From: Candidatus Sysuiplasma acidicola
GTDB taxonomy: Archaea > Thermoplasmatota > Thermoplasmata > Sysuiplasmatales > Sysuiplasmataceae
Reading direction: 5' to 3'
Length of the DNA: 51,665 nt
NCBI GenBank assembly: GCA_019721035.1
Contig: JAHEAA010000015.1
Coordinates: forward strand, 1 to 51,665
The notes beneath the pieces were generated by a model. That model searched no databases. It was not told the origin of the DNA and saw only the letters and a list, made by a program, of their open reading frames with translations. Made by a program: the position numbers and the translations under genes. Positions 1 to 51,665 of this stretch are shown here, one piece after another. The number at the start of each line of letters is the position of its first letter. Position 1 is the first letter of the stretch.

Positions 1-47
1 AGCAATGAGACGGAACCCGGCGGAAGAGAGGATGATGCCGGTAATCC

Positions 48-935
48 GTGGAGCAGATGGGGGAAAGTCAACCTTTTCAAGGAAAAGTTGACAGAGTCAC
101 TGAGGCGACAATTTTAGATACATTCCCATACTACACCGGGTCTGTGAAACCATCTCTCAGGGATTATGCCTATGATGCCATAATCGCTTTCATCAGAGAA
201 AAAGTTGATGGAAGCTGTGCGGACGGAGTGGTCCTCGGGCTGAGCGGCGGCATAGATTCTGCCCTCGTTATGAAGCTGTGCTGCGATGCTCTGGGAAAAC
301 ACAGGGTCGAGGCGTTACTGCTTCCGGACTCTGAAGTTCCGGGTCCCGACGAGAAGGATGCAGGCGAGTATGCAACTTCGCTCGGTGTACCGGTTCGGCG
401 GATTGTGATAAGCAGTCAAGTCTCTCTCGTGGCAGGCGCGATAGGCGCTTCGGACGCCAGGGTGGTCGGAAACATAAAAGCGCGCGTGAGGATGATATTG
501 CTTTACGCTGTTGCAAACATGCGTAACCTCAGGGTGGCCGGAACAGGCAATAAAAGCGAACTGCTCACCGGCTATTTCACAAAGTACGGTGACGGCGCTG
601 TCGACTTTCTTCCCATAGGCGATCTGTACAAAACGGAGGTGAGGCAGCTCGCATCACAGCTCAAACTGCCATCCAGGTTTCTGGAAAAGAGTCCCAGCGC
701 GGGGCTGTGGGAAGGGCAGACCGATGAGGGTGAACTGGGGATGCCGTACGAACAACTTGACAGCATATTGTTAGCTATGGAAAACCACATGTCTGCGCCT
801 GAGGTTGTCAGGAGGACAGGCATCCGCAGTGACATCGTCGACAGGGTATTTTCCATGGTGGATAGCAGCAGTCATAAGAGGAGTGCAGCGCCGATACCGA
901 AGATTGGCATAAGGGCTGTCGGAACGGACTGGTAG
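48..935 (+). CDS. nadE: NH3-dependent NAD+ synthetase
   Basis: Last step of NAD synthesis: amidates nicotinic acid adenine dinucleotide using ATP and ammonia in the cytoplasm. The N-type ATP pyrophosphatase P-loop SGGIDS is at residues 66-71 (LGLSGGIDSALV), and the family stretch GTGNKSELLTGYFTKYGDG follows in the middle. There is no glutaminase domain, as usual for the short archaeal enzymes, so free ammonia should be the donor. The frame opens with GTG at 48. The first ~45 residues look unlike the family, and an in-frame GTG at 144 would give a more typical ~263 aa protein, so the start is uncertain. Two other frames are also open across the first ~90-117 bases, so the end of an upstream gene may overlap here. 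It runs 14 nt ahead of the threonine dehydratase gene, probably in one transcript. Confidence 0.93.
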   Translation: MEQMGESQPFQGKVDRVTEATILDTFPYYTGSVKPSLRDYAYDAIIAFIREKVDGSCADGVVLGLSGGIDSALVMKLCCDALGKHRVEALLLPDSEVPGPDEKDAGEYATSLGVPVRRIVISSQVSLVAGAIGASDARVVGNIKARVRMILLYAVANMRNLRVAGTGNKSELLTGYFTKYGDGAVDFLPIGDLYKTEVRQLASQLKLPSRFLEKSPSAGLWEGQTDEGELGMPYEQLDSILLAMENHMSAPEVVRRTGIRSDIVDRVFSMVDSSSHKRSAAPIPKIGIRAVGTDW

Positions 936-949
936 CGGGAAGCGGTATT

Positions 950-1906
950 GTGGACAGGACGGAAGTGAAAGTCAGCAGGAAAGACGTCATAGACGCGACC
1001 AGAGTTGTCTATCGCCACTGCATCAGGACGCCCCTGTTCTTTGATTACTATCTCTCCGGTAAACTGCGCGCGGACGTGTACCTTAAAATGGAAATGTTTC
1101 AGCCCGTGCGTGCATTCAAGATCAGGGGTGCCTCCAACAAGATGTCACATGTCACCGGGGATAGTGTAGTGACTGCATCCTCAGGCAATCACGGCCTCGC
1201 TGTCGCGTACGTGGCAAAGGCAATGGGAAAGAAGGCGGCAATTGTGCTGCCAGAAAACGTGAACGAATCCAAGCTGAGGCTGATAAAGAGTTTGGGTGCC
1301 GAGACTGTGATAAGCGGTCTGACGACCGATGACAGGATGGCCACCGCTGAACGGCTCAGCGAAACCAGGGGTATGACAATGATACCCCCATTCGACGATC
1401 CGCTGGTCATCGCCGGACAGGGAACAGCGGGCCTCGAAATACAGGCGCAGACCAGATGTGATTATGTGATATCGCCGGTGGGCGGAGGAGGCCTGATTTC
1501 CGGCATTGCTCTTGCCTACGACAATGTCAGCGGAACAGAAGTGATAGGTGCGCAGTCTGAGAAGTCAAGGTCAATGTACGAATCGCTCAGCGCAGGCAAG
1601 CCCGTGACCTCTAAGTCGGAAACTGTCGCTGACGGCATAGCCGTTTCAACTCCGGGAACACTCAACGTCGGCATACTGGCAGGACGTGTCAGGAGAATCC
1701 TGCTGGTCAGCGACGCTGAGATAATGTCGGCAGTGAAGGAGATGTGGCAGAACTCCAGAGTGCTCATGGAACCTGCGAGCGCTTCAACAGTTGCAGCACT
1801 GCTGAAGTACAGAAGAGAGATTTTCGGCGAGGGGGGACAGTCTGTTGCACTGATAATTTCCGGCGGCAACGTTTCCGACTCTCTGCTCAAGTCGCTCACT
1901 GAGTGA
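950..1906 (+). CDS. PLP-dependent threonine/serine dehydratase, catabolic type
   Basis: Fold-type II PLP enzyme, expected to deaminate threonine to 2-oxobutanoate (or act on serine, including racemisation). Lys57 in AFKIRGASNK is the expected Schiff-base lysine. The substrate loop SSGNHG is at 78-82, and the phosphate-binding Gly loop PVGGGGL is near 177-183. A C-terminal SGGN motif precedes the end. At 318 aa it lacks the regulatory ACT-like domain of biosynthetic IlvA, so it resembles catabolic TdcB or serine racemase. The start is GTG at 950, only 14 nt after nadE. The family is certain; the choice between threonine dehydratase and serine racemase is not settled by sequence alone. Confidence 0.9.
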   Translation: MDRTEVKVSRKDVIDATRVVYRHCIRTPLFFDYYLSGKLRADVYLKMEMFQPVRAFKIRGASNKMSHVTGDSVVTASSGNHGLAVAYVAKAMGKKAAIVLPENVNESKLRLIKSLGAETVISGLTTDDRMATAERLSETRGMTMIPPFDDPLVIAGQGTAGLEIQAQTRCDYVISPVGGGGLISGIALAYDNVSGTEVIGAQSEKSRSMYESLSAGKPVTSKSETVADGIAVSTPGTLNVGILAGRVRRILLVSDAEIMSAVKEMWQNSRVLMEPASASTVAALLKYRREIFGEGGQSVALIISGGNVSDSLLKSLTE

Positions 1907-1920
1907 ACCGTGCTGCAGTT

Positions 1921-2403
1921 TTACAGTTTATATCCTATTTTCCTCAGGAACTCTTTTCTGTCTTTGCGGTCCTTCTCTGTTTCCCGTCCGAGTGGCGATT
2001 CTCCGTCAATCACGCCAAGCACGGAGGCTGCGTCGCCTTCCCTGCCAACGACAACTCTCAATCTGTTTGCCGATGCGCAGTAAATGGTCGTGATCTCGCT
2101 CACTGATTTGAGCGAATGCATAACATTTACCGGGAAGGCGCCTTCAATGAGTATTACAAGCAAGTGACCAGCTCCAATCTTTTCTGCATTTTTTGCCGCG
2201 ATGTCCGTAAGCTTCATGTCGTTGCCTTCCGTCCTGACCAGGCGGGGTCCGGAGGCCTCATTGAATGCTATGCCGAACCTTATGCCAGGTACCGCCGTCA
2301 CAAGTGCCTCGTAAACGTCTTCCACAGTCTTTATGAAATGTGATTGAGCGAGTATGACGTTCGACGCGTCAGTCTTCTCCACTTCGACGATGTCCGTAAT
2401 CAT
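1921..2403 (-). CDS. Adenosine-specific kinase (DUF355 family)
   Basis: Small archaeal/bacterial protein of about 160 residues belonging to the family described as adenosine-specific kinase (PF04008). The recognisable family features are ILAQSHFIKTVEDVYEAL near the N terminus, PGIRFGIAFNEASGPRL, the glycine-rich IGAGHLLVIL segment, FPVNVMHSLKSV, and the C-terminal LGVIDGESPLG followed by a basic tail ending RKIGYKL. The open frame extends to a TTG at 2412, but the ATG at 2403 (MITDIVEVEK) matches where family members begin and is chosen. It is convergent with the threonine dehydratase gene, with only 14 nt between them. Confidence 0.88.
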   Translation of the reverse strand: MITDIVEVEKTDASNVILAQSHFIKTVEDVYEALVTAVPGIRFGIAFNEASGPRLVRTEGNDMKLTDIAAKNAEKIGAGHLLVILIEGAFPVNVMHSLKSVSEITTIYCASANRLRVVVGREGDAASVLGVIDGESPLGRETEKDRKDRKEFLRKIGYKL

Positions 2404-2494
2404 GCAGACCAATCATTGCAGAATGAGCTAATATGACTATTGTTTCTGAAAGACGCCCTGTTGAAAGACAGGAAAAGGTTTGCAATTCGATTTC

Positions 2495-2935
2495 TCAGTT
2501 TGATGCTCTCTGCTGCTGAGGAGTTGTGCCTCGCGCCCTGTTCCTCACTGAGTCCTTTATCTTCACGTATGCGACAATTACAAGTATGCCTGTTATGACG
2601 CCACCAAAAATCAGCTGGATGATGCCCAGGACCAGCGCCGGTGTTTCAGCTTCCTCGACCTTATCCTCTGCCAGTTTCTTGTATATCAGGAAGTAGTCAA
2701 GCAGTATCCACAAAAGGCCTATGAGGAAAATGCCTCCGAACACCACACCAAATATGCTTACTCCAACCGGTCCAGTAGTTGTTATAGTCCCACCGGGGTT
2801 TGTGGTTGTCGTAACGCCAGTGGTGATTACAGCAAGAGCTGCAACTGCAAAAATGCCTATCACGAAGAACACAACCTGCAATATTATCGCCACAAGCGTC
2901 AGTGTTTTTGCCGTGTTTGCATCGCTGTCTAACAT
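2495..2935 (-). CDS. Four-helix membrane protein, unknown function
   Basis: 146-residue protein with four predicted membrane spans: about residues 10-38, 58-82, 98-122 with a short break, and a last segment before the basic tail VKIKDSVRNRARG. A Thr/Gly-rich loop (TTGVTTTTNPGGTITTTG) lies between spans 1 and 2, probably outside the membrane. The charged stretch KKLAEDKVEEAET lies between later spans. The tail is polar, with QQQRASN at the end. A TATA-like box (attttata on the minus strand, around 2955-2966) lies about 25 nt upstream of the ATG, consistent with a leaderless transcript. Similar small DUF4064-like membrane proteins are common in archaea. No function can be assigned. Confidence 0.75.
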   Translation of the reverse strand: MLDSDANTAKTLTLVAIILQVVFFVIGIFAVAALAVITTGVTTTTNPGGTITTTGPVGVSIFGVVFGGIFLIGLLWILLDYFLIYKKLAEDKVEEAETPALVLGIIQLIFGGVITGILVIVAYVKIKDSVRNRARGTTPQQQRASN

Positions 2936-3109
2936 GAACTGGCCTATTGATAGTGCAGTATAAAATTAATTCGATGAGACTCGAGTGCCAGCAAAAACCG
3001 CGGGGCACACTGGCTCCGACGCCCGTCTTCTTCAGACTGTCATCTCTTCCTTATTGTGCGCATAATGCATGATACCTTGCCGGTCGGCAACCAGCAGTCT
3101 TCTCAGATT

Positions 3110-3120
3110 AGTTTTATTTA
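3110..3120 (+). promoter_or_regulatory. TATA-like box for tRNA-Gln
   Basis: The A/T-rich run agttttattta ends about 30 nt before the tRNA 5' end at 3151, the usual distance for an archaeal TATA box driving a tRNA gene. Confidence 0.55.
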
Positions 3121-3150
3121 CTATTTCAGTTCTTGTGGTGACTGCATTTT

Positions 3151-3223
3151 AGCCCCGTAGTGTAGTGGTCAATCATGCGAGATTCTGGATCTTGCGACGG
3201 CAGTTCGAATCTGCCCGGGGCTA
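3151..3223 (+). tRNA. tRNA-Gln (CUG)
   Basis: A 73-nt cloverleaf folds by hand. The acceptor AGCCCCG pairs with CGGGGCT, with discriminator A at 3223. The D stem is short and wobble-rich (GTG with CAT). The anticodon stem CGAGA pairs with TCTTG around the loop TTCTGGA, with anticodon CTG at 3185-3187. The T stem GGCAG/CTGCC encloses TTCGAAT. There is no intron and no encoded CCA. The A1-U72 pair is typical of archaeal tRNA-Gln. Confidence 0.96.
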
Positions 3224-3420
3224 CTCCGCGCACGTTCCAGCTGTGCGTCACTCGTGCCATTTTTCAATTCCTCATGTGGTTGAATAAATTCCATGGATTG
3301 TCGCGATGTGTAAGATCAATCAAGCTTTACGCGCAAACAGGCTTGCGCATTGATCGTGAGGGTATCGCTTCGCCACTCTTGTTTCAGCGGTAGCGTTTCC
3401 AGATTCAAATAGTTCAAATA

Positions 3421-5112
3421 ATGGCTTTGATTGGAAAGTCACCGATATCCGGCGAATTGCGTATGAATGACGTAAAATCTGATAATTACAAGTGGGTAGT
3501 TCTTTCCAATACTACCATAGCAATGCTGATGGCCTCCATAGACACGAGCATAGTGATAATTTCCCTCCCCTACATTCTGCGCAGTGTCCTCAGGCACACA
3601 CCCGGTGGTACAGCCCCGCTGACCTCTTCCGCTTACGCTATCGCCAGTGCAGATTCCTTTGTCTACGTAATATGGTCGTTGATGGGGTATATGCTCATTA
3701 CTGCAACTCTCCTGATTTTCTTCGGCAGGCTTGCGGATCTGAAGGGAAGAGTGAAAATATACAACGCCGGTTTTGCTTTATTCACGATTGGCTCTCTGCT
3801 CGCCGGTTTTTCAGGCATAATTATACCTAATTCGCTAATCACCGAAGGCTTGCAGCTCGTGCTGTTCCGGTTGTTCCAGGCCGTCGGTGCCGCAATGCTC
3901 TGGTCAAATTCTGCCGCGCTTCTGACTGATGCTTTTCCATCAAACCAGAGAGGTCTCGCGCTGGGCACAAACATGGTATCGGGTGTGGGCGGAAGCATTC
4001 TTGGCCTTGTTCTGGGCGGCATAATTACTTCGGTGGCCAGCTGGAGATACATATTTTTCATCAATGTTCCTATCGGGATATTCGCCACAGTCTGGGCTTA
4101 TAAGAGGCTGCATGAAGTTTCAAAACCGAGCCGTAACGAATCGCTTGATACAATCGGTGCCGTATTGTTTTCGGGCTCAATCGCATCCCTTCTGCTCGGT
4201 TCAACCTTCTACACCCTTGGCGGCATGACTGCAGGTCTGTCAGCCTCATCCGGCATTTTCTATTCGACGTTCCACCCATATCTGCTGTTAAGTTACGTTG
4301 GGTTCATTGTTTCCCCTCTGCTGATGGTCGCATTTGTCATCAACGAGTCGCATTTCGCCAAGTATCCTCTCATGAAGTTTTCGCTTTTCAGGAGAAGGGC
4401 ATTTTCAACCGGTGTGCTGGCGTCAAGCCTGCTTGCGATTGGAAGGGGCGGCATAATGTTCCTCCTGGTGTTCTATTTCGAAGGTGTTAAGGGACTAAGC
4501 GCGTTTAACGCGGGGCTGCAGCTCATTCCAATGAGTCTTGGCTTCCTGCTTGTCGGCCCAATCAGCGGCGTCCTCTCTGACAGGGTCGGTTACAGGGGCC
4601 TAACTACCGCCGGTGTCATCCTTTCGGCGGTGGTGCTGGTGTTCCTCAGCGTTCTGCCCCAAAACGCGCCCCCGCTCGAAGTGTCAGGCGTACTGGCACT
4701 GGCAGGCATAGGCGGAGGACTTTTCGGCTCGCCCAATATCTCTTCTGTGATGGGTTCGATGAGCGCCAATGAGAGAGGGGTCGGCGCAGCGACAAATTCG
4801 ACGATGCTCAATGTGGCAAGCATGATGGCGCTCACAATAGCATTTGTTTTCATCGGCACGACAGTCAAAATATCGAATTTCATAACACTCTTCGTCGGTA
4901 CCGTAAGGAATCTTCCTGCATCCGTGGTGCAGAGTGCCGCCTATCAGGCCCAGTGGCGCACTTTCATGGGATCATTCCATTCGGTATTCGCCATTTTCAG
5001 CGTTGTAGTAATCCTGGCTCTGTTTCCTTCCATCCTGAGGCCAAAGGGAACTTCCCCCAATCTCGCAATCGAAACCTCATATGATGTTTCGGGAAAAGCC
5101 GAGGACAGCTGA
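3421..5112 (+). CDS. MFS drug/metabolite exporter, DHA2 (14-TM) type
   Basis: A 563-residue polytopic membrane protein of the major facilitator superfamily. Its length and motifs match the 14-helix DHA2 group (EmrB/QacA-like H+ antiporters). TM1 carries the motif ASIDTSIVIISLPYI, and the loop between helices 2 and 3 carries motif A (FFGRLADLKGRVKIY). The central GxxxGPxxGG-like motif is represented by SGVGGSILGLVLGG, and a second motif-A-like loop (GPISGVLSDRVGYRG) lies in the C-terminal half. An alternative ATG at 3463 would start the protein 15 residues before TM1 and may be the real start. Neither start has a Shine-Dalgarno sequence. The gene stands alone between tRNA-Gln and purP, with no regulator beside it. 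Substrate unknown. Confidence 0.9.
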   Translation: MALIGKSPISGELRMNDVKSDNYKWVVLSNTTIAMLMASIDTSIVIISLPYILRSVLRHTPGGTAPLTSSAYAIASADSFVYVIWSLMGYMLITATLLIFFGRLADLKGRVKIYNAGFALFTIGSLLAGFSGIIIPNSLITEGLQLVLFRLFQAVGAAMLWSNSAALLTDAFPSNQRGLALGTNMVSGVGGSILGLVLGGIITSVASWRYIFFINVPIGIFATVWAYKRLHEVSKPSRNESLDTIGAVLFSGSIASLLLGSTFYTLGGMTAGLSASSGIFYSTFHPYLLLSYVGFIVSPLLMVAFVINESHFAKYPLMKFSLFRRRAFSTGVLASSLLAIGRGGIMFLLVFYFEGVKGLSAFNAGLQLIPMSLGFLLVGPISGVLSDRVGYRGLTTAGVILSAVVLVFLSVLPQNAPPLEVSGVLALAGIGGGLFGSPNISSVMGSMSANERGVGAATNSTMLNVASMMALTIAFVFIGTTVKISNFITLFVGTVRNLPASVVQSAAYQAQWRTFMGSFHSVFAIFSVVVILALFPSILRPKGTSPNLAIETSYDVSGKAEDS

Positions 5113-5148
5113 AACCGTAATGCCTGTTATGTCATCGGCGTGTGATTT

Positions 5149-5159
5149 CTTTATTTATG
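5149..5159 (+). promoter_or_regulatory. TATA-like box for purP
   Basis: ctttatttatg lies with its centre about 31 nt before the purP ATG at 5185. No Shine-Dalgarno sequence precedes that ATG, so the transcript may be leaderless or have a very short leader. Confidence 0.5.
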
Positions 5160-5184
5160 ACTTTACGTCTATTGCCGTGCTGAA

Positions 5185-6342
5185 ATGATTGACAGAAAGA
5201 AGATGCAGGAAACGGTCACAGGGTACGAAGCGGAACGTGTCAGAGTGGGCGTACTCGGCTCTCATTCGGCAATTGATGTGCTCGATGGTGCAGCGCAGGA
5301 ATCCCTCAGATCACTGGTTGTGCTGCAGAAAGGGCGCGATGCTGTGTACTCGAAATACCTGCGCAAGATAGGAGTGACTGGCGGAAAGGCGCGCAGAGGG
5401 ATAGTCGACAGCACGATGACCTTTCAGAAATTCTCTGACATTCTGCATGAGACAAATATGGTAAAACTCAGGGAAAACAACACTGTGTTTGTGCCGAACA
5501 GGTCGTTTACATCATACTGCGGTATAGGCGACATCGAGGACAATTTTTCTGTCCCGCTATTCGGCTCCAGGAACTTGCTCAGGAGCGAAGAAAGGGAGGA
5601 GAAGGAAAATTATTACACTCTCCTTGAGAAAGCGGGCCTTCCTTACCCTGATAAGATCGATGCACCGTCAGACATAAATTTTCTGTCCATTGTGAAACTG
5701 CATCACGCGAAGAAAAAGCTGGAAAGAGGGTTTTTCACTGCGTCCAGCAGCGAAGAATATGATAGGAAGTCTGCCGCACTCATCCGTGCAGGCGTCATAG
5801 ACAGCGACACACTCGCTCACGCCAGGATCGAGCGCTATGTCATCGGTCCGGTTTTCAATCTCGATTTCTTCTATTCGCCGCTGGAGGACGAAGGAGAGAA
5901 GCTCGAGCTGCTGGGCATCGACTGGAGATTCGAGTCTTCTCTGGACGGACATGTTCGCCTGCCGGCTGATCAGCAGCTCTCGCTTCAGGATTCACAGAAG
6001 ATACCGGAATACACGGTGGTCGGGCACAACAGCGCAACGCTCAGAGAGTCGTTGCTCGACAGGGCATTTGAACTGGGGGAAAAGTACGTTGCCGCTGCAA
6101 GGAAGTATTACGCTCCGGGCATCATCGGCCCGTTCACGCTGCAGACCTGCGTGGACAAGGATATGGACTTTTACATTTACGACGTTGCGCCTAGGATCGG
6201 CGGAGGCACCAATGCGCACATATGGTCAGGCCATCCTTACGGCAATATGCTCTACAACACCAATGTCAGCACGGGCAGAAGAATAGCCATGGAAATCAGG
6301 CGTGCGGCGATCGAGGGAAGGCTTAGTGAAATTGTCACATGA
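5185..6342 (+). CDS. purP: FAICAR synthetase (formate-dependent), ATP-grasp
   Basis: Makes 5-formamidoimidazole-4-carboxamide ribonucleotide from AICAR, formate and ATP: the archaeal, folate-independent replacement for the PurH transformylase in purine synthesis. Family marks in order are VGVLGSHSAIDVLDGA at the N terminus, VVLQKGRDAVY, the VFVPNRSFTSYCG segment, IEDNFSVPLFGSRNLLR, FFTASSSEEYDRK, FNLDFFYSPLEDE with ELLGIDWRFESSLDGH, the VVGHNSATLRESLL block, and the C-terminal PGIIGPFTLQTC and GGGTNAHIWSG. The length of 385 aa is normal. It is monocistronic, with a TATA-like box at about 5149-5159. The divergent ATP-grasp family is unmistakable. Confidence 0.94.
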   Translation: MIDRKKMQETVTGYEAERVRVGVLGSHSAIDVLDGAAQESLRSLVVLQKGRDAVYSKYLRKIGVTGGKARRGIVDSTMTFQKFSDILHETNMVKLRENNTVFVPNRSFTSYCGIGDIEDNFSVPLFGSRNLLRSEEREEKENYYTLLEKAGLPYPDKIDAPSDINFLSIVKLHHAKKKLERGFFTASSSEEYDRKSAALIRAGVIDSDTLAHARIERYVIGPVFNLDFFYSPLEDEGEKLELLGIDWRFESSLDGHVRLPADQQLSLQDSQKIPEYTVVGHNSATLRESLLDRAFELGEKYVAAARKYYAPGIIGPFTLQTCVDKDMDFYIYDVAPRIGGGTNAHIWSGHPYGNMLYNTNVSTGRRIAMEIRRAAIEGRLSEIVT

Positions 6343-6423
6343 TTGTGCCGTCCGATGTTATGTGGCAGCGAACATGGCTGGTAGCACACAAAACGCTCAT
6401 GTCTGTTTCTGGTTCTTCAACAA

Positions 6424-6434
6424 CCTTTATTAAG
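6424..6434 (+). promoter_or_regulatory. TATA-like box for the surface-protein gene
   Basis: cctttattaag centred near 6429 predicts transcription from about 6455. The mRNA would have a leader of about 75 nt before the ATG at 6530, in contrast to the leaderless look of most genes here. Confidence 0.4.
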
Positions 6435-6529
6435 TGGTAGCATTTAGTCCGCAAAAAGTTGTCTTCGAACACCAGTACATCTAGCGTCAGCGACTCCAGA
6501 TGTACTCGAGGCATTCGGAGGAAGTATTA

Positions 6530-9500
6530 ATGGAAAGCAGAGCACTAAGAAAGACAATGTCCATATTGCTCGTGATGATATTGGTTGTATCATCCGCAGC
6601 CGCGATATGGGCTGCAGCAAGCACGACAGGCGTCAAGCCTGACCAGAAGACATCCGCGGCGTCCCCAAACGGCGGGACCGGCAGCTACATTTTCGATGTG
6701 CAGGTGCTCGGCACCACAAACGGCGCGGTCTTTTCACCGCTGTCCAACGCCAACGTGTTCGTGACAAACACACATCATCCGTCGCAGTCATACAAACTTA
6801 ATTTCAGCAGCTCTATAGGGTATTACATATACGGTGCTCCTACAGGGAGTCTCGCACCCGGTTACTACTGGGTGAATGCATCCGCACCGGGATACTTCAC
6901 AGGCACCATACAGAAGCCTGTAAGATTCAACGACACTGCAAATGTCAACAGTCCTATAACGCTCTATAAGATCAGGAGTGCGGGAACAGCTGTCACAGTC
7001 ACAGTCAACGGTGCCAGCGGAGGACTCAAGGGCGCATATGTCCAGTTCATTGAAAACGGACTCGTTTATAACAACAACTTTGGTGAAGGAAACCAGGTCC
7101 TCTATTCCGGATACACTAACAAAACAGGCGTACTCATTCTTACCGTCAACAACACATACAATTACACTGTTGTAGCGAGCATCAACAACTCAAATTCCAC
7201 CTATGCCCAGAGTGATGTATTTTTTGCTCCTTCGTTCGCGACTCTTACTTCGCCAACTCCCTCTACCGTTACACTCACCCTTCCGTCCGCAGTCGACGTC
7301 TACGCAAGCATAGAGACGAGCTCAGGGACGGTGCCGTCAGGCATCACCGGATACATGCTTGCATATGCAAGCACATCCACGCCAATCCAGACGAGGCTGT
7401 TTTCTGCGAATGTGGTGTCCGGCTTCGCAACATTTTATGTTCCAGCAGGAAGCTATGTTATTGCAGTTAATGCGACCGGCCAGGCAACGTACTTGCACAA
7501 CGTGACTGTACCGTCTGCAGTTTCATACCCATTGGGAACAATAACTCTTCCGAGCAAGTTTTCTTCATCTGCACCTCTGTCCTCGACTGCCATTTCATAC
7601 TCACAGGCGTCTCCGAACTGGCGCGATTTGAACATAACGTTCAATCAAACGCTGGATGCAGGAAGCGCCGTGAATGGTCTTCCATATGCGTATGTCCCGA
7701 GTGCCAGGATGCAGTTCGCGCTGGCATTCAACAACGGCTATCCGGAAGTCAACGGTTCGACTGTGGCTGACGCGCTGTCCGCTATCACGAATCTGGGACC
7801 CGAATACACGACAACTTACAATCTCTGGTCCGTCAACTCTACCACATACCTGAGTAACGAATCGACCTTCGGTCTTCATATGCCAGGCTTCGCAGCAAGC
7901 TATGTGAACAGTTCGTCACCGCTGTCCATAGTGTCCTCCGATTCCTATTCCGCGCTGTCGAGCAGTCTTCTCGCCAACACCTCTTCATATTCCGGCACTT
8001 TCCTGGCACCGTTCAACAGCACTGAGATGCAGTTCATCAGCACTATTCAACTGCCGCCCGGTTTCGAACTGTCGTCAAATTCAACCAATGTGCCAAGCGG
8101 CGATGTAGTGGTTACGGGCTATAGAACCGTCACGGTTTACACGACCGTCACGGGCACCGGCTATGCTACCGTCTCAATGACTATCAAATCCGGTGAGATA
8201 CCCGTGGTGAAGGCCGCGGCAGTTACGGGAACGTATTCCTATGCGTACATGAAGAGCGGCGTTGTGCAGTACTACATCATCAAATCCAGGACACCTATCA
8301 ACTACACTGCACAGGGTTCATATGACCCGTCCGGCGGTCCTCTCTACTACTCATGGCACTGGAACAACACGAATTACAGCTCTTCCTACACAAACGCGTC
8401 TACGACTGTCGTGCAGCACGAATATTCGATAAATTACACGACACCGGGCGTGCTGATTAACATTACACTGACAGCTACGACCGTAACGGGCCAGAAGGCG
8501 AGTACGACCATTTCAGTGAGGATTGCCAACGACACAACGCTCAGCGCTGTGATAACTCCTGTCAACGGCAAGCTGAGCTCCGGCAGAATCTATGCCAACC
8601 AGGACGTCATGTTCACAGTGAACGGGCTGAAGTCCAAGGCGTCGATAAGTCCGGGCGACAACCAGGGCATAATCGTCTCATACAACTTCACCTGGGGAGA
8701 CGGAGCGAAAAACTATACCGTGGTCTCCAACACCCAGTCAAATCTCAATGCATCGCACTCATATTCAAAGGCAGGCAACTTCACGCTCAACCTGACTGTC
8801 ACAGATGAGGCCGGATTTACTGCACTCACAAGCATGACTGTCCAGGTCAACAAGACACTGAAACCGGTCGTATCGTTCATCGTGCGCAACAGCAAGTGGG
8901 TTTCCGCTGCAGGCAGTGTTCAGGAAAACACTACAGTGCACTTCAACGCTTCAGCCACTACAGATCCGAATTTCAACAATTCCGTGCTTCTGTTCGAATG
9001 GAACTTCGGCGATGCCCACAACATAACCAATTCGACGACAAAGGGCAATGCCTCTTACGAAAAATACCTCAACCTGACTGGAGCACAGGGTGGAATGAAT
9101 GTTACGCACATTTACACTGCAATTAGCAGCACTCCGCTCACCGTTAATCTGACAGTCGTGGACCCGGCAGGCAACAAGGCCAGCTACACCTATGCGCTTG
9201 CCGTCACATCTCAGCCCAGACCTGATCTGCGCGTCATCAACATAACCTTCGGTCCGAAGTCATTCGTACAGGGAAGTGCAGGCAAGATCACAGTTTCTAT
9301 CATCAACATAGGCAACGCCAATGCGACATCCCCCAAGGTGACACTCACCGCCATAGCATCGGAAAGCGGCGCCAAGACAAAGATTGGTGTGATTACAACA
9401 TTCTACAACGGCACGAACAAGACGGCGGTATCTGTCATAAAAGCAAATGAGACCGTTTACGGCACAATCAGGTGGACGCCGACGACCTTCGGAAACTTCA

Positions 9501-9718
9501 CGGTGAAGGCACAGACATCCGCAACGTACCAGCTAATATCCGCGCTGGACAACTCGGCCACGCAACCGATAAGCGTAAGCCAGTCACAGCTGCAGGTCTA
9601 CGCGCTATATGCCGGCATAGTGATCATAATTGTGGGCATAATCGCTGCCATAGCACTGCGGAGAAGGATGCCGAAGAGAGGTTACGACAAGGGCAGGGAT
9701 CAGCGCAAGGGCAAGTAA
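6530..9718 (+). CDS. Large secreted PKD/CARDB surface protein with C-terminal membrane anchor
   Basis: A 1062-residue protein, probably an S-layer or other cell-surface glycoprotein. The N terminus has a signal-peptide-like basic start and hydrophobic stretch (RKTMSILLVMILVVSSAAAIWA). The extracellular part is rich in Ser, Thr and Asn with dozens of N-x-S/T sequons. An N-terminal segment resembles a carboxypeptidase-regulatory/Ig-like fold. At least three PKD-like domains follow in the second half (for example YDPSGGPLYYSWHW, FTWGDGAKNYTV with HSYSKAGNFTLNLTVTD, and FEWNFGDAHN with LTVVDPAGN). Near the C terminus is a CARDB-like domain (PDLRVINITFGPKSF), then one TM helix (YAGIVIIIVGIIAAIAL) and a basic tail. 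The start at 6530 is chosen because GGAGGA sits about 9 nt upstream; the frame stays open to 6500. It stands alone. Whether it is the main S-layer subunit cannot be told. Confidence 0.85.
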   Translation: MESRALRKTMSILLVMILVVSSAAAIWAAASTTGVKPDQKTSAASPNGGTGSYIFDVQVLGTTNGAVFSPLSNANVFVTNTHHPSQSYKLNFSSSIGYYIYGAPTGSLAPGYYWVNASAPGYFTGTIQKPVRFNDTANVNSPITLYKIRSAGTAVTVTVNGASGGLKGAYVQFIENGLVYNNNFGEGNQVLYSGYTNKTGVLILTVNNTYNYTVVASINNSNSTYAQSDVFFAPSFATLTSPTPSTVTLTLPSAVDVYASIETSSGTVPSGITGYMLAYASTSTPIQTRLFSANVVSGFATFYVPAGSYVIAVNATGQATYLHNVTVPSAVSYPLGTITLPSKFSSSAPLSSTAISYSQASPNWRDLNITFNQTLDAGSAVNGLPYAYVPSARMQFALAFNNGYPEVNGSTVADALSAITNLGPEYTTTYNLWSVNSTTYLSNESTFGLHMPGFAASYVNSSSPLSIVSSDSYSALSSSLLANTSSYSGTFLAPFNSTEMQFISTIQLPPGFELSSNSTNVPSGDVVVTGYRTVTVYTTVTGTGYATVSMTIKSGEIPVVKAAAVTGTYSYAYMKSGVVQYYIIKSRTPINYTAQGSYDPSGGPLYYSWHWNNTNYSSSYTNASTTVVQHEYSINYTTPGVLINITLTATTVTGQKASTTISVRIANDTTLSAVITPVNGKLSSGRIYANQDVMFTVNGLKSKASISPGDNQGIIVSYNFTWGDGAKNYTVVSNTQSNLNASHSYSKAGNFTLNLTVTDEAGFTALTSMTVQVNKTLKPVVSFIVRNSKWVSAAGSVQENTTVHFNASATTDPNFNNSVLLFEWNFGDAHNITNSTTKGNASYEKYLNLTGAQGGMNVTHIYTAISSTPLTVNLTVVDPAGNKASYTYALAVTSQPRPDLRVINITFGPKSFVQGSAGKITVSIINIGNANATSPKVTLTAIASESGAKTKIGVITTFYNGTNKTAVSVIKANETVYGTIRWTPTTFGNFTVKAQTSATYQLISALDNSATQPISVSQSQLQVYALYAGIVIIIVGIIAAIALRRRMPKRGYDKGRDQRKGK

Positions 9719-9814
9719 CCGCACTGCGCAAAACGGATTGATTCAAACCTCTTCATTTTCACCTATTTTGTTCCGCCGCCCGGTCGTCCGCATTCAGCAT
9801 GTTGTTTCGTGTGC

Positions 9815-11515
9815 TTACATAGAACGCGGCGCCTCTATGCCGAGGCAGTTCAGCGAAATGCTGAGCACCTGTCTTGTCGCATCCACCAGTGCAAGCCTGC
9901 TCATCTTCGTATCTGCGGGTGCCTTCAGGACAGAAACGAGGCGGTAAAACTGGTTGAACAGCGAAGCAAGCTCGTGCGCATAGACGGCTATCCTGTGCAC
10001 CGCCATGGAACGTGCGACTTCCCCGAGTATGGACGGAAAGAGGGCCAGCTGCTTGCACAATGCGAGCTCGGCGTCCTCCGCGTAGGCGACACTGCCCGCA
10101 CTCCATTCGCCGGCCTTCTCCAGTATGCTGCAGGCACGCGCATGCGCATACTGCACAAAAGGGGCGCTGTTGCCCTCGAAGTTCAGTGCCTCTTCCCATC
10201 TGAAGACGACTTTCTTCTCAGCCTGCAGCCTCACTATGTTGTAGCGCAATGCGCCGACGCCCACTATGGAGGCAATGCCGGACGCCTCATCGTCAGATAT
10301 GTCCGGGCGTCTCTTCAGCACTTCCTCCTTTGCCTTTCTCTTCCCCTCCTCAACGATATCGTCGAGCAGAATGAATGAGCCTGCTCTCGTCGACATCTTG
10401 CCCTGCCCCGCAGGCAGCGTGACAAATGAATAGAAGAGAAATTCAGGCTCCCTTCCTGTGTCCAGAAGTTTCAGCGCGGCTGAGAGGAATCTTACGCCAA
10501 GCTTCTGGTCCTCTCCGAGTACATCAATGAGTCTGTCCGCCCTTGAAAACTTGTCAAGGTGATAGGCAATGTCTCTAGTCGTGTAAAGGCTTGTGCCGTC
10601 GCCTCTTGTGAAGTAGAATCTGTCCTCTCCGTCCTTTCCCCCGACCGGTATGTACCAGGCACCGCCTTCCTCCTTTGCTTCGGGAAGTCGCTTAAGCATC
10701 TCTATTACGCCGGCTACCTTTCCGCTCAGTATGAGGTCGCTCTCATATGAGTAAGTGTCAAGCTGCACATTGATGCCCGAAAGGCTCTCCTTTATGCCAT
10801 CCAGCACATCGTCGGCAACCTTCCTCACCGACGCAACCGTTTCCCGATCCCCCGTGTCGAGCTTCCTCTGCATCTCCTGTATTTCCGCTGCACATTTTTC
10901 GTCTTTCCCGGCCAGCTCAGTGGCCCGGATATAGTAATCGACAAGCCTGTGATCTTTCTTGCGTCCGTCTTCTGCAGGCGCTTCCAGGTGCTGCACCCCC
11001 CAGACTAGCGTCGTAACCTGTTTGCCTGCATCATCGACATAGTACTCCGATTCGACTTTCATTCCGGCCTGGCGCATGCATCTCACGAGGGTATCGCCTA
11101 TCAGAGCGTTTCTTGCCCTGCCGATGTGGATGGGCCCGTTCGGGTTTATGGATGTGTGCTCGACGATAATCTTTTCATTCTGCTGCGCAGACCTGCCGTA
11201 CTTCTCTCCTGACGCTCCAATCGCTCCGACAGTTTCGGCAGCCAGTAAGACCGGATCAGCGTTGATGTTCAGATAACCGTTTTCGGCCCACATCTTCAGC
11301 TTCTTTCCGGTATAACCTGCAGCGATTTCGGCAGCGATTTCCTGAGGTGCTTTGCCCGCCGCTCTTGCGAGCGTGAAGCACGGAAAGGCAATATCAGCCC
11401 TGGCTGCCGGTATCTCCAGCTCCACCTTTGCCTCTGATTTGTATAATGAGGATACCTTTGCCGTGATGTAATGCCTCGCCTCTGTTACATAAGGTTCCAT
11501 CGGATCCATGATCAT
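9815..11515 (-). CDS. argS: Arginyl-tRNA synthetase
   Basis: Class I aminoacyl-tRNA synthetase charging tRNA-Arg. The protein has an N-terminal Add-1-like domain (about 1-90), the HIGH signature as NPNGPIHIGRARN (HIG at about 130-132), a KMSKS-type loop KMSTRAGSF in the second half, and a C-terminal DALR anticodon-binding domain (FVQYAHARACSILEKAG onward). The length of 566 aa is normal. Its ATG overlaps the prf1 stop as ATGA (11512-11515), so translation is probably coupled to the release factor gene upstream. A second in-frame ATG lies two codons later. It is convergent with the surface-protein gene, with a 96-bp gap. Confidence 0.96.
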   Translation of the reverse strand: MIMDPMEPYVTEARHYITAKVSSLYKSEAKVELEIPAARADIAFPCFTLARAAGKAPQEIAAEIAAGYTGKKLKMWAENGYLNINADPVLLAAETVGAIGASGEKYGRSAQQNEKIIVEHTSINPNGPIHIGRARNALIGDTLVRCMRQAGMKVESEYYVDDAGKQVTTLVWGVQHLEAPAEDGRKKDHRLVDYYIRATELAGKDEKCAAEIQEMQRKLDTGDRETVASVRKVADDVLDGIKESLSGINVQLDTYSYESDLILSGKVAGVIEMLKRLPEAKEEGGAWYIPVGGKDGEDRFYFTRGDGTSLYTTRDIAYHLDKFSRADRLIDVLGEDQKLGVRFLSAALKLLDTGREPEFLFYSFVTLPAGQGKMSTRAGSFILLDDIVEEGKRKAKEEVLKRRPDISDDEASGIASIVGVGALRYNIVRLQAEKKVVFRWEEALNFEGNSAPFVQYAHARACSILEKAGEWSAGSVAYAEDAELALCKQLALFPSILGEVARSMAVHRIAVYAHELASLFNQFYRLVSVLKAPADTKMSRLALVDATRQVLSISLNCLGIEAPRSM

Positions 11516-12759
11516 GTTACCGTCCTGTACCTGAGTATGGCAGCAATGCCTGAAAAGGCGGTCATGAGCATCTTACCCTCTTCAGATTCGGAGGATATCA
11601 GTTCAACCTGCGTATCCATCTGCTCCGCTTTTTCAAAGAGTTCGTCAACGAGATCCTTCTCGCCCGTCATCGTGGTCTGGGCAGAACACTTCTCGCACGG
11701 CGGTGCAGTGCTGTCTTCGTCAGATTTTGTGACATTCATCACGTTACCGCAACTACTGCACGTATATTCCCTGATCATCTTCTTCAAACCCTCGCTTATG
11801 AGCAGCAGCGAAACCGCGCCGGCATTGAGTGCACCAACCACTTCTTTCAGGCCGTATGCACCCAGGCCGCTGTCCGGTTTCCTTATCTCTGACAGCAGCC
11901 TTTCGATGAGCAGTTTCTGCTTCATGATGTCCAGATCCTTGAGCCTTTCCCTCGCCTTCTCGACAAGCTCCCTTAGGCCATATTCGTCCGTGTATCCTGC
12001 GTCGAACGTGTCTATGACCTTCTTCTGCAGTTCGTAGTGCAGGTATCCTTCCTTGACAAAGAAGTCTTTTGTGCTGCCCGGTCCCCCGACAAGTATGCCG
12101 CTCAGATTCTTCACGTTCAGGAAGACATTGGTGCACACTTCGGCGACATTCTTGTAATACTCATTCGCGGCTATCTCAATGAGCCGCTCGAATCTGAGCG
12201 AAGACTGTCCTCCCATTCTGTGCTTGCTGGGCACCTGAGAGTGCATGTTTTTTGCCACCTGAATCGACTGTCCGCGCAGAAAGCCGATGGTCGCCTCCTT
12301 CCTGTCTATGACAATGAGGCCGTAAACGTCCTTGACCTCGATCATGCTGTTGAGCGGATCCAGATAGAAGCTGGAATCGCACCGGTACAGGAATGTCGGC
12401 ACCGGTTCCGGCGGCTCTATCACGTGCTGAACCATCGTCGTCTGATCACTATTACCGTTTTTCGGGACAGTACCGACGAAGAATGCGATGCCGTTCTCGG
12501 GCGCGAGCATCTTGTATCCCTTCAGCCTCGACAGTATTGAGCTGATGGCGCTCTGGACGTTCTTCCTCGTGGACGACGACTTGATGTTCGAGGACTGCGA
12601 CTGTTCCTCTCTCAGGTAGTTTGCCACGTCGGAAATCATTTTTCCTGCGGGCACATAGAGTGATATGAGCTCCGTTCCCCTGCCACGGTAAGCGGCAATC
12701 CTCTCTATCTCCCGTCTGAAGTCGTACCTCTGTTTTTCCGTAATTTCCATTTCATTCAC
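11512..12759 (-). CDS. prf1: Peptide chain release factor aRF1
   Basis: Archaeal class 1 release factor, the eRF1 homologue that reads all three stop codons and triggers peptide release. It has NIKS at 58-61, the stop-codon pocket YxCxxxF (YRCDSSF, about 125-131), and GGQ at 183-185 in KHRMGGQSSLRF. Domain 3 carries a zinc-type CSSCG...CEKC pair. The length of 415 aa is typical. It is the first gene of a prf1-argS pair. ATG codons at 12759 and 12750 are both possible. A TATA-like run (tattaaaaatc on the minus strand, around 12770-12780) sits very close, which favours a leaderless mRNA beginning near 12750. Confidence 0.97.
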   Translation of the reverse strand: MNEMEITEKQRYDFRREIERIAAYRGRGTELISLYVPAGKMISDVANYLREEQSQSSNIKSSSTRKNVQSAISSILSRLKGYKMLAPENGIAFFVGTVPKNGNSDQTTMVQHVIEPPEPVPTFLYRCDSSFYLDPLNSMIEVKDVYGLIVIDRKEATIGFLRGQSIQVAKNMHSQVPSKHRMGGQSSLRFERLIEIAANEYYKNVAEVCTNVFLNVKNLSGILVGGPGSTKDFFVKEGYLHYELQKKVIDTFDAGYTDEYGLRELVEKARERLKDLDIMKQKLLIERLLSEIRKPDSGLGAYGLKEVVGALNAGAVSLLLISEGLKKMIREYTCSSCGNVMNVTKSDEDSTAPPCEKCSAQTTMTGEKDLVDELFEKAEQMDTQVELISSESEEGKMLMTAFSGIAAILRYRTVT

Positions 12760-12831
12760 GTCTGTTGATTTTTAATACTAAGAAAATCTCTCCCCATATG
12801 CCAAAAGTGCGTAGGAAGGACAGGTTGTCAA

Positions 12832-13569
12832 ATGGTGCAGGAAAGAATTGCCATATCCATCGGCGGCTCTATACTGGTTCCGGATAACGAAGACATGTCA
12901 TACATTAAACAGCTCGCCTCTACACTTCTCGATATGCTGCCTGTTTATAAATTTCTAGTAGTCTGCGGCGGCGGCAAGATTGCCCGTTACTATATAACGA
13001 TCGGCAGGTCGCTAGGCGCAGACGAGTCTTCTCTAGATGAGCTGGGAATAGAAGTCACCAGACTTAATGCCAGACTGCTGATAACGGCGCTCGGCGACAA
13101 GGCGTATTACAAGCCGGCGGAGAGCATCGATGAGGCACGCCTTGCCTCAAACAGCTATCCGATTGTGGTCATGGGCGGAACGCATCCGGGTCAGACAACA
13201 GACGCGGTCGCCGCTCTCGCTGCCGAAAAGATCAAGGCTACGCGCCTGGTAAACGCGACATCCGTCGACGGCGTATACACCGAAGACCCCAAGACGAATC
13301 CGGCCGCGAAGCGGATAGACAGGATGACATTCAAGGAACTTCTCGAGAAAGTAGTCTACGCAAAGATGGAGGCCGGCTCCAGCTTCATTTTCGATCCGCT
13401 CGGTGCCAAACTGATAAGCAGGAGCAAGATTCAGACGGCCGTAGTGTTCGGCCGGGACCTGCAGCAGCTGTCCAATGCAATAAAGGGGCAGCCGTTCGTC
13501 GGCACGCTGATAACGTCTGCTCAACCGCCTTCGGATGCAGCCGCTAATTCCGGTTCCCCTTCACGCTAG
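12832..13569 (+). CDS. pyrH: UMP kinase (archaeal PyrH)
   Basis: Phosphorylates UMP to UDP in pyrimidine nucleotide synthesis; amino acid kinase fold. ISIGGSILV at the N terminus is the phosphate-binding Gly loop, followed by VVCGGGKIARYY and the acceptor-site segment GIEVTRLNARLL. The PIVVMGGTHPGQTTDAVAALAAE block and NATSVDGVYTEDP complete the family pattern. The length of 245 aa includes a non-conserved tail of about 20 residues rich in Pro, Ser and Ala. It is divergent from prf1 across 72 bp, where an A/T-rich box (tttttaatac, near 12771-12780) could serve one or both directions. Confidence 0.95.
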   Translation: MVQERIAISIGGSILVPDNEDMSYIKQLASTLLDMLPVYKFLVVCGGGKIARYYITIGRSLGADESSLDELGIEVTRLNARLLITALGDKAYYKPAESIDEARLASNSYPIVVMGGTHPGQTTDAVAALAAEKIKATRLVNATSVDGVYTEDPKTNPAAKRIDRMTFKELLEKVVYAKMEAGSSFIFDPLGAKLISRSKIQTAVVFGRDLQQLSNAIKGQPFVGTLITSAQPPSDAAANSGSPSR

Positions 13570-13590
13570 TGTGCTGCTGCCCCGATCGCA

Positions 13591-14457
13591 TCAGGGCTGT
13601 ATGCGGCTGCCGTTGTTCCTTGGCGGCGCATCTGAGCCGTCCGTTATTGCAAGCCCCCTCTCCTCCAGAAGAGAGCATACTCTGTCCGCCTCTGCAGCAA
13701 AATTCCTGGATCTGTGCACTACGGCAACCGTTGCGCCGCCGCTCTTCCTGACGATCTCGTCTGCAACGACATCGTCCACCACGCCCAGTTGATGGTTCGG
13801 CACGAAATGGGAAAAGTTCAACTGTTTCTTCAGTGCAAGATCCGTGAAACGCGGGCAGTAATGCCCTCCGCCGACACCGACGGCCACCCTGCCATCTGCG
13901 TCGATGCCGTTGAGCAGCGTTGCCGCAAGGCGCCGCGCCGCATCCCGATCCTCCCACGCTGCCTGGTCGCTGCCAATCTCCGCGAACATTGCCGGCATGT
14001 CGACGAAGGGACCGTGATGAGTTGCTTCGAATGTCACCGCATACTTCGTATCCCTGAACGCGTCCTTCAGGCCCATAAGTCTCCCTGCCATGTACGCTGC
14101 GGGCGATGGAACCAGCAGCCGGTTCGTCCCGCCCAGCCTTGCTTCTCCGAAATTTCCCACAGGATGCAGCGTGACAGCAGGCGAGCCGCTCTCCGATCTG
14201 TGTGTTGAGAGAAAAACCAGTATATCCGGTCTCAGTCCGAAGAGTCTTGCAATCTCGTTGTCCACGTGCTCGGCATGGATGTGTATGCCGGGTATGGCCA
14301 CGGCCGAACATCCGCCGCCTGAGTAGTGTGTGTATCCCTCTGCCTCGTCCTTCACCGACAGGGATGCCTGCTCGATGAGTCTGTTGCCTATGTTCATGCT
14401 TGCGACGTCCGCCGCCGAAATTATGTATGTGATGCCGTGCATGATGTGCACCGTCAT
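13591..14457 (-). CDS. dtdA: D-aminoacyl-tRNA deacylase, archaeal type
   Basis: Hydrolyses D-amino acids from mischarged tRNAs, protecting translation. The family pattern is clear. DVASMNIGNRLIEQ sits near the N terminus, then a zinc-enzyme-like HIHAEHVD, LVFLSTHRSESGSPAVTLHPVGNFGEA, and LVPSPAAYMAGRLM. EATHHGPFVDMPAMFAEIGSD and VGVGGGHYCPRFTDLAL follow. The length of 288 aa is normal. It is the last gene of the 17.7-13.6 kb operon and overlaps the ABC permease stop by 4 nt (14454-14457). The pairing of a translation-fidelity gene with an ABC-2 exporter is probably operon convenience rather than shared function. Confidence 0.93.
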   Translation of the reverse strand: MTVHIMHGITYIISAADVASMNIGNRLIEQASLSVKDEAEGYTHYSGGGCSAVAIPGIHIHAEHVDNEIARLFGLRPDILVFLSTHRSESGSPAVTLHPVGNFGEARLGGTNRLLVPSPAAYMAGRLMGLKDAFRDTKYAVTFEATHHGPFVDMPAMFAEIGSDQAAWEDRDAARRLAATLLNGIDADGRVAVGVGGGHYCPRFTDLALKKQLNFSHFVPNHQLGVVDDVVADEIVRKSGGATVAVVHRSRNFAAEADRVCSLLEERGLAITDGSDAPPRNNGSRIQP

Positions 14458-15230
14458 TTCACGCCTACTCTGACATTCCTGTAGAGCAGCACCGCGAGTA
14501 TGAAAATGAATGTCGTTTCTGCAACAAGTATTGCCTCCTCTCCCAGGAACGCGGTGTTGAAACTCGAAACATATCCAGCCCTGATTGTGTCTGTTATGTA
14601 CGTGAGAGGATTCAAGACCATAATGTAACGAAGTGCAGCCGGCGTTCCCGCGGATATCGGATAGAAAACGGTGCTCGCGAAACCTGCAAGAAAGAGTATG
14701 ATTACCTGTATGCTGTTATACATCTGATTCGACCTTGATTTGGCAGCCAGCGCCAGATTGAACGATCCCCAGAAGAGGCTTCCAAAAATCAGGCTGAATA
14801 TGATTGCCGCCACTCCCAGGGCGGTGATGGACACGAGGGCACCGATAACCAGCGAGATGAGTAGCATGGCCAGCGCACCGAATATTGAAAGTGCCATGGT
14901 TGTGAATATGATGCCCAGAAGATACTCCGCTCTCGTGTAGGGTATGGAGAGTATCTGCTCAAACATGCCATACCTTCTGTCAGACCAGAGCATGCTTCCC
15001 GCTACGGAGCCGGCAGTCAGTGTCTGGAAGGCAATTATGCCCGGGGACAGGAAGCTGATATAGCTCACTGAATGTCCTCCCACAGAAAGGTTGCTTATTA
15101 GCGACCCGTACATGTAGCCCATGAAAATGAGATATATTGTGGGCATGAGGAGCAGGAAGACCAGAGTGCCGGGGTCCGTGTTCACCTGCACATTCCTTCT
15201 GGCGAGTCTGTACGCATTCATCAGGTCCAT
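14454..15230 (-). CDS. ABC-2 type exporter permease
   Basis: A 258-residue integral membrane protein with about six spans, the permease half of an ABC-2 exporter. The N-terminal amphipathic stretch MNAYRLARRNVQ is typical, followed by TM1 (VFLLLMPTIYLIFMGYM). The central FLSPGIIAFQTLTAGSVAGSMLWSDRRYGMFEQILSIPYTR segment is the ABC-2 signature region. Its ATG overlaps the ATPase stop as TGATG at 15230, and its stop overlaps dtdA, so all three are translationally coupled. Substrate unknown; such pairs export antibiotics, lipids or polysaccharides. Confidence 0.92.
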   Translation of the reverse strand: MDLMNAYRLARRNVQVNTDPGTLVFLLLMPTIYLIFMGYMYGSLISNLSVGGHSVSYISFLSPGIIAFQTLTAGSVAGSMLWSDRRYGMFEQILSIPYTRAEYLLGIIFTTMALSIFGALAMLLISLVIGALVSITALGVAAIIFSLIFGSLFWGSFNLALAAKSRSNQMYNSIQVIILFLAGFASTVFYPISAGTPAALRYIMVLNPLTYITDTIRAGYVSSFNTAFLGEEAILVAETTFIFILAVLLYRNVRVGVK

Positions 15231-16192
15231 CAGGATGCCTCCACGCTCTCTTTGACGGTGTGGAGGAAGACCTCTTCAAGCGTGACCGGATGCACATTGA
15301 GCCAGTTGAGATGGAGTCCGTTTTTTAGCGTTAGATCAACGATTCTCCTTAACGTTTCCTCGGGTTCATTGCCTACAATTCTGAACGGTTCTCCGGGGCC
15401 GGCGGGCTTCTCAATTCTTACGCCGTCAAGGCATGCAAGGGCTGTCTCTATGACGGATTGCTCCTCCCCGAACGAAGCCTCGACCGTCTTGTATCCCGAG
15501 TATCTCCTCTTCAGCATGGAGACTGTGTCATCCGCAAGTATTCTCCCTCTGTCGATAATTGCGACACGATCGCAGATGTAGTCGGCCTCCTCCAGATTGT
15601 GCGTCGTGAAAAATACGGTGAGTCCTTCCGCCGCACGCCCTTTCACCATGTCCAGTATCTTTCTTCTCGTCACGGTGTCTAGACCAACTGTGGGTTCGTC
15701 AAGAAATAGCAACTCCATGTCATGCATGAACTCTCTGGCTACCTGCACTCTCCTTCTCTGTCCGCCTGAAAGATCCCAGAGTCTTTTCCTCCGCTCCTCT
15801 TTCAGCTCAAAAAAATCAAGGAGTTCCTCTGTTCTGCTCTTCCTCTGCTCTCTGCCTATGCCCCAGAGGGCGCCATAGATATCCAATGCTTTTTCCACCG
15901 TGGTGAAATCAAATGAATCGTCCTGCAGGACAACACCAATCCTGCGCCTCAGCGCCTTCCCCCCGGTCCGCACGTCCGTGCCGAGCACCTCCACCTTTCC
16001 GGACGTGGGCTTGACGAGCGTCGTGAGCACCTTTATCGTAGTCGTTTTCCCTGCACCGTTCCTGCCCAGGAAGCCGAATATCTCTCCCTTCCTTACGCCA
16101 AAACTCGCACCGTCTACAGCATACTGCCTGTCGTTGTAGGTGTATCTGAGCTCCTCTGCATTTATCACAAATTCTTCTGTCACGTTTAGCAC
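15230..16192 (-). CDS. ABC-2 exporter ATPase
   Basis: Nucleotide-binding subunit for the permease that follows. The Walker A GRNGAGKTT is at about 43-51, the Q-loop VLQDD follows, the signature LSGGQRRRV is near 143, the Walker B LLFLDEPTVGLD comes next, and the switch His is in FFTTHNLEEAD. A C-terminal extension of about 90 residues (DRGRILADD... LEEVFLHTV) is typical of the drug-exporter (DrrA-like) subgroup. The start is a GTG at 16192, 6 nt after the stop of the upstream gene, with GAGGA just ahead. Confidence 0.94.
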   Translation of the reverse strand: MLNVTEEFVINAEELRYTYNDRQYAVDGASFGVRKGEIFGFLGRNGAGKTTTIKVLTTLVKPTSGKVEVLGTDVRTGGKALRRRIGVVLQDDSFDFTTVEKALDIYGALWGIGREQRKSRTEELLDFFELKEERRKRLWDLSGGQRRRVQVAREFMHDMELLFLDEPTVGLDTVTRRKILDMVKGRAAEGLTVFFTTHNLEEADYICDRVAIIDRGRILADDTVSMLKRRYSGYKTVEASFGEEQSVIETALACLDGVRIEKPAGPGEPFRIVGNEPEETLRRIVDLTLKNGLHLNWLNVHPVTLEEVFLHTVKESVEAS

Positions 16193-16198
16193 TCGTCC

Positions 16199-16933
16199 TC
16201 AATCAATTTTGATTGCGCTGCCGATGGTCGAACCGTCTTCCGCGTCATAACTGTCTCTATATCTAAGGGTGCCAATCCTGCAGCCTTTGAGGAGTCTGGC
16301 GCTGCCGGTGGTGAGCTCTGCTATATTACATGCTCCCAGCGTTGCTACATTATCAACGGTCATCGTTTCCACTTTCAGTTCCTGCGACCTTCCACTCATC
16401 AGTTTCAGCCATGTGTTCCTCGCTCTGCCTGAATTTATATCTGCGCCTGCACACGTGATGGTGCCGATGCTTCCGACTCCGTCAATCTTCACAAGTTCAG
16501 CATTAAGTGACGGCATTCTGATATGCCCTTCCGCCGTCAGTTCACCGCATCTCAAACCTCCCTCGAAACTGATTGAACCGGACGCACGCATCTTATCACG
16601 CACCATTGAAGCGCCGTTTATTCTGCAGCTGCCGCTTGTTTCAGCACTGATGCACCGGAGTCCTCCGCCGATTTCTGCGGAACCTGAAAACGAGATCGAG
16701 TGCGCTGATACCGACCCGCCGACGTGCAGAGAGCCGCTGACATCGAATGTCTTGCACCTGGCATAATCTGTAACATGACAGCTGCCTGCAATAGAAATAA
16801 GACGGGCATCTGCCTTCTCAATGTTAGAGCTTCCCGAGAGTTTCAGCGTTTCAGTGCCGAATTCCGATGGAGGCGTAAAGCCGCCCTCCTCCTGCTTTCC
16901 TCCGTAGTATCGATCAAATCTGTTCTCCGACAC
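16199..16933 (-). CDS. Bactofilin-like beta-repeat protein
   Basis: A 244-residue soluble protein made of short beta repeats of the form (I/L)xGSxx(I/V)xGxxxAxxx. Examples are LKLSGSSNIEKADARLISIAGSCHV, FDVSGSLHVGGSVSA and ISFSGSAEIGGGL. This suggests a right-handed beta helix of the bactofilin/polymer-forming type. Small residues (Gly, Ser, Ala) alternate with hydrophobics along the whole length. The first 25 residues are charged and Gly-rich. It starts at a GTG that lies immediately after the 42-aa gene's stop. A role as a scaffold for the adjacent ABC exporter and membrane coiled-coil protein is inference from position only. Confidence 0.7.
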   Translation of the reverse strand: MSENRFDRYYGGKQEEGGFTPPSEFGTETLKLSGSSNIEKADARLISIAGSCHVTDYARCKTFDVSGSLHVGGSVSAHSISFSGSAEIGGGLRCISAETSGSCRINGASMVRDKMRASGSISFEGGLRCGELTAEGHIRMPSLNAELVKIDGVGSIGTITCAGADINSGRARNTWLKLMSGRSQELKVETMTVDNVATLGACNIAELTTGSARLLKGCRIGTLRYRDSYDAEDGSTIGSAIKID

Positions 16934-16934
16934 T

Positions 16935-17063
16935 CTATTCCCTTCCCGCTATCTCGCCCAGCAATCTGTCAATCTGGGAAAGCGTGGCAATCGCCTCTCT
17001 CATTCTCTGCCTTAGCCGCTCAGTAACCTCAAGATCCGACAGCGAACTGTAATCCTTCTGCAT
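16935..17063 (-). CDS. 42-residue helical protein in the ABC-2 operon
   Basis: A short open frame (ATG at 17063, TAG at 16937-16935) whose start overlaps the upstream stop as TAATG. Its own stop directly precedes the GTG of the bactofilin-like gene. The predicted peptide is MQKDYSSLSDLEV followed by an amphipathic, Arg/Glu-rich helix (TERLRQRMREAIATLSQI, then DRLLGEIAGRE). The perfect fit between two coupled genes, and a heptad-like hydrophobic pattern matching the coiled coil of the upstream membrane protein, support it as real. No family recognised. Confidence 0.6.
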   Translation of the reverse strand: MQKDYSSLSDLEVTERLRQRMREAIATLSQIDRLLGEIAGRE

Positions 17064-17395
17064 TACGCATCCCTCTTTTCCGGAGAGAGCGTATTTTTGA
17101 TGTGCCCGAGCATACTGACAAGTTCGTCCATCTCTTCCAGCATGGCGCGGTGCGATGCTCTCAGTATCTTCAGCGACTCCAGCTCTTCCTGGTACGAGCT
17201 GTGTTCAACCTCGGACGAAACACCAATGCCGACGACGCCAAGAACAATAGCACCTATTATTGCGAATACGATTATTACTGTGCCGGCGATTATATCGAGG
17301 CCGCGCGTCATAAAATAGAATGCCAGTGCCGGCACGGCAACTGTCATGGCTATGGATGGAAGCATAAGCACGGGATCGCGCATGCTTCTAACCAT
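17063..17395 (-). CDS. Two-helix membrane protein with cytoplasmic coiled coil
   Basis: About 110 residues: two hydrophobic spans (LMLPSIAMTVAVPALAFYFM and IIAGTVIIVFAIIGAIVLGVVG) followed by a charged heptad-rich helix (SSYQEELESLKILRASHRAMLEEMDELVSMLGHI). The ATG at 17395 is chosen over the upstream TTG because AGGAGG lies about 9 nt before it. It overlaps the end of the ArsR-type regulator gene by 8 nt. Membrane proteins of this shape are often cotranscribed with PadR/ArsR-type regulators and ABC-2 exporters. Function unknown. Confidence 0.7.
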   Translation of the reverse strand: MVRSMRDPVLMLPSIAMTVAVPALAFYFMTRGLDIIAGTVIIVFAIIGAIVLGVVGIGVSSEVEHSSYQEELESLKILRASHRAMLEEMDELVSMLGHIKNTLSPEKRDA

Positions 17396-17702
17396 TATTC
17401 TCGGCCTCCTCAAGTTTCCTGATCAACGCCGGTGTCAGATGGATGCTGAATCTGGACATCATGTATGTCTTCCTCTCCCTTTCATCGCCCCGGCCGGTTT
17501 CAGTTGTTCCGGAGACGAGTCCTGCTTTTTCAAGCGATTCAAGATACAGATGTACGAGCGGATATGAGAGGTTGAGTTCCTTCGCGAGCGCATATATGTG
17601 TTTAGGTTCCCTCTCAAGCGATGCTATTATTCTCAACCTCACCGGGTTTGCAAGAACTTTCATAATTTTCAACAGCTCCTGAGAACTGCGTACTTCTACC
17701 AC
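17388..17702 (-). CDS. ArsR-type winged-helix transcriptional regulator
   Basis: 104-residue DNA-binding protein. A winged helix spans about residues 8-85: LLKIMKVLANPVRLRIIASLEREP, then the helix-turn-helix IYALAKELNLSYPLVHLYLESLEKAGLV, and a wing with GTTETGRGDERERKTYMMS. No metal-binding Cys cluster is visible, so the signal is unknown. It is the first gene of the operon that continues through the ABC-2 exporter to dtdA, and probably regulates that operon. A TATA-like box lies about 33 nt upstream (17731-17740). Confidence 0.88.
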   Translation of the reverse strand: MVEVRSSQELLKIMKVLANPVRLRIIASLEREPKHIYALAKELNLSYPLVHLYLESLEKAGLVSGTTETGRGDERERKTYMMSRFSIHLTPALIRKLEEAENNG

Positions 17703-17730
17703 AGTCTATCGCATATGTAAAGAAAGTATG

Positions 17731-17740
17731 ATATATATAA
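17731..17740 (-). promoter_or_regulatory. TATA-like box for the ArsR/ABC-2/dtdA operon
   Basis: ttatatatat on the minus strand, centred about 33 nt before the regulator ATG at 17702. It is one of the strongest A/T boxes in the window, and the only obvious promoter for the seven-gene operon. Confidence 0.6.
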
Positions 17741-17862
17741 CTTTTTGTATCTATTGCACATCGCAACCCTGGCGCAGTGCAGACCTACCCGTGATGCCCC
17801 GGAGCTCCCGCTCGCCTGTGTTGATGCCATAGTTCATGGAGGCGCGATATGTAAGAAACAGA

Positions 17863-18606
17863 TCAGACTATCTTTGAAAAAACCTGATCGACGAAATCAA
17901 GGAATTCCGGACTCTTTCTGTCCCTTGGCCTTGGTATGTCGACGACCATTTCGCAGCTCACCTTTCCTGGTCTCGGTGTCATGACTATTATTCTGTCGGC
18001 CATGTAAACTGCCTCCTCCAGGTTGTGTGTTACCATCAGAACGGCAGACGGCGGCAGATCGCTCTTCTGCCACAGCATCAGCACCTCATCTCTGAGACCC
18101 TGCGCCGTGAGAACGTCCAGTGAGGAGAACGGTTCGTCCATGCAGAGGAGGTCCGGGTCGACTGCCAGACTCCTTGCTATGCCCACCCTCTGCTTCATCC
18201 CGCCGGAAAGTTCCTTCGGATATGCATCCTCAAATCCATTGAGCCCAACGATGTCGATATATTTCTTCACAATTCCGTGTCTTTCCTCTTTGCCGACATT
18301 CATTGCCTCCAGTCCTATTCCGACATTTTCCGCGACAGTGAGCCACGGGAACAGGGCGAATGACTGGAATACCATCGAGACGACAACATTCTTGCCCAGT
18401 TTGTCGCTGAATTCCGCCGTTCCCTCCGTGGGTGTATCTAGTCTTGCAATGATTCTCAACAGGGAACTTTTCCCCGAGCCTGAAGGACCCACAATACAGA
18501 CAAAATCCCTCTCCTTCACGTCGAAGGAGATGTCGTCGAGTATCACGAACGGGGTCCTGTTGACCACAAGTTTCTTGGACAGATTCCTGACACGCAGCAG
18601 TTCCAT
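17863..18606 (-). CDS. ABC importer ATPase (nitrate/taurine/sulfonate-like family)
   Basis: 247-residue nucleotide-binding subunit. The Walker A GPSGSGKSS is at about 40-48, the Q-loop VFQSFALFPWLTV at 79-91, the signature LSGGMKQRVGIARSL at 133-147, the Walker B LLCMDEPFSSLD follows, and the switch His is in MVTHNLEEAVYMADR. The overall pattern matches TauB/SsuB-type ATPases. AAGGAGGA sits about 9 nt before the ATG. A TATA-like tgatataaaacga (18655-18667) lies farther upstream, so it may have its own promoter besides the one for the permease gene. No substrate-binding protein is adjacent. Confidence 0.92.
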   Translation of the reverse strand: MELLRVRNLSKKLVVNRTPFVILDDISFDVKERDFVCIVGPSGSGKSSLLRIIARLDTPTEGTAEFSDKLGKNVVVSMVFQSFALFPWLTVAENVGIGLEAMNVGKEERHGIVKKYIDIVGLNGFEDAYPKELSGGMKQRVGIARSLAVDPDLLCMDEPFSSLDVLTAQGLRDEVLMLWQKSDLPPSAVLMVTHNLEEAVYMADRIIVMTPRPGKVSCEMVVDIPRPRDRKSPEFLDFVDQVFSKIV

Positions 18607-18614
18607 GACCGCGT

Positions 18615-18667
18615 CTCCTCCTTACCCGATAGAGTTGGAGTATAGAACAGAAACTGATATAAAACGA
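18615..18667 (-). promoter_or_regulatory. Promoter and Shine-Dalgarno of the importer ATPase gene
   Basis: On the minus strand a TATA-like gttttatatca is centred near 18660, and AAGGAGGA at 18615-18622 precedes the ATG at 18606. They lie in the 89-bp gap between permease and ATPase, suggesting internal initiation within the operon. Confidence 0.4.
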
Positions 18668-18695
18668 AGTGCACGGTGACTAGCATGTACTTCCG

Positions 18696-20399
18696 TCAGC
18701 TGACGCCCTCGATCCTGTACTTCCTTTCGGCAATGCCCTGCAGTCTCTTCCAGAAAAGTCTGTTGATGGCAATAACGGCGAGAATCATGACAATCAGGGA
18801 AAGAATGAGCAGGGGTGTATTCGGCGGGGTTGCATATGCCGCCCTGTCGATTAACTCACCGATGCCGAGAACAGAATACGGCGGCGTGTTTGGCGATATC
18901 GACTGCACGTACTCCGACACGATCAGCGCATTCCATCCTCCGCCGAAAGCGGTAATGCTCCCTGTCACCAGCGAAGGGAACATTGCAGGCAGCAGAACAC
19001 GTTTCGCATAAAGACCTCCTTTCAGGCCGTAATTTCTCGCAGCCTCGATAATCTCCGATGGAATCGTTCTCATGCCTGCGGCAAGGTTGAAGAACAGATA
19101 CCAGACCATGCCTGTCGTAATCAGGAGTATGGCAGGTATATTCAGTCCGTGTGTTACGCCGATGAGTACGAACACAATAATCGGGAAGACGGCGGTTGCC
19201 GGAACTGAAGCGACGATCTCAGCTATCGGCATAATCAGTCTGCCACTGCCCCTGCGTGTAGACACTATGGCCAGAGGTAACGCAATGGCAAGCGAAATGA
19301 TGTACGCAATCACGAGTCTTGCCAGCGACAGGCCGAGCGCCAGCGGAAGTACTGCAGCATAGATTTTTCCAGAAACAATCAGAAGTTTGTATATTGATGA
19401 AATTGCTTCAACTGCGCCGACAATAATACCCACGACGATGATGATGCCCGCTGCCGCAAAGACGTATCTCCAAACGCGGCGGGTATCTGCATAGAAGGTC
19501 GCAATTTTGTGACCGGCAGTGTTGAATCCCTCCGCTCCTCTTCTGACTGCTCCGGATATTGCCCTCCCCGTTCCGGATCTGACGGGAATCCACTGGAAGT
19601 AACGGCGCATCGGGAACTGGTTGATCTGATGTGTGCCGGTGGATACCGCAGTATATTCATACTTGTATTTTTCGGACCATGCATTGAGAGGTCTCCAGAT
19701 GACTATGTCCATAATCACGATGATCAAAATAAGGAATGCAAAAGTTGCTGTCATCAGCGATATGTCACCCTTCTGGGCAGACACGTAGAGCATGGAGCCT
19801 ATCCCGGGCAGCACGGCGCCGCCTTTCGCTACGGATGCGATATACTCCGCAGGAACGAGAAAATACCAGCCTGCCGCCCACGACATCATGCTGTTGTAAA
19901 CGAGCTTGGGAACGGTGGCGGGAAAATACAGATCGCGGAATCTTCTCCAGCCCGAAAGACCATACAGCTTAGATGTCTGCTTCAGATCCTCTGGTATCCC
20001 TACAAACGAGTCAAATATGCCGAACGTCATGTTCCAGGTCATGCTGGTGAATATCAGGAAAATGGAGGCGAATTCCCATCCTATTTCGTTTCCGTTAACC
20101 GCCCTCACAAACAGGAATATGGCAAAGGGAAAAAATCCCAGTATTGGTACAGACTGAAGGATGTCCAGTATCGGCTGGAGTATTTTTTCAGCATGCCTGT
20201 TCGCGTACATTGCGTAGGCATATGCAAACGAAAAGAGTATGGATGCGATGTACGCCGCGGTCATCCTGATCATGCTCCTCAGCGCATCATATGGTATCGC
20301 ATAGAATGATATCAGCTGTCCCTGCCTGCTGGTGACGGCCGATAATACGAGGATGGCAAGGGCGGCGAAAAGAATCATGAGTCTGCCTGTCTTTTTCAT
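18696..20399 (-). CDS. ABC importer permease, two fused BPD-type halves
   Basis: 567-residue membrane protein carrying two copies of the binding-protein-dependent permease domain. The first half has the EAA-type segment FVGIPEDLKQTSKLYGLSGWRRFRDLYFPATVPKL (about 170-205). The second repeats it as TIPSEIIEAARNYGLKGGLYAKRVLLPAMFPSL near 455-490. Each half has about 5-6 spans, with a polar linker (about 260-310) between them. A fused permease would form the transmembrane channel with two copies of the downstream ATPase. The nitrate/sulfonate type is suggested by the ATPase; substrate unknown. No periplasmic-type binding protein is found nearby. Confidence 0.9.
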   Translation of the reverse strand: MKKTGRLMILFAALAILVLSAVTSRQGQLISFYAIPYDALRSMIRMTAAYIASILFSFAYAYAMYANRHAEKILQPILDILQSVPILGFFPFAIFLFVRAVNGNEIGWEFASIFLIFTSMTWNMTFGIFDSFVGIPEDLKQTSKLYGLSGWRRFRDLYFPATVPKLVYNSMMSWAAGWYFLVPAEYIASVAKGGAVLPGIGSMLYVSAQKGDISLMTATFAFLILIIVIMDIVIWRPLNAWSEKYKYEYTAVSTGTHQINQFPMRRYFQWIPVRSGTGRAISGAVRRGAEGFNTAGHKIATFYADTRRVWRYVFAAAGIIIVVGIIVGAVEAISSIYKLLIVSGKIYAAVLPLALGLSLARLVIAYIISLAIALPLAIVSTRRGSGRLIMPIAEIVASVPATAVFPIIVFVLIGVTHGLNIPAILLITTGMVWYLFFNLAAGMRTIPSEIIEAARNYGLKGGLYAKRVLLPAMFPSLVTGSITAFGGGWNALIVSEYVQSISPNTPPYSVLGIGELIDRAAYATPPNTPLLILSLIVMILAVIAINRLFWKRLQGIAERKYRIEGVS

Positions 20400-20908
20400 A
20401 AGATCGCCACCAGGACCGCTGCGTATTATCCGATAATGGATATTATCTTTCTGGAACTGTTCATCGCTCTGCCAGTCTCAACTGGGCCGCGACCGGTCCA
20501 GGCGATCGTATCCGGCCGCATCCTGTTCTCGGCGAGCAACCCGCTGAGATGCCACTTGCATCTCTCCGTAAAAATTTCGTTATGCAGTTGTAATGTACGT
20601 TCTGCATTTCGAAAATAGCAATTTTTGTTACGCCTTTTTATTGTTTGGCACAAAGCAATTAACAATGTTCATATATTATGTTTACGTCTCAGAATATTTG
20701 TGCCAGTGTTCCGGGACCGATGGCTCAACTTTCCTCCTAAGCAAACTCTTTTATCCCCACCACATTGGTTTCGGACCTGGTACTCCTTCTTGAAGTTGTG
20801 AAACTCAGAGATGTTGCTTCCACCCCTTCCTTAACATGCAGTAGTAAGTGTAGAAGCTCTGCAAAGCCAGTGATAGCTTTATTTCATTCAATCGGCATGT
20901 GTCAAACT
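20400..20908. other. 509-bp intergenic region between importer permease and CCA enzyme
   Basis: Divergent promoter region. It holds several A/T-rich runs: ccgtaaaaatttcg near 20567, cctttttattgtttgg near 20632, attatgtttacgtc near 20675, and cttttatcc near 20748. The importer operon on the minus strand and the CCA-enzyme gene on the plus strand start at its two ends. Open frames here (for example 20426-20665 minus) show no codon pattern or family resemblance. No tRNA, known riboswitch or repeat was recognised by eye. Confidence 0.4.
20876..20886 (+). promoter_or_regulatory. TATA-like box for the CCA enzyme gene
   Basis: gctttatttca is centred about 28 nt before the ATG at 20909, which helps choose that ATG over the one at 20897 and the far-upstream TTG at 20765. 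Confidence 0.5.
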
Positions 20909-22273
20909 ATGGAGAAAGACAGAAGGGATGGATTGGAGCAGAAAGTTCTGGATTCCATTACTCCTTCGAGTGCTGAGATGGATGCCATTCAATCTGCGGT
21001 TGCCGGTGTGGTCTCTGATGTCGAAACGTATGTGCGGCTTAACTTTCCATCTGTCGGTCCCGTTGATCCTATTGTTGTGGGCTCCGTTGCGAAGGGAACA
21101 TGTCTCAAGGATCCGGATGTGGATATATTCATGCGGTTCCCGATAAGTGTGACCAGGGGCAATCTTGAAAAGATGGGCATAGCGATTGGAAAGGCTGTTT
21201 TGCAGGAACCTGTCCTGAAGTATGCGGAACACCCTTATGTCCGTGGAAAGATAGGTAAGACGGTGATTGACCTCGTTCCTTGCTACCGGATTGAGGATTC
21301 TTCGAAGAAGATGTCTGCGGTCGACAGGACACCTTTCCACACTGTTTATGTCAACGGTCATGCTTCGTCAAAACAGAAGGATGAAATAAGACTGCTCAAG
21401 CGATTTTTCAAAGGCATTGGTGTCTATGGCGCGGATACCAGAATCCGGGGTTTTTCAGGATATCTCTGCGAACTGCTCGTTCTCTCACTGGGTGATTTTC
21501 GCGGGGTCCTGAGGAACATGGCTGACTGGAGTCCGGGTGCGGCAATACTGCCTCCCGGAGCATCGCTCGGCAGTAAGCTAGGGACCGTAGAGTCAAGCAT
21601 CGTCGTGCCTGATCCTGTGGACAGCGACAGGAATGTTGCGGCCGCACTGGACAGAAATTCATTTGCGACAGCCGTAATCGCAGCGAGGCATTATCTGGAA
21701 AAACCGTCAATAACTTTTTTCCATCCGACCGCACGCAAGCTTTTGAGTCTTGCCCAGCTTAAGAAAATTTCCGCGTCATCTGGCCACGGACTGCTTATGG
21801 TCACTTTTCCAAAGCCCGACATCACAGACGACAACCTCTACCCGCAGATAGTCAAGGCAAAGAAGAGCATTGCCGCCCTGCTCGAAAAATACGGCTTCGA
21901 CGTGAATCGCTCTACGTATCTGGCCGAGGACGACATCAGGGTGCTGTTCGAGATGAAGAACGGTGTTCACCCCTCCTTCTGGCTCAGAACCGGACCCCCG
22001 GGCTGGGCTAAGACGGCTGACAGCTTCATCTCCAAGCACAGGAAACATGGCGGCAGCATCGTCGTTGTCGACGGAGTACTGTATTCAGAGGAGGCAAGAG
22101 AATTCGACTTGCCGGAAAACCTCGTCAGATCCATGCTGAACGAGCTTAGCACCGGGGCGGATCTGGATCGTCTGAAGTCAAAGACCACTGTCGTTGCCGG
22201 TAGCGATGTGCTTGTCGAGGAGAATAAAAAGATCCTGTCAGAATTACTCGCACCTGCATTCCCGTGGGAGTGA
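20909..22273 (+). CDS. cca: CCA-adding tRNA nucleotidyltransferase, archaeal class I
   Basis: Adds or repairs the 3'-CCA end of tRNAs; neither tRNA gene in this window encodes CCA, so it is needed. The nucleotidyltransferase motif GSVAKGTCLKDPDVDIF gives the GS signature and the catalytic DxD. Further family blocks are VDLVPCYRIED, the SSKQKDEIRLLKRFFKGIGVYGADTRIRGFSGYLCELL segment, and FFHPTARKLLS. The start at 20909 (454 aa) agrees with the family length of about 450 and with the TATA spacing; the frame is open back to 20765 but that part is unlike the family. No Shine-Dalgarno, probably leaderless. Confidence 0.93.
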   Translation: MEKDRRDGLEQKVLDSITPSSAEMDAIQSAVAGVVSDVETYVRLNFPSVGPVDPIVVGSVAKGTCLKDPDVDIFMRFPISVTRGNLEKMGIAIGKAVLQEPVLKYAEHPYVRGKIGKTVIDLVPCYRIEDSSKKMSAVDRTPFHTVYVNGHASSKQKDEIRLLKRFFKGIGVYGADTRIRGFSGYLCELLVLSLGDFRGVLRNMADWSPGAAILPPGASLGSKLGTVESSIVVPDPVDSDRNVAAALDRNSFATAVIAARHYLEKPSITFFHPTARKLLSLAQLKKISASSGHGLLMVTFPKPDITDDNLYPQIVKAKKSIAALLEKYGFDVNRSTYLAEDDIRVLFEMKNGVHPSFWLRTGPPGWAKTADSFISKHRKHGGSIVVVDGVLYSEEAREFDLPENLVRSMLNELSTGADLDRLKSKTTVVAGSDVLVEENKKILSELLAPAFPWE

Positions 22274-22317
22274 CGGCTACTTTGTGAGCATCATTCCATT
22301 TTTCCGTGCCAATGATA

Positions 22318-22998
22318 TCAGGAAACAGTTATCGGATAATTTGCGCTCGTTGTTTTCGAGCCATTGGGCAGTTCTGTGATAATTGTGAAACCGAAAGATC
22401 CCGGACCAAAATCCTGCACGTAACTGTAGGTATTGCCGCTCTTGAGAGTCATGCGATGAGTCGTTGATGCACCGGAACTGTTGGTTATACGAATCCAGAC
22501 GGTGATAGTTCCATCATGAAGTATGGCTGCAGAAATGTTGAGTGTCCCTGCAGGAATCGCTACTGAGCCATTGGCCGGATATTGCTGCCAGCCTGATGCA
22601 GTATTCTCCGTAATGGTAACGCTGCGGATTGATGGCGGCGTCATCACATAGAACGGCGGATTGACTAACAGTATCCATATGGCGAGCGCGGTGAAAAGAA
22701 CAGTTGCCACCTTGATTACGTAATCGGAGCGCTTGAACCGTGTCACATCGACATTAAGCAGGCGGTAAACCAGCTTGAAAAGCGCCACGATGAACACTAT
22801 GATGAGCAGGAAACCGAGCGGAGAATTATTTACAAAGATGGTCGAAGCCGCAGCGCTCAGTCCTGCTACCAGCCCCCAGATTGTAGTCATAATCAGGATC
22901 TTGCTGTCCCTGAGATCCTTCTCAATATATTCACGCTCATTGAATTCCGGAGGTACGAAGACATCCTCCTCTTCCTCTGCCTTTTTCTTCTTGGCCAC
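22318..22998 (-). CDS. Membrane protein with three spans and a C-terminal beta domain, unknown
   Basis: 226 residues: a Lys/Glu-rich cytoplasmic start (AKKKKAEEEEDVFVPP), then hydrophobic spans near 35-55, 62-80 and 95-112. A C-terminal region of about 110 residues follows, rich in Thr, Ser and Asn with sequons, probably an Ig-like extracellular domain (VTITENTASGWQQYPANGSVAIPAGTLNISAAIL). It starts with GTG at 22998, and a TATA-like tgttttaatc lies about 30 nt upstream, giving a leaderless layout. It is convergent with the CCA gene. No family recognised. Confidence 0.75.
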   Translation of the reverse strand: MAKKKKAEEEEDVFVPPEFNEREYIEKDLRDSKILIMTTIWGLVAGLSAAASTIFVNNSPLGFLLIIVFIVALFKLVYRLLNVDVTRFKRSDYVIKVATVLFTALAIWILLVNPPFYVMTPPSIRSVTITENTASGWQQYPANGSVAIPAGTLNISAAILHDGTITVWIRITNSSGASTTHRMTLKSGNTYSYVQDFGPGSFGFTIITELPNGSKTTSANYPITVS

Positions 22999-23187
22999 GG
23001 CCGTCCATTAACATGGGCATGATTAAAACATTTCCATCCTTCGAAGCAGCCGCGCCTGTGCAATCCTGTGGGGACCTAAAGCGCTAAATGCGCACATACT
23101 CACACATCAAGAAGACGTCGGATGACTCAATCGATGGCGCTATGCGATGACATTGGTGCATCTTTCGGGGACCTCCCCCCTCCCTCC

Positions 23188-23196
23188 TTTAAATAC
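23188..23196 (+). promoter_or_regulatory. TATA-like box for the 35-aa gene
   Basis: tttaaatac, preceded by a C/T-rich run (BRE-like position cctccc), is centred about 29 nt before the ATG at 23221, the same spacing as other leaderless genes in the window. Confidence 0.5.
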
Positions 23197-23220
23197 CATA
23201 TCTGCCTGATAACATTCAAT

Positions 23221-23328
23221 ATGACAGAAATCGTGGTATCGGAATACACAGATGATGTCGAGGAAGACGAGGACTGCAGCTGGCAGGCTATATACCGGCT
23301 CTACGGCTGTCCTCTCTCCTTTTCATGA
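23221..23328 (+). CDS. Putative 35-residue acidic protein or regulatory peptide
   Basis: A short frame from ATG to TGA encodes a peptide starting MTEIVVSEYTDDVEEDEDCS and ending in YRLYGCPLSFS. Nine of 35 residues are acidic, clustered in the middle, with two Cys at positions 19 and 30 and a Trp. It is bracketed by a well-placed TATA-like box (23188-23196) and a strong hairpin-plus-T-run terminator (23352-23383), giving a discrete transcript of about 160 nt. No homologue recognised. It could be a small protein or a small RNA whose frame is accidental. Confidence 0.5.
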   Translation: MTEIVVSEYTDDVEEDEDCSWQAIYRLYGCPLSFS

Positions 23329-23351
23329 TTAACTGGCGCAACCCATCCCGA

Positions 23352-23383
23352 CGGCCTGGTCTCCTCCGGGCCGCCATTTTTTT
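23352..23383 (+). terminator. Hairpin terminator with T7 run
   Basis: CGGCCTGG (23352-23359) pairs with CCGGGCCG (23366-23373) over 8 bp with one G-U pair and a six-base loop TCTCCT. It is followed by cca and TTTTTTT (23377-23383). It fits transcription termination on the plus strand. Archaea mainly need the T run, but the stem is notably stable. It lies 13 bp from the end of the convergent kinase gene. Confidence 0.7.
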
Positions 23384-23395
23384 GCGCCTTTCCCT

Positions 23396-24379
23396 TTACA
23401 TTTTTCTCATGACACTCTCAAAGGTTGGCAACCCTCTCGTTCCGCCTTTTTTCAGGCACTTCAGCGCCGCGTTGACCGATGCAAAGGCCATCGCATCCTT
23501 CTCGCTGCCGGTTCTGTAATACTGAGAAAGGAAGCCGGCATCGAACGCATCTCCGGCTCCCGTGGCATCGACAGCATTCACACGAAATGCTTTCTGTCTT
23601 ATGCGCCGCCTTCCCTGAAAATCCGCGATTGAGCCGTTTTCGCCGGATTTGTATATTATGTTCGCGACACCCATCTCCCTGAGGTGGTCAATCGCCGCTG
23701 AAACACTGCTCTTTCCATACATCATGCCGTAATCTTCGGAGCTGATGAACATCACATCTGTTTTGCACGCGACGGACTCAAGTGCCTTTGCTGCATCTTT
23801 TTTCGTCCACAGTGCCGGCCTGAAGTTCACATCGTATGAAATGAAACAACCGGCCCGTACGGCAGCATCTAGTGCGAGAGACACTGCCTTCTTGGACTCA
23901 TTGCTGATGGCCTGTGCGATTCCGCTGAAATGAAAGATGGAAGAAGCGCCTATGGCTTCAATCTGTTTCCTGTTTATGCGCATGGCCGAGGCGACGCTCC
24001 CTTTTCTGTAGTATGTAAATTCATGTGCGCCGTTTTTCCCCAGACTGATGAAATACAGGCCGGTGAATCCTCCCTTTACCGTCACCATCCCGCTCAGGCT
24101 GATGCCCTGCGATTCCATGAACTCCAGCAATGCTCTTCCGAAGTGGTCGTCGCCTGCGGCCGAAATCACACACGGCTTAAGGCCGAGCCGTGCGACTGAT
24201 GTTGCAACGTTGACGGCGTCTCCGCTGAAGCTCAGCCCGTATCTGTCTTTCCCAACTGAGGAGAATTCGGCCATCGGCTCTCCAAATGCAGAGACGGCAA
24301 AACGCCTGTTCCTGTCGACATACCCGGTGCGCATGCAGCCGGAATGCCGTTTCTCTGTTAAAAGGTTCTCCGAAATCAT
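23396..24379 (-). CDS. PfkB-family sugar kinase, KDG-kinase-like
   Basis: Ribokinase-fold ATP-dependent carbohydrate kinase of 327 residues. The N-terminal SFSGDAVNVATSVARLG and FGRALLEFMESQGI match 2-keto-3-deoxygluconate kinases. SYDVNFRPALW is the KDG-kinase signature, and the C-terminal DATGAGDAFDAGFL carries the catalytic Asp and anion hole. 2-keto-3-deoxygluconate is the likely substrate, which would serve an Entner-Doudoroff type sugar pathway, but ribose or fructose cannot be excluded. The ATG overlaps the stop of the molybdopterin gene as ATGA (24376-24379). An internal ATG (residue 16) is nearer the normal family start. Confidence 0.85.
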   Translation of the reverse strand: MISENLLTEKRHSGCMRTGYVDRNRRFAVSAFGEPMAEFSSVGKDRYGLSFSGDAVNVATSVARLGLKPCVISAAGDDHFGRALLEFMESQGISLSGMVTVKGGFTGLYFISLGKNGAHEFTYYRKGSVASAMRINRKQIEAIGASSIFHFSGIAQAISNESKKAVSLALDAAVRAGCFISYDVNFRPALWTKKDAAKALESVACKTDVMFISSEDYGMMYGKSSVSAAIDHLREMGVANIIYKSGENGSIADFQGRRRIRQKAFRVNAVDATGAGDAFDAGFLSQYYRTGSEKDAMAFASVNAALKCLKKGGTRGLPTFESVMRKM

Positions 24380-25008
24380 CGATCTGCAGTCTGTTTTTTT
24401 GCAACCTTCTTGTGTATGAAACGGGCCGCCGGATCCTTGAAACGTTCTTCCACAAGGAAATCTCCCCGCTCATGATAGCCCCTCTCTTCCCAGTATCCAT
24501 CCCTGTACTCCTTCAGCAGCTCGACGGCCTGGACCCATTTTGCACTCTTCCAGCCGTAGAGCGAGGGGACGACCAGTCTGACCGGCGCTCCCTGCTCCTG
24601 CGTGAGCTGCGCGCCGTTGAGTGAAACGGCAAACATCGCATCATGCATGTTTTCCATCGGCATCACCGTAGTATAGCCGTCCAGGCAGTGAGCGTAGGCA
24701 AAACACGCTTCTTCCTTCACTCCGGCTTTCTCCTTAAGCGCGGAAAACGGGACGCCGCCCCACTCGCAGTCCCTGATGCTCCATCGGGTAACGCAATGAA
24801 AATCGCTCTTCATTCTTGCGGTGGCCATGTCCCTGATTTCGGAAAGGGTGAATGACAGCGGTTTTTCGACTTCTCCAAAAAGCTCCAGCACGTAATTGTT
24901 GTCATCTACTGACGGAACTCCATTTATCGTGTATATGACAAACCTGTGGCCGTTGAACTGTCCGGGGGGCAATGCGCTCATGTACTCGTTAAAAAGCTCT
25001 TCATGCAT
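24376..25008 (-). CDS. Molybdopterin-binding oxidoreductase, YedY/sulfite-oxidase-like
   Basis: About 210 residues covering a single oxidoreductase molybdopterin-binding domain. FVIYTINGVPSVDDNNYVLELFGEVEKPLSFTLSEIRDM gives the start of the fold. DFHCVTRWSIRDCEWGGVPF contains the Cys expected to bind molybdenum, with the Trp-Ser that usually follow. GYTTVMPMENMHD, then APVRLVVPSLYGWKSAKWV match the rest of the family. No signal peptide or Tat motif is seen, so it is probably cytoplasmic, unlike bacterial MsrP. The ATG at 25008 is preferred over an upstream start at 25023. It is cotranscribed with the KaiC-like pair upstream and the kinase downstream. Redox partner and substrate unknown. Confidence 0.87.
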   Translation of the reverse strand: MHEELFNEYMSALPPGQFNGHRFVIYTINGVPSVDDNNYVLELFGEVEKPLSFTLSEIRDMATARMKSDFHCVTRWSIRDCEWGGVPFSALKEKAGVKEEACFAYAHCLDGYTTVMPMENMHDAMFAVSLNGAQLTQEQGAPVRLVVPSLYGWKSAKWVQAVELLKEYRDGYWEERGYHERGDFLVEERFKDPAARFIHKKVAKKQTADR

Positions 25009-25055
25009 ATATTGTTGGCGCACACAACGCTCTTCCGGAGCGGCACGGCTCGAGT

Positions 25056-25757
25056 TCAGAATACTTCCGAGCCGGAATGCACCACTATGCCATCTCTGGT
25101 TATGCTGTATGGCTTGATCCTTCTTGAATGCCCGACGCCGCGCATTTTCACAATCCTTATAGTCAGCTGCTGTTCCGAGGCGTCCTTGGACTCGACGCTC
25201 TGCAGGAGTATCACGCCGTCGACCGTATATTCCACCATCCCGTCTCTGGATGATACGGGATGATTTTCATTGACCTCTGAGGTGAGCAATGCTCCTGCGC
25301 CGCTTTCCCTGATGAGGTTGCAGAGTGTGAACAGTCCTGCCCGCTTCTCCGCATCGCTATCATAAAGCATCGTGAGAAGTGATACGGAGTCCAGGACGAC
25401 TCTCTTTGCACCGAAATTCCTGATAAATTCAGGGAATTCGCTCTTGATTCGCTCTATAGATGTCCTGGTGTTGTACGGCTCCAGCCGAACGAGCGAGAGG
25501 CGTCCCTCGCTGATGTGGGTGGAGAGATCCCATCCGTACGAACCCGCATTCTTGAGTATTGACTGTTCATCCTCTTCGAGCGAAATGAATATGCACTTTT
25601 CGCCGGAATTGAGTCCCTTCAGCAGATATTGAAGAGCAAGCGTTGTTTTCCCCGTTCCGAAAGAACCGAGAACCGCCGTTATGGAGTTTGCAGGGAGCCC
25701 TCCGCCGAGCATTTCGTCCAGGCCGTCAATGCCAGTTGCTTCCACAGCCCCTTGCAT
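25056..25757 (-). CDS. KaiC/RadA-like ATPase with intact Walker A
   Basis: 233-residue RecA-superfamily ATPase of the KaiC type (single domain). The start EATGIDGLDEMLGGGLP is the KaiC signature. The Walker A GSFGTGKTT lies at 31-39, and a KaiC-type CIFISLEEDEQSIL follows. The Walker B is in RVVLDSVSLLTMLYD. The Arg-rich RIVKMRGVGHSRRIKPYSI near the end is the usual KaiC-family terminal block. Its ATG overlaps the upstream stop as TGATG at 25757, so it is coupled to the degenerate paralogue. The frame remains open to 25916 inside that gene, which I discount. Such proteins often act in signalling or as partners of other proteins. Confidence 0.88.
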   Translation of the reverse strand: MQGAVEATGIDGLDEMLGGGLPANSITAVLGSFGTGKTTLALQYLLKGLNSGEKCIFISLEEDEQSILKNAGSYGWDLSTHISEGRLSLVRLEPYNTRTSIERIKSEFPEFIRNFGAKRVVLDSVSLLTMLYDSDAEKRAGLFTLCNLIRESGAGALLTSEVNENHPVSSRDGMVEYTVDGVILLQSVESKDASEQQLTIRIVKMRGVGHSRRIKPYSITRDGIVVHSGSEVF

Positions 25758-26596
25758 CAAATCCTCTCCGCATCTATGACGACAAGACCGCTCTGGGATG
25801 TCAGTGTTGTGGCAAACCTCGCTATTCGCTGTTCGTCCAGGTGAGGCATCAGGCTCACAAATTTTGATATGTATATGTAACGCTGTCTCTTGCTGCTGTT
25901 GCTGTTTCTGCTCCATTCAAAGACCAGCACGCCGTCGACGCTGTCTATGATCATCTGCTCCTTTCTCTTCTCCAGTATCCCCTCAGTCAGCAGTATGTAT
26001 ATCACGCCCTTCCATTTCTTTGCCATCCTCTGCATGCCACGCAGCATTGCCACGATGTCCATTATGTCCAGACTCTCAGTGAGAAAAAGGTCAGTGAGCG
26101 AATCGATTATTATGAAGGCGCCGTCTGCCTCCCGGTCCATGAAATCGACCAACGAATCGATCAGCCCTTTTCCCCTCTTTCTGAGCAGCCCGCCGTCATT
26201 GCCTATCCAGCTTGCCGGAACGACGGATTTTTCGAAATAATACTCTGAAAAGTCAGTGAATTTAACGTTCTTCTCGAATGCGTCGTGGAACTCATCGTTG
26301 AACGAAAAAAGTATCTCCTGCAGTATCTCTTCCTTCGGCTTGAAGAACGTGACGTAGTGCATCTTCAGAGGGAGTTTCCCCTGTGCGGCCTTGTCACCCA
26401 TGAGATAGCGGATGGAATCCGGCCTCTCCAAAGCAAGCGAAATTTTGGAAGCCGACGTGTAAGCGAATTCCACGAAACCACTCCCCACGTCGCCAAGTAG
26501 CAGTACTACCGATCCCGGAGGAAGCCCGCCATCAAGAATAGAGTCAAAATCTGAAACACCTGTCGGTATCCTTGCACTTCGCGCATCCAATCCCAT
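25757..26596 (-). CDS. KaiC-like protein with degenerate Walker A
   Basis: 279 residues with the KaiC N-terminal pattern IPTGVSDFDSILDGGLPPGSVVLLLGDVGSG at 11-40. The P-loop reads GDVGSGFVE instead of GxxGxGKT/S, so the lysine and hydroxyl residue that bind phosphate are missing. A Walker-B-like GAFIIIDSLTDLF is present, and the rest of the RecA fold is recognisable. An insertion around residues 75-140 (LMGDKAAQGKLPLKMHYVTFFKPKEE onward) is larger than in its partner. It is probably unable to hydrolyse ATP, and may form a mixed complex with the active paralogue. Leaderless-type promoter at about 26622-26632; divergent from the giant repeat protein. Confidence 0.8.
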   Translation of the reverse strand: MGLDARSARIPTGVSDFDSILDGGLPPGSVVLLLGDVGSGFVEFAYTSASKISLALERPDSIRYLMGDKAAQGKLPLKMHYVTFFKPKEEILQEILFSFNDEFHDAFEKNVKFTDFSEYYFEKSVVPASWIGNDGGLLRKRGKGLIDSLVDFMDREADGAFIIIDSLTDLFLTESLDIMDIVAMLRGMQRMAKKWKGVIYILLTEGILEKRKEQMIIDSVDGVLVFEWSRNSNSSKRQRYIYISKFVSLMPHLDEQRIARFATTLTSQSGLVVIDAERI

Positions 26597-26620
26597 GTCC
26601 GATGCATTGTTTTACCTGTG

Positions 26621-26632
26621 ATTAAATGTTGC
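26621..26632 (-). promoter_or_regulatory. TATA-like box for the KaiC-like operon
   Basis: catttaatcac on the minus strand, centred about 30 nt before the ATG at 26596. It gives a leaderless arrangement for the four-gene operon running to 23396. Confidence 0.5.
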
Positions 26633-26718
26633 TATGGGGTCGGCGGCGTGCCGGTCCCAGTATCGTGGCGCTCATGCGCTGAGGAACATAAAAATCATGG
26701 GGAGAAACTATGTCATTA

Positions 26719-26730
26719 TGTTTATACATA
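26719..26730 (+). promoter_or_regulatory. TATA-like box for the giant repeat protein
   Basis: tgtttatacata, centred near 26725, predicts transcription from about 26750. The mRNA would carry about 65 nt of leader before the ATG at 26818. Confidence 0.45.
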
Positions 26731-26753
26731 ATGAGATGAACTCCTCCAGCAAT

Positions 26754-26765
26754 TACCTTAAGGTA
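26754..26765. promoter_or_regulatory. 12-bp perfect palindrome at the predicted start of transcription
   Basis: TACCTTAAGGTA reads identically on both strands and sits about 30 bp after the TATA-like box of the giant gene, where a repressor could block initiation. No protein is known to bind it. Confidence 0.3.
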
Positions 26766-26817
26766 TGGTCAGATTCGTCATGGTGGTTTGCTCGTGACTG
26801 GAAATTACTTCGGCAAT

Positions 26818-29800
26818 ATGAAACTCGGCAAACAGCTCACTGAGAAGGCCAGAGAAATTGCCCAGGAGAAGGAGGAAGCGGAGGCGAAGGTAGCGGAACT
26901 CGATGAGTATGCCTCTATCTGTCTCAGACTCGGTTTCAACTCGGTCAAATTCAATGAACTTTCAAAGAGTGCGAGGGAAAAGCTCCAGGCAATGGATTGC
27001 CGCGGATGCATTTCCGATGCATCTCTCGCAATTTCAACTCTCATCGATGAGCTGAATCATATGTTCCGTTCAAGAATCGATTCCACGGTAAAGATTCTCG
27101 ATTTTCTTGGATCTAAAGGATCGAACGTTGATCATCTGAGTGGTAATCTGAAAGATGTCCGCTCATTGCTGGAAGAGGGTAAATTCGAGAAGGCAGATGC
27201 ACTGTTGACCGAAGTCTGGTCGCGCGAAGAAAAGAACATATCGGAACTCTACTCGGTGGAGTTCTCAAAGGTGCAGAGAACGATGGTTGAGGCTAAATCG
27301 CACGGCATGAACCTCGAAGGTGTTGACACACTGCTCACCGGCGCCAGGAACGAGATGACCTCAAACAATTTTGAGAATGCATTCAGGCTGCTTGACGAAG
27401 CTGCCGCGTCAATCGTTTCGAAATTCAGGGGAAACACCGAAGCTCAGATGCAGTCGATCTCCTCAAAAATCGAAATATCAAGGCAATTCGGGCTCGGCAC
27501 ATCATCTCACAAGGAGAGACTCGATCAGATAAAAGCGCTGCCAGCCGAGAAGAGATTCGGCGAAATCCAGTCTCTTCTGTCCTCGCTCAACAGGGACATT
27601 GATCACAGGCTAAGGAGAGCGTTCGAAGTCAACATAAAGACGGTGCGCTCGGACATGCTCAACAAGATGCTCCCTCCAAGCGTAATCGGCACTGCTTCTT
27701 TTCATCTGAAACAGGCAGAGCAGATGCTGTCTGAGAACGACTTTGAAAAAGCATATACGACACTCAAACAGGTGGAGGGGGAGCTGGAAAAGGCAAAATA
27801 CGATTTCATCGCACGCATACTGCTCAACGGCAAGAAATACATTTCAGATGCAATCAGAAGCGGAGCCGATATTACCTCCGTCAATGAACAGATTAAACAG
27901 GTCAGGGAGCTGATGAAGAGGCGCCGGTTTGACGACGCAGTCAAAACGGCTGAACTCGCAAACGATGAGGCAAGGAAGCTCTCGGAGCAGGTCATGCAAG
28001 CGTCGGAGCTTATGAAGACCATAGAGACGGAATATGCAATAGTCTCTGCGCGGATAGCCAATTCCGTGGATATGAGCATAAAGTATGCTGACGCAAAGCG
28101 CAGGTATGAGCAGAAAGATTTCCAGGGCTTCGTCAACGAGGCCAACCTTCTGGTTTCGGAAATGCATGCGATGCTGGAGACATTTTCGACGAGCCAGATC
28201 GATGGACTCGACAGAAAGATTTCTGCGCTGGAATACCTGGGCGCGGAAACGCTCGAGCTCAACAAGCTTCTTGAAAATGCCATCTCACTCGTTAAGAACC
28301 GGGAATATAACCGGTGCCTGGGTATCACTGTCAAAATGGAGGAAGAGGTCGACCGGGCACTCCTTCAGCTGAATACATCGTGGATGAAAAAGGCAAAGGA
28401 AGCAGCTGCTGCTGCATCAGGAAACAGGAGAGAGCGACTCGAAAAACTGATGTTTAACGCAAACGGCCTTGAGGAAAAGGAAGAGTATTACAGATCTGCG
28501 TGCATCGCTAAGGACGTCGTAGACTGGTCGAGCAACGGCGATGTGTACAGAGTAAACTCGCTTGTTCAGCGGACGAGGCGGCTGATGTCAATTGTTCCGT
28601 CTGTTTCCAGTGGCGTCGTCGCAAGCATGATAGAAGGAGCCGAAAGAAACCTCGCCATTGACGTTGAATCTGCGCTGAAATCGGCAGGAGAGGCCCACGA
28701 TATAATGTACGGTCTGCTCACCGATTACTTCACAAACGAAATGTCTGAACTGATGGGCATGGTCTCCGCATCAAGGCGTAAGAAGGTGGAGATCGGGTAC
28801 GGGTATAATCTCATAGGAAGAGCGCGTGCTGCGTTAAAATTTGAGGACTTCGAGACTGCTACAAAGATGGTCTCAATCGCCAGGGAGGAAATACACTCGA
28901 AGCTCAAACGTGTCGAAGAGATCGAGGCCGGCCTCGAAAGGGCCGAGAAACTGTTCGCGGAAGGAAGGCAGACAGGCAATAATCTGCAGGACGTGGAGGA
29001 ACTCATATCCGCTGCCAGATCCTCCATCAAACACTATGACTATGCTACTGCGGGCAGGATGGTCCTGGAGATACAGGAGAAGCTGGAAAAAGCACTAGCA
29101 CCGAATCTTGCCGCCAGGGAGATACTGGCAATGAAATCTCTCCTCCAGCTCGCCGGAACGCTGTCCCTCGATACGACAGACTTCGAATCGATGAAGAACG
29201 ATGCAGTGGCACTCATGCGCGAGCGCGATCACTACAATGCACTACTCCTTTCGAGGAAGGTGGTCAGTGATATCGAGGCAGTTGTTCAGAACGCCATAGA
29301 CAGCGCGATAAAAGCCATCGGGGCCGACAGCACAAGGGCTGAGATGGATGGTATCGACGTCAAACTCGTGGAATCAAGGCTCGAGAAGGCCAGGGAATTA
29401 CTTGCGCAGAAACGTTATGAGCAGTCGTTCAACAGTCTGAGTCTTGCAGACAAGGAACTTGACTTTTCAAGGAATACGGTTGCAGAGTCTGCCGTGGCCA
29501 TGCGCACTGCGGAGGAGTTTGTTGAGCATATGGACGAACTTGGCATCATAGAGAGTTCTGCGATAAGCATGTTGAGACAGTCCAGATCGCTCCTGAACAA
29601 CGAACAGCATCTACTCGCTCTCCAGACAGCGCAGAAATGCATCGAAATATGTGCCGAAATGCTGAGGGCGAAGGGTCCGCAGATGCTTATGCGCTACGCG
29701 GAGACTTTAATGCCCATTGTGCCTGATGAAGACATGGAAGGCGCGAAGGAGAACATACAGGCACTGAAGCCTATCCTTGCGGCCGGTAAGCCGGAAGGCG

Positions 29801-31191
29801 CGTCAAGACTGCTATCCATCAAGGAATACTGCGACAAGGTAAAGCTGCAGGAAGAAATGTCGAAGAGAACGCTGGAAGTCACGGCATCGAAAGTGGATTC
29901 CGTGCGCCAGCAGGGCGTCGACACATCCACACTTGATGCGGAAATCGATGACATGAAGAAGCTGCTAGAGTCAAGAAGATACCGCGAGGTAATCGAGAAG
30001 GGTCTTCGCATCGAGCAGATTATGGATGAGCTCCAGTCAGACAGCAAGAGGGCAGGGGAGAAGGCTGCCGCGCTCGAACAGAAGCTCAACTCTTATGAGG
30101 AGATCGGTGTCCAGGTCAGGGAATGCAGGGAGATGGCGGCAGGAATCGCAGAGGCCATGTCTGCCGGCAAACCGGTTGAGGCACTCACGCTCATTGCAGC
30201 CTGCGACAGGAAGGCGGAAGAGGCGATCAACAGCACGTGCCTTTCAACACTCAATGCCTTGGAGAAGGCGGGAAGAGCTGCGGACGAACTAGGTTTGGAA
30301 TTCAGGCAGGGCATCACGGAACAGTCGAAGGAGGCAATGATGGAAGGACGACTTTTCGATTCGCTCTCTCTGAGCTTCAACGGTCTCAAGGATCTGTCGT
30401 TTGTCATACTGGAAACGCTGCAGGCTGCCTTCAACAGAGGACTGGAGGGGATCGACTATCCTGAGGCTCTTCGAACTGCCGCAATGAACCGGCTGGATGA
30501 ACTCATTTCAGACCAGCGGTATGACGCGGCGATGGCATATCTCAGGGAAGTCAGGGAACAGGCATCCAGAAAGGCCGTGACAGCAGCTGCACTCGCGCCG
30601 CTACAGTCTGAGTATCAGTCTCTTTCACAGATCCTGCGCGGTGCCGGCATTAACATGCGCGCATTCGAGAGCAAATTCAATACACTGTTCTCCGATATGC
30701 CGGAAAATGCGCCTGCGACTGCAGCACAGCTTATCGACGATATGAAGAAGCTTCGGAACAGTATGCTTCCATCATTTTCGGTTGAAGAAATCAGGGGAAG
30801 CGCATCACCCATGATCGCTGTGCGCAACAGGGGTCGTGCGGTCGCTCTCGGCGTATCCATTGAAGTGAAAGGTCAGTCGTTCAGCATGAACGATGAGGTT
30901 GGCAATATGAAACCCGGTCAGGAAAGGCATCTGAATATCTCGCCGTCCGCGACCGGAGATGTGAAGGTGAGCGTTAAGGCCCGCAGTCTCGTAGACAGTG
31001 AGGAACATGTGTACAGCAGACTCTTCAGGGTGGAAGGCTCATCGATAGTGAGGGTGAGGATTTGTGCGCACTGCAGGGGCAGATTGCGTGAGGGAGTGCA
31101 GACCTACAATTGTAACTGCGGTAGAGAATACCACATCCCCTGCTCCTCAAGGCTCAAGGCATGCGAATGCGGCCTTCCGATAGGCGCTTAA
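26818..31191 (+). CDS. Giant helical-repeat protein with C-terminal beta domain and RING/PHD-like zinc cluster
   Basis: About 1457 residues (counted from the ATG at 26818; the frame is open to a TTG at 26788). Almost all of it is helical repeat. A unit of about 62 residues contains a pivot of the form (K/R/N)(F/Y)xxA, seen near residues 61, 123, 185, 247, 309, 371, 435, 497, 557, 616, 678, 742, 805, 867, 931, 992, 1055, 1119, 1180, 1235 and perhaps 1295. Examples are EEGKFEKADALL, SENDFEKAYTTL, KFEDFETATKMV and ESRRYREVIEKG. Many units also have a Gly-plus-polar turn before the next helix. A beta-rich, CARDB/Ig-like segment spans about 1325-1410. The last 45 residues hold a zinc-type cluster: Cys 1416, 1419, 1432, 1434, His 1439, Cys 1442, 1449, 1451. 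There is no signal peptide or membrane span, so it should be cytoplasmic. It is divergent from two KaiC-like genes. No described family recognised; it could be a scaffold. Confidence 0.85.
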   Translation: MKLGKQLTEKAREIAQEKEEAEAKVAELDEYASICLRLGFNSVKFNELSKSAREKLQAMDCRGCISDASLAISTLIDELNHMFRSRIDSTVKILDFLGSKGSNVDHLSGNLKDVRSLLEEGKFEKADALLTEVWSREEKNISELYSVEFSKVQRTMVEAKSHGMNLEGVDTLLTGARNEMTSNNFENAFRLLDEAAASIVSKFRGNTEAQMQSISSKIEISRQFGLGTSSHKERLDQIKALPAEKRFGEIQSLLSSLNRDIDHRLRRAFEVNIKTVRSDMLNKMLPPSVIGTASFHLKQAEQMLSENDFEKAYTTLKQVEGELEKAKYDFIARILLNGKKYISDAIRSGADITSVNEQIKQVRELMKRRRFDDAVKTAELANDEARKLSEQVMQASELMKTIETEYAIVSARIANSVDMSIKYADAKRRYEQKDFQGFVNEANLLVSEMHAMLETFSTSQIDGLDRKISALEYLGAETLELNKLLENAISLVKNREYNRCLGITVKMEEEVDRALLQLNTSWMKKAKEAAAAASGNRRERLEKLMFNANGLEEKEEYYRSACIAKDVVDWSSNGDVYRVNSLVQRTRRLMSIVPSVSSGVVASMIEGAERNLAIDVESALKSAGEAHDIMYGLLTDYFTNEMSELMGMVSASRRKKVEIGYGYNLIGRARAALKFEDFETATKMVSIAREEIHSKLKRVEEIEAGLERAEKLFAEGRQTGNNLQDVEELISAARSSIKHYDYATAGRMVLEIQEKLEKALAPNLAAREILAMKSLLQLAGTLSLDTTDFESMKNDAVALMRERDHYNALLLSRKVVSDIEAVVQNAIDSAIKAIGADSTRAEMDGIDVKLVESRLEKARELLAQKRYEQSFNSLSLADKELDFSRNTVAESAVAMRTAEEFVEHMDELGIIESSAISMLRQSRSLLNNEQHLLALQTAQKCIEICAEMLRAKGPQMLMRYAETLMPIVPDEDMEGAKENIQALKPILAAGKPEGASRLLSIKEYCDKVKLQEEMSKRTLEVTASKVDSVRQQGVDTSTLDAEIDDMKKLLESRRYREVIEKGLRIEQIMDELQSDSKRAGEKAAALEQKLNSYEEIGVQVRECREMAAGIAEAMSAGKPVEALTLIAACDRKAEEAINSTCLSTLNALEKAGRAADELGLEFRQGITEQSKEAMMEGRLFDSLSLSFNGLKDLSFVILETLQAAFNRGLEGIDYPEALRTAAMNRLDELISDQRYDAAMAYLREVREQASRKAVTAAALAPLQSEYQSLSQILRGAGINMRAFESKFNTLFSDMPENAPATAAQLIDDMKKLRNSMLPSFSVEEIRGSASPMIAVRNRGRAVALGVSIEVKGQSFSMNDEVGNMKPGQERHLNISPSATGDVKVSVKARSLVDSEEHVYSRLFRVEGSSIVRVRICAHCRGRLREGVQTYNCNCGREYHIPCSSRLKACECGLPIGA

Positions 31192-31234
31192 GCTTACCGC
31201 CATGAGCAGATTGCGAATGTAGCCGGAGCGTTTG

Positions 31235-31774
31235 CTACACATCAGCCGAATAAAGAGGATGAACATCCGACATCCTCTTCCATATTGCTTCAAGATCTCC
31301 TCTCTTTATGCCCTTCATCATCTCTCTGGCCATCTGCAGGCTCTTTCGCTCCTCTTTCGTGTAATCGGCCGGAACGCGTCCGAACGTTCTGTACGAAACT
31401 TTATGGCCGAGCATGAATGAAAACAGGTACCTGGATCTGTTGATGTGATACGGGCTGGTTACAACGATCACATTGTCGTATTCCAACCCTTCGAGCAGAG
31501 ACGAGCAGAAGAATGCATTGCCGATTGTGTCAAGACTCCTGTTTTCGAGTACAGAAGGTATGGCAGCATCCGGGAACATTTCCTCATAGACACGGTGCAT
31601 CACTGAAGCTTCGCTGAACGTTCCCGCCGTCCTTCCTCCGGAGAACATGAGCACGTACCTCTCCTTCGCCGTTCCTTTTGCCGCCTCCACTCCGCATCTG
31701 ACGCGCTTTACCATCTCAGGCGTTGGTCTGTCTCCATCCGGCCTGCATCCTAAAACTACCACTACGGTGAACAT
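31235..31774 (-). CDS. DUF218 (YdcF/ElyC-like) protein
   Basis: 179 residues with the DUF218 pattern. VVVVLGCRPDGDRPTPEMVKR starts the fold. ERYVLMFSGGRTAGTFSEASVM and VLENRSLDTIGNAFF give the central acidic-Arg core. NVIVVTSPYHINRSRYLF is the hallmark region with the conserved His-Arg. Bacterial members (ElyC, SanA, YdcF) act on envelope carriers or bind SAM; the archaeal role is unknown. It has no membrane span. A TATA-like caataatatttt near 31802-31813 on the minus strand lies about 35 nt before the ATG. The gene is convergent with the giant repeat gene. Confidence 0.85.
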   Translation of the reverse strand: MFTVVVVLGCRPDGDRPTPEMVKRVRCGVEAAKGTAKERYVLMFSGGRTAGTFSEASVMHRVYEEMFPDAAIPSVLENRSLDTIGNAFFCSSLLEGLEYDNVIVVTSPYHINRSRYLFSFMLGHKVSYRTFGRVPADYTKEERKSLQMAREMMKGIKRGDLEAIWKRMSDVHPLYSADV

Positions 31775-31830
31775 TGTGTTCCGTGACGTTCACGTTGTAG
31801 AAAATATTATTGAGGCGCATCTTCGAGCGC

Positions 31831-32430
31831 TCATCGCACATACTGCGGAGGCGTCTTCAGAAGCTCCGCCACCCTCTTGTTCATTTCAGAAATAAAATGC
31901 TCGTCCTTGATGGACTCCAGATTTATTTCAAGATTCTCATAGGCGCCCTTGAGCGCCGCTTCGGCCATTATGCTTCCGACTAGTGCATCTGAACGGCTGT
32001 TTCTGTTCCCGTATTCAACCATGAAGTTCGCCATTTCCTCGAGCTCCGCGCATAAGTTCATAACCTCCAGCGGTACCTCCGTCGCCCTCTTCAGCGCCGT
32101 CTGGATCCTTTCGAATCGCTTGAGCTTCTGCAGTTCCGTCTCTCTTGGCAGCGAAAGCGCTTTCATGACTGCCTCAAAGCTTCTTGCATCTGCATCCGCG
32201 AGTCTGAGCAGCATCCTGCTTATGCGTTCTCCTCTCTTCCTGATGCCCGCGACCTGCCCCTGGACGCCCGCATACGCCTGTTTGCCGATCGTCAGATTGC
32301 AGTCCATTACTATGAGCGCTGCAGCAGTGGCGCCGATTATCGCGGAAGCGGAGCCGCCGCCGGGTGTGGGCGCGGACGACGCAAGCTCTTTGATGAATTC
32401 AGAGATCTTTTTGTCGGAGTACGAAGTCAT
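31831..32430 (-). CDS. Formimidoyltetrahydrofolate cyclodeaminase
   Basis: Helical enzyme of 199 residues releasing ammonia from 5-formimidoyl-tetrahydrofolate to give 5,10-methenyl-THF, the final step after formimino transfer in histidine breakdown. The family start ISEFIKELASSAPTPGGGSASAIIGATAAAL is typical (APTPGGGSASA is the substrate-site loop). ADADARSFEAVMKALSLPRETE and AELEEMANFMVEYGNRNSRSDALVGSIMAEAALKGAYENLEINL complete it. Its ATG overlaps the stop of the glutamate formimidoyltransferase gene by 4 nt. In animals the two activities are fused as FTCD; here they are separate, coupled genes. Confidence 0.92.
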   Translation of the reverse strand: MTSYSDKKISEFIKELASSAPTPGGGSASAIIGATAAALIVMDCNLTIGKQAYAGVQGQVAGIRKRGERISRMLLRLADADARSFEAVMKALSLPRETELQKLKRFERIQTALKRATEVPLEVMNLCAELEEMANFMVEYGNRNSRSDALVGSIMAEAALKGAYENLEINLESIKDEHFISEMNKRVAELLKTPPQYVR

Positions 32431-33350
32431 TTCCGCCCTCCTTCTGTCATGATATCAAGCAGCCTGGACTCTATCACCTGATTTGAATCAAACTCCATCA
32501 GCTTAAGTTTTTGCACTCCAATCTGTATGAATTCAGAGGCCGGAACCATTCCCACGACTTCACTCCCGGCCACTGTAACGCCTTCCAGCGTCGCCTCTTC
32601 CGCCACGCGTGCGTAAACCTCGCTCATTCCAGTCTTTGAAAGGTCCGTCAGGTTGATTGATACCTGTGCCATGTCTTTCTCCTTTATCAGGAAACCGAGT
32701 GCCTTGACCCCCGGCAGTCCTCCATCTCTCTCCCTAATCTTTTTCGCTATTCTCTTCGCCACCGAAACGTCCGGAGTATTGAGGTATATGTTATAGGCAA
32801 CCAGGAGCGGCCTTGCGCCCACGACAGTCGCACCTGCAGTCGGATGAAGTGCGGGTCCGCCGAAATCCGGTTTTCTCCCGGCGTCCATAAGAACCGCTTC
32901 TTTGAGTCCCTCATATTCGCCTTTCCTGATGTCGGAAAGATTCTTACGTTCCGGTCTTCTGGCAGAGCGCTCATAGAGATATGTGGGTATTCCCAGCTCG
33001 TCCGATATCCTTTTCGCTATTTCCACAGAGAGAGCCACACATTCCTCCATGCTTGTTCCTGCAAGGGGTATGAGCGGCACCACATCTGTCGCTCCTATTC
33101 TGGGATGCTCCCCTTTGTGCCTGTTCATGTCAATGAGTTCGGAAGCCTTTCTGGCGGCTGCAAACGCGGCCTCCGCGACGGGTGAGGGCGTGCCTGCGAA
33201 TGTGAGCACACTCCTGTTGTGTGATGCGTCCAGCTCGGAGCCTAGAAACATGATGCCTTCGATGCTCCTGACAGCATCGCATATCTGCTTCACGATGCCG
33301 GCGTCTCTGCCTTCGCTGAAATTCGGAACACACTCTATCAGTTTGGCCAA
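32427..33350 (-). CDS. ftcD: Glutamate formimidoyltransferase
   Basis: Transfers the formimino group from N-formimino-L-glutamate to tetrahydrofolate, releasing glutamate. The family start LIECVPNFSEGRD and ASHNRSVLTFAG are hallmarks, followed by HKGEHPRIGATDVVPLIPL and SDELGIPTYLYERSARRPERKNLSDIR. KPDFGGPALHPTAGATVVGARPLLVAYNIYLNT matches the C-terminal subdomain. The start is a TTG at 33350. At 307 aa it is the monofunctional form. It runs with the cyclodeaminase downstream (4-nt overlap), and lies 55 nt after the Mrp ATPase gene, likely in one operon. Confidence 0.94.
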   Translation of the reverse strand: MAKLIECVPNFSEGRDAGIVKQICDAVRSIEGIMFLGSELDASHNRSVLTFAGTPSPVAEAAFAAARKASELIDMNRHKGEHPRIGATDVVPLIPLAGTSMEECVALSVEIAKRISDELGIPTYLYERSARRPERKNLSDIRKGEYEGLKEAVLMDAGRKPDFGGPALHPTAGATVVGARPLLVAYNIYLNTPDVSVAKRIAKKIRERDGGLPGVKALGFLIKEKDMAQVSINLTDLSKTGMSEVYARVAEEATLEGVTVAGSEVVGMVPASEFIQIGVQKLKLMEFDSNQVIESRLLDIMTEGGRK

Positions 33351-33405
33351 TTGAGCACCTTTCCGCTCCTCACGCCCTGAAACGAGCTTTCCCTCTCCGT
33401 TATCG

Positions 33406-34572
33406 TCATCGTCTGATCCCTGCTACCGTCTCTTCCGCCTTCCAGGCAATGGGTTCAACTGAAACTGATGAGATTGAAAGTATTTTGTTCCTGACATTTG
33501 AAACAAGCCGTCTGACATCATCGCTCCGGTACTGCTCGATTTCCCCTTTGTCCGCAAGTGCCGTGGCTGCCGGATCAAAAGGAAGTCTTCCGAGGAGTTC
33601 AAGTTTTGCCAGCATCGCCGTTTCACTGCCGTCGTCGTGCGGATACAGGTTCACCTCTTCACCGCAGTGTGGACATTTCAGATAACTCATGTTCTCCACG
33701 AGGCCAAGGACCGGTATCTTCGTGACCCTGGCCATGTCCAGCGCCTTTTCTACAATCATATGCGCAAGCGATTGTGGCGTCGTCACCACTATCACGCCGT
33801 CAAGCGGTATGGACTGGAATACGGTCAGCTGCGCGTCGCTCGTTCCCGGAGGAAGGTCAAGCAGCAGAAAATGCAAATCTCCCCAGTCAGTCTGCGAGTA
33901 CATCTGGTTTATGGCTCTTGTCACCAGCGGTCCCCGCCAGACGACAGCCTGCGTCTGTTTCTCCAGTATCAGATTCATGGAGATGAGTTTGATGCCTGCC
34001 GCTGTCTTAGCCGGTATCAGCATTTTCTCCGTTGCTGCCGCCCTTCCATGCACGCCCATAATCTTGGCCATGCTGGGGCCTGTTATGTCTGCATCGAGTA
34101 TGCCAACGCTGAAGCCCTCTCTGGTCAGTTCACTGGCTATCACGGCTGTCGTGAGCGACTTCCCCACGCCTCCCTTGCCTGAAATTACGGCTATGACATG
34201 CTGGATGCCCATTTTACCATATCTGAAAATGCCGGGTGCAACTTCAGTGGCTCCCTCAGGTTTCTTCTGGTTTCTCCTCTTTCTCAATTCCTCCGAAAGC
34301 GCAAACTGTTCCTCTTTCGTCATGACTCCGAGCTTTAACTCGACCTCCTCCAGTCCGGGCACATTTTTCAGAACTGTCCTCACGTCTGATTCGATGGTCT
34401 TCTGAAGCGGACAGCCCTGCACGGTCAGCGCGATGTCTACGCTCACCTTGGTCCCCTCAATCCGGACGCCCCTGACCATGTTGAGTTCCACTATGCTTAT
34501 TCCTATCTCAGGATCCATGACCGGCCTGAGTGCCTCTATTATCTGTTTTTCATCCAATGTCGGACTCTCCAC
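33406..34572 (-). CDS. Mrp/Nbp35-family Fe-S cluster carrier ATPase with N-terminal MIP18 domain
   Basis: 388 residues. An N-terminal DUF59/MIP18-like domain (about 1-85, LRPVMDPEIGISIVELNMVRGV... VQGCPLQKTI) precedes a MinD/ParA-type ATPase. The deviant Walker A SGKGGVGKS is at about 131-139. Switch regions are GILDADITGPSMAKIMG and LLLDLPPGTSD. The cluster-binding CPHC motif (about 298-301) is in YLKCPHCGEEVNLYPHDDG. This ApbC/Mrp group carries [4Fe-4S] clusters to apo-proteins. The start is a GTG at 34572 with an A/T box (gttaataatg) about 38 nt upstream. Confidence 0.93.
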   Translation of the reverse strand: MESPTLDEKQIIEALRPVMDPEIGISIVELNMVRGVRIEGTKVSVDIALTVQGCPLQKTIESDVRTVLKNVPGLEEVELKLGVMTKEEQFALSEELRKRRNQKKPEGATEVAPGIFRYGKMGIQHVIAVISGKGGVGKSLTTAVIASELTREGFSVGILDADITGPSMAKIMGVHGRAAATEKMLIPAKTAAGIKLISMNLILEKQTQAVVWRGPLVTRAINQMYSQTDWGDLHFLLLDLPPGTSDAQLTVFQSIPLDGVIVVTTPQSLAHMIVEKALDMARVTKIPVLGLVENMSYLKCPHCGEEVNLYPHDDGSETAMLAKLELLGRLPFDPAATALADKGEIEQYRSDDVRRLVSNVRNKILSISSVSVEPIAWKAEETVAGIRR

Positions 34573-34686
34573 ATATTTTCTGTTGGCGCTTGCGGGAAAC
34601 TACTATCGTCGCAACATTATTAACACTTGCCCGAATGATTACTGCGGCCAGGGGCATTCAAACTGGCGTACGCTGGCACACTTCTC

Positions 34687-35196
34687 TCATCGTTTCATGA
34701 TGTCCAGCACTGCGATTCTCTCAATCACCGCGTCTGTCACGTCCACACCCCATTTTACACCGAGTTCAACGGCATTCTCCCGCTTGCTTTCGGAGACATC
34801 CATCAACGTGTCATCCCTGCCCAGCTTCATGCGCGCCAGCATGCTTTCCAGCAGCACGGCATCCATTGCCGGCACTATGAGCATAACAATTCCCCGCTGA
34901 GACGTGACTTTCATTTTCTCTATGGCCCTGGTAATCTGTGTCTCACAGGCAGCGTACATCATGAATTCGGTCATGAGGTCATCAGACCTGTTGCTCCCCC
35001 TTGAAAAAGCCCTGGCGGCATGCATGTATGCTGCCATCATGTGCTCGGCGCCGAATACCATGTCAGATCGCACCGGCTGAACCGCGTACCCCTCCTTCCT
35101 GAAGGTGTTTATGATTTCGACGGGATCCGCCTTTTGCCTGTTACATCCTATCAACGTCACGTCCAGCACACTGGGAGGGAGATTCGCACTACTCAC
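34687..35196 (-). CDS. cgi121: KEOPS complex subunit Cgi121
   Basis: 169-residue small alpha/beta protein of the Cgi121/TPRKB family, part of the KEOPS complex that makes t6A37 on tRNAs reading ANN codons. The diagnostic region is DMVFGAEHMMAAYMHAARAFSRGSNRSDDLMTEFMMYAACETQITRAIEKM, then an AVELGVKWGVD stretch. The GTG at 35196 is chosen; it overlaps the hel308 stop by 8 nt. The longer frame to 35235 would overlap by 47 nt. The hel308-cgi121 order is also found in other archaea. Kae1-Bud32 is not in the window. Confidence 0.82.
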   Translation of the reverse strand: MSSANLPPSVLDVTLIGCNRQKADPVEIINTFRKEGYAVQPVRSDMVFGAEHMMAAYMHAARAFSRGSNRSDDLMTEFMMYAACETQITRAIEKMKVTSQRGIVMLIVPAMDAVLLESMLARMKLGRDDTLMDVSESKRENAVELGVKWGVDVTDAVIERIAVLDIMKR

Positions 35197-37372
35197 GGAA
35201 GAACCAATCCTCCGGAATTTCCTCCTTCTGTTCAACGACGGGCTTCCTTGCCTTCTTTGACTGCTTTATGATATTCTCAGCTATGTTTTTTCCTATGCCA
35301 GGCACGAGCGAAAGCTTTCCGACGTCCGCGGCTGATATATCCCTTCTTGTTCGGAAATTGTGCGTGTACAGTGCAAGCGCCCTCGTCCTTCCGATGTCTT
35401 TGAGCGACGCAAGGTCCAGCAGCCTTTCGCTCACACCTTTTTCCAGCCTCCTCGCAAGCATTTCGATGCTCCGCTTCGCGTCTGATGACAGCAGAGAAGC
35501 GAGTTCAGCCGCGCTTGAGACGAGCCACGACGCCGTGTCGGCCTTGTTTCTCAAATCTCCGGGATAAATGTTGTATCTCTGGAGAATCGTCTCCTCCCTT
35601 TCCTCTCCAATCCAGTCGAGCAGCATCAGCGCCGTTTTCAACTGTGAAAGATATAGCCCGGTGTCCTCAGCGTCCTCTATGCTCTGCAGAAGTTCTTTCT
35701 TTCTTCCCTCGGCGATTTCATCATACGTTACAGTCTCCGAGGTCCTGCAGAAGAGGGGTATCATGTCGGGCGTGGAGCACACAGAATGAAGGAAACCGAG
35801 TTCTTTGCCGGTCCCGAACCTGTTTATGGCTTCTTTAATTATCACAGCCGATTTAGGGTCTATGTACAGGTCAGAGACTCTCTTGCCGAACACGGTAGCT
35901 CTCAGTCTGCCTCCCTCTTTCACTACCATTCCATTTTCTTCAAGATAGTTCAGCGCGGTCTCCACCCCATCCAGAAGGGGTTCAAGATCGTTGACAAAAG
36001 CGAAGAAACTGAGGGAAAAGAAATGCCTGAGTTCCTCCTCCGATGCTGCAAGCCTCGTAGCAACGGCGCTAAGCACGTTGTTTCTGAGTGCCTTCTCGTT
36101 TCCAATCTGAGAATTTACGCTCTCAACTTCACCGAGAAGATATTCATCGAGTATGAGTGAGGCCTGTTCCCTGGTCCTTGAGATTATTATGGCTTCCCCG
36201 TAATCGTCATATTTCGGTCTTCCGGCCCTCCCCAGCATCTGTTTTATCTCCATAACAGGTATCAGCGTGTTTCCCAGCTGGGAGTCGTATCTGTAGATGT
36301 CTCTGATTATCACAGTCCTTGCAGGCAGATTGATGCCGGCGGCAAGTGTCGGTGTTGCAACGAGACATTTTATTTTTCCATTCTTGAACATGCTCTCGAC
36401 CTTTGTGCGCTGCTTTCCGGTGAGGCCTGCATGATGAAATGCGATGCCTGATTTCAGCGATGCGGAAAGCATATTCGAGACCTCGGTAGCCTCCTCTTCG
36501 TCATCATCAGACTCTGTGTCTTCGCCCAGCTCTGTTCCTTCTGCTTTGAGCCTCTTCGACATCATCCCTCTGTACTTCAGCGCCGTCGTTTCCGTGCTCT
36601 TTCTCGTGTTGACAAATACAAGAGCCTGGCCATCTGTTTTCGTCGCATCCTTTATGAGTGCCCACAGGTGGTCGTCGTCAACTTCAAGACTTCTCCTCTC
36701 ATTATTCGTGAAGAATATCTCGCCGTCGCAGTATGTGCCATATTTCAGATTCACGGGCCTCCAGTCGCTGGTTACGTGCACAGCTTCGAGCCAGTCTGCA
36801 ATCTCCTTTGAATTCTTGATTGTGGCACTGAGGCCGACCACCTGTATGTTCGGCACCAGTTTCCGCAGACGCGCAATTACCATTTCCAGCGTCGGTCCTC
36901 TTTCCGCGTCGTTCATCAGGTGTATCTCATCAACGACCAGGACGGACAGTTCCCTGATCCAGGTGGAGTTGTGTCTCAGGAGTGAATCTGCCTTTTCACT
37001 CGTCGCTACGATGATGTCGAATTTTTGCAGACTCTCCCCCTTCGAATCGAAATCGCCGGTTGAAACTGCCACTTTGGCGCCTATTTTTTCATACTTTTTC
37101 AGATCCTCATGTTTTTCAGTGGCAAGGGCCCTCAGCGGCACAATGTACATGCCCTTGTGCCCCTGTTTGAATGCCCTGAGCAGGGCGATGTATCCAATCA
37201 GTGATTTGCCGCTCGCGGTCGGCACCGCCGCCACCAGATTCTTCCCCTGAATCACGTGCGGCAGGGTTGAAATCTGGGTGGGATAAAGAGCCGTGATGCC
37301 GTCGGAACGAAGTATTTCGGCTATATCTGCATCGATTCCTATTTCTTCGGGGGTGACTACTTCTGGCTCCAT
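35189..37372 (-). CDS. hel308: Hel308 (HelQ-type) ATP-dependent DNA helicase
   Basis: Superfamily 2 3'-5' helicase thought to unwind lagging strands and restart stalled replication forks. The Q-motif region TALYPTQI is followed by Walker A VPTASGKS at about 50-57, DEIH at 148-151, and motif III GLSATIKN. The second RecA domain contains ATPTLAAGINLPARTVIIRD and MLGRAGRPKYDDYGEA. The ratchet and winged helix regions follow. The C-terminal HhH (KLSLVPGIGKNIAENII) ends the protein. The length of 727 aa is normal. An acidic insertion (GEDTESDDDEEEATE) near residue 280 is longer than usual. Confidence 0.95.
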   Translation of the reverse strand: MEPEVVTPEEIGIDADIAEILRSDGITALYPTQISTLPHVIQGKNLVAAVPTASGKSLIGYIALLRAFKQGHKGMYIVPLRALATEKHEDLKKYEKIGAKVAVSTGDFDSKGESLQKFDIIVATSEKADSLLRHNSTWIRELSVLVVDEIHLMNDAERGPTLEMVIARLRKLVPNIQVVGLSATIKNSKEIADWLEAVHVTSDWRPVNLKYGTYCDGEIFFTNNERRSLEVDDDHLWALIKDATKTDGQALVFVNTRKSTETTALKYRGMMSKRLKAEGTELGEDTESDDDEEEATEVSNMLSASLKSGIAFHHAGLTGKQRTKVESMFKNGKIKCLVATPTLAAGINLPARTVIIRDIYRYDSQLGNTLIPVMEIKQMLGRAGRPKYDDYGEAIIISRTREQASLILDEYLLGEVESVNSQIGNEKALRNNVLSAVATRLAASEEELRHFFSLSFFAFVNDLEPLLDGVETALNYLEENGMVVKEGGRLRATVFGKRVSDLYIDPKSAVIIKEAINRFGTGKELGFLHSVCSTPDMIPLFCRTSETVTYDEIAEGRKKELLQSIEDAEDTGLYLSQLKTALMLLDWIGEEREETILQRYNIYPGDLRNKADTASWLVSSAAELASLLSSDAKRSIEMLARRLEKGVSERLLDLASLKDIGRTRALALYTHNFRTRRDISAADVGKLSLVPGIGKNIAENIIKQSKKARKPVVEQKEEIPEDWFFRE

Positions 37373-37541
37373 TTTACTGACCTCAGTTTATCCGATCGCG
37401 GCCAATCATTCAAACGCAGGTAATGTTCCATTCGTCTGAAGGTTTGCTCCTCATTGTACGGGCGGAGTCCGCGGCACGCGCAGATGCAGGTCATCGGCTA
37501 GTTCGATGTGCGCCATACTGCACGAGTCATGGCAATATTCC

Positions 37542-37558
37542 TCACGATATAATCGTGA
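37542..37558. promoter_or_regulatory. Inverted repeat TCACGAT-ata-ATCGTGA, possible operator
   Basis: Two perfect 7-bp arms around a 3-bp spacer, with an A/T core (gatataatc). A second TCACGAT half-site follows at 37641-37647. It lies about 260 bp before lonB and 170 bp from hel308. Role unknown. Confidence 0.35.
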
Positions 37559-37768
37559 TGTGATGAATGCGAGACCATGTCGCACAGTTGATGCCTCCTC
37601 CGCGTGTTTATGCTTCACAGCTAACCACTGCTTTGGTATATCACGATTGTTGCATATGGCTCTGTACCGGAGCGCGCTTAGTACAGTCGCAACCTCTTTT
37701 TGCCAGCATATTGTTTCGCACCGCGTGACAAAACGTGCGATTTATTCTTTGCTGCACTCATCCCAAAA

Positions 37769-37780
37769 ACCTTATTTAGC
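37769..37780 (+). promoter_or_regulatory. TATA-like box for lonB
   Basis: accttatttagc, centred near 37775, predicts transcription from about 37800 and so a leader of 15 nt or so before the TTG at 37816. Confidence 0.45.
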
Positions 37781-37815
37781 AAGGAAAACTACAAATGGTG
37801 TAGAGCTGAACTCAT

Positions 37816-39825
37816 TTGTCAGATGGTGAATTACAGACTAAAGAGCCTGTTGAGGGAATCGAAGACGCAGACACATGGATTGTTTCCCAGAATTTTTCAT
37901 CCACGGCAGAAATAAGCATACCTACCCGCCAGTCGGATCAGGTCATCGGTCAGGATGAAGCCGTTCGTGTTGTCAGGAAGGCTTCGGAGCAGAAAAGACA
38001 TGTTATGCTTATCGGAGAACCCGGAACAGGCAAGTCCATGCTTGCGAGTTCAATGGTTGAGTTCCTGCCAAGAGGCGAGCTGCAGGATATTATCGCATAT
38101 CACAACCCGGACGATCCAAATGAACCGAAGATAAGGATCATACCGGCGGGCAAAGGGAAGGAAATTGTTAATGCCCAGCGTGCAGAAATGATGCAGAGGA
38201 GACAGCAGAAAGCATCTGTTTACTGGATGCTTGTTCTCATGATTGTCATCGCATCCATTGCAGTTTTCATATACAACCACGATCCGTCCATCCTGCTCTT
38301 TGGAATAATCGCCGCGATTTTCATCTGGTTTTTCACACGCTATACCGGTCAGAGGCAGGAGAGCATCATGGTCCCGAAACTGCTGGTTTCGCACAGCCCT
38401 GATGATTTGCCTCCATTTGTAGACGCGACCGGCGCCCACGCGGGTGCGCTGCTCGGGGACGTGAAACACGATCCATTCCAGAGCGGCGGGCTGGAAACGC
38501 CGGCTCATGAAAGACTCGAAGTGGGTGCGATACACAAGGCAAACAAGGGCGTTCTGTTCATCGATGAGATAAACCTGCTCAGGATGGAGTCGCAGCAGAG
38601 CCTTCTCACGGCAATGCAGGAAGGCCGTTTCTCCATTCTGGGACAGAGTGAAAGGAGTTCCGGTGCGATGGTGAAGAGCGAGCCAGTACCGTGCGACTTC
38701 ATACTTGTCGCTGCAGGAAATCTGGATGCGCTGCAGGGAATGCATCCTGCATTGAGGTCCAGAGTGAGGGGATACGGCTACGAAGTGTACATGAACACCA
38801 CCATGCCGGACAACACGCTCAACAGGCAGAAATTAGTCAGATTCGTTGCTCAGGAAGTCGTCAAAGACAAGAAAATCTCACACTTTGATAAATTCGCGGT
38901 TGCAGAAATAATCAAGGAAGCACAGAGGAGAGCGGGGAGGAAGGGCAGACTTACACTGAGGCTGAGGGAACTGGGCGGTCTCGTCCGGGTGGCTGGAGAC
39001 ATAGCGCGGGAGGAGGGATCGGACACAGTCCACCGCGAGCATGTGCTCAAGGCAAAGGCAATCGCCCGATCCCTTGAGCAGCAGGTGGCGGACAGGTATA
39101 TCCAGAGGAGAAAAGAATATAATTCAATCACTACCGCCGGCGGTCTGGTTGGTACTGTGAACGGTCTGGCGGCGCTCGGCGGGGAATCGGGCATCTCCGA
39201 ATTATCCGGCATAGTGCTGCCGATCGTTGCGGAAGTTACTCCGGCGCATACCAGATCGGGCGGGCGCGTCATAGCCACCGGAAAGCTGGGCGACATTGCA
39301 AAGGAAGCGGTTGACAATGTGTCTGCCATAATCAAGAAATACTCTGGCGAAGACATAAGCAATCACGACATTCACATACAGTTCATAGGCACATACGAGG
39401 GCGTCGAAGGCGACAGCGCATCGGTCTCGATTGCAACTGCTGTCATTTCCGCCTTTGAAGGCATACCCGTGAATCAGTCCATCGCCATGACCGGGAGCCT
39501 CAGCGTGCGCGGATTCGTGCTGCCTGTCGGAGGCGTGACGGCCAAGACAGAGGCGGCTGCAGAGACCGGCCTGATTGAGGTAATTCTTCCGGAGGACAAT
39601 CTCGGGGATATCATACTCGAACCGCGCTATGAAGGGAAGATCAAAATATTCCCGGTCAGGACTTTGTACGATGTGCTCAAAGAGGCGCTCGTGCCCGGGG
39701 CCGAGAAAGATCAGCTTCTTGCCAGGATAGGTTCTATATTCGTCCAGAAATCGGGTGATGCCGACGTCGAGATACCACAGACTCAGCCGGCAAAGATTAA
39801 AGGCGGCAGGCCCGTTCCGAGATAA
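37816..39825 (+). CDS. lonB: ATP-dependent membrane protease LonB
   Basis: Archaeal membrane-anchored Lon, which degrades misfolded or regulatory proteins. The AAA+ domain has Walker A GEPGTGKS at 67-74, then two TM helices inserted at about 134-153 and 158-175, then Walker [12 protein letters not shown] at 245-255. After the sensor and Arg-finger region comes the protease domain with catalytic Ser534 (EGDSAS) and Lys577 ([11 protein letters not shown]). The length of 669 aa is normal. The start is TTG; no ATG in frame precedes the conserved part. It is followed 12 nt later by nadM. Membrane-anchored Lon of this type is archaeal. Confidence 0.96.
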
Positions 39826-39837
39826 AGCGTGTCTCAG

Positions 39838-40359
39838 ATGATCGGGTTAGTGATTGGCAGGTATCAGCCGTTCCACCTCGGCCATATGCATGTCGTGAGG
39901 GAGATACTCGCGCAATGCGATGAGCTTGTTATCGGTATAGGTAGTGCGCAGTATTCACATATACGCGAGAATCCGTTCACTGCCGGGGAACGCTACCGCA
40001 TGATACACTCAGCCATGAAGGAAGAAGGGCTCCTGGAGAAGATCCACGTGGTGCCAATCATGGATGTGAACAGGTACTCCGTATGGGTCTCTCACGTGCG
40101 CTCGCTTGTTCCGCCGTTTAACATCACATTCACCAACAATCCGTTGACTCAGAGGCTGTTCACTGAAGCAGGCTTCGAAGTTCGGCAGACCCGGATATAC
40201 AACAGGAAAAAGTATTCCGGAACACACATACGGGAACTGATGATCAACAAGGGCAAATGGCAGCCTCTGGTTCCGGAAGGTGTCTTGCGCGTCATCGACG
40301 ATTTCGGCGGTGCGGAACGTGTCAGAGAACTCTTCAGACTTTCAGAAGGCAACGGTTGA
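39838..40359 (+). CDS. nadM: Nicotinamide-nucleotide adenylyltransferase, archaeal NadM
   Basis: Makes NAD or deamido-NAD from NMN/NaMN and ATP. The nucleotidyltransferase motif GRYQPFHLGH (HxGH-type) opens the protein, and the second motif is SGTHIRELM near residue 130. IGIGSAQYSHIRENPFTAGERYRMI and FTNNPLTQRLF are family-specific. The ATG at 39838 is chosen (MIGLVIGRYQPF), while a GTG at 39829 is also possible. At 173 aa it is the normal size. Its 3' end overlaps the PncC-type gene by about 40 nt. Together with nadE at the window's left end, the NAD pathway is represented twice. Confidence 0.94.
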   Translation: MIGLVIGRYQPFHLGHMHVVREILAQCDELVIGIGSAQYSHIRENPFTAGERYRMIHSAMKEEGLLEKIHVVPIMDVNRYSVWVSHVRSLVPPFNITFTNNPLTQRLFTEAGFEVRQTRIYNRKKYSGTHIRELMINKGKWQPLVPEGVLRVIDDFGGAERVRELFRLSEGNG

Positions 40360-40831
40360 ACTTGTTGCCGGCATTGCAGGATTGCTTACTGCAAGGTCGC
40401 ACACTCTGTCCGTTGCCGAATCACTTACCGGCGGGCATGTGTCTAATGCCATAGTCTCCGTACCCGGTGCATCCTCCTTTTTCAAAGGAGGCGTCGTTGC
40501 GTACGCAGACGACGCAAAGGTCAGGCTGCTCGGTGTAAACAGGCAGACAATTGCCTCTCACGGTGCGGTAAGCCGGGAGACTGCGCTGGAAATGGCTCGT
40601 GGTGCCGCGAGAATATTCGATTCGACCATGGCCGTCTCAACGACCGGTATTGCGGGCCCGACGGGACAGACCGAAAAGAAGGCAATCGGTCTTGCATTCA
40701 TCGCAGTTGTTTACAAGGGGACGGAAGTTGTTTCGGAGAAAGCATACCCCGGCAGCAGGGAGATGGTGCGCAATGCCTGCTCGCTGGATGCATTGAAACT
40801 CTGCGCAGATGCAGCGGAAAAACAGACATAG
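40319..40831 (+). CDS. pncC: CinA/PncC-type nicotinamide-nucleotide amidase
   Basis: 170-residue single-domain protein of the CinA C-terminal family, which deamidates NMN to NaMN in the pyridine nucleotide cycle. HTLSVAESLTGGHVSNAIVSVPGASSFFKGGVVAYADDAK matches the family core with the Ser/Thr active-site region. GAVSRETALEMARGAA and AVSTTGIAGPTGQTEKKAIGLAFIAV follow. The start at GTG 40319 gives MSENSSDFQK; GTG at 40310 or 40280 are alternatives. All overlap the end of nadM. The pairing with nadM and the location of nadE suggest a local NAD salvage unit. Confidence 0.88.
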   Translation: MSENSSDFQKATVELVAGIAGLLTARSHTLSVAESLTGGHVSNAIVSVPGASSFFKGGVVAYADDAKVRLLGVNRQTIASHGAVSRETALEMARGAARIFDSTMAVSTTGIAGPTGQTEKKAIGLAFIAVVYKGTEVVSEKAYPGSREMVRNACSLDALKLCADAAEKQT

Positions 40832-40968
40832 GAGTTCGGTTATTGTGACGCAACTGTGTCTGGCGTCAGTGTTGTGCCTGATGAGATCGAAGCTGCCTGC
40901 TGTTATGCTGCCCGCAGAACGCGCTTTCTGTTCAGGTATTGCTGCATTGGCCCGAGGTGCACGAGACG

Positions 40969-41607
40969 ATGATGGACAGACCACGTGACAACAGGCGGAT
41001 TGATTCGGAGCGGTTCGGCAGCGTGGGGTATTGTGTCGAGGGGACAGCTGCGCAGAAGTGTGTACTCATTCACGGCTGGAACGGGCATTCCGGAACCTGG
41101 GAAAAAACAATAGATGCGATGAAGAACAAATATACCGTCATAGCACCGAGCCTTCCTCCCTTTTTCGGTGATTTTGCGGATATACCTATTGCAGACTATA
41201 CCTCAACTGTGGAAAAGATCATGCGTCGCGAAGGCGTTACTCAAACAGTGCTTGCCGGCAACTCCATGGGCGGGTGGATATCCATGAATTGCATCATCCG
41301 CAACCCTGGTTTAGCCTCTGCACTAATACTCGAGGACACAGCGGGAGCCGGCTACGGGAATCGTGTTGAGGACTCGTCACCATATGTCGAGGCAATAAGG
41401 GAATCGAAGATTCCAACTCTGATCATCTGGGGTGAGCATGACGACGTCATACCCCCATCCACAGGCGAAAGACTGATGGGAGAGCTGCCGGACAGCATTT
41501 ACCGAGTGATCCCCGGCGCCGGACATGTACCGCACAGGGACAAACCGGAAGCGTTCATTGAACTGGTCACCGTATTCCTCTCAGATGTCAATGGAACTTA
41601 CCGATAA
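40969..41607 (+). CDS. Alpha/beta hydrolase
   Basis: About 212 residues. The oxyanion region VLIHGWNGHSGTW precedes the nucleophile elbow GNSMGG (Ser), then Asp in WGEHDDVIPP and His in GAGHVPHRDKPE complete the triad. The cap domain is small. The ATG at 40969 is preferred because GAGGTG lies about 10 nt upstream; the frame reaches a TTG at 40939. No neighbour suggests the substrate. The gene is convergent with the ClC channel gene. Confidence 0.88.
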   Translation: MMDRPRDNRRIDSERFGSVGYCVEGTAAQKCVLIHGWNGHSGTWEKTIDAMKNKYTVIAPSLPPFFGDFADIPIADYTSTVEKIMRREGVTQTVLAGNSMGGWISMNCIIRNPGLASALILEDTAGAGYGNRVEDSSPYVEAIRESKIPTLIIWGEHDDVIPPSTGERLMGELPDSIYRVIPGAGHVPHRDKPEAFIELVTVFLSDVNGTYR

Positions 41608-41653
41608 TCGACTATTGCAAATGATGTTACCGATATATTGCCACTTCAGGCGG

Positions 41654-43504
41654 TTATTCCGGCGTAAGGCCTTCGTCCTCTCCGGCCTGTTTTTGAATCT
41701 GTTTGATTTTCTCGTTATATGCCTTTGCGATCTCTGACAGACCGATGACGCCTATGGTCTCTTTCCGTTTTGCATCGAAAACAGCGAGCATCTCTATCTT
41801 CCTGCTTATGAGCAAGTTGAATGCCTGATGTGCTGTCCCTTCTGAAGAAATAGATTCGACCTTTACCTTCACCCTGTCTCTCAGTTTCATACCCTCCGGT
41901 CGCTCGCCGCCGGCAAGATCCGCGAACGCAATATATCCGGCCGGGGCACCGTCTTCAGTAACTACAATTCCCGCGCTCTTCCTCTCCAGCAGAAGTCGGT
42001 ACGCATCGTTCAGGCTCATGCTCCCTTCGATGGAAGTAATTGCCGGGTTCATGGCATCCCTCGCGCTTACAAGATCCATTATTGGCTTCTCGAATTCAGC
42101 CGCATGTGCAGGCGAATGTGCTTTATCGAGTACCTGCATGCTGTATATCGAATACCTGCTGCCAGATACAAAGTAAGATATTGTCGTCGCAAGCATCAGA
42201 GGAAGGAAAAGTGCGTAGCCCCCGGTCATTTCCGTTCCCATTATGATTATGGAAATAGGTGCCTTTGATATCCCGCCAAAGAACGCGATCATTGCCACTA
42301 TTGCTATTTCTGCCAGGCTCAGGTAAGGAAACAGGGTTGAAAGGTAGTCGTGAAAAATGACTGCTATGATGGCACCCAGGAATGTGCCTATGACTATTCC
42401 AGGTGCGAAGACGCCTCCGGAGCCACCGGACCCTATGGTGAACGACGTTGCCAGAATTTTGAGAAACAGGATGACAATCAATATCCACAGCGGCAGAAGT
42501 GTGAGATTGTTGAGCAATATGAGCTGAACCCATCCGTAACCCAGTCCAAGCACTTCAGGAAAAGCCATTGCAATCAGGCCAACCAGGAGACCGCCTATTG
42601 CAGGCTTCACGTAATTCGGTATCATTCTCAATCTGGCGAACTGTCTCTTGATGCCGTAGAATGACTTAACGTAAAGTATGCCCGTGAGGCCAGCCAGCAG
42701 TCCCACGAGTGCATAAAGCGCGAGCGACTGCGGATGATAGAACGCGATTGGTGTCGAAGAAGGCAGGGTGAAAAGTGGGCTGTAGTGGAAGAAATAGCCG
42801 AAAATCGCATATCCTGTAACGGAGGCTATTATGGAGGGTATGAGTGCATCGACTTCGAAATCCCTTCTGTACAGCACTTCGGTGCTCAACAGCGCTCCGC
42901 CGAACGGTGCCATGAAAATGCTGCCTATGCCGGCACCGATACCGGCCGCAACCGCTATTCTTCTGTCTTTATCGTTCAGCCTGAATATGTCTGACACAAA
43001 AGAGCCGAAGCCCGCCGCGATCTGAGCTACCGGCCCCTCCCTTCCAGCGCTGCCTCCCGAGCCGATGGTTATGGCCGATGAGACCAGTTTAACGGCAGGT
43101 ACCCTCTTTCTGATGACTCCGCCCCTGAAGTGAAATGCCTCGATCGCGGCATCCGTACCGTGCCCTTCAGCTTCGGGCGCGAGCCTGTAGACGAGAATGC
43201 CGGACAGGAGACCACCGAGCGTCGTCGAAACCGGAATGAGCCAGTATTTGAAATGCCCGAATGCGTATACGGCCGTTCCCCCCTCACTGATGGGCGATGG
43301 AGGAACAAATCCTGTTATGCCCGTAAGGAAAAGCGAGGTGCAGAAGGATATTGCGTAATAGAGCACAAGCGAACCTGTTCCTGCAATTATACCAATCAGG
43401 ACGCCAATTATTGTCCATTTCTTGACATACCCGGAAACAACATATTTCCGGAATCTGGAATATATTTCTATTGAACCACCAGATTGTGTGTTGTGTTTCT
43501 TCAA
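41654..43504 (-). CDS. ClC-family chloride channel/transporter with CBS domains
   Basis: 616 residues. The transmembrane part carries the ClC selectivity signatures: GSGGSAGREGPVAQIAAGFGSF (GSGxP and GREGP type, with the gating Glu) and GSGGSGGVFAPGIVIGTFLGA in the second half. About 18 helices and half-helices are expected up to residue ~470. A pair of CBS domains follows (MDLVSARDAMNPAITSIEGSMSL and LRDRVKVKVESISSEGTAHQAFNLLISRKIEML), likely binding nucleotide as a regulator. The frame starts with TTG at 43504. The intact gating Glu would suit an H+/Cl- antiporter, but the mechanism cannot be told. Confidence 0.93.
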   Translation of the reverse strand: MKKHNTQSGGSIEIYSRFRKYVVSGYVKKWTIIGVLIGIIAGTGSLVLYYAISFCTSLFLTGITGFVPPSPISEGGTAVYAFGHFKYWLIPVSTTLGGLLSGILVYRLAPEAEGHGTDAAIEAFHFRGGVIRKRVPAVKLVSSAITIGSGGSAGREGPVAQIAAGFGSFVSDIFRLNDKDRRIAVAAGIGAGIGSIFMAPFGGALLSTEVLYRRDFEVDALIPSIIASVTGYAIFGYFFHYSPLFTLPSSTPIAFYHPQSLALYALVGLLAGLTGILYVKSFYGIKRQFARLRMIPNYVKPAIGGLLVGLIAMAFPEVLGLGYGWVQLILLNNLTLLPLWILIVILFLKILATSFTIGSGGSGGVFAPGIVIGTFLGAIIAVIFHDYLSTLFPYLSLAEIAIVAMIAFFGGISKAPISIIIMGTEMTGGYALFLPLMLATTISYFVSGSRYSIYSMQVLDKAHSPAHAAEFEKPIMDLVSARDAMNPAITSIEGSMSLNDAYRLLLERKSAGIVVTEDGAPAGYIAFADLAGGERPEGMKLRDRVKVKVESISSEGTAHQAFNLLISRKIEMLAVFDAKRKETIGVIGLSEIAKAYNEKIKQIQKQAGEDEGLTPE

Positions 43505-43636
43505 TATTGCATGGTTAAAATATGTTTCTCAACTGGGTCGGATTAAGAGAACAACGTTTTATCCTGCCGGGCATGCGCATCGTGCGACACTCGAGTCCTG
43601 GACGAATTCTTTATCCCATCCCGCGATTCAAGGTTC

Positions 43637-44593
43637 ATGACAGATCGTCATCTGAACGGGCATGACCGCAGCAACCTCATACTCAAATGGTCTGGAAGGA
43701 ACGAGCCTGCAATTGAAATACATTCTGGCGATACCGTCACGTTTGATCTCCCGGATGCCTCCACTGATCAGATAAAGCCGGGCGCGACTGTCGCCGGAAT
43801 TTCCACGCGTGACGGCTCACTGACCGATGCGGCTGTCGGGCCTGTGTTAGTAAAGGAGGCAAAGAAGGGGGACATGCTGTGTGCGGAAATACTGGACATC
43901 AAATGCGGCAACTGGGGATGGAGCATGGTGTCTAACGACTTCGGCCTCCTCCATGATCTGTTCAGCGAGACGAAGATGTATTACTGGTCCATCGACGGAG
44001 GGATGGCGAGACCGATGAACGGCGCATTCCTGAAGGGCATATCTCTGAGAACGAAACCATTTCTTGGAGTAATGGGCGTGGCTCCGGGAGGCGATGCGGA
44101 ATACGATCTAATCCCTCCGCAGTATTTCGGCGGAAACATGGACAACAGGCGTGTGCGCAGGGGGAGCAAGGTGTACTTCCCTGTCAACGTGGACGGCGGA
44201 CTCTTTGCCACTGCTGATCCGCATGCCCTCCAGGGCGACGGAGAGGTCTGCGGCACGTCAATAGAGATGCCAGCAAGGGTGAGAATCAGGCTTACTGTCG
44301 AAGAAGGAAATGCGGGCATCGGCGCACCGCTTGTTGTGTCCAGGGAGTCAAGGGAGGAAGGGACTGTTTTTTCCACTTCCGGAATATCGCACGACATATA
44401 TCAGGCTTCAAGGAGCGCAGTTATACAGATGGTGGACGTCATTCATTCGGCAGGTGTTGACAGGGCGGAGGCTTACATGCTCTGCTCTCTGACAGGGAGT
44501 CTGCACATCAGCGAGATCGTGGACATGCCGAATGTCAATGTCTGCTTTTCGATGGACGCGTCGGTCCTGCGCAAACTCGGCCTCGATTTGTGA
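43637..44593 (+). CDS. Acetamidase/formamidase family protein
   Basis: 318 residues of the FmdA/AmdA family, which hydrolyses formamide or acetamide to ammonia and acid. Characteristic stretches are PAIEIHSGDTVTFDLPDA, VGPVLVKEAKKGDMLCAEILDI, KPFLGVMGVAPGG, IPPQYFGGNMDNRRVRRGSKVYFPV, and GGLFATADPHALQGDGEVCGTSIE, where acidic and His residues form the metal site. C-terminal ISEIVDMPNVNVCFSM ends the fold. The ATG at 43637 is supported by the conserved start. It is convergent with histidine ammonia-lyase (18-bp gap). Whether it acts on formamide, acetamide or another amide is not known. Confidence 0.9.
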   Translation: MTDRHLNGHDRSNLILKWSGRNEPAIEIHSGDTVTFDLPDASTDQIKPGATVAGISTRDGSLTDAAVGPVLVKEAKKGDMLCAEILDIKCGNWGWSMVSNDFGLLHDLFSETKMYYWSIDGGMARPMNGAFLKGISLRTKPFLGVMGVAPGGDAEYDLIPPQYFGGNMDNRRVRRGSKVYFPVNVDGGLFATADPHALQGDGEVCGTSIEMPARVRIRLTVEEGNAGIGAPLVVSRESREEGTVFSTSGISHDIYQASRSAVIQMVDVIHSAGVDRAEAYMLCSLTGSLHISEIVDMPNVNVCFSMDASVLRKLGLDL

Positions 44594-44611
44594 ATGTTAC
44601 CTGCCTTCCAT

Positions 44612-46105
44612 TCAGCGCAGGAGTGAACCATTCTTCAGCATGTCCGCACATGCTTCTATGTCTTCAGACAGCACTCTGTCCCCGTCATATCCGCGCACAT
44701 GTCTCCTGACGCGTGCGTGCGCCTCTCTGATGGCGGACGAAGATGGTCCTCCGGCGAGGTCCAGCGCACGTGCCGCGCACATTGCCTCTATGCCAACGAC
44801 AGTGAATGCATACCCGACCATCTGTCTCAATTTTATCGCGGAATAGGCTCCCATACTCACAAAATCCTCCTGATTCGCGGACGTTGGAATGGAATCGGAG
44901 GAGGACGGGTGGCACAGGATTTTTCCCTCCGAAACAAGTGCTGCTGCCGTGTACTGCGGAACCATATAACCAGACTGCAGTCCCGGTCTGTCAGCAAGGA
45001 AAGGTTTCAAGCCGCTGAGTTTCGAATCTATCAGCCTGGCGGTCCTCCTCTCGGAAAAGGACATCATTGCAAGCAACGGGATGCACAGGCTGTCCAGTGC
45101 GACTGCTATCGGCTGTCCGTGAAAGTTGCCTGCGGATATGACCTGACCGTCATCAGGCAGCACTATCGGATTGTCCGTAGTCGAATTCATTTCGATCGTC
45201 ACAGTGCTGCGGCAGTAATCAAGCATGTCCTTCAGGGGACCCAGAACCTGCGGCGCACACCTGAGCGTGTACGGGTCCTGCACGCCCGAAGTGCCTGCAC
45301 GCGCTCCACCGACATATGCGCTGTTAACACGCTCTGCGATGTAGGCCATTCCGGCGTGAGGCCTTAACTTCATGATCCTTGGATCAAACTGCGCAGTGTT
45401 GCCCCCCAGGGCATCAAGACTCATTGCAAACACTGTGACTGCCTGCTCCAGCAGTTTCCCCGTGTCATAGATAGCGAGTGCGCCCAGCCCGGTCATGAAT
45501 TGCGTCCCGTTAATCAGCGCAAGCCCTTCCTTCTCCTTCAGCGATATGCTCCTGAGCCCCTTCTTCTTCAGCGCATCCGCTCCGGGCACAATTTTGTCGC
45601 CATCAAATGCGTATCCCTCTCCAATCATGACTGCCGCCATATGAGCCAGCGGCGCGAGATCGCCGCTTGCACCGACGGACCCTCTGGAGGGTATCACAGG
45701 ATGCACTCGTGCATTGATCATATCCTTTAGAAGCTCAATCAACTCCATCCTGACGCCTGAATATCCCCTGACCAGTGTGTTCAGCCTCAACAGCATTATT
45801 GCCCTTGTTTCCTCAATTGAAAGCGGTGCGCCGGTGCCGGCGCATGTGCTGCGCACAAGATTTTCCTGTAGTTCAGATGCATTCTTTCCGTCTATTCTCC
45901 TGTTGCAGAGTTCTCCGAAACCTGTATTGACACCATATATCGTAGAGCCGTTCCTGATGAGTTTTTCGAGCAGTTTCCTGGATCGCTCAACGCCCTTCAT
46001 GGCCCTGCTGTCAACGATTATCCGCGATCCGTTGCGGGCAACGTTTACGAGATCTTCAACCGTGAGCGAACAACCATCCAGCCTGACGGAATTCAACTTT
46101 GTCAC
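44612..46105 (-). CDS. hutH: Histidine ammonia-lyase
   Basis: Converts L-histidine to urocanate and ammonia, the first step of histidine degradation. The self-made MIO cofactor comes from Ala-Ser-Gly at 146-148 in RGSVGASGDLAPLAHMA. YGVNTGFGEL at about 57-66, the MSLDALGGN block, EMNSTTDNPI and the SANQEDFVSMG segment further match HutH. The length of 497 aa is normal. The GTG start at 46105 has a TATA-like box 20-30 nt upstream (46123-46137), giving a leaderless transcript. Other histidine-degradation genes in the window are ftcD and the cyclodeaminase at 31.8-33.4 kb; urocanase and imidazolonepropionase are not here. Confidence 0.95.
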   Translation of the reverse strand: MTKLNSVRLDGCSLTVEDLVNVARNGSRIIVDSRAMKGVERSRKLLEKLIRNGSTIYGVNTGFGELCNRRIDGKNASELQENLVRSTCAGTGAPLSIEETRAIMLLRLNTLVRGYSGVRMELIELLKDMINARVHPVIPSRGSVGASGDLAPLAHMAAVMIGEGYAFDGDKIVPGADALKKKGLRSISLKEKEGLALINGTQFMTGLGALAIYDTGKLLEQAVTVFAMSLDALGGNTAQFDPRIMKLRPHAGMAYIAERVNSAYVGGARAGTSGVQDPYTLRCAPQVLGPLKDMLDYCRSTVTIEMNSTTDNPIVLPDDGQVISAGNFHGQPIAVALDSLCIPLLAMMSFSERRTARLIDSKLSGLKPFLADRPGLQSGYMVPQYTAAALVSEGKILCHPSSSDSIPTSANQEDFVSMGAYSAIKLRQMVGYAFTVVGIEAMCAARALDLAGGPSSSAIREAHARVRRHVRGYDGDRVLSEDIEACADMLKNGSLLR

Positions 46106-46122
46106 ACTTTTCAGATTTCCTG

Positions 46123-46137
46123 CTTATTATTTTATTG
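46123..46137 (-). promoter_or_regulatory. TATA-like box for hutH
   Basis: caataaaataataag on the minus strand, centred about 25 nt before the GTG at 46105, predicting a leaderless hutH mRNA. Confidence 0.55.
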
Positions 46138-46188
46138 TTTCCGGATTAATCTTCCCGACACCATCCGTTCGCGATGCAGGACACACAG

Positions 46189-46950
46189 TTAGAGTCGGCG
46201 TCTGCGTGCGATGATTATCGTCCGCCGCTTCACTAAGGCATCGCTGCCGGCATCGTAGGATATGGCTTCACCGAATCGATCTCCTGCAGTTGAAAGGAAC
46301 AGCCGGCTCTTCCTGCCTTCCTCTGTATCCATCTCCACCGGATACAGCCACTTCTCGAACGGAATGCGCTCACCCTCCACATTGCCGCTTGATAGCTCAA
46401 ATCCATGCGATTCGATGAGCTGCTTCCAGCCGTTGAATGTTTCCGCCTCTTCGTGACTGCTGTCCCTGGCTCTCTCAAACTCATTGTACATGTCCTTGAA
46501 TCCTTCGGGTGCGACCATGTCCACGAGTGCAAACAGCCCCTCCGGCGACAGACTCCTGTGCACTTCCTTCAGAAATGCATCCTTGTTCCTGAAGTGGTGT
46601 GCCGCTCTTCTGCATGTTATGATGTCGAAGTATGCGTCTCTGAAAGGAAGCGCTGTGGCATCGCTCAGAATGAAGTGCGTGTTGGCAGCGCCACGCTTCT
46701 CCGACAGTTTCCGTGCCTGATCCAGCATATTGTGTGTCCTGTCGGTCGCAAAGACCTCACCCACCGAATCGGATAACTCAACTGCCGTGAACCCGGTTCC
46801 TGTTGCGACATCCAGTGCCTTCATCTTCTTTTCCGGTTTGAGCAGGGAAATCATGATATCCAGATCTTTTCCCCTGGCGTGTGACGTGCTCTGCGCGTAC
46901 TTCTCTGCATTTCTGCTGAAGAATTCATTAACGCTCTCTCTTTCTGACAT
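46189..46950 (-). CDS. Class I SAM-dependent methyltransferase
   Basis: 253 residues with a Rossmann methyltransferase fold. Motif I is MKALDVATGTGFTAVEL, the acidic motif II region is FATDRTHNMLDQARKL, and motif post-I is NTHFILSDATALPFRDAYFDIITCRRAAHHF. The 3' part (VHRSLSPEGLFALVDMVAP) resembles UbiE/Coq5 and Methyltransf_11 proteins. The substrate is unknown. It lies 155 bp after the end of the HMG-CoA operon. The start ATG at 46950 has no clear Shine-Dalgarno. Confidence 0.88.
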   Translation of the reverse strand: MSERESVNEFFSRNAEKYAQSTSHARGKDLDIMISLLKPEKKMKALDVATGTGFTAVELSDSVGEVFATDRTHNMLDQARKLSEKRGAANTHFILSDATALPFRDAYFDIITCRRAAHHFRNKDAFLKEVHRSLSPEGLFALVDMVAPEGFKDMYNEFERARDSSHEEAETFNGWKQLIESHGFELSSGNVEGERIPFEKWLYPVEMDTEEGRKSRLFLSTAGDRFGEAISYDAGSDALVKRRTIIIARRRRL

Positions 46951-47105
46951 TTTTTCGGCACCTTTGTGTGGTTGGCATTGTTTGAATACGATATAGATGT
47001 GCCTAGCTGTGCCGGACTGGGCAATTCAGGCGAGCAATGTTTCCTTCTCACACTGGCAATCATCATGAGCGTTCGGAAATGTGCAGCTGCAGCTGAAGCA
47101 AAGTT

Positions 47106-47507
47106 TCACACGGCAGGCCTGAACTTGTAACCATAGCGGATTATGCCAGCGCTGCCTTCCTCACCAAGTCTTCTGAATATTGCTTCCACCTTCATCCCTA
47201 TCCTGACGTCCTCTTCCCTGCAGTCAACGATCTGCGACGTGACTCTCACTCCTTCTTCCATCTCCACTATGGCCATAATGTACGGACGCATGAGCGTAAA
47301 GTCCGGCATCGGTTCGTGAACCAGCGTGTAGGAGTAAACCTTGCCTTTCCCCGAGAGTTTGCGCGGTGTAATCTTTCCAACGCTCTTCCGTCTGCATTTC
47401 GGACAGATGGCCCTTGGCGGAAAGAACGTTTCATTGCAGTTTCCGCAGGAGGAACCGAGCAGCGTGTATCTGCTTGGATTCTCACGCCAGTATCTTGGAT
47501 TGGACAT
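47106..47507 (-). CDS. DUF35 zinc-ribbon/OB-fold protein of the HMG-CoA synthase cluster
   Basis: 133 residues. An N-terminal zinc ribbon has CGNC then CPKC (GSSCGNCNETFFPPRAICPKCRR), followed by an OB-fold (GKGKVYSYTLVHEPMPDF onward). In a studied methanogen, this protein bridges thiolase and HMG-CoA synthase in a complex that passes acetoacetyl-CoA between them. Its ATG at 47507 has AGGAGGG about 7 nt upstream; a GTG at 47513 overlaps the thiolase stop. The zinc ligands are intact. It is the last gene of the operon. Confidence 0.9.
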   Translation of the reverse strand: MSNPRYWRENPSRYTLLGSSCGNCNETFFPPRAICPKCRRKSVGKITPRKLSGKGKVYSYTLVHEPMPDFTLMRPYIMAIVEMEEGVRVTSQIVDCREEDVRIGMKVEAIFRRLGEEGSAGIIRYGYKFRPAV

Positions 47508-47509
47508 AT

Positions 47510-48676
47510 TCACGCCCTCCTCAGTATGTGAACGACAGAAGTTGCACCTGTTCCGCCGACATTCAGTGTAAGTCCGTATTCGGCGTTACTGACCTGTCTC
47601 TTTTCTCCCTTGCCTCTCAGCTGTCTTACAATCTCAACGGCCTGCGCTATGCCGGTTGCTCCCATGGGATCTCCTCGAGACTTGAGCCCTCCCGAAGTAT
47701 TGACAGAAACGACGCCGTTTATCTCAGTCATCCCTTCCATTGTCGCGGCCCCTCCCTTTCCCTTCTCAAAGAAACCTAGATCTTCGATGTTGAGTATTTC
47801 GGATATCGTATATGAGTCGTGTATTTCGGCAATTTTGATGTCTTTCGGCGACACGCCCGCGTATCTGTATGCCTTGGCTGATGCCACCTTTACCGAATCA
47901 AATCGCGTTATACTGCTCCTGTGATGCAAAGCAAGCGTGTCCGTTGCGGCAGACGATGCAGCTATGACTACGGGTTCGTCTGTATATTTCCTGGCGATTT
48001 CGAGAGGCGCGAGTATCACTGCAGCGGCTCCATCCGAAATTGGGGCGCAGTCAAAGACGCCGAGCGGATCGGCAACCTTCGGCGCATTAAGCACAACGTC
48101 GATGTCAATCGCCTTCTGGAACTGAGCCATCGGATTCAGGGCACCATTTCTGTGGTTTTTCACAGCCACGCTCGCTATCTGCTCCCTCGTTGTACCGAAT
48201 TCATGCATGTGCCTTCTCGCAATCATTGCATGCAGGCTGGCCATTGTTGCGCCGGCGAGTCCCTCCCATTGCTGGTCACCGCCGGCCATCTGAATTCTGG
48301 GTATCTCATCATCACCGACGTCCGTCATTTTCTCGGCTCCCGCTACCATGACGAAATCGTGCATTCCGGACGCCACCGCCATGTATCCTTCCCTCAGTGC
48401 CATTCCGCCCGAGGCTCCCGCTGCCTCGATTCTCACTGCCGGCAGGTGAAGCTGTGAAAGACCCGAATAGTCCGCAACCATTGCCCCCAGATGTTCCTGA
48501 TCAATGAGGCTGCCTGCGGCCATATTGCCTATGTAAAGGGCATCAAGCTGTTCCCCGACGATATTGGCGTCGCCGACAGCCATTATCCCCGCCTGCATAC
48601 CTATATCTCTCAGTGAGTGTTCCCAAAGCTCGCCAAATCTGGTATCGCCAATGCCGATTACTGCAACGTCTCTCAT
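47510..48676 (-). CDS. Thiolase-family protein with degenerate active site
   Basis: 388 residues of the archaeal acetyl-CoA acetyltransferase (SCPx-type) family, expected to make acetoacetyl-CoA for the mevalonate pathway. The fold is intact: LDALYIGNMAAG, then the nucleophile region RIEAAGASGGMALREGY, EIHDSYTISEILNIEDLGF, SGGLKSRGDPMGATGI, and the C-terminal GLTLNVGGTGATSVVHIL. However, the usual catalytic Cys is Gly (AAGASGG for AACASGG), and the GHP His is Asp (GDP). I checked both codons (GGA and GAT). It sits 2 nt after HMG-CoA synthase and is coupled to DUF35. It may be a scaffold or use another mechanism; I do not claim thiolase activity. Confidence 0.88.
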   Translation of the reverse strand: MRDVAVIGIGDTRFGELWEHSLRDIGMQAGIMAVGDANIVGEQLDALYIGNMAAGSLIDQEHLGAMVADYSGLSQLHLPAVRIEAAGASGGMALREGYMAVASGMHDFVMVAGAEKMTDVGDDEIPRIQMAGGDQQWEGLAGATMASLHAMIARRHMHEFGTTREQIASVAVKNHRNGALNPMAQFQKAIDIDVVLNAPKVADPLGVFDCAPISDGAAAVILAPLEIARKYTDEPVVIAASSAATDTLALHHRSSITRFDSVKVASAKAYRYAGVSPKDIKIAEIHDSYTISEILNIEDLGFFEKGKGGAATMEGMTEINGVVSVNTSGGLKSRGDPMGATGIAQAVEIVRQLRGKGEKRQVSNAEYGLTLNVGGTGATSVVHILRRA

Positions 48677-48678
48677 TG

Positions 48679-49749
48679 TTATTCCTTCATCGCAATCTTG
48701 CCTTTGAACTTGGCATATGTGCCATAGTCGAGTTTTTCGGTTTTTGCCACAAGCTCCTTAACCGTCGGTGCTGCCTTTTTGTTAAATGTATCAATGCCGT
48801 CGGTCACTGTTATGTCGAACCCATCGCTTCCCGCGCCAGAACCAAAGGCAACACATAGTATCCTGTCTCCGGCTCCGGCTTCATCCAGTATGGCCGCAAG
48901 TCCGATCATCATGGATGCAGAATATGTGTTCCCAATGTACGGTGTCATGAGTCCTGTTTCATATTGCTCCTTCTTGAAACCCAGCATCTGTGCAACTCTG
49001 GACGGGAACTTCCCATTCGGCTGGTGAAACACGGCATAATCATAATCTGAAGGCGAAGTGCCCACTTGTTTCATAAGCTCCTTCGCGCACATTCCGACGT
49101 GTCTGAAATACGCCGGCTCACCTGTGAACCTCCCGCCGTGACTCGGATATGGCTGTCCTTCTCTCCTCCAGAAATCCGGTGTATCGGATGTGAATGAAAT
49201 TGTTCTGTTTATTCTGGCAATCAGATGGTCTGTTCCGATGATATAGGCGGCTCCTCCTGCGGATGCTGAATATTCGAGCGCATCACCGGGGGCCCCCTGC
49301 GATGTGTCAGAACCGATTGCAAGTGAATATTTCATCATGCCTGAAGAGACAAGGCCCATGCTGGTCTGCATCGCTGCCGTCCCTGCCTTGCATGCAAATT
49401 CATAATCCGCGACAGTGATGAAGTGAGATGTTCCTATTGCCTCAGCGACAATTGTACCGGATGGTTTAACGGCATAAGGGTGAGACTCGCTTCCAACATA
49501 TACTGCCCCTATGTCCTCCGGATTTACTTCGGAACGGGCGAGCGCATTCCTCGCCGCTTCAACAGAAATGGTGATGACATCTTCATCCGGATACGGGACC
49601 GATTTACTGTATATCATCAATCCCTTCTTGACGGCTTCGCCATCCTCCCCCCAAATCCTCGCAATCTCCTCAGGCGTTATTCTGAATCTGGGCACATAGG
49701 CACCATATGACACTATTCCGACGTTCTTATCTCCAGATGCGCTCATCAT
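48679..49749 (-). CDS. Hydroxymethylglutaryl-CoA synthase
   Basis: Condenses acetyl-CoA with acetoacetyl-CoA to HMG-CoA, entry to the mevalonate pathway for archaeal lipids. 356 residues. The nucleophile Cys120 is in [13 protein letters not shown]. His in [10 protein letters not shown] near 242 and Glu in the [10 protein letters not shown] region are the other catalytic residues. Their presence contrasts with the degenerate thiolase downstream. [17 protein letters not shown] is the C-terminal family block. The ATG overlaps the regulator gene's stop as ATGA (49746-49749). Confidence 0.95.
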
Positions 49750-50441
49750 CGTTTGTCCTCTCCAAATTTTTCAAGAACCTCTATCATTCTGTCCACATCC
49801 ATATCGCTTGTCAGCAACGGAATATTCTCTAGTCTCGCTAGTAATATCGCAAGCCTGTCTATGTTCTCTGGCTTGTGATACACTACAGCAGCCGGCTTCA
49901 TCGGGTGAGCGCGGACGGCAATCATCGGCGATCTGCCGTACTTCACGCTGGTAAAAATCAGCGCGCGCTGACTGCTCCATCCGAATACCTTGATGTAATC
50001 GGCAGCGCTCAATGATGTTATTGCCTTTATGCTGTCGAGCATCGTGTATCCATGAAGATATCTGTCAGTGCTCACGTCTCTGGAAAGATTTTCCGCTTCT
50101 ATCGCAAGCATGAGATCCTGAAGCGATACGGAACCAGAAAACTCCCTCATACTCAGCAAATAATCCGGACGCGTTTCGGTGTCGAACCGTTTTAAGAGCT
50201 TTCCGCCGTTCAGTATTTCCAGATTTATCATTGCATCCACATAACGCCTTACCACTGACACTCCCGGCGATTTTCTTCTTCCCGACTCGTAATCGCTCAC
50301 AACTGATGGTGAAACTCTGAGTTCCCTGGAAATGTCCAGTTGACTCAGATGAAATTCCTCTCTCCATTTGCGCATCGTGCGACCGGGTTCTGAAGATAGC
50401 ACTATTTCTCCTGCTATTTTCTCCATCAGTGCGCTATGCAT
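49746..50441 (-). CDS. Cro/C1-type HTH regulator upstream of HMG-CoA synthase
   Basis: 231 residues. The XRE helix-turn-helix is at about residues 24-60: [35 protein letters not shown]. The C-terminal domain of about 150 residues is of the archaeal COG1709 type. It is the first gene of the operon with HMG-CoA synthase, thiolase homologue and DUF35, an order widely conserved in archaea. This supports a role in regulating isoprenoid synthesis (inference). A TATA-like box (attattaaataacc on the minus strand, centred about 27 nt upstream) indicates a leaderless mRNA. Confidence 0.88.
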
Positions 50442-50460
50442 GCAGCCCGATTGCTGCGAT

Positions 50461-50474
50461 GGTTATTTAATAAT
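50461..50474 (-). promoter_or_regulatory. TATA-like box for the HMG-CoA operon
   Basis: attattaaataacc on the minus strand, centred about 27 nt before the ATG at 50441 of the HTH regulator, the leading gene of the operon. Confidence 0.6.
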
Positions 50475-50524
50475 GACGATTCGAACTCCGTTGATTGACG
50501 AAGTTATATGGCCATTGCTGCGAC

Positions 50525-51109
50525 CTAAGCCGTTTTCCGCAGTGCACTTACATGCTGTTTTCTGAATTTGGACAGTTTCGGGTTAATGACAATTCTGCAG
50601 TAAGGTTTGTCCAGATTCTTGCGGAAATAATGCTGATGGTAATCCTCGGCACTGTAAAATGGGCCAAGCGGAACAACTTCTGTCACTATGGGGTCGCTGA
50701 AAACCCTTTCCCTCTCAAGTTCCCTGATAACTTCTTCTGCCATGCTCTTGAATTCCATCCTGTCATAGAGTATGACTGATCTGTACTGGCTGCCGTAATC
50801 GACGCCCTGCTGATTTGGTGTAGTCGGATCATGGATTGAAAAGAATATCTTCAGAAGGTCTCTGTAACTTATCGTGGCCGGGTCATATGTTATCCGAACG
50901 ACCTCGGCATGTCCTGTCGTGCCGCTGCATACCAGCTCATAGGACGGATTTGGTACCGTTCCCCCGGCATATCCGCACACCACGGAATTCACACCGGCAA
51001 CTTCTGAGAATACTGCCTCAACGCACCAGAAGCAACCACCGCCAAACACAGCCTTCTCGTAGACTTTTTTCTCACTGAACTCTGAAGTGCCGGTCTCATT
51101 CGCTTCCAT
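50525..51109 (-). CDS. msrA: Peptide methionine-S-sulfoxide reductase
   Basis: Repairs oxidised methionine (S-sulfoxide form) with electrons from thioredoxin. The active-site motif GCFWC is at residues 25-29 (Cys26, Cys29 counted from the ATG at 51109), preceded by AVFGGG. Conserved GHAEVVRITYDP, HDPTTPNQQGVDYGSQYRS and EDYHQHYF follow. The ATG at 51109 (MEANETGTSE) is chosen over an upstream start at 51187. A TATA-like atttaatcc lies 35-40 nt upstream (51141-51149). The length of 194 aa is normal. It suggests exposure to oxidants. Confidence 0.95.
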   Translation of the reverse strand: MEANETGTSEFSEKKVYEKAVFGGGCFWCVEAVFSEVAGVNSVVCGYAGGTVPNPSYELVCSGTTGHAEVVRITYDPATISYRDLLKIFFSIHDPTTPNQQGVDYGSQYRSVILYDRMEFKSMAEEVIRELERERVFSDPIVTEVVPLGPFYSAEDYHQHYFRKNLDKPYCRIVINPKLSKFRKQHVSALRKTA

Positions 51110-51270
51110 GTAGGTACTCACCGTTCTTGATATTGCCAACAGGATTAAATCCTCTTGCCCGCGGATGGCCAACAACACACGACTCAATGTGCATTTGGAC
51201 GCTTATCACAATTGAATAACGTTGCCAGGCAGCGCCACGCAGACTTTTTGGCCCCTTCAAACATTCGCAA

Positions 51271-51281
51271 AAGTACTTATG
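51271..51281 (+). promoter_or_regulatory. TATA-like box for tRNA-Pro
   Basis: aagtacttatg is centred about 35 nt before the tRNA 5' end at 51312, at the usual distance for an archaeal tRNA promoter. Confidence 0.4.
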
Positions 51282-51311
51282 ATGAAACTCTTTCTGCGTT
51301 TTTTGTCCCGC

Positions 51312-51385
51312 GGGTCCGTGGGGTAACTTGGTTATCCTTGTAGGTTCGGGACCTATAGATTCCGGTTCAAATCCGGGCGGACCCA
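51312..51385 (+). tRNA. tRNA-Pro (CGG)
   Basis: A 74-nt cloverleaf. The acceptor GGGTCCG (51312-51318) pairs with CGGACCC (51378-51384), with discriminator A at 51385. The D stem is short (GGG with CCT). The anticodon stem GTAGG pairs with CCTAT around TTCGGGA, with the anticodon CGG at 51347-51349. The T arm TCCGG/CCGGG has loop TTCAAAT. No intron and no encoded CCA. It is followed after about 60 bp by an integrase gene, marking a likely attachment site. Confidence 0.93.
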
Positions 51386-51398
51386 TACCAGCGTATGG
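51383..51398. repeat. Inverted repeat at the tRNA-Pro 3' end
   Basis: CCATAC-CAGC-GTATGG has perfect 6-bp arms and begins inside the last bases of the tRNA (51383-51385). An overlapping ATACCA/TGGTAT pair extends to 51401. It could be a recombinase arm site or a processing/termination hairpin. Confidence 0.4.
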
Positions 51399-51446
51399 TA
51401 TAAATCATAGAACAATTTAAGTACGATTAAGACTTATACCTATATC

Positions 51447-51665
51447 ATGTCACGCAAAATAACCCACGATAAAGATCTCTACAACGAGATGCTGCAGGAT
51501 GATGATGTCAGACGATGGCATTCCAACGTTGGAAAGAATTCGGTGATTACAGGGGACATATATCTACGCTGCCTGGGGCGCTTTCTGAACACAACGGACA
51601 TGACCGCAAAGCAATTCATAAAGCAGCCCAGAAAGAAAATGGAAGATATCGTTCAGGACTATGTG
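51447..51665 (+). CDS. Integrase/tyrosine recombinase, N-terminal part (cut by window end)
   Basis: The first 73 codons (ATG at 51447) run off the window. The peptide LYNEMLQDDDVRRWHSNV, then SVITGDIYLRCLGRFLNTTDMTAKQFIKQ, resembles the N-terminal SAM-like DNA-binding domain of archaeal XerC/XerD-type site-specific recombinases, where a helix with RWxxN and a YLRxLGxF segment are common. The catalytic domain with its Arg-His-Arg-Tyr residues lies outside the window, so this is inference. TATA-like boxes (tataaatc near 51400 and aatttaag near 51414-51421) precede it; the second fits a leaderless start. Confidence 0.65.
   Translation, partial: MSRKITHDKDLYNEMLQDDDVRRWHSNVGKNSVITGDIYLRCLGRFLNTTDMTAKQFIKQPRKKMEDIVQDYV

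Follow-up and report, generated by a model that had tools for sequence, protein, structure and literature searches.

The stretch of DNA analysed here (the window, 51,665 nucleotides from Candidatus Sysuiplasma acidicola) encodes a giant protein made of many diverged helical units, and the question is what such a protein might do in an archaeal cell. In this study, we propose that the giant is probably a cytoplasmic scaffold with several binding sites, usually single-copy, in which a predicted solenoid, an Ig-like domain and a zinc finger together form a ruler-like platform.

Gene extent and features

The reading frame of the giant is open from TTG 26788 to the stop at 31191 (ORF list and translation). 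The earlier note placed the start at ATG 26818, but as judged from the sequence the start codon is most likely GTG 26794, and ATG 26818 sits 8 codons inside the gene. The upstream codon is favoured because the conserved N-terminal pattern of orthologues, YFG/YLK..LxKQLxEKAKE, begins before ATG 26818; read from GTG 26794 the N-terminus is VTGNYFGNMKLGKQL, and orthologues begin LTG, VTG or VAG at the equivalent place. The range given in the note ended at 31000, whereas the gene continues to 31191, and its last ~140 residues are no longer repeat: they form an Ig-like domain followed by a zinc finger. The features are:

26794..31191, + strand: whole gene of the giant, 1,465 aa and a stop codon, beginning probably at GTG 26794 (ORF list, translation)
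26794..26913, + strand: N-terminal capping segment, residues 1-40, with conserved L11, K13 and A19 and a single long helix from residue 10
26914..27843, + strand: units 1-5, residues 41-350, exactly 62 residues each, with regular helix pairs from H51-65/H69-107 and H113-127/H131-169 onwards
27844..28764, + strand: units 6-10, starting at residues 351, 415, 477, 537 and 596 (gaps 64, 62, 60, 59)
28765..29709, + strand: units 11-15, starting at residues 658, 722, 785, 847 and 911
29707..30762, + strand: units 16-21, starting at residues 972, 1035, 1099, 1159, 1215 and 1279
30775..31035, + strand: Ig-like or CARDB-like beta sandwich, residues 1328-1414 (AlphaFold2 strands, CARDB in family members, Foldseek)
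31063..31170, + strand: C4HC3 RING-like zinc finger, ligands C1424, C1427, C1440, C1442, H1447, C1450, C1457 and C1459
25757..26596, - strand: KaiC-like protein whose Walker A is degenerate (GDVGSGFVEF), divergent neighbour of the giant
25056..25916, - strand: KaiC-domain ATPase (TIGR03880 KaiC_arch_3, above cut-off), divergent neighbour of the giant

A diverged repeat of 62 residues

Self-similarity of the single sequence was highest at lag 62 among lags 20-419, followed by lags 124 and 374; in 1,000 block shuffles, no lag gave a value as high as that of the real sequence at lag 62. In a profile of 31 family members, lag 62 had z = 10.1, lag 124 had 6.3 and lag 374 had 6.1, with 5.5 and 7.0 at lags 186 and 188 and 5.0 and 5.2 at 248 and 250. 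Neighbouring lags were mostly flat, the exceptions being 64 and 126 (z about 5), as expected from gaps of 64 residues between units. The search for an internal repeat, set beforehand as a check, thus returned a significant period of 62 and its multiples, where absence of a repeat would have counted against the array.

Leave-one-out scoring located all 21 units, 20 of them at z 4.4-8.8 and unit 16 (residue 972) weakly at z 2.4. Together with the lag-62 signal this bears out the proposal of about 21 copies of a ~62-residue unit. The recurring aromatic-or-small pivot also holds: all but two of the 21 pivots sit at position 29 of their unit, the residue being mostly F, Y or H, with A commonest three residues on. 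A stretch of unit 11, EIGYGYNLIGRARAALKFEDFE, is strongly conserved within the family; unit 16, the weakest by sequence, still has a predicted helix pair (AlphaFold2); unit 21 is shortened, its final helix stopping at residue 1323.

Predicted fold and known families

AlphaFold2 predicted helix pairs, one helix short (~15 residues) and the other long (~39), in nearly all units (pLDDT 84-89), which narrows the expected two or three helices per unit to two, and the predicted model is a regular chain of helices, not the irregular coiled coils that would have counted against the array. As for the proposed rod or solenoid, the helices are confident but the overall shape is not (pTM 0.34-0.47). Foldseek searches with both models gave no solenoid match below 1e-3, and no similar solved solenoid was found (best E 0.35).

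Sequence searches of Pfam, NCBIfam and PDB with the whole protein and the unit consensus found no family covering the ~62-residue unit, which agrees with the original impression that no named family has this period, and a search of a limited collection of papers found nothing on the giant, nor on ubiquitin-like operons of Thermoplasmata; the repeat is apparently undescribed so far. The unit consensus did match 55 unrelated families locally (DUF1771, MIT, HEPN, TPR and others), matches that we regard as artefacts, the consensus being an idealised helical sequence. With TPR and other alpha-solenoids the giant shares tandem helical hairpins, a GD-Y/F-xx-A turn and small residues in the second helix. 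However, the TPR period is 34 rather than 62, one helix of the giant's unit spans ~39 residues, and the window protein stays below the cut-off of Pfam TPR models (TPR_6: 11.4 bits, E 0.58, against 26.3). A few copies of the unit also turn up in other proteins of the window genome that have zinc ribbons. Unit-bearing zinc-ribbon proteins of Thermoplasmata, such as L118 (530 aa) and L119 (286 aa), match the solenoid profile and carry their zinc ribbons at one end, but they differ from the giant in having few units only and different zinc ribbons.

C-terminal domain, finger and tail

The Ig/CARDB-like domain and the RING-like finger at the C-terminus had been missed by the earlier note. Of 27 family members, nine match CARDB (PF07705, best 7.4e-07), the window protein not being among them, and these matches together with the beta strands that AlphaFold2 predicts in the window protein place this region among CARDB/Ig-like domains; Foldseek hits of the C-terminal model were mainly Ig-like folds (Ig/FN3/lamin-tail), at E 0.004 or weaker. 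The eight zinc ligands of the finger are invariant in 27 aligned members and follow a cross-brace order. Of 27 members, 22 match Prok-RING_1 (PF14446, best 3.4e-10), and its curated Pfam cut-off was reached by the giants of G018, G009, G022, G030 and G025 among others, not by the window protein. The ligand order C-C-C-C-H-C-C-C is shared with Prok-RING_1 and with C4HC3 fingers of RING-CH/PHD type, from which the giant's finger differs in that its sixth and seventh ligands are very close together (spacing about 6 residues). The finger is absent from giants of families f9 and f20 and of G047 in f21, and is therefore dispensable in some giants. In many lineages the giant has a basic C-terminal tail, KK[RK]VALKI, and no other ORF of the loci examined has it.

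The HOPS/CORVET subunits Vps8/11/18/39 and alpha-COP have an alpha-solenoid followed by a C-terminal RING, and the alpha-COP RING weakly matches PF14446 (PMC4678705). The giant is likewise a long, predicted alpha-solenoid ending in a RING-like finger, but it has no beta-propeller and has an Ig-like domain between solenoid and finger; the likeness lies in architecture only, not in any demonstrated sequence similarity.

Distribution in Thermoplasmata

The giant was found in 90 of 120 relatives from the class Thermoplasmata, most genomes having one long orthologue. It is absent from clades f6 and f17, which include many near-complete genomes, and is therefore not universally essential within the class. 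Six family members align with the window protein over 1,465 columns free of gaps at 41-53% identity. With identity down to ~16%, most of the other families still gave, with the unit model, roughly this 21-unit spacing: 62, 62, 62, 62, 62, 64, 62, 60, 62, 59, 64, 63, 62, 64, 61, 64, 64, 62, 62, 60. The copy number of tandem repeats commonly drifts, and a unit number kept across an archaeal class is unusual for such arrays. The view of an old, diverged array kept by structure is supported; that unit number and spacing persist across the class had not been foreseen in the note. The scan of named genomes reached near relatives only, and the class-wide alignment had no stretch conserved enough.

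Discussion

Under the scaffold reading, the helix pairs would stack as one long alpha-solenoid whose surface may bind several partners, and the Ig domain, the finger and, in many lineages, the tail would be docking modules at one end, so that the giant might act as a ruler-like assembly platform and not as an enzyme. No catalytic domain was found in it with Pfam and NCBIfam. Counting against this reading are the uncertain overall shape, the failure of Foldseek to find a similar solved solenoid, the giants that have no finger and the clades that have no giant. Since the length of the giant is fixed, the spacing between putative binding sites is suggested to matter. Candidate partners would be SMC-ScpAB chromosome maintenance, KaiC-type ATPases or a ubiquitin-like pathway.

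An extracellular or S-layer rod is suggested by the best, though weak, Pfam repeat match, the SbsC spectrin-like repeat (PF22360, E 0.0016), which is also a helical repeat model of 62 positions; SbsC is an S-layer protein. However, that match stays below cut-off (19.6 vs 26 bits), covers 37 positions (5-41 of 62) in one place only and occurs in one of 31 members; inspection of the sequence by eye revealed no apparent signal peptide or membrane segment, and the cysteine-rich finger, of cytoplasmic type, would fit a location inside the cell, so we consider a rod of this kind highly improbable. More can be said for an accessory solenoid subunit of archaeal SMC-ScpA(-ScpB), with a role like that of the HAWKs on condensin and cohesin, which by analogy is possible though unlikely. 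The giant, also a large single-chain protein with a predicted helical solenoid, lies co-directionally downstream of smc-scpA(-scpB), identified by curated models, in seven families (f14, f18 with 4 genomes, f21, f23, f64, f65 and f66); it is convergent and next door to smc genes in two f9 genomes, and its KaiC-like neighbour adjoins smc in f8 and lies about 4 kb away in f10. On the other side of the giant, however, a convergent hutH (histidine ammonia-lyase) is equally conserved in most SMC-linked families, and also in f12, where no functional connection would be plausible for such an enzyme; the gene order may therefore simply be old, and the SMC adjacency is not decisive. The scpB-giant gaps are 135-201 nt, smc lies on a different contig (G000:C6) from the giant in the window genome, and f6 and f17 have SMC but no giant. 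HAWKs, moreover, are HEAT repeats (PMC7055376), whereas the window protein matched no HEAT family and one of 31 members gave a weak HEAT_Nup120 match. Two candidates at these loci were set aside: a ~517-aa neighbour (c4), at first suspected of being paralogous to the giant, proved to be histidine ammonia-lyase, and in L116 the 1,194-aa ORF next to the giant runs antisense to smc.

The divergent KaiC genes would make the giant a signalling scaffold, a platform for the adjoining degenerate and active KaiC-like pair. In f1 the pair and the giant are divergent, whereas in f12 they run in the same direction, 44 nt apart; a degenerate-KaiC orthologue of 47% identity lies next to the giant in another family, and others lie about 8 kb away in f3 and f19. 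While presence of the giant and of degenerate KaiC correlates across 60 genomes (p = 2.7e-05), the correlation vanishes once f6 and f17, which have neither gene, are excluded (p = 0.48), and the genes are unlinked in most families, which leaves a KaiC-linked role very doubtful. The finger, closest to Prok-RING_1, raises instead the idea of a ubiquitin-like E3 scaffold, in which it would recruit the E2 of an operon and the solenoid would hold substrates. The window genome does contain the candidate E1, E2 and Ubl that a RING E3 presupposes: its L083 cluster encodes E1 (ThiF), a Ubl of 80 aa with a terminal GG, an E2 that has HPN and a Cys at the catalytic position, and a JAB protease, with no RING gene. 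In four of five f7 loci, a Ubl-E2 fusion gene lies divergent to the giant, followed by a weakly CDC48_N-like gene. The E3 of the Caldiarchaeum cascade, by comparison, is a small RING protein (PMC5654768). Across 22 families, however, a RING in the giant and an E2 show no significant association (10 both, 8 RING only, 1 E2 only, 3 neither; p = 0.59), E2 being undetected in f4, f12 and f13, which have RING giants, and present in f20, where the giant has no RING, and in f6, where there is no giant. Two of the f7 fusions have Met in place of the catalytic Cys, and many other proteins in these genomes carry RING-like fingers; an E3 role is accordingly improbable. A combined view, that of a dedicated SMC-ScpAB solenoid partner, HAWK-like but built from an unrelated 62-residue repeat, which carries a RING-like finger and possibly couples a ubiquitin-like pathway to chromosome proteins, is rather unlikely.

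For the cytoplasmic scaffold that we favour, the neighbours nevertheless point, specifically and in ways open to test, to chromosome organisation and to a ubiquitin-like system of archaea with no evident E3 in its operon. If either link were true, the giant would be a new type of subunit in systems that bear on the origins of condensin and cohesin or of ubiquitin ligases in eukaryotes.

A 62-residue tandem repeat and its predicted fold

The giant protein is encoded on contig 15 of the 1.97-Mb window genome, and its main features are as follows.

Window 26788 (TTG) to 31191 (stop), + strand: giant, a single ORF
Giant residues 41, 103, 165, 227, 289, 351, 415, 477, 537, 596, 658, 722, 785, 847, 911, 972, 1035, 1099, 1159, 1215 and 1279: unit starts
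Giant residues 1328-1414: CARDB/Ig-like domain
Giant residues 1424-1459: zinc finger, eight ligands in C4HC3 order
Window 25757-26596, - strand: KaiC-like protein with degenerate Walker A

Because the residues in frame directly upstream of ATG 26818, the start given in the earlier note, are VTGNYFGN, and orthologues within the family and beyond begin at the matching upstream place (LTGNYFG, VAGNYLK, LSGKYLK), GTG 26794 is the more probable start, for a protein of 1,465 aa. A TATA-like element, TTTATACA, lies about 66 nt upstream of this GTG (26721-26728) and is a possible promoter.

No lag in any of 1,000 block shuffles matched the self-similarity seen at lag 62 of the single sequence, where lags 124 and 374 rank second and third. 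In a profile of 31 orthologues the lag-62 peak reaches z = 10.1, and harmonics follow at 124/126, 186/188, 248/250, 307-312 and 374. Leave-one-out scoring located 21 units, of which only unit 16 is weak; their consensus reads EEAKKLGIDVSEAEELLEEAKEALEEGDYEEALELAEEAKEELEKALEEHVEERIEEAEKEI, its most informative positions being Y/F29, A20, G7, A32 and L17. Both the tandem array of about 21 copies of some 62 residues and the internal periodicity expected by the earlier note are thus borne out.

AlphaFold2 was run with the family alignment on two overlapping parts, residues 1-1158 and 847-1465 (mean pLDDT 83.7 and 88.6). Of the two or three helices formerly envisaged per unit, two are predicted in nearly every unit, one short (~15) and one long (~39), followed by a beta-rich domain of eight strands and a small zinc-finger-like end. 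The helices of the proposed regular solenoid are predicted with confidence, but pTM is low (0.34 and 0.47), so the models do not fix the global curvature. A Foldseek search with the predicted model found no similar solved solenoid; the C-terminal part resembles Ig/FN3 folds, and an Ig fold is predicted for it.

C-terminal domains and distribution

All eight zinc ligands are invariant across 27 aligned members, 22 of which match Prok-RING_1. The finger is missing from the giant in family f20 and in genome G047 (f21), and f9 giants are without both finger and Ig domain. In families f2, f4, f7, f11, f12, f15, f16 and f22, giants end in a basic tail, KK[RK]VALKI (wider form KK[RK][VL]AL[KR]I), preceded by a linker of very different lengths that is sometimes proline-rich. 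Within the fetched loci this ending is confined to the giants, and it looks like a docking peptide.

Giant matches occur in 90 of 120 relatives, mostly as one long orthologue per genome, a count that takes in a few fragments or weak paralogues; none was found among these relatives in f6 and f17, both of which include many near-complete genomes. The window's closest named relatives are Thermoplasmata MAGs, e.g. Candidatus Sysuiplasma superficiale (locus L069, 53% identity). Within the window's family, six giants can be aligned over 1,465 columns without a gap, sharing 41-53% identity with the window protein. Across the class, where identity is about 16%, scoring with the unit model recovers nearly the same 21 units, irregular spacing included, in most families; f26 gives 22 or 23 hits, and the giants of f9, f13 and f23 are too diverged for a full count. 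Homologues also exist outside the class, some far longer (3,155 aa). Short runs of the unit, a few copies each, occur within zinc-ribbon proteins of the same genome as the giant (L118 658-2247; L119 1024-1881).

Other very long proteins (1,500-2,400 aa; contigs G030:C36, G055:C66, G020:C3, G422:C7, G047:C8 and others) match the solenoid profile and carry several CARDB-like domains each. In two f4 loci, stops break the giant frame into fragments of 922 and 528 aa (L059) and of 725, 404 and 294 aa (L060), reflecting either decay or assembly errors.

Gene neighbourhood and putative function

Neighbours and the ubiquitin-like (Ubl) cluster of the window genome are arranged as follows.

f1 (window family): KaiC pair divergent from giant; FchA, FTCD and Hel308 downstream
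f12: the same KaiC pair, upstream of giant and co-directional
f14, f18, f21, f23, f64, f65, f66: smc-scpA(-scpB)-giant, co-directional
f7: Ubl-E2 fusion gene (c32) divergent from giant in 4 of 5 loci (L050, L051, L053, L055)
Window genome contig 5, L083 4861-7002: E1 (ThiF, 266 aa), Ubl (80 aa), E2-like (162 aa), JAB protease (176 aa)

The smc-linked order in seven families suggests that the giant might be an SMC partner. SMC, ScpA, ScpB and HutH were identified by curated models, scpA or scpB sometimes being unrecognised in the ORF table of these families. However, hutH, which converges on the giant's other side in all of them except f23, is kept as faithfully as scpB, so gene order alone is no proof of a link, and we regard such a partnership as rather unlikely. 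A role as platform for KaiC is more improbable still. The degenerate KaiC-like protein is represented by a single orthologue in 45 out of 60 relatives (47% identity between two families), and its gene adjoins smc in genome G014 and lies near it in G027.

It is tempting to see the giant RING protein as a ubiquitin-like E3, because the L083 cluster, whose Ubl ends in PDPEGG and whose E2 (HPNICPPEDGGMVC) has HPN and the Cys, contains no RING gene; a small RING protein is the E3 in Caldiarchaeum (PMC5654768), a possible parallel. Against this, the finger in giants does not track E2 (p = 0.59), which was found in 56 of 120 relatives, and f20 bears E2 with no finger in its giant, leaving an E3 role doubtful, if slightly less so than the KaiC platform. 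The f7 fusions of L050 and L055 have Met at the catalytic Cys position, and the gene after the fusion (c31) weakly resembles the CDC48 N-domain. Two E2 matches (G021:C1:1628513 and G031:C1:2565344) score far higher and are more eukaryote-like than those of other genomes, and may come from contamination or transfer.

The repeat, its unit number, the conserved spacing and the domain composition are established by this analysis; the helix pairs and the Ig fold are predictions. The SMC, E3 and KaiC roles are overlapping sub-cases of a scaffold function, and their probabilities are not exclusive. We infer that the giant probably serves as a long multi-site scaffold.
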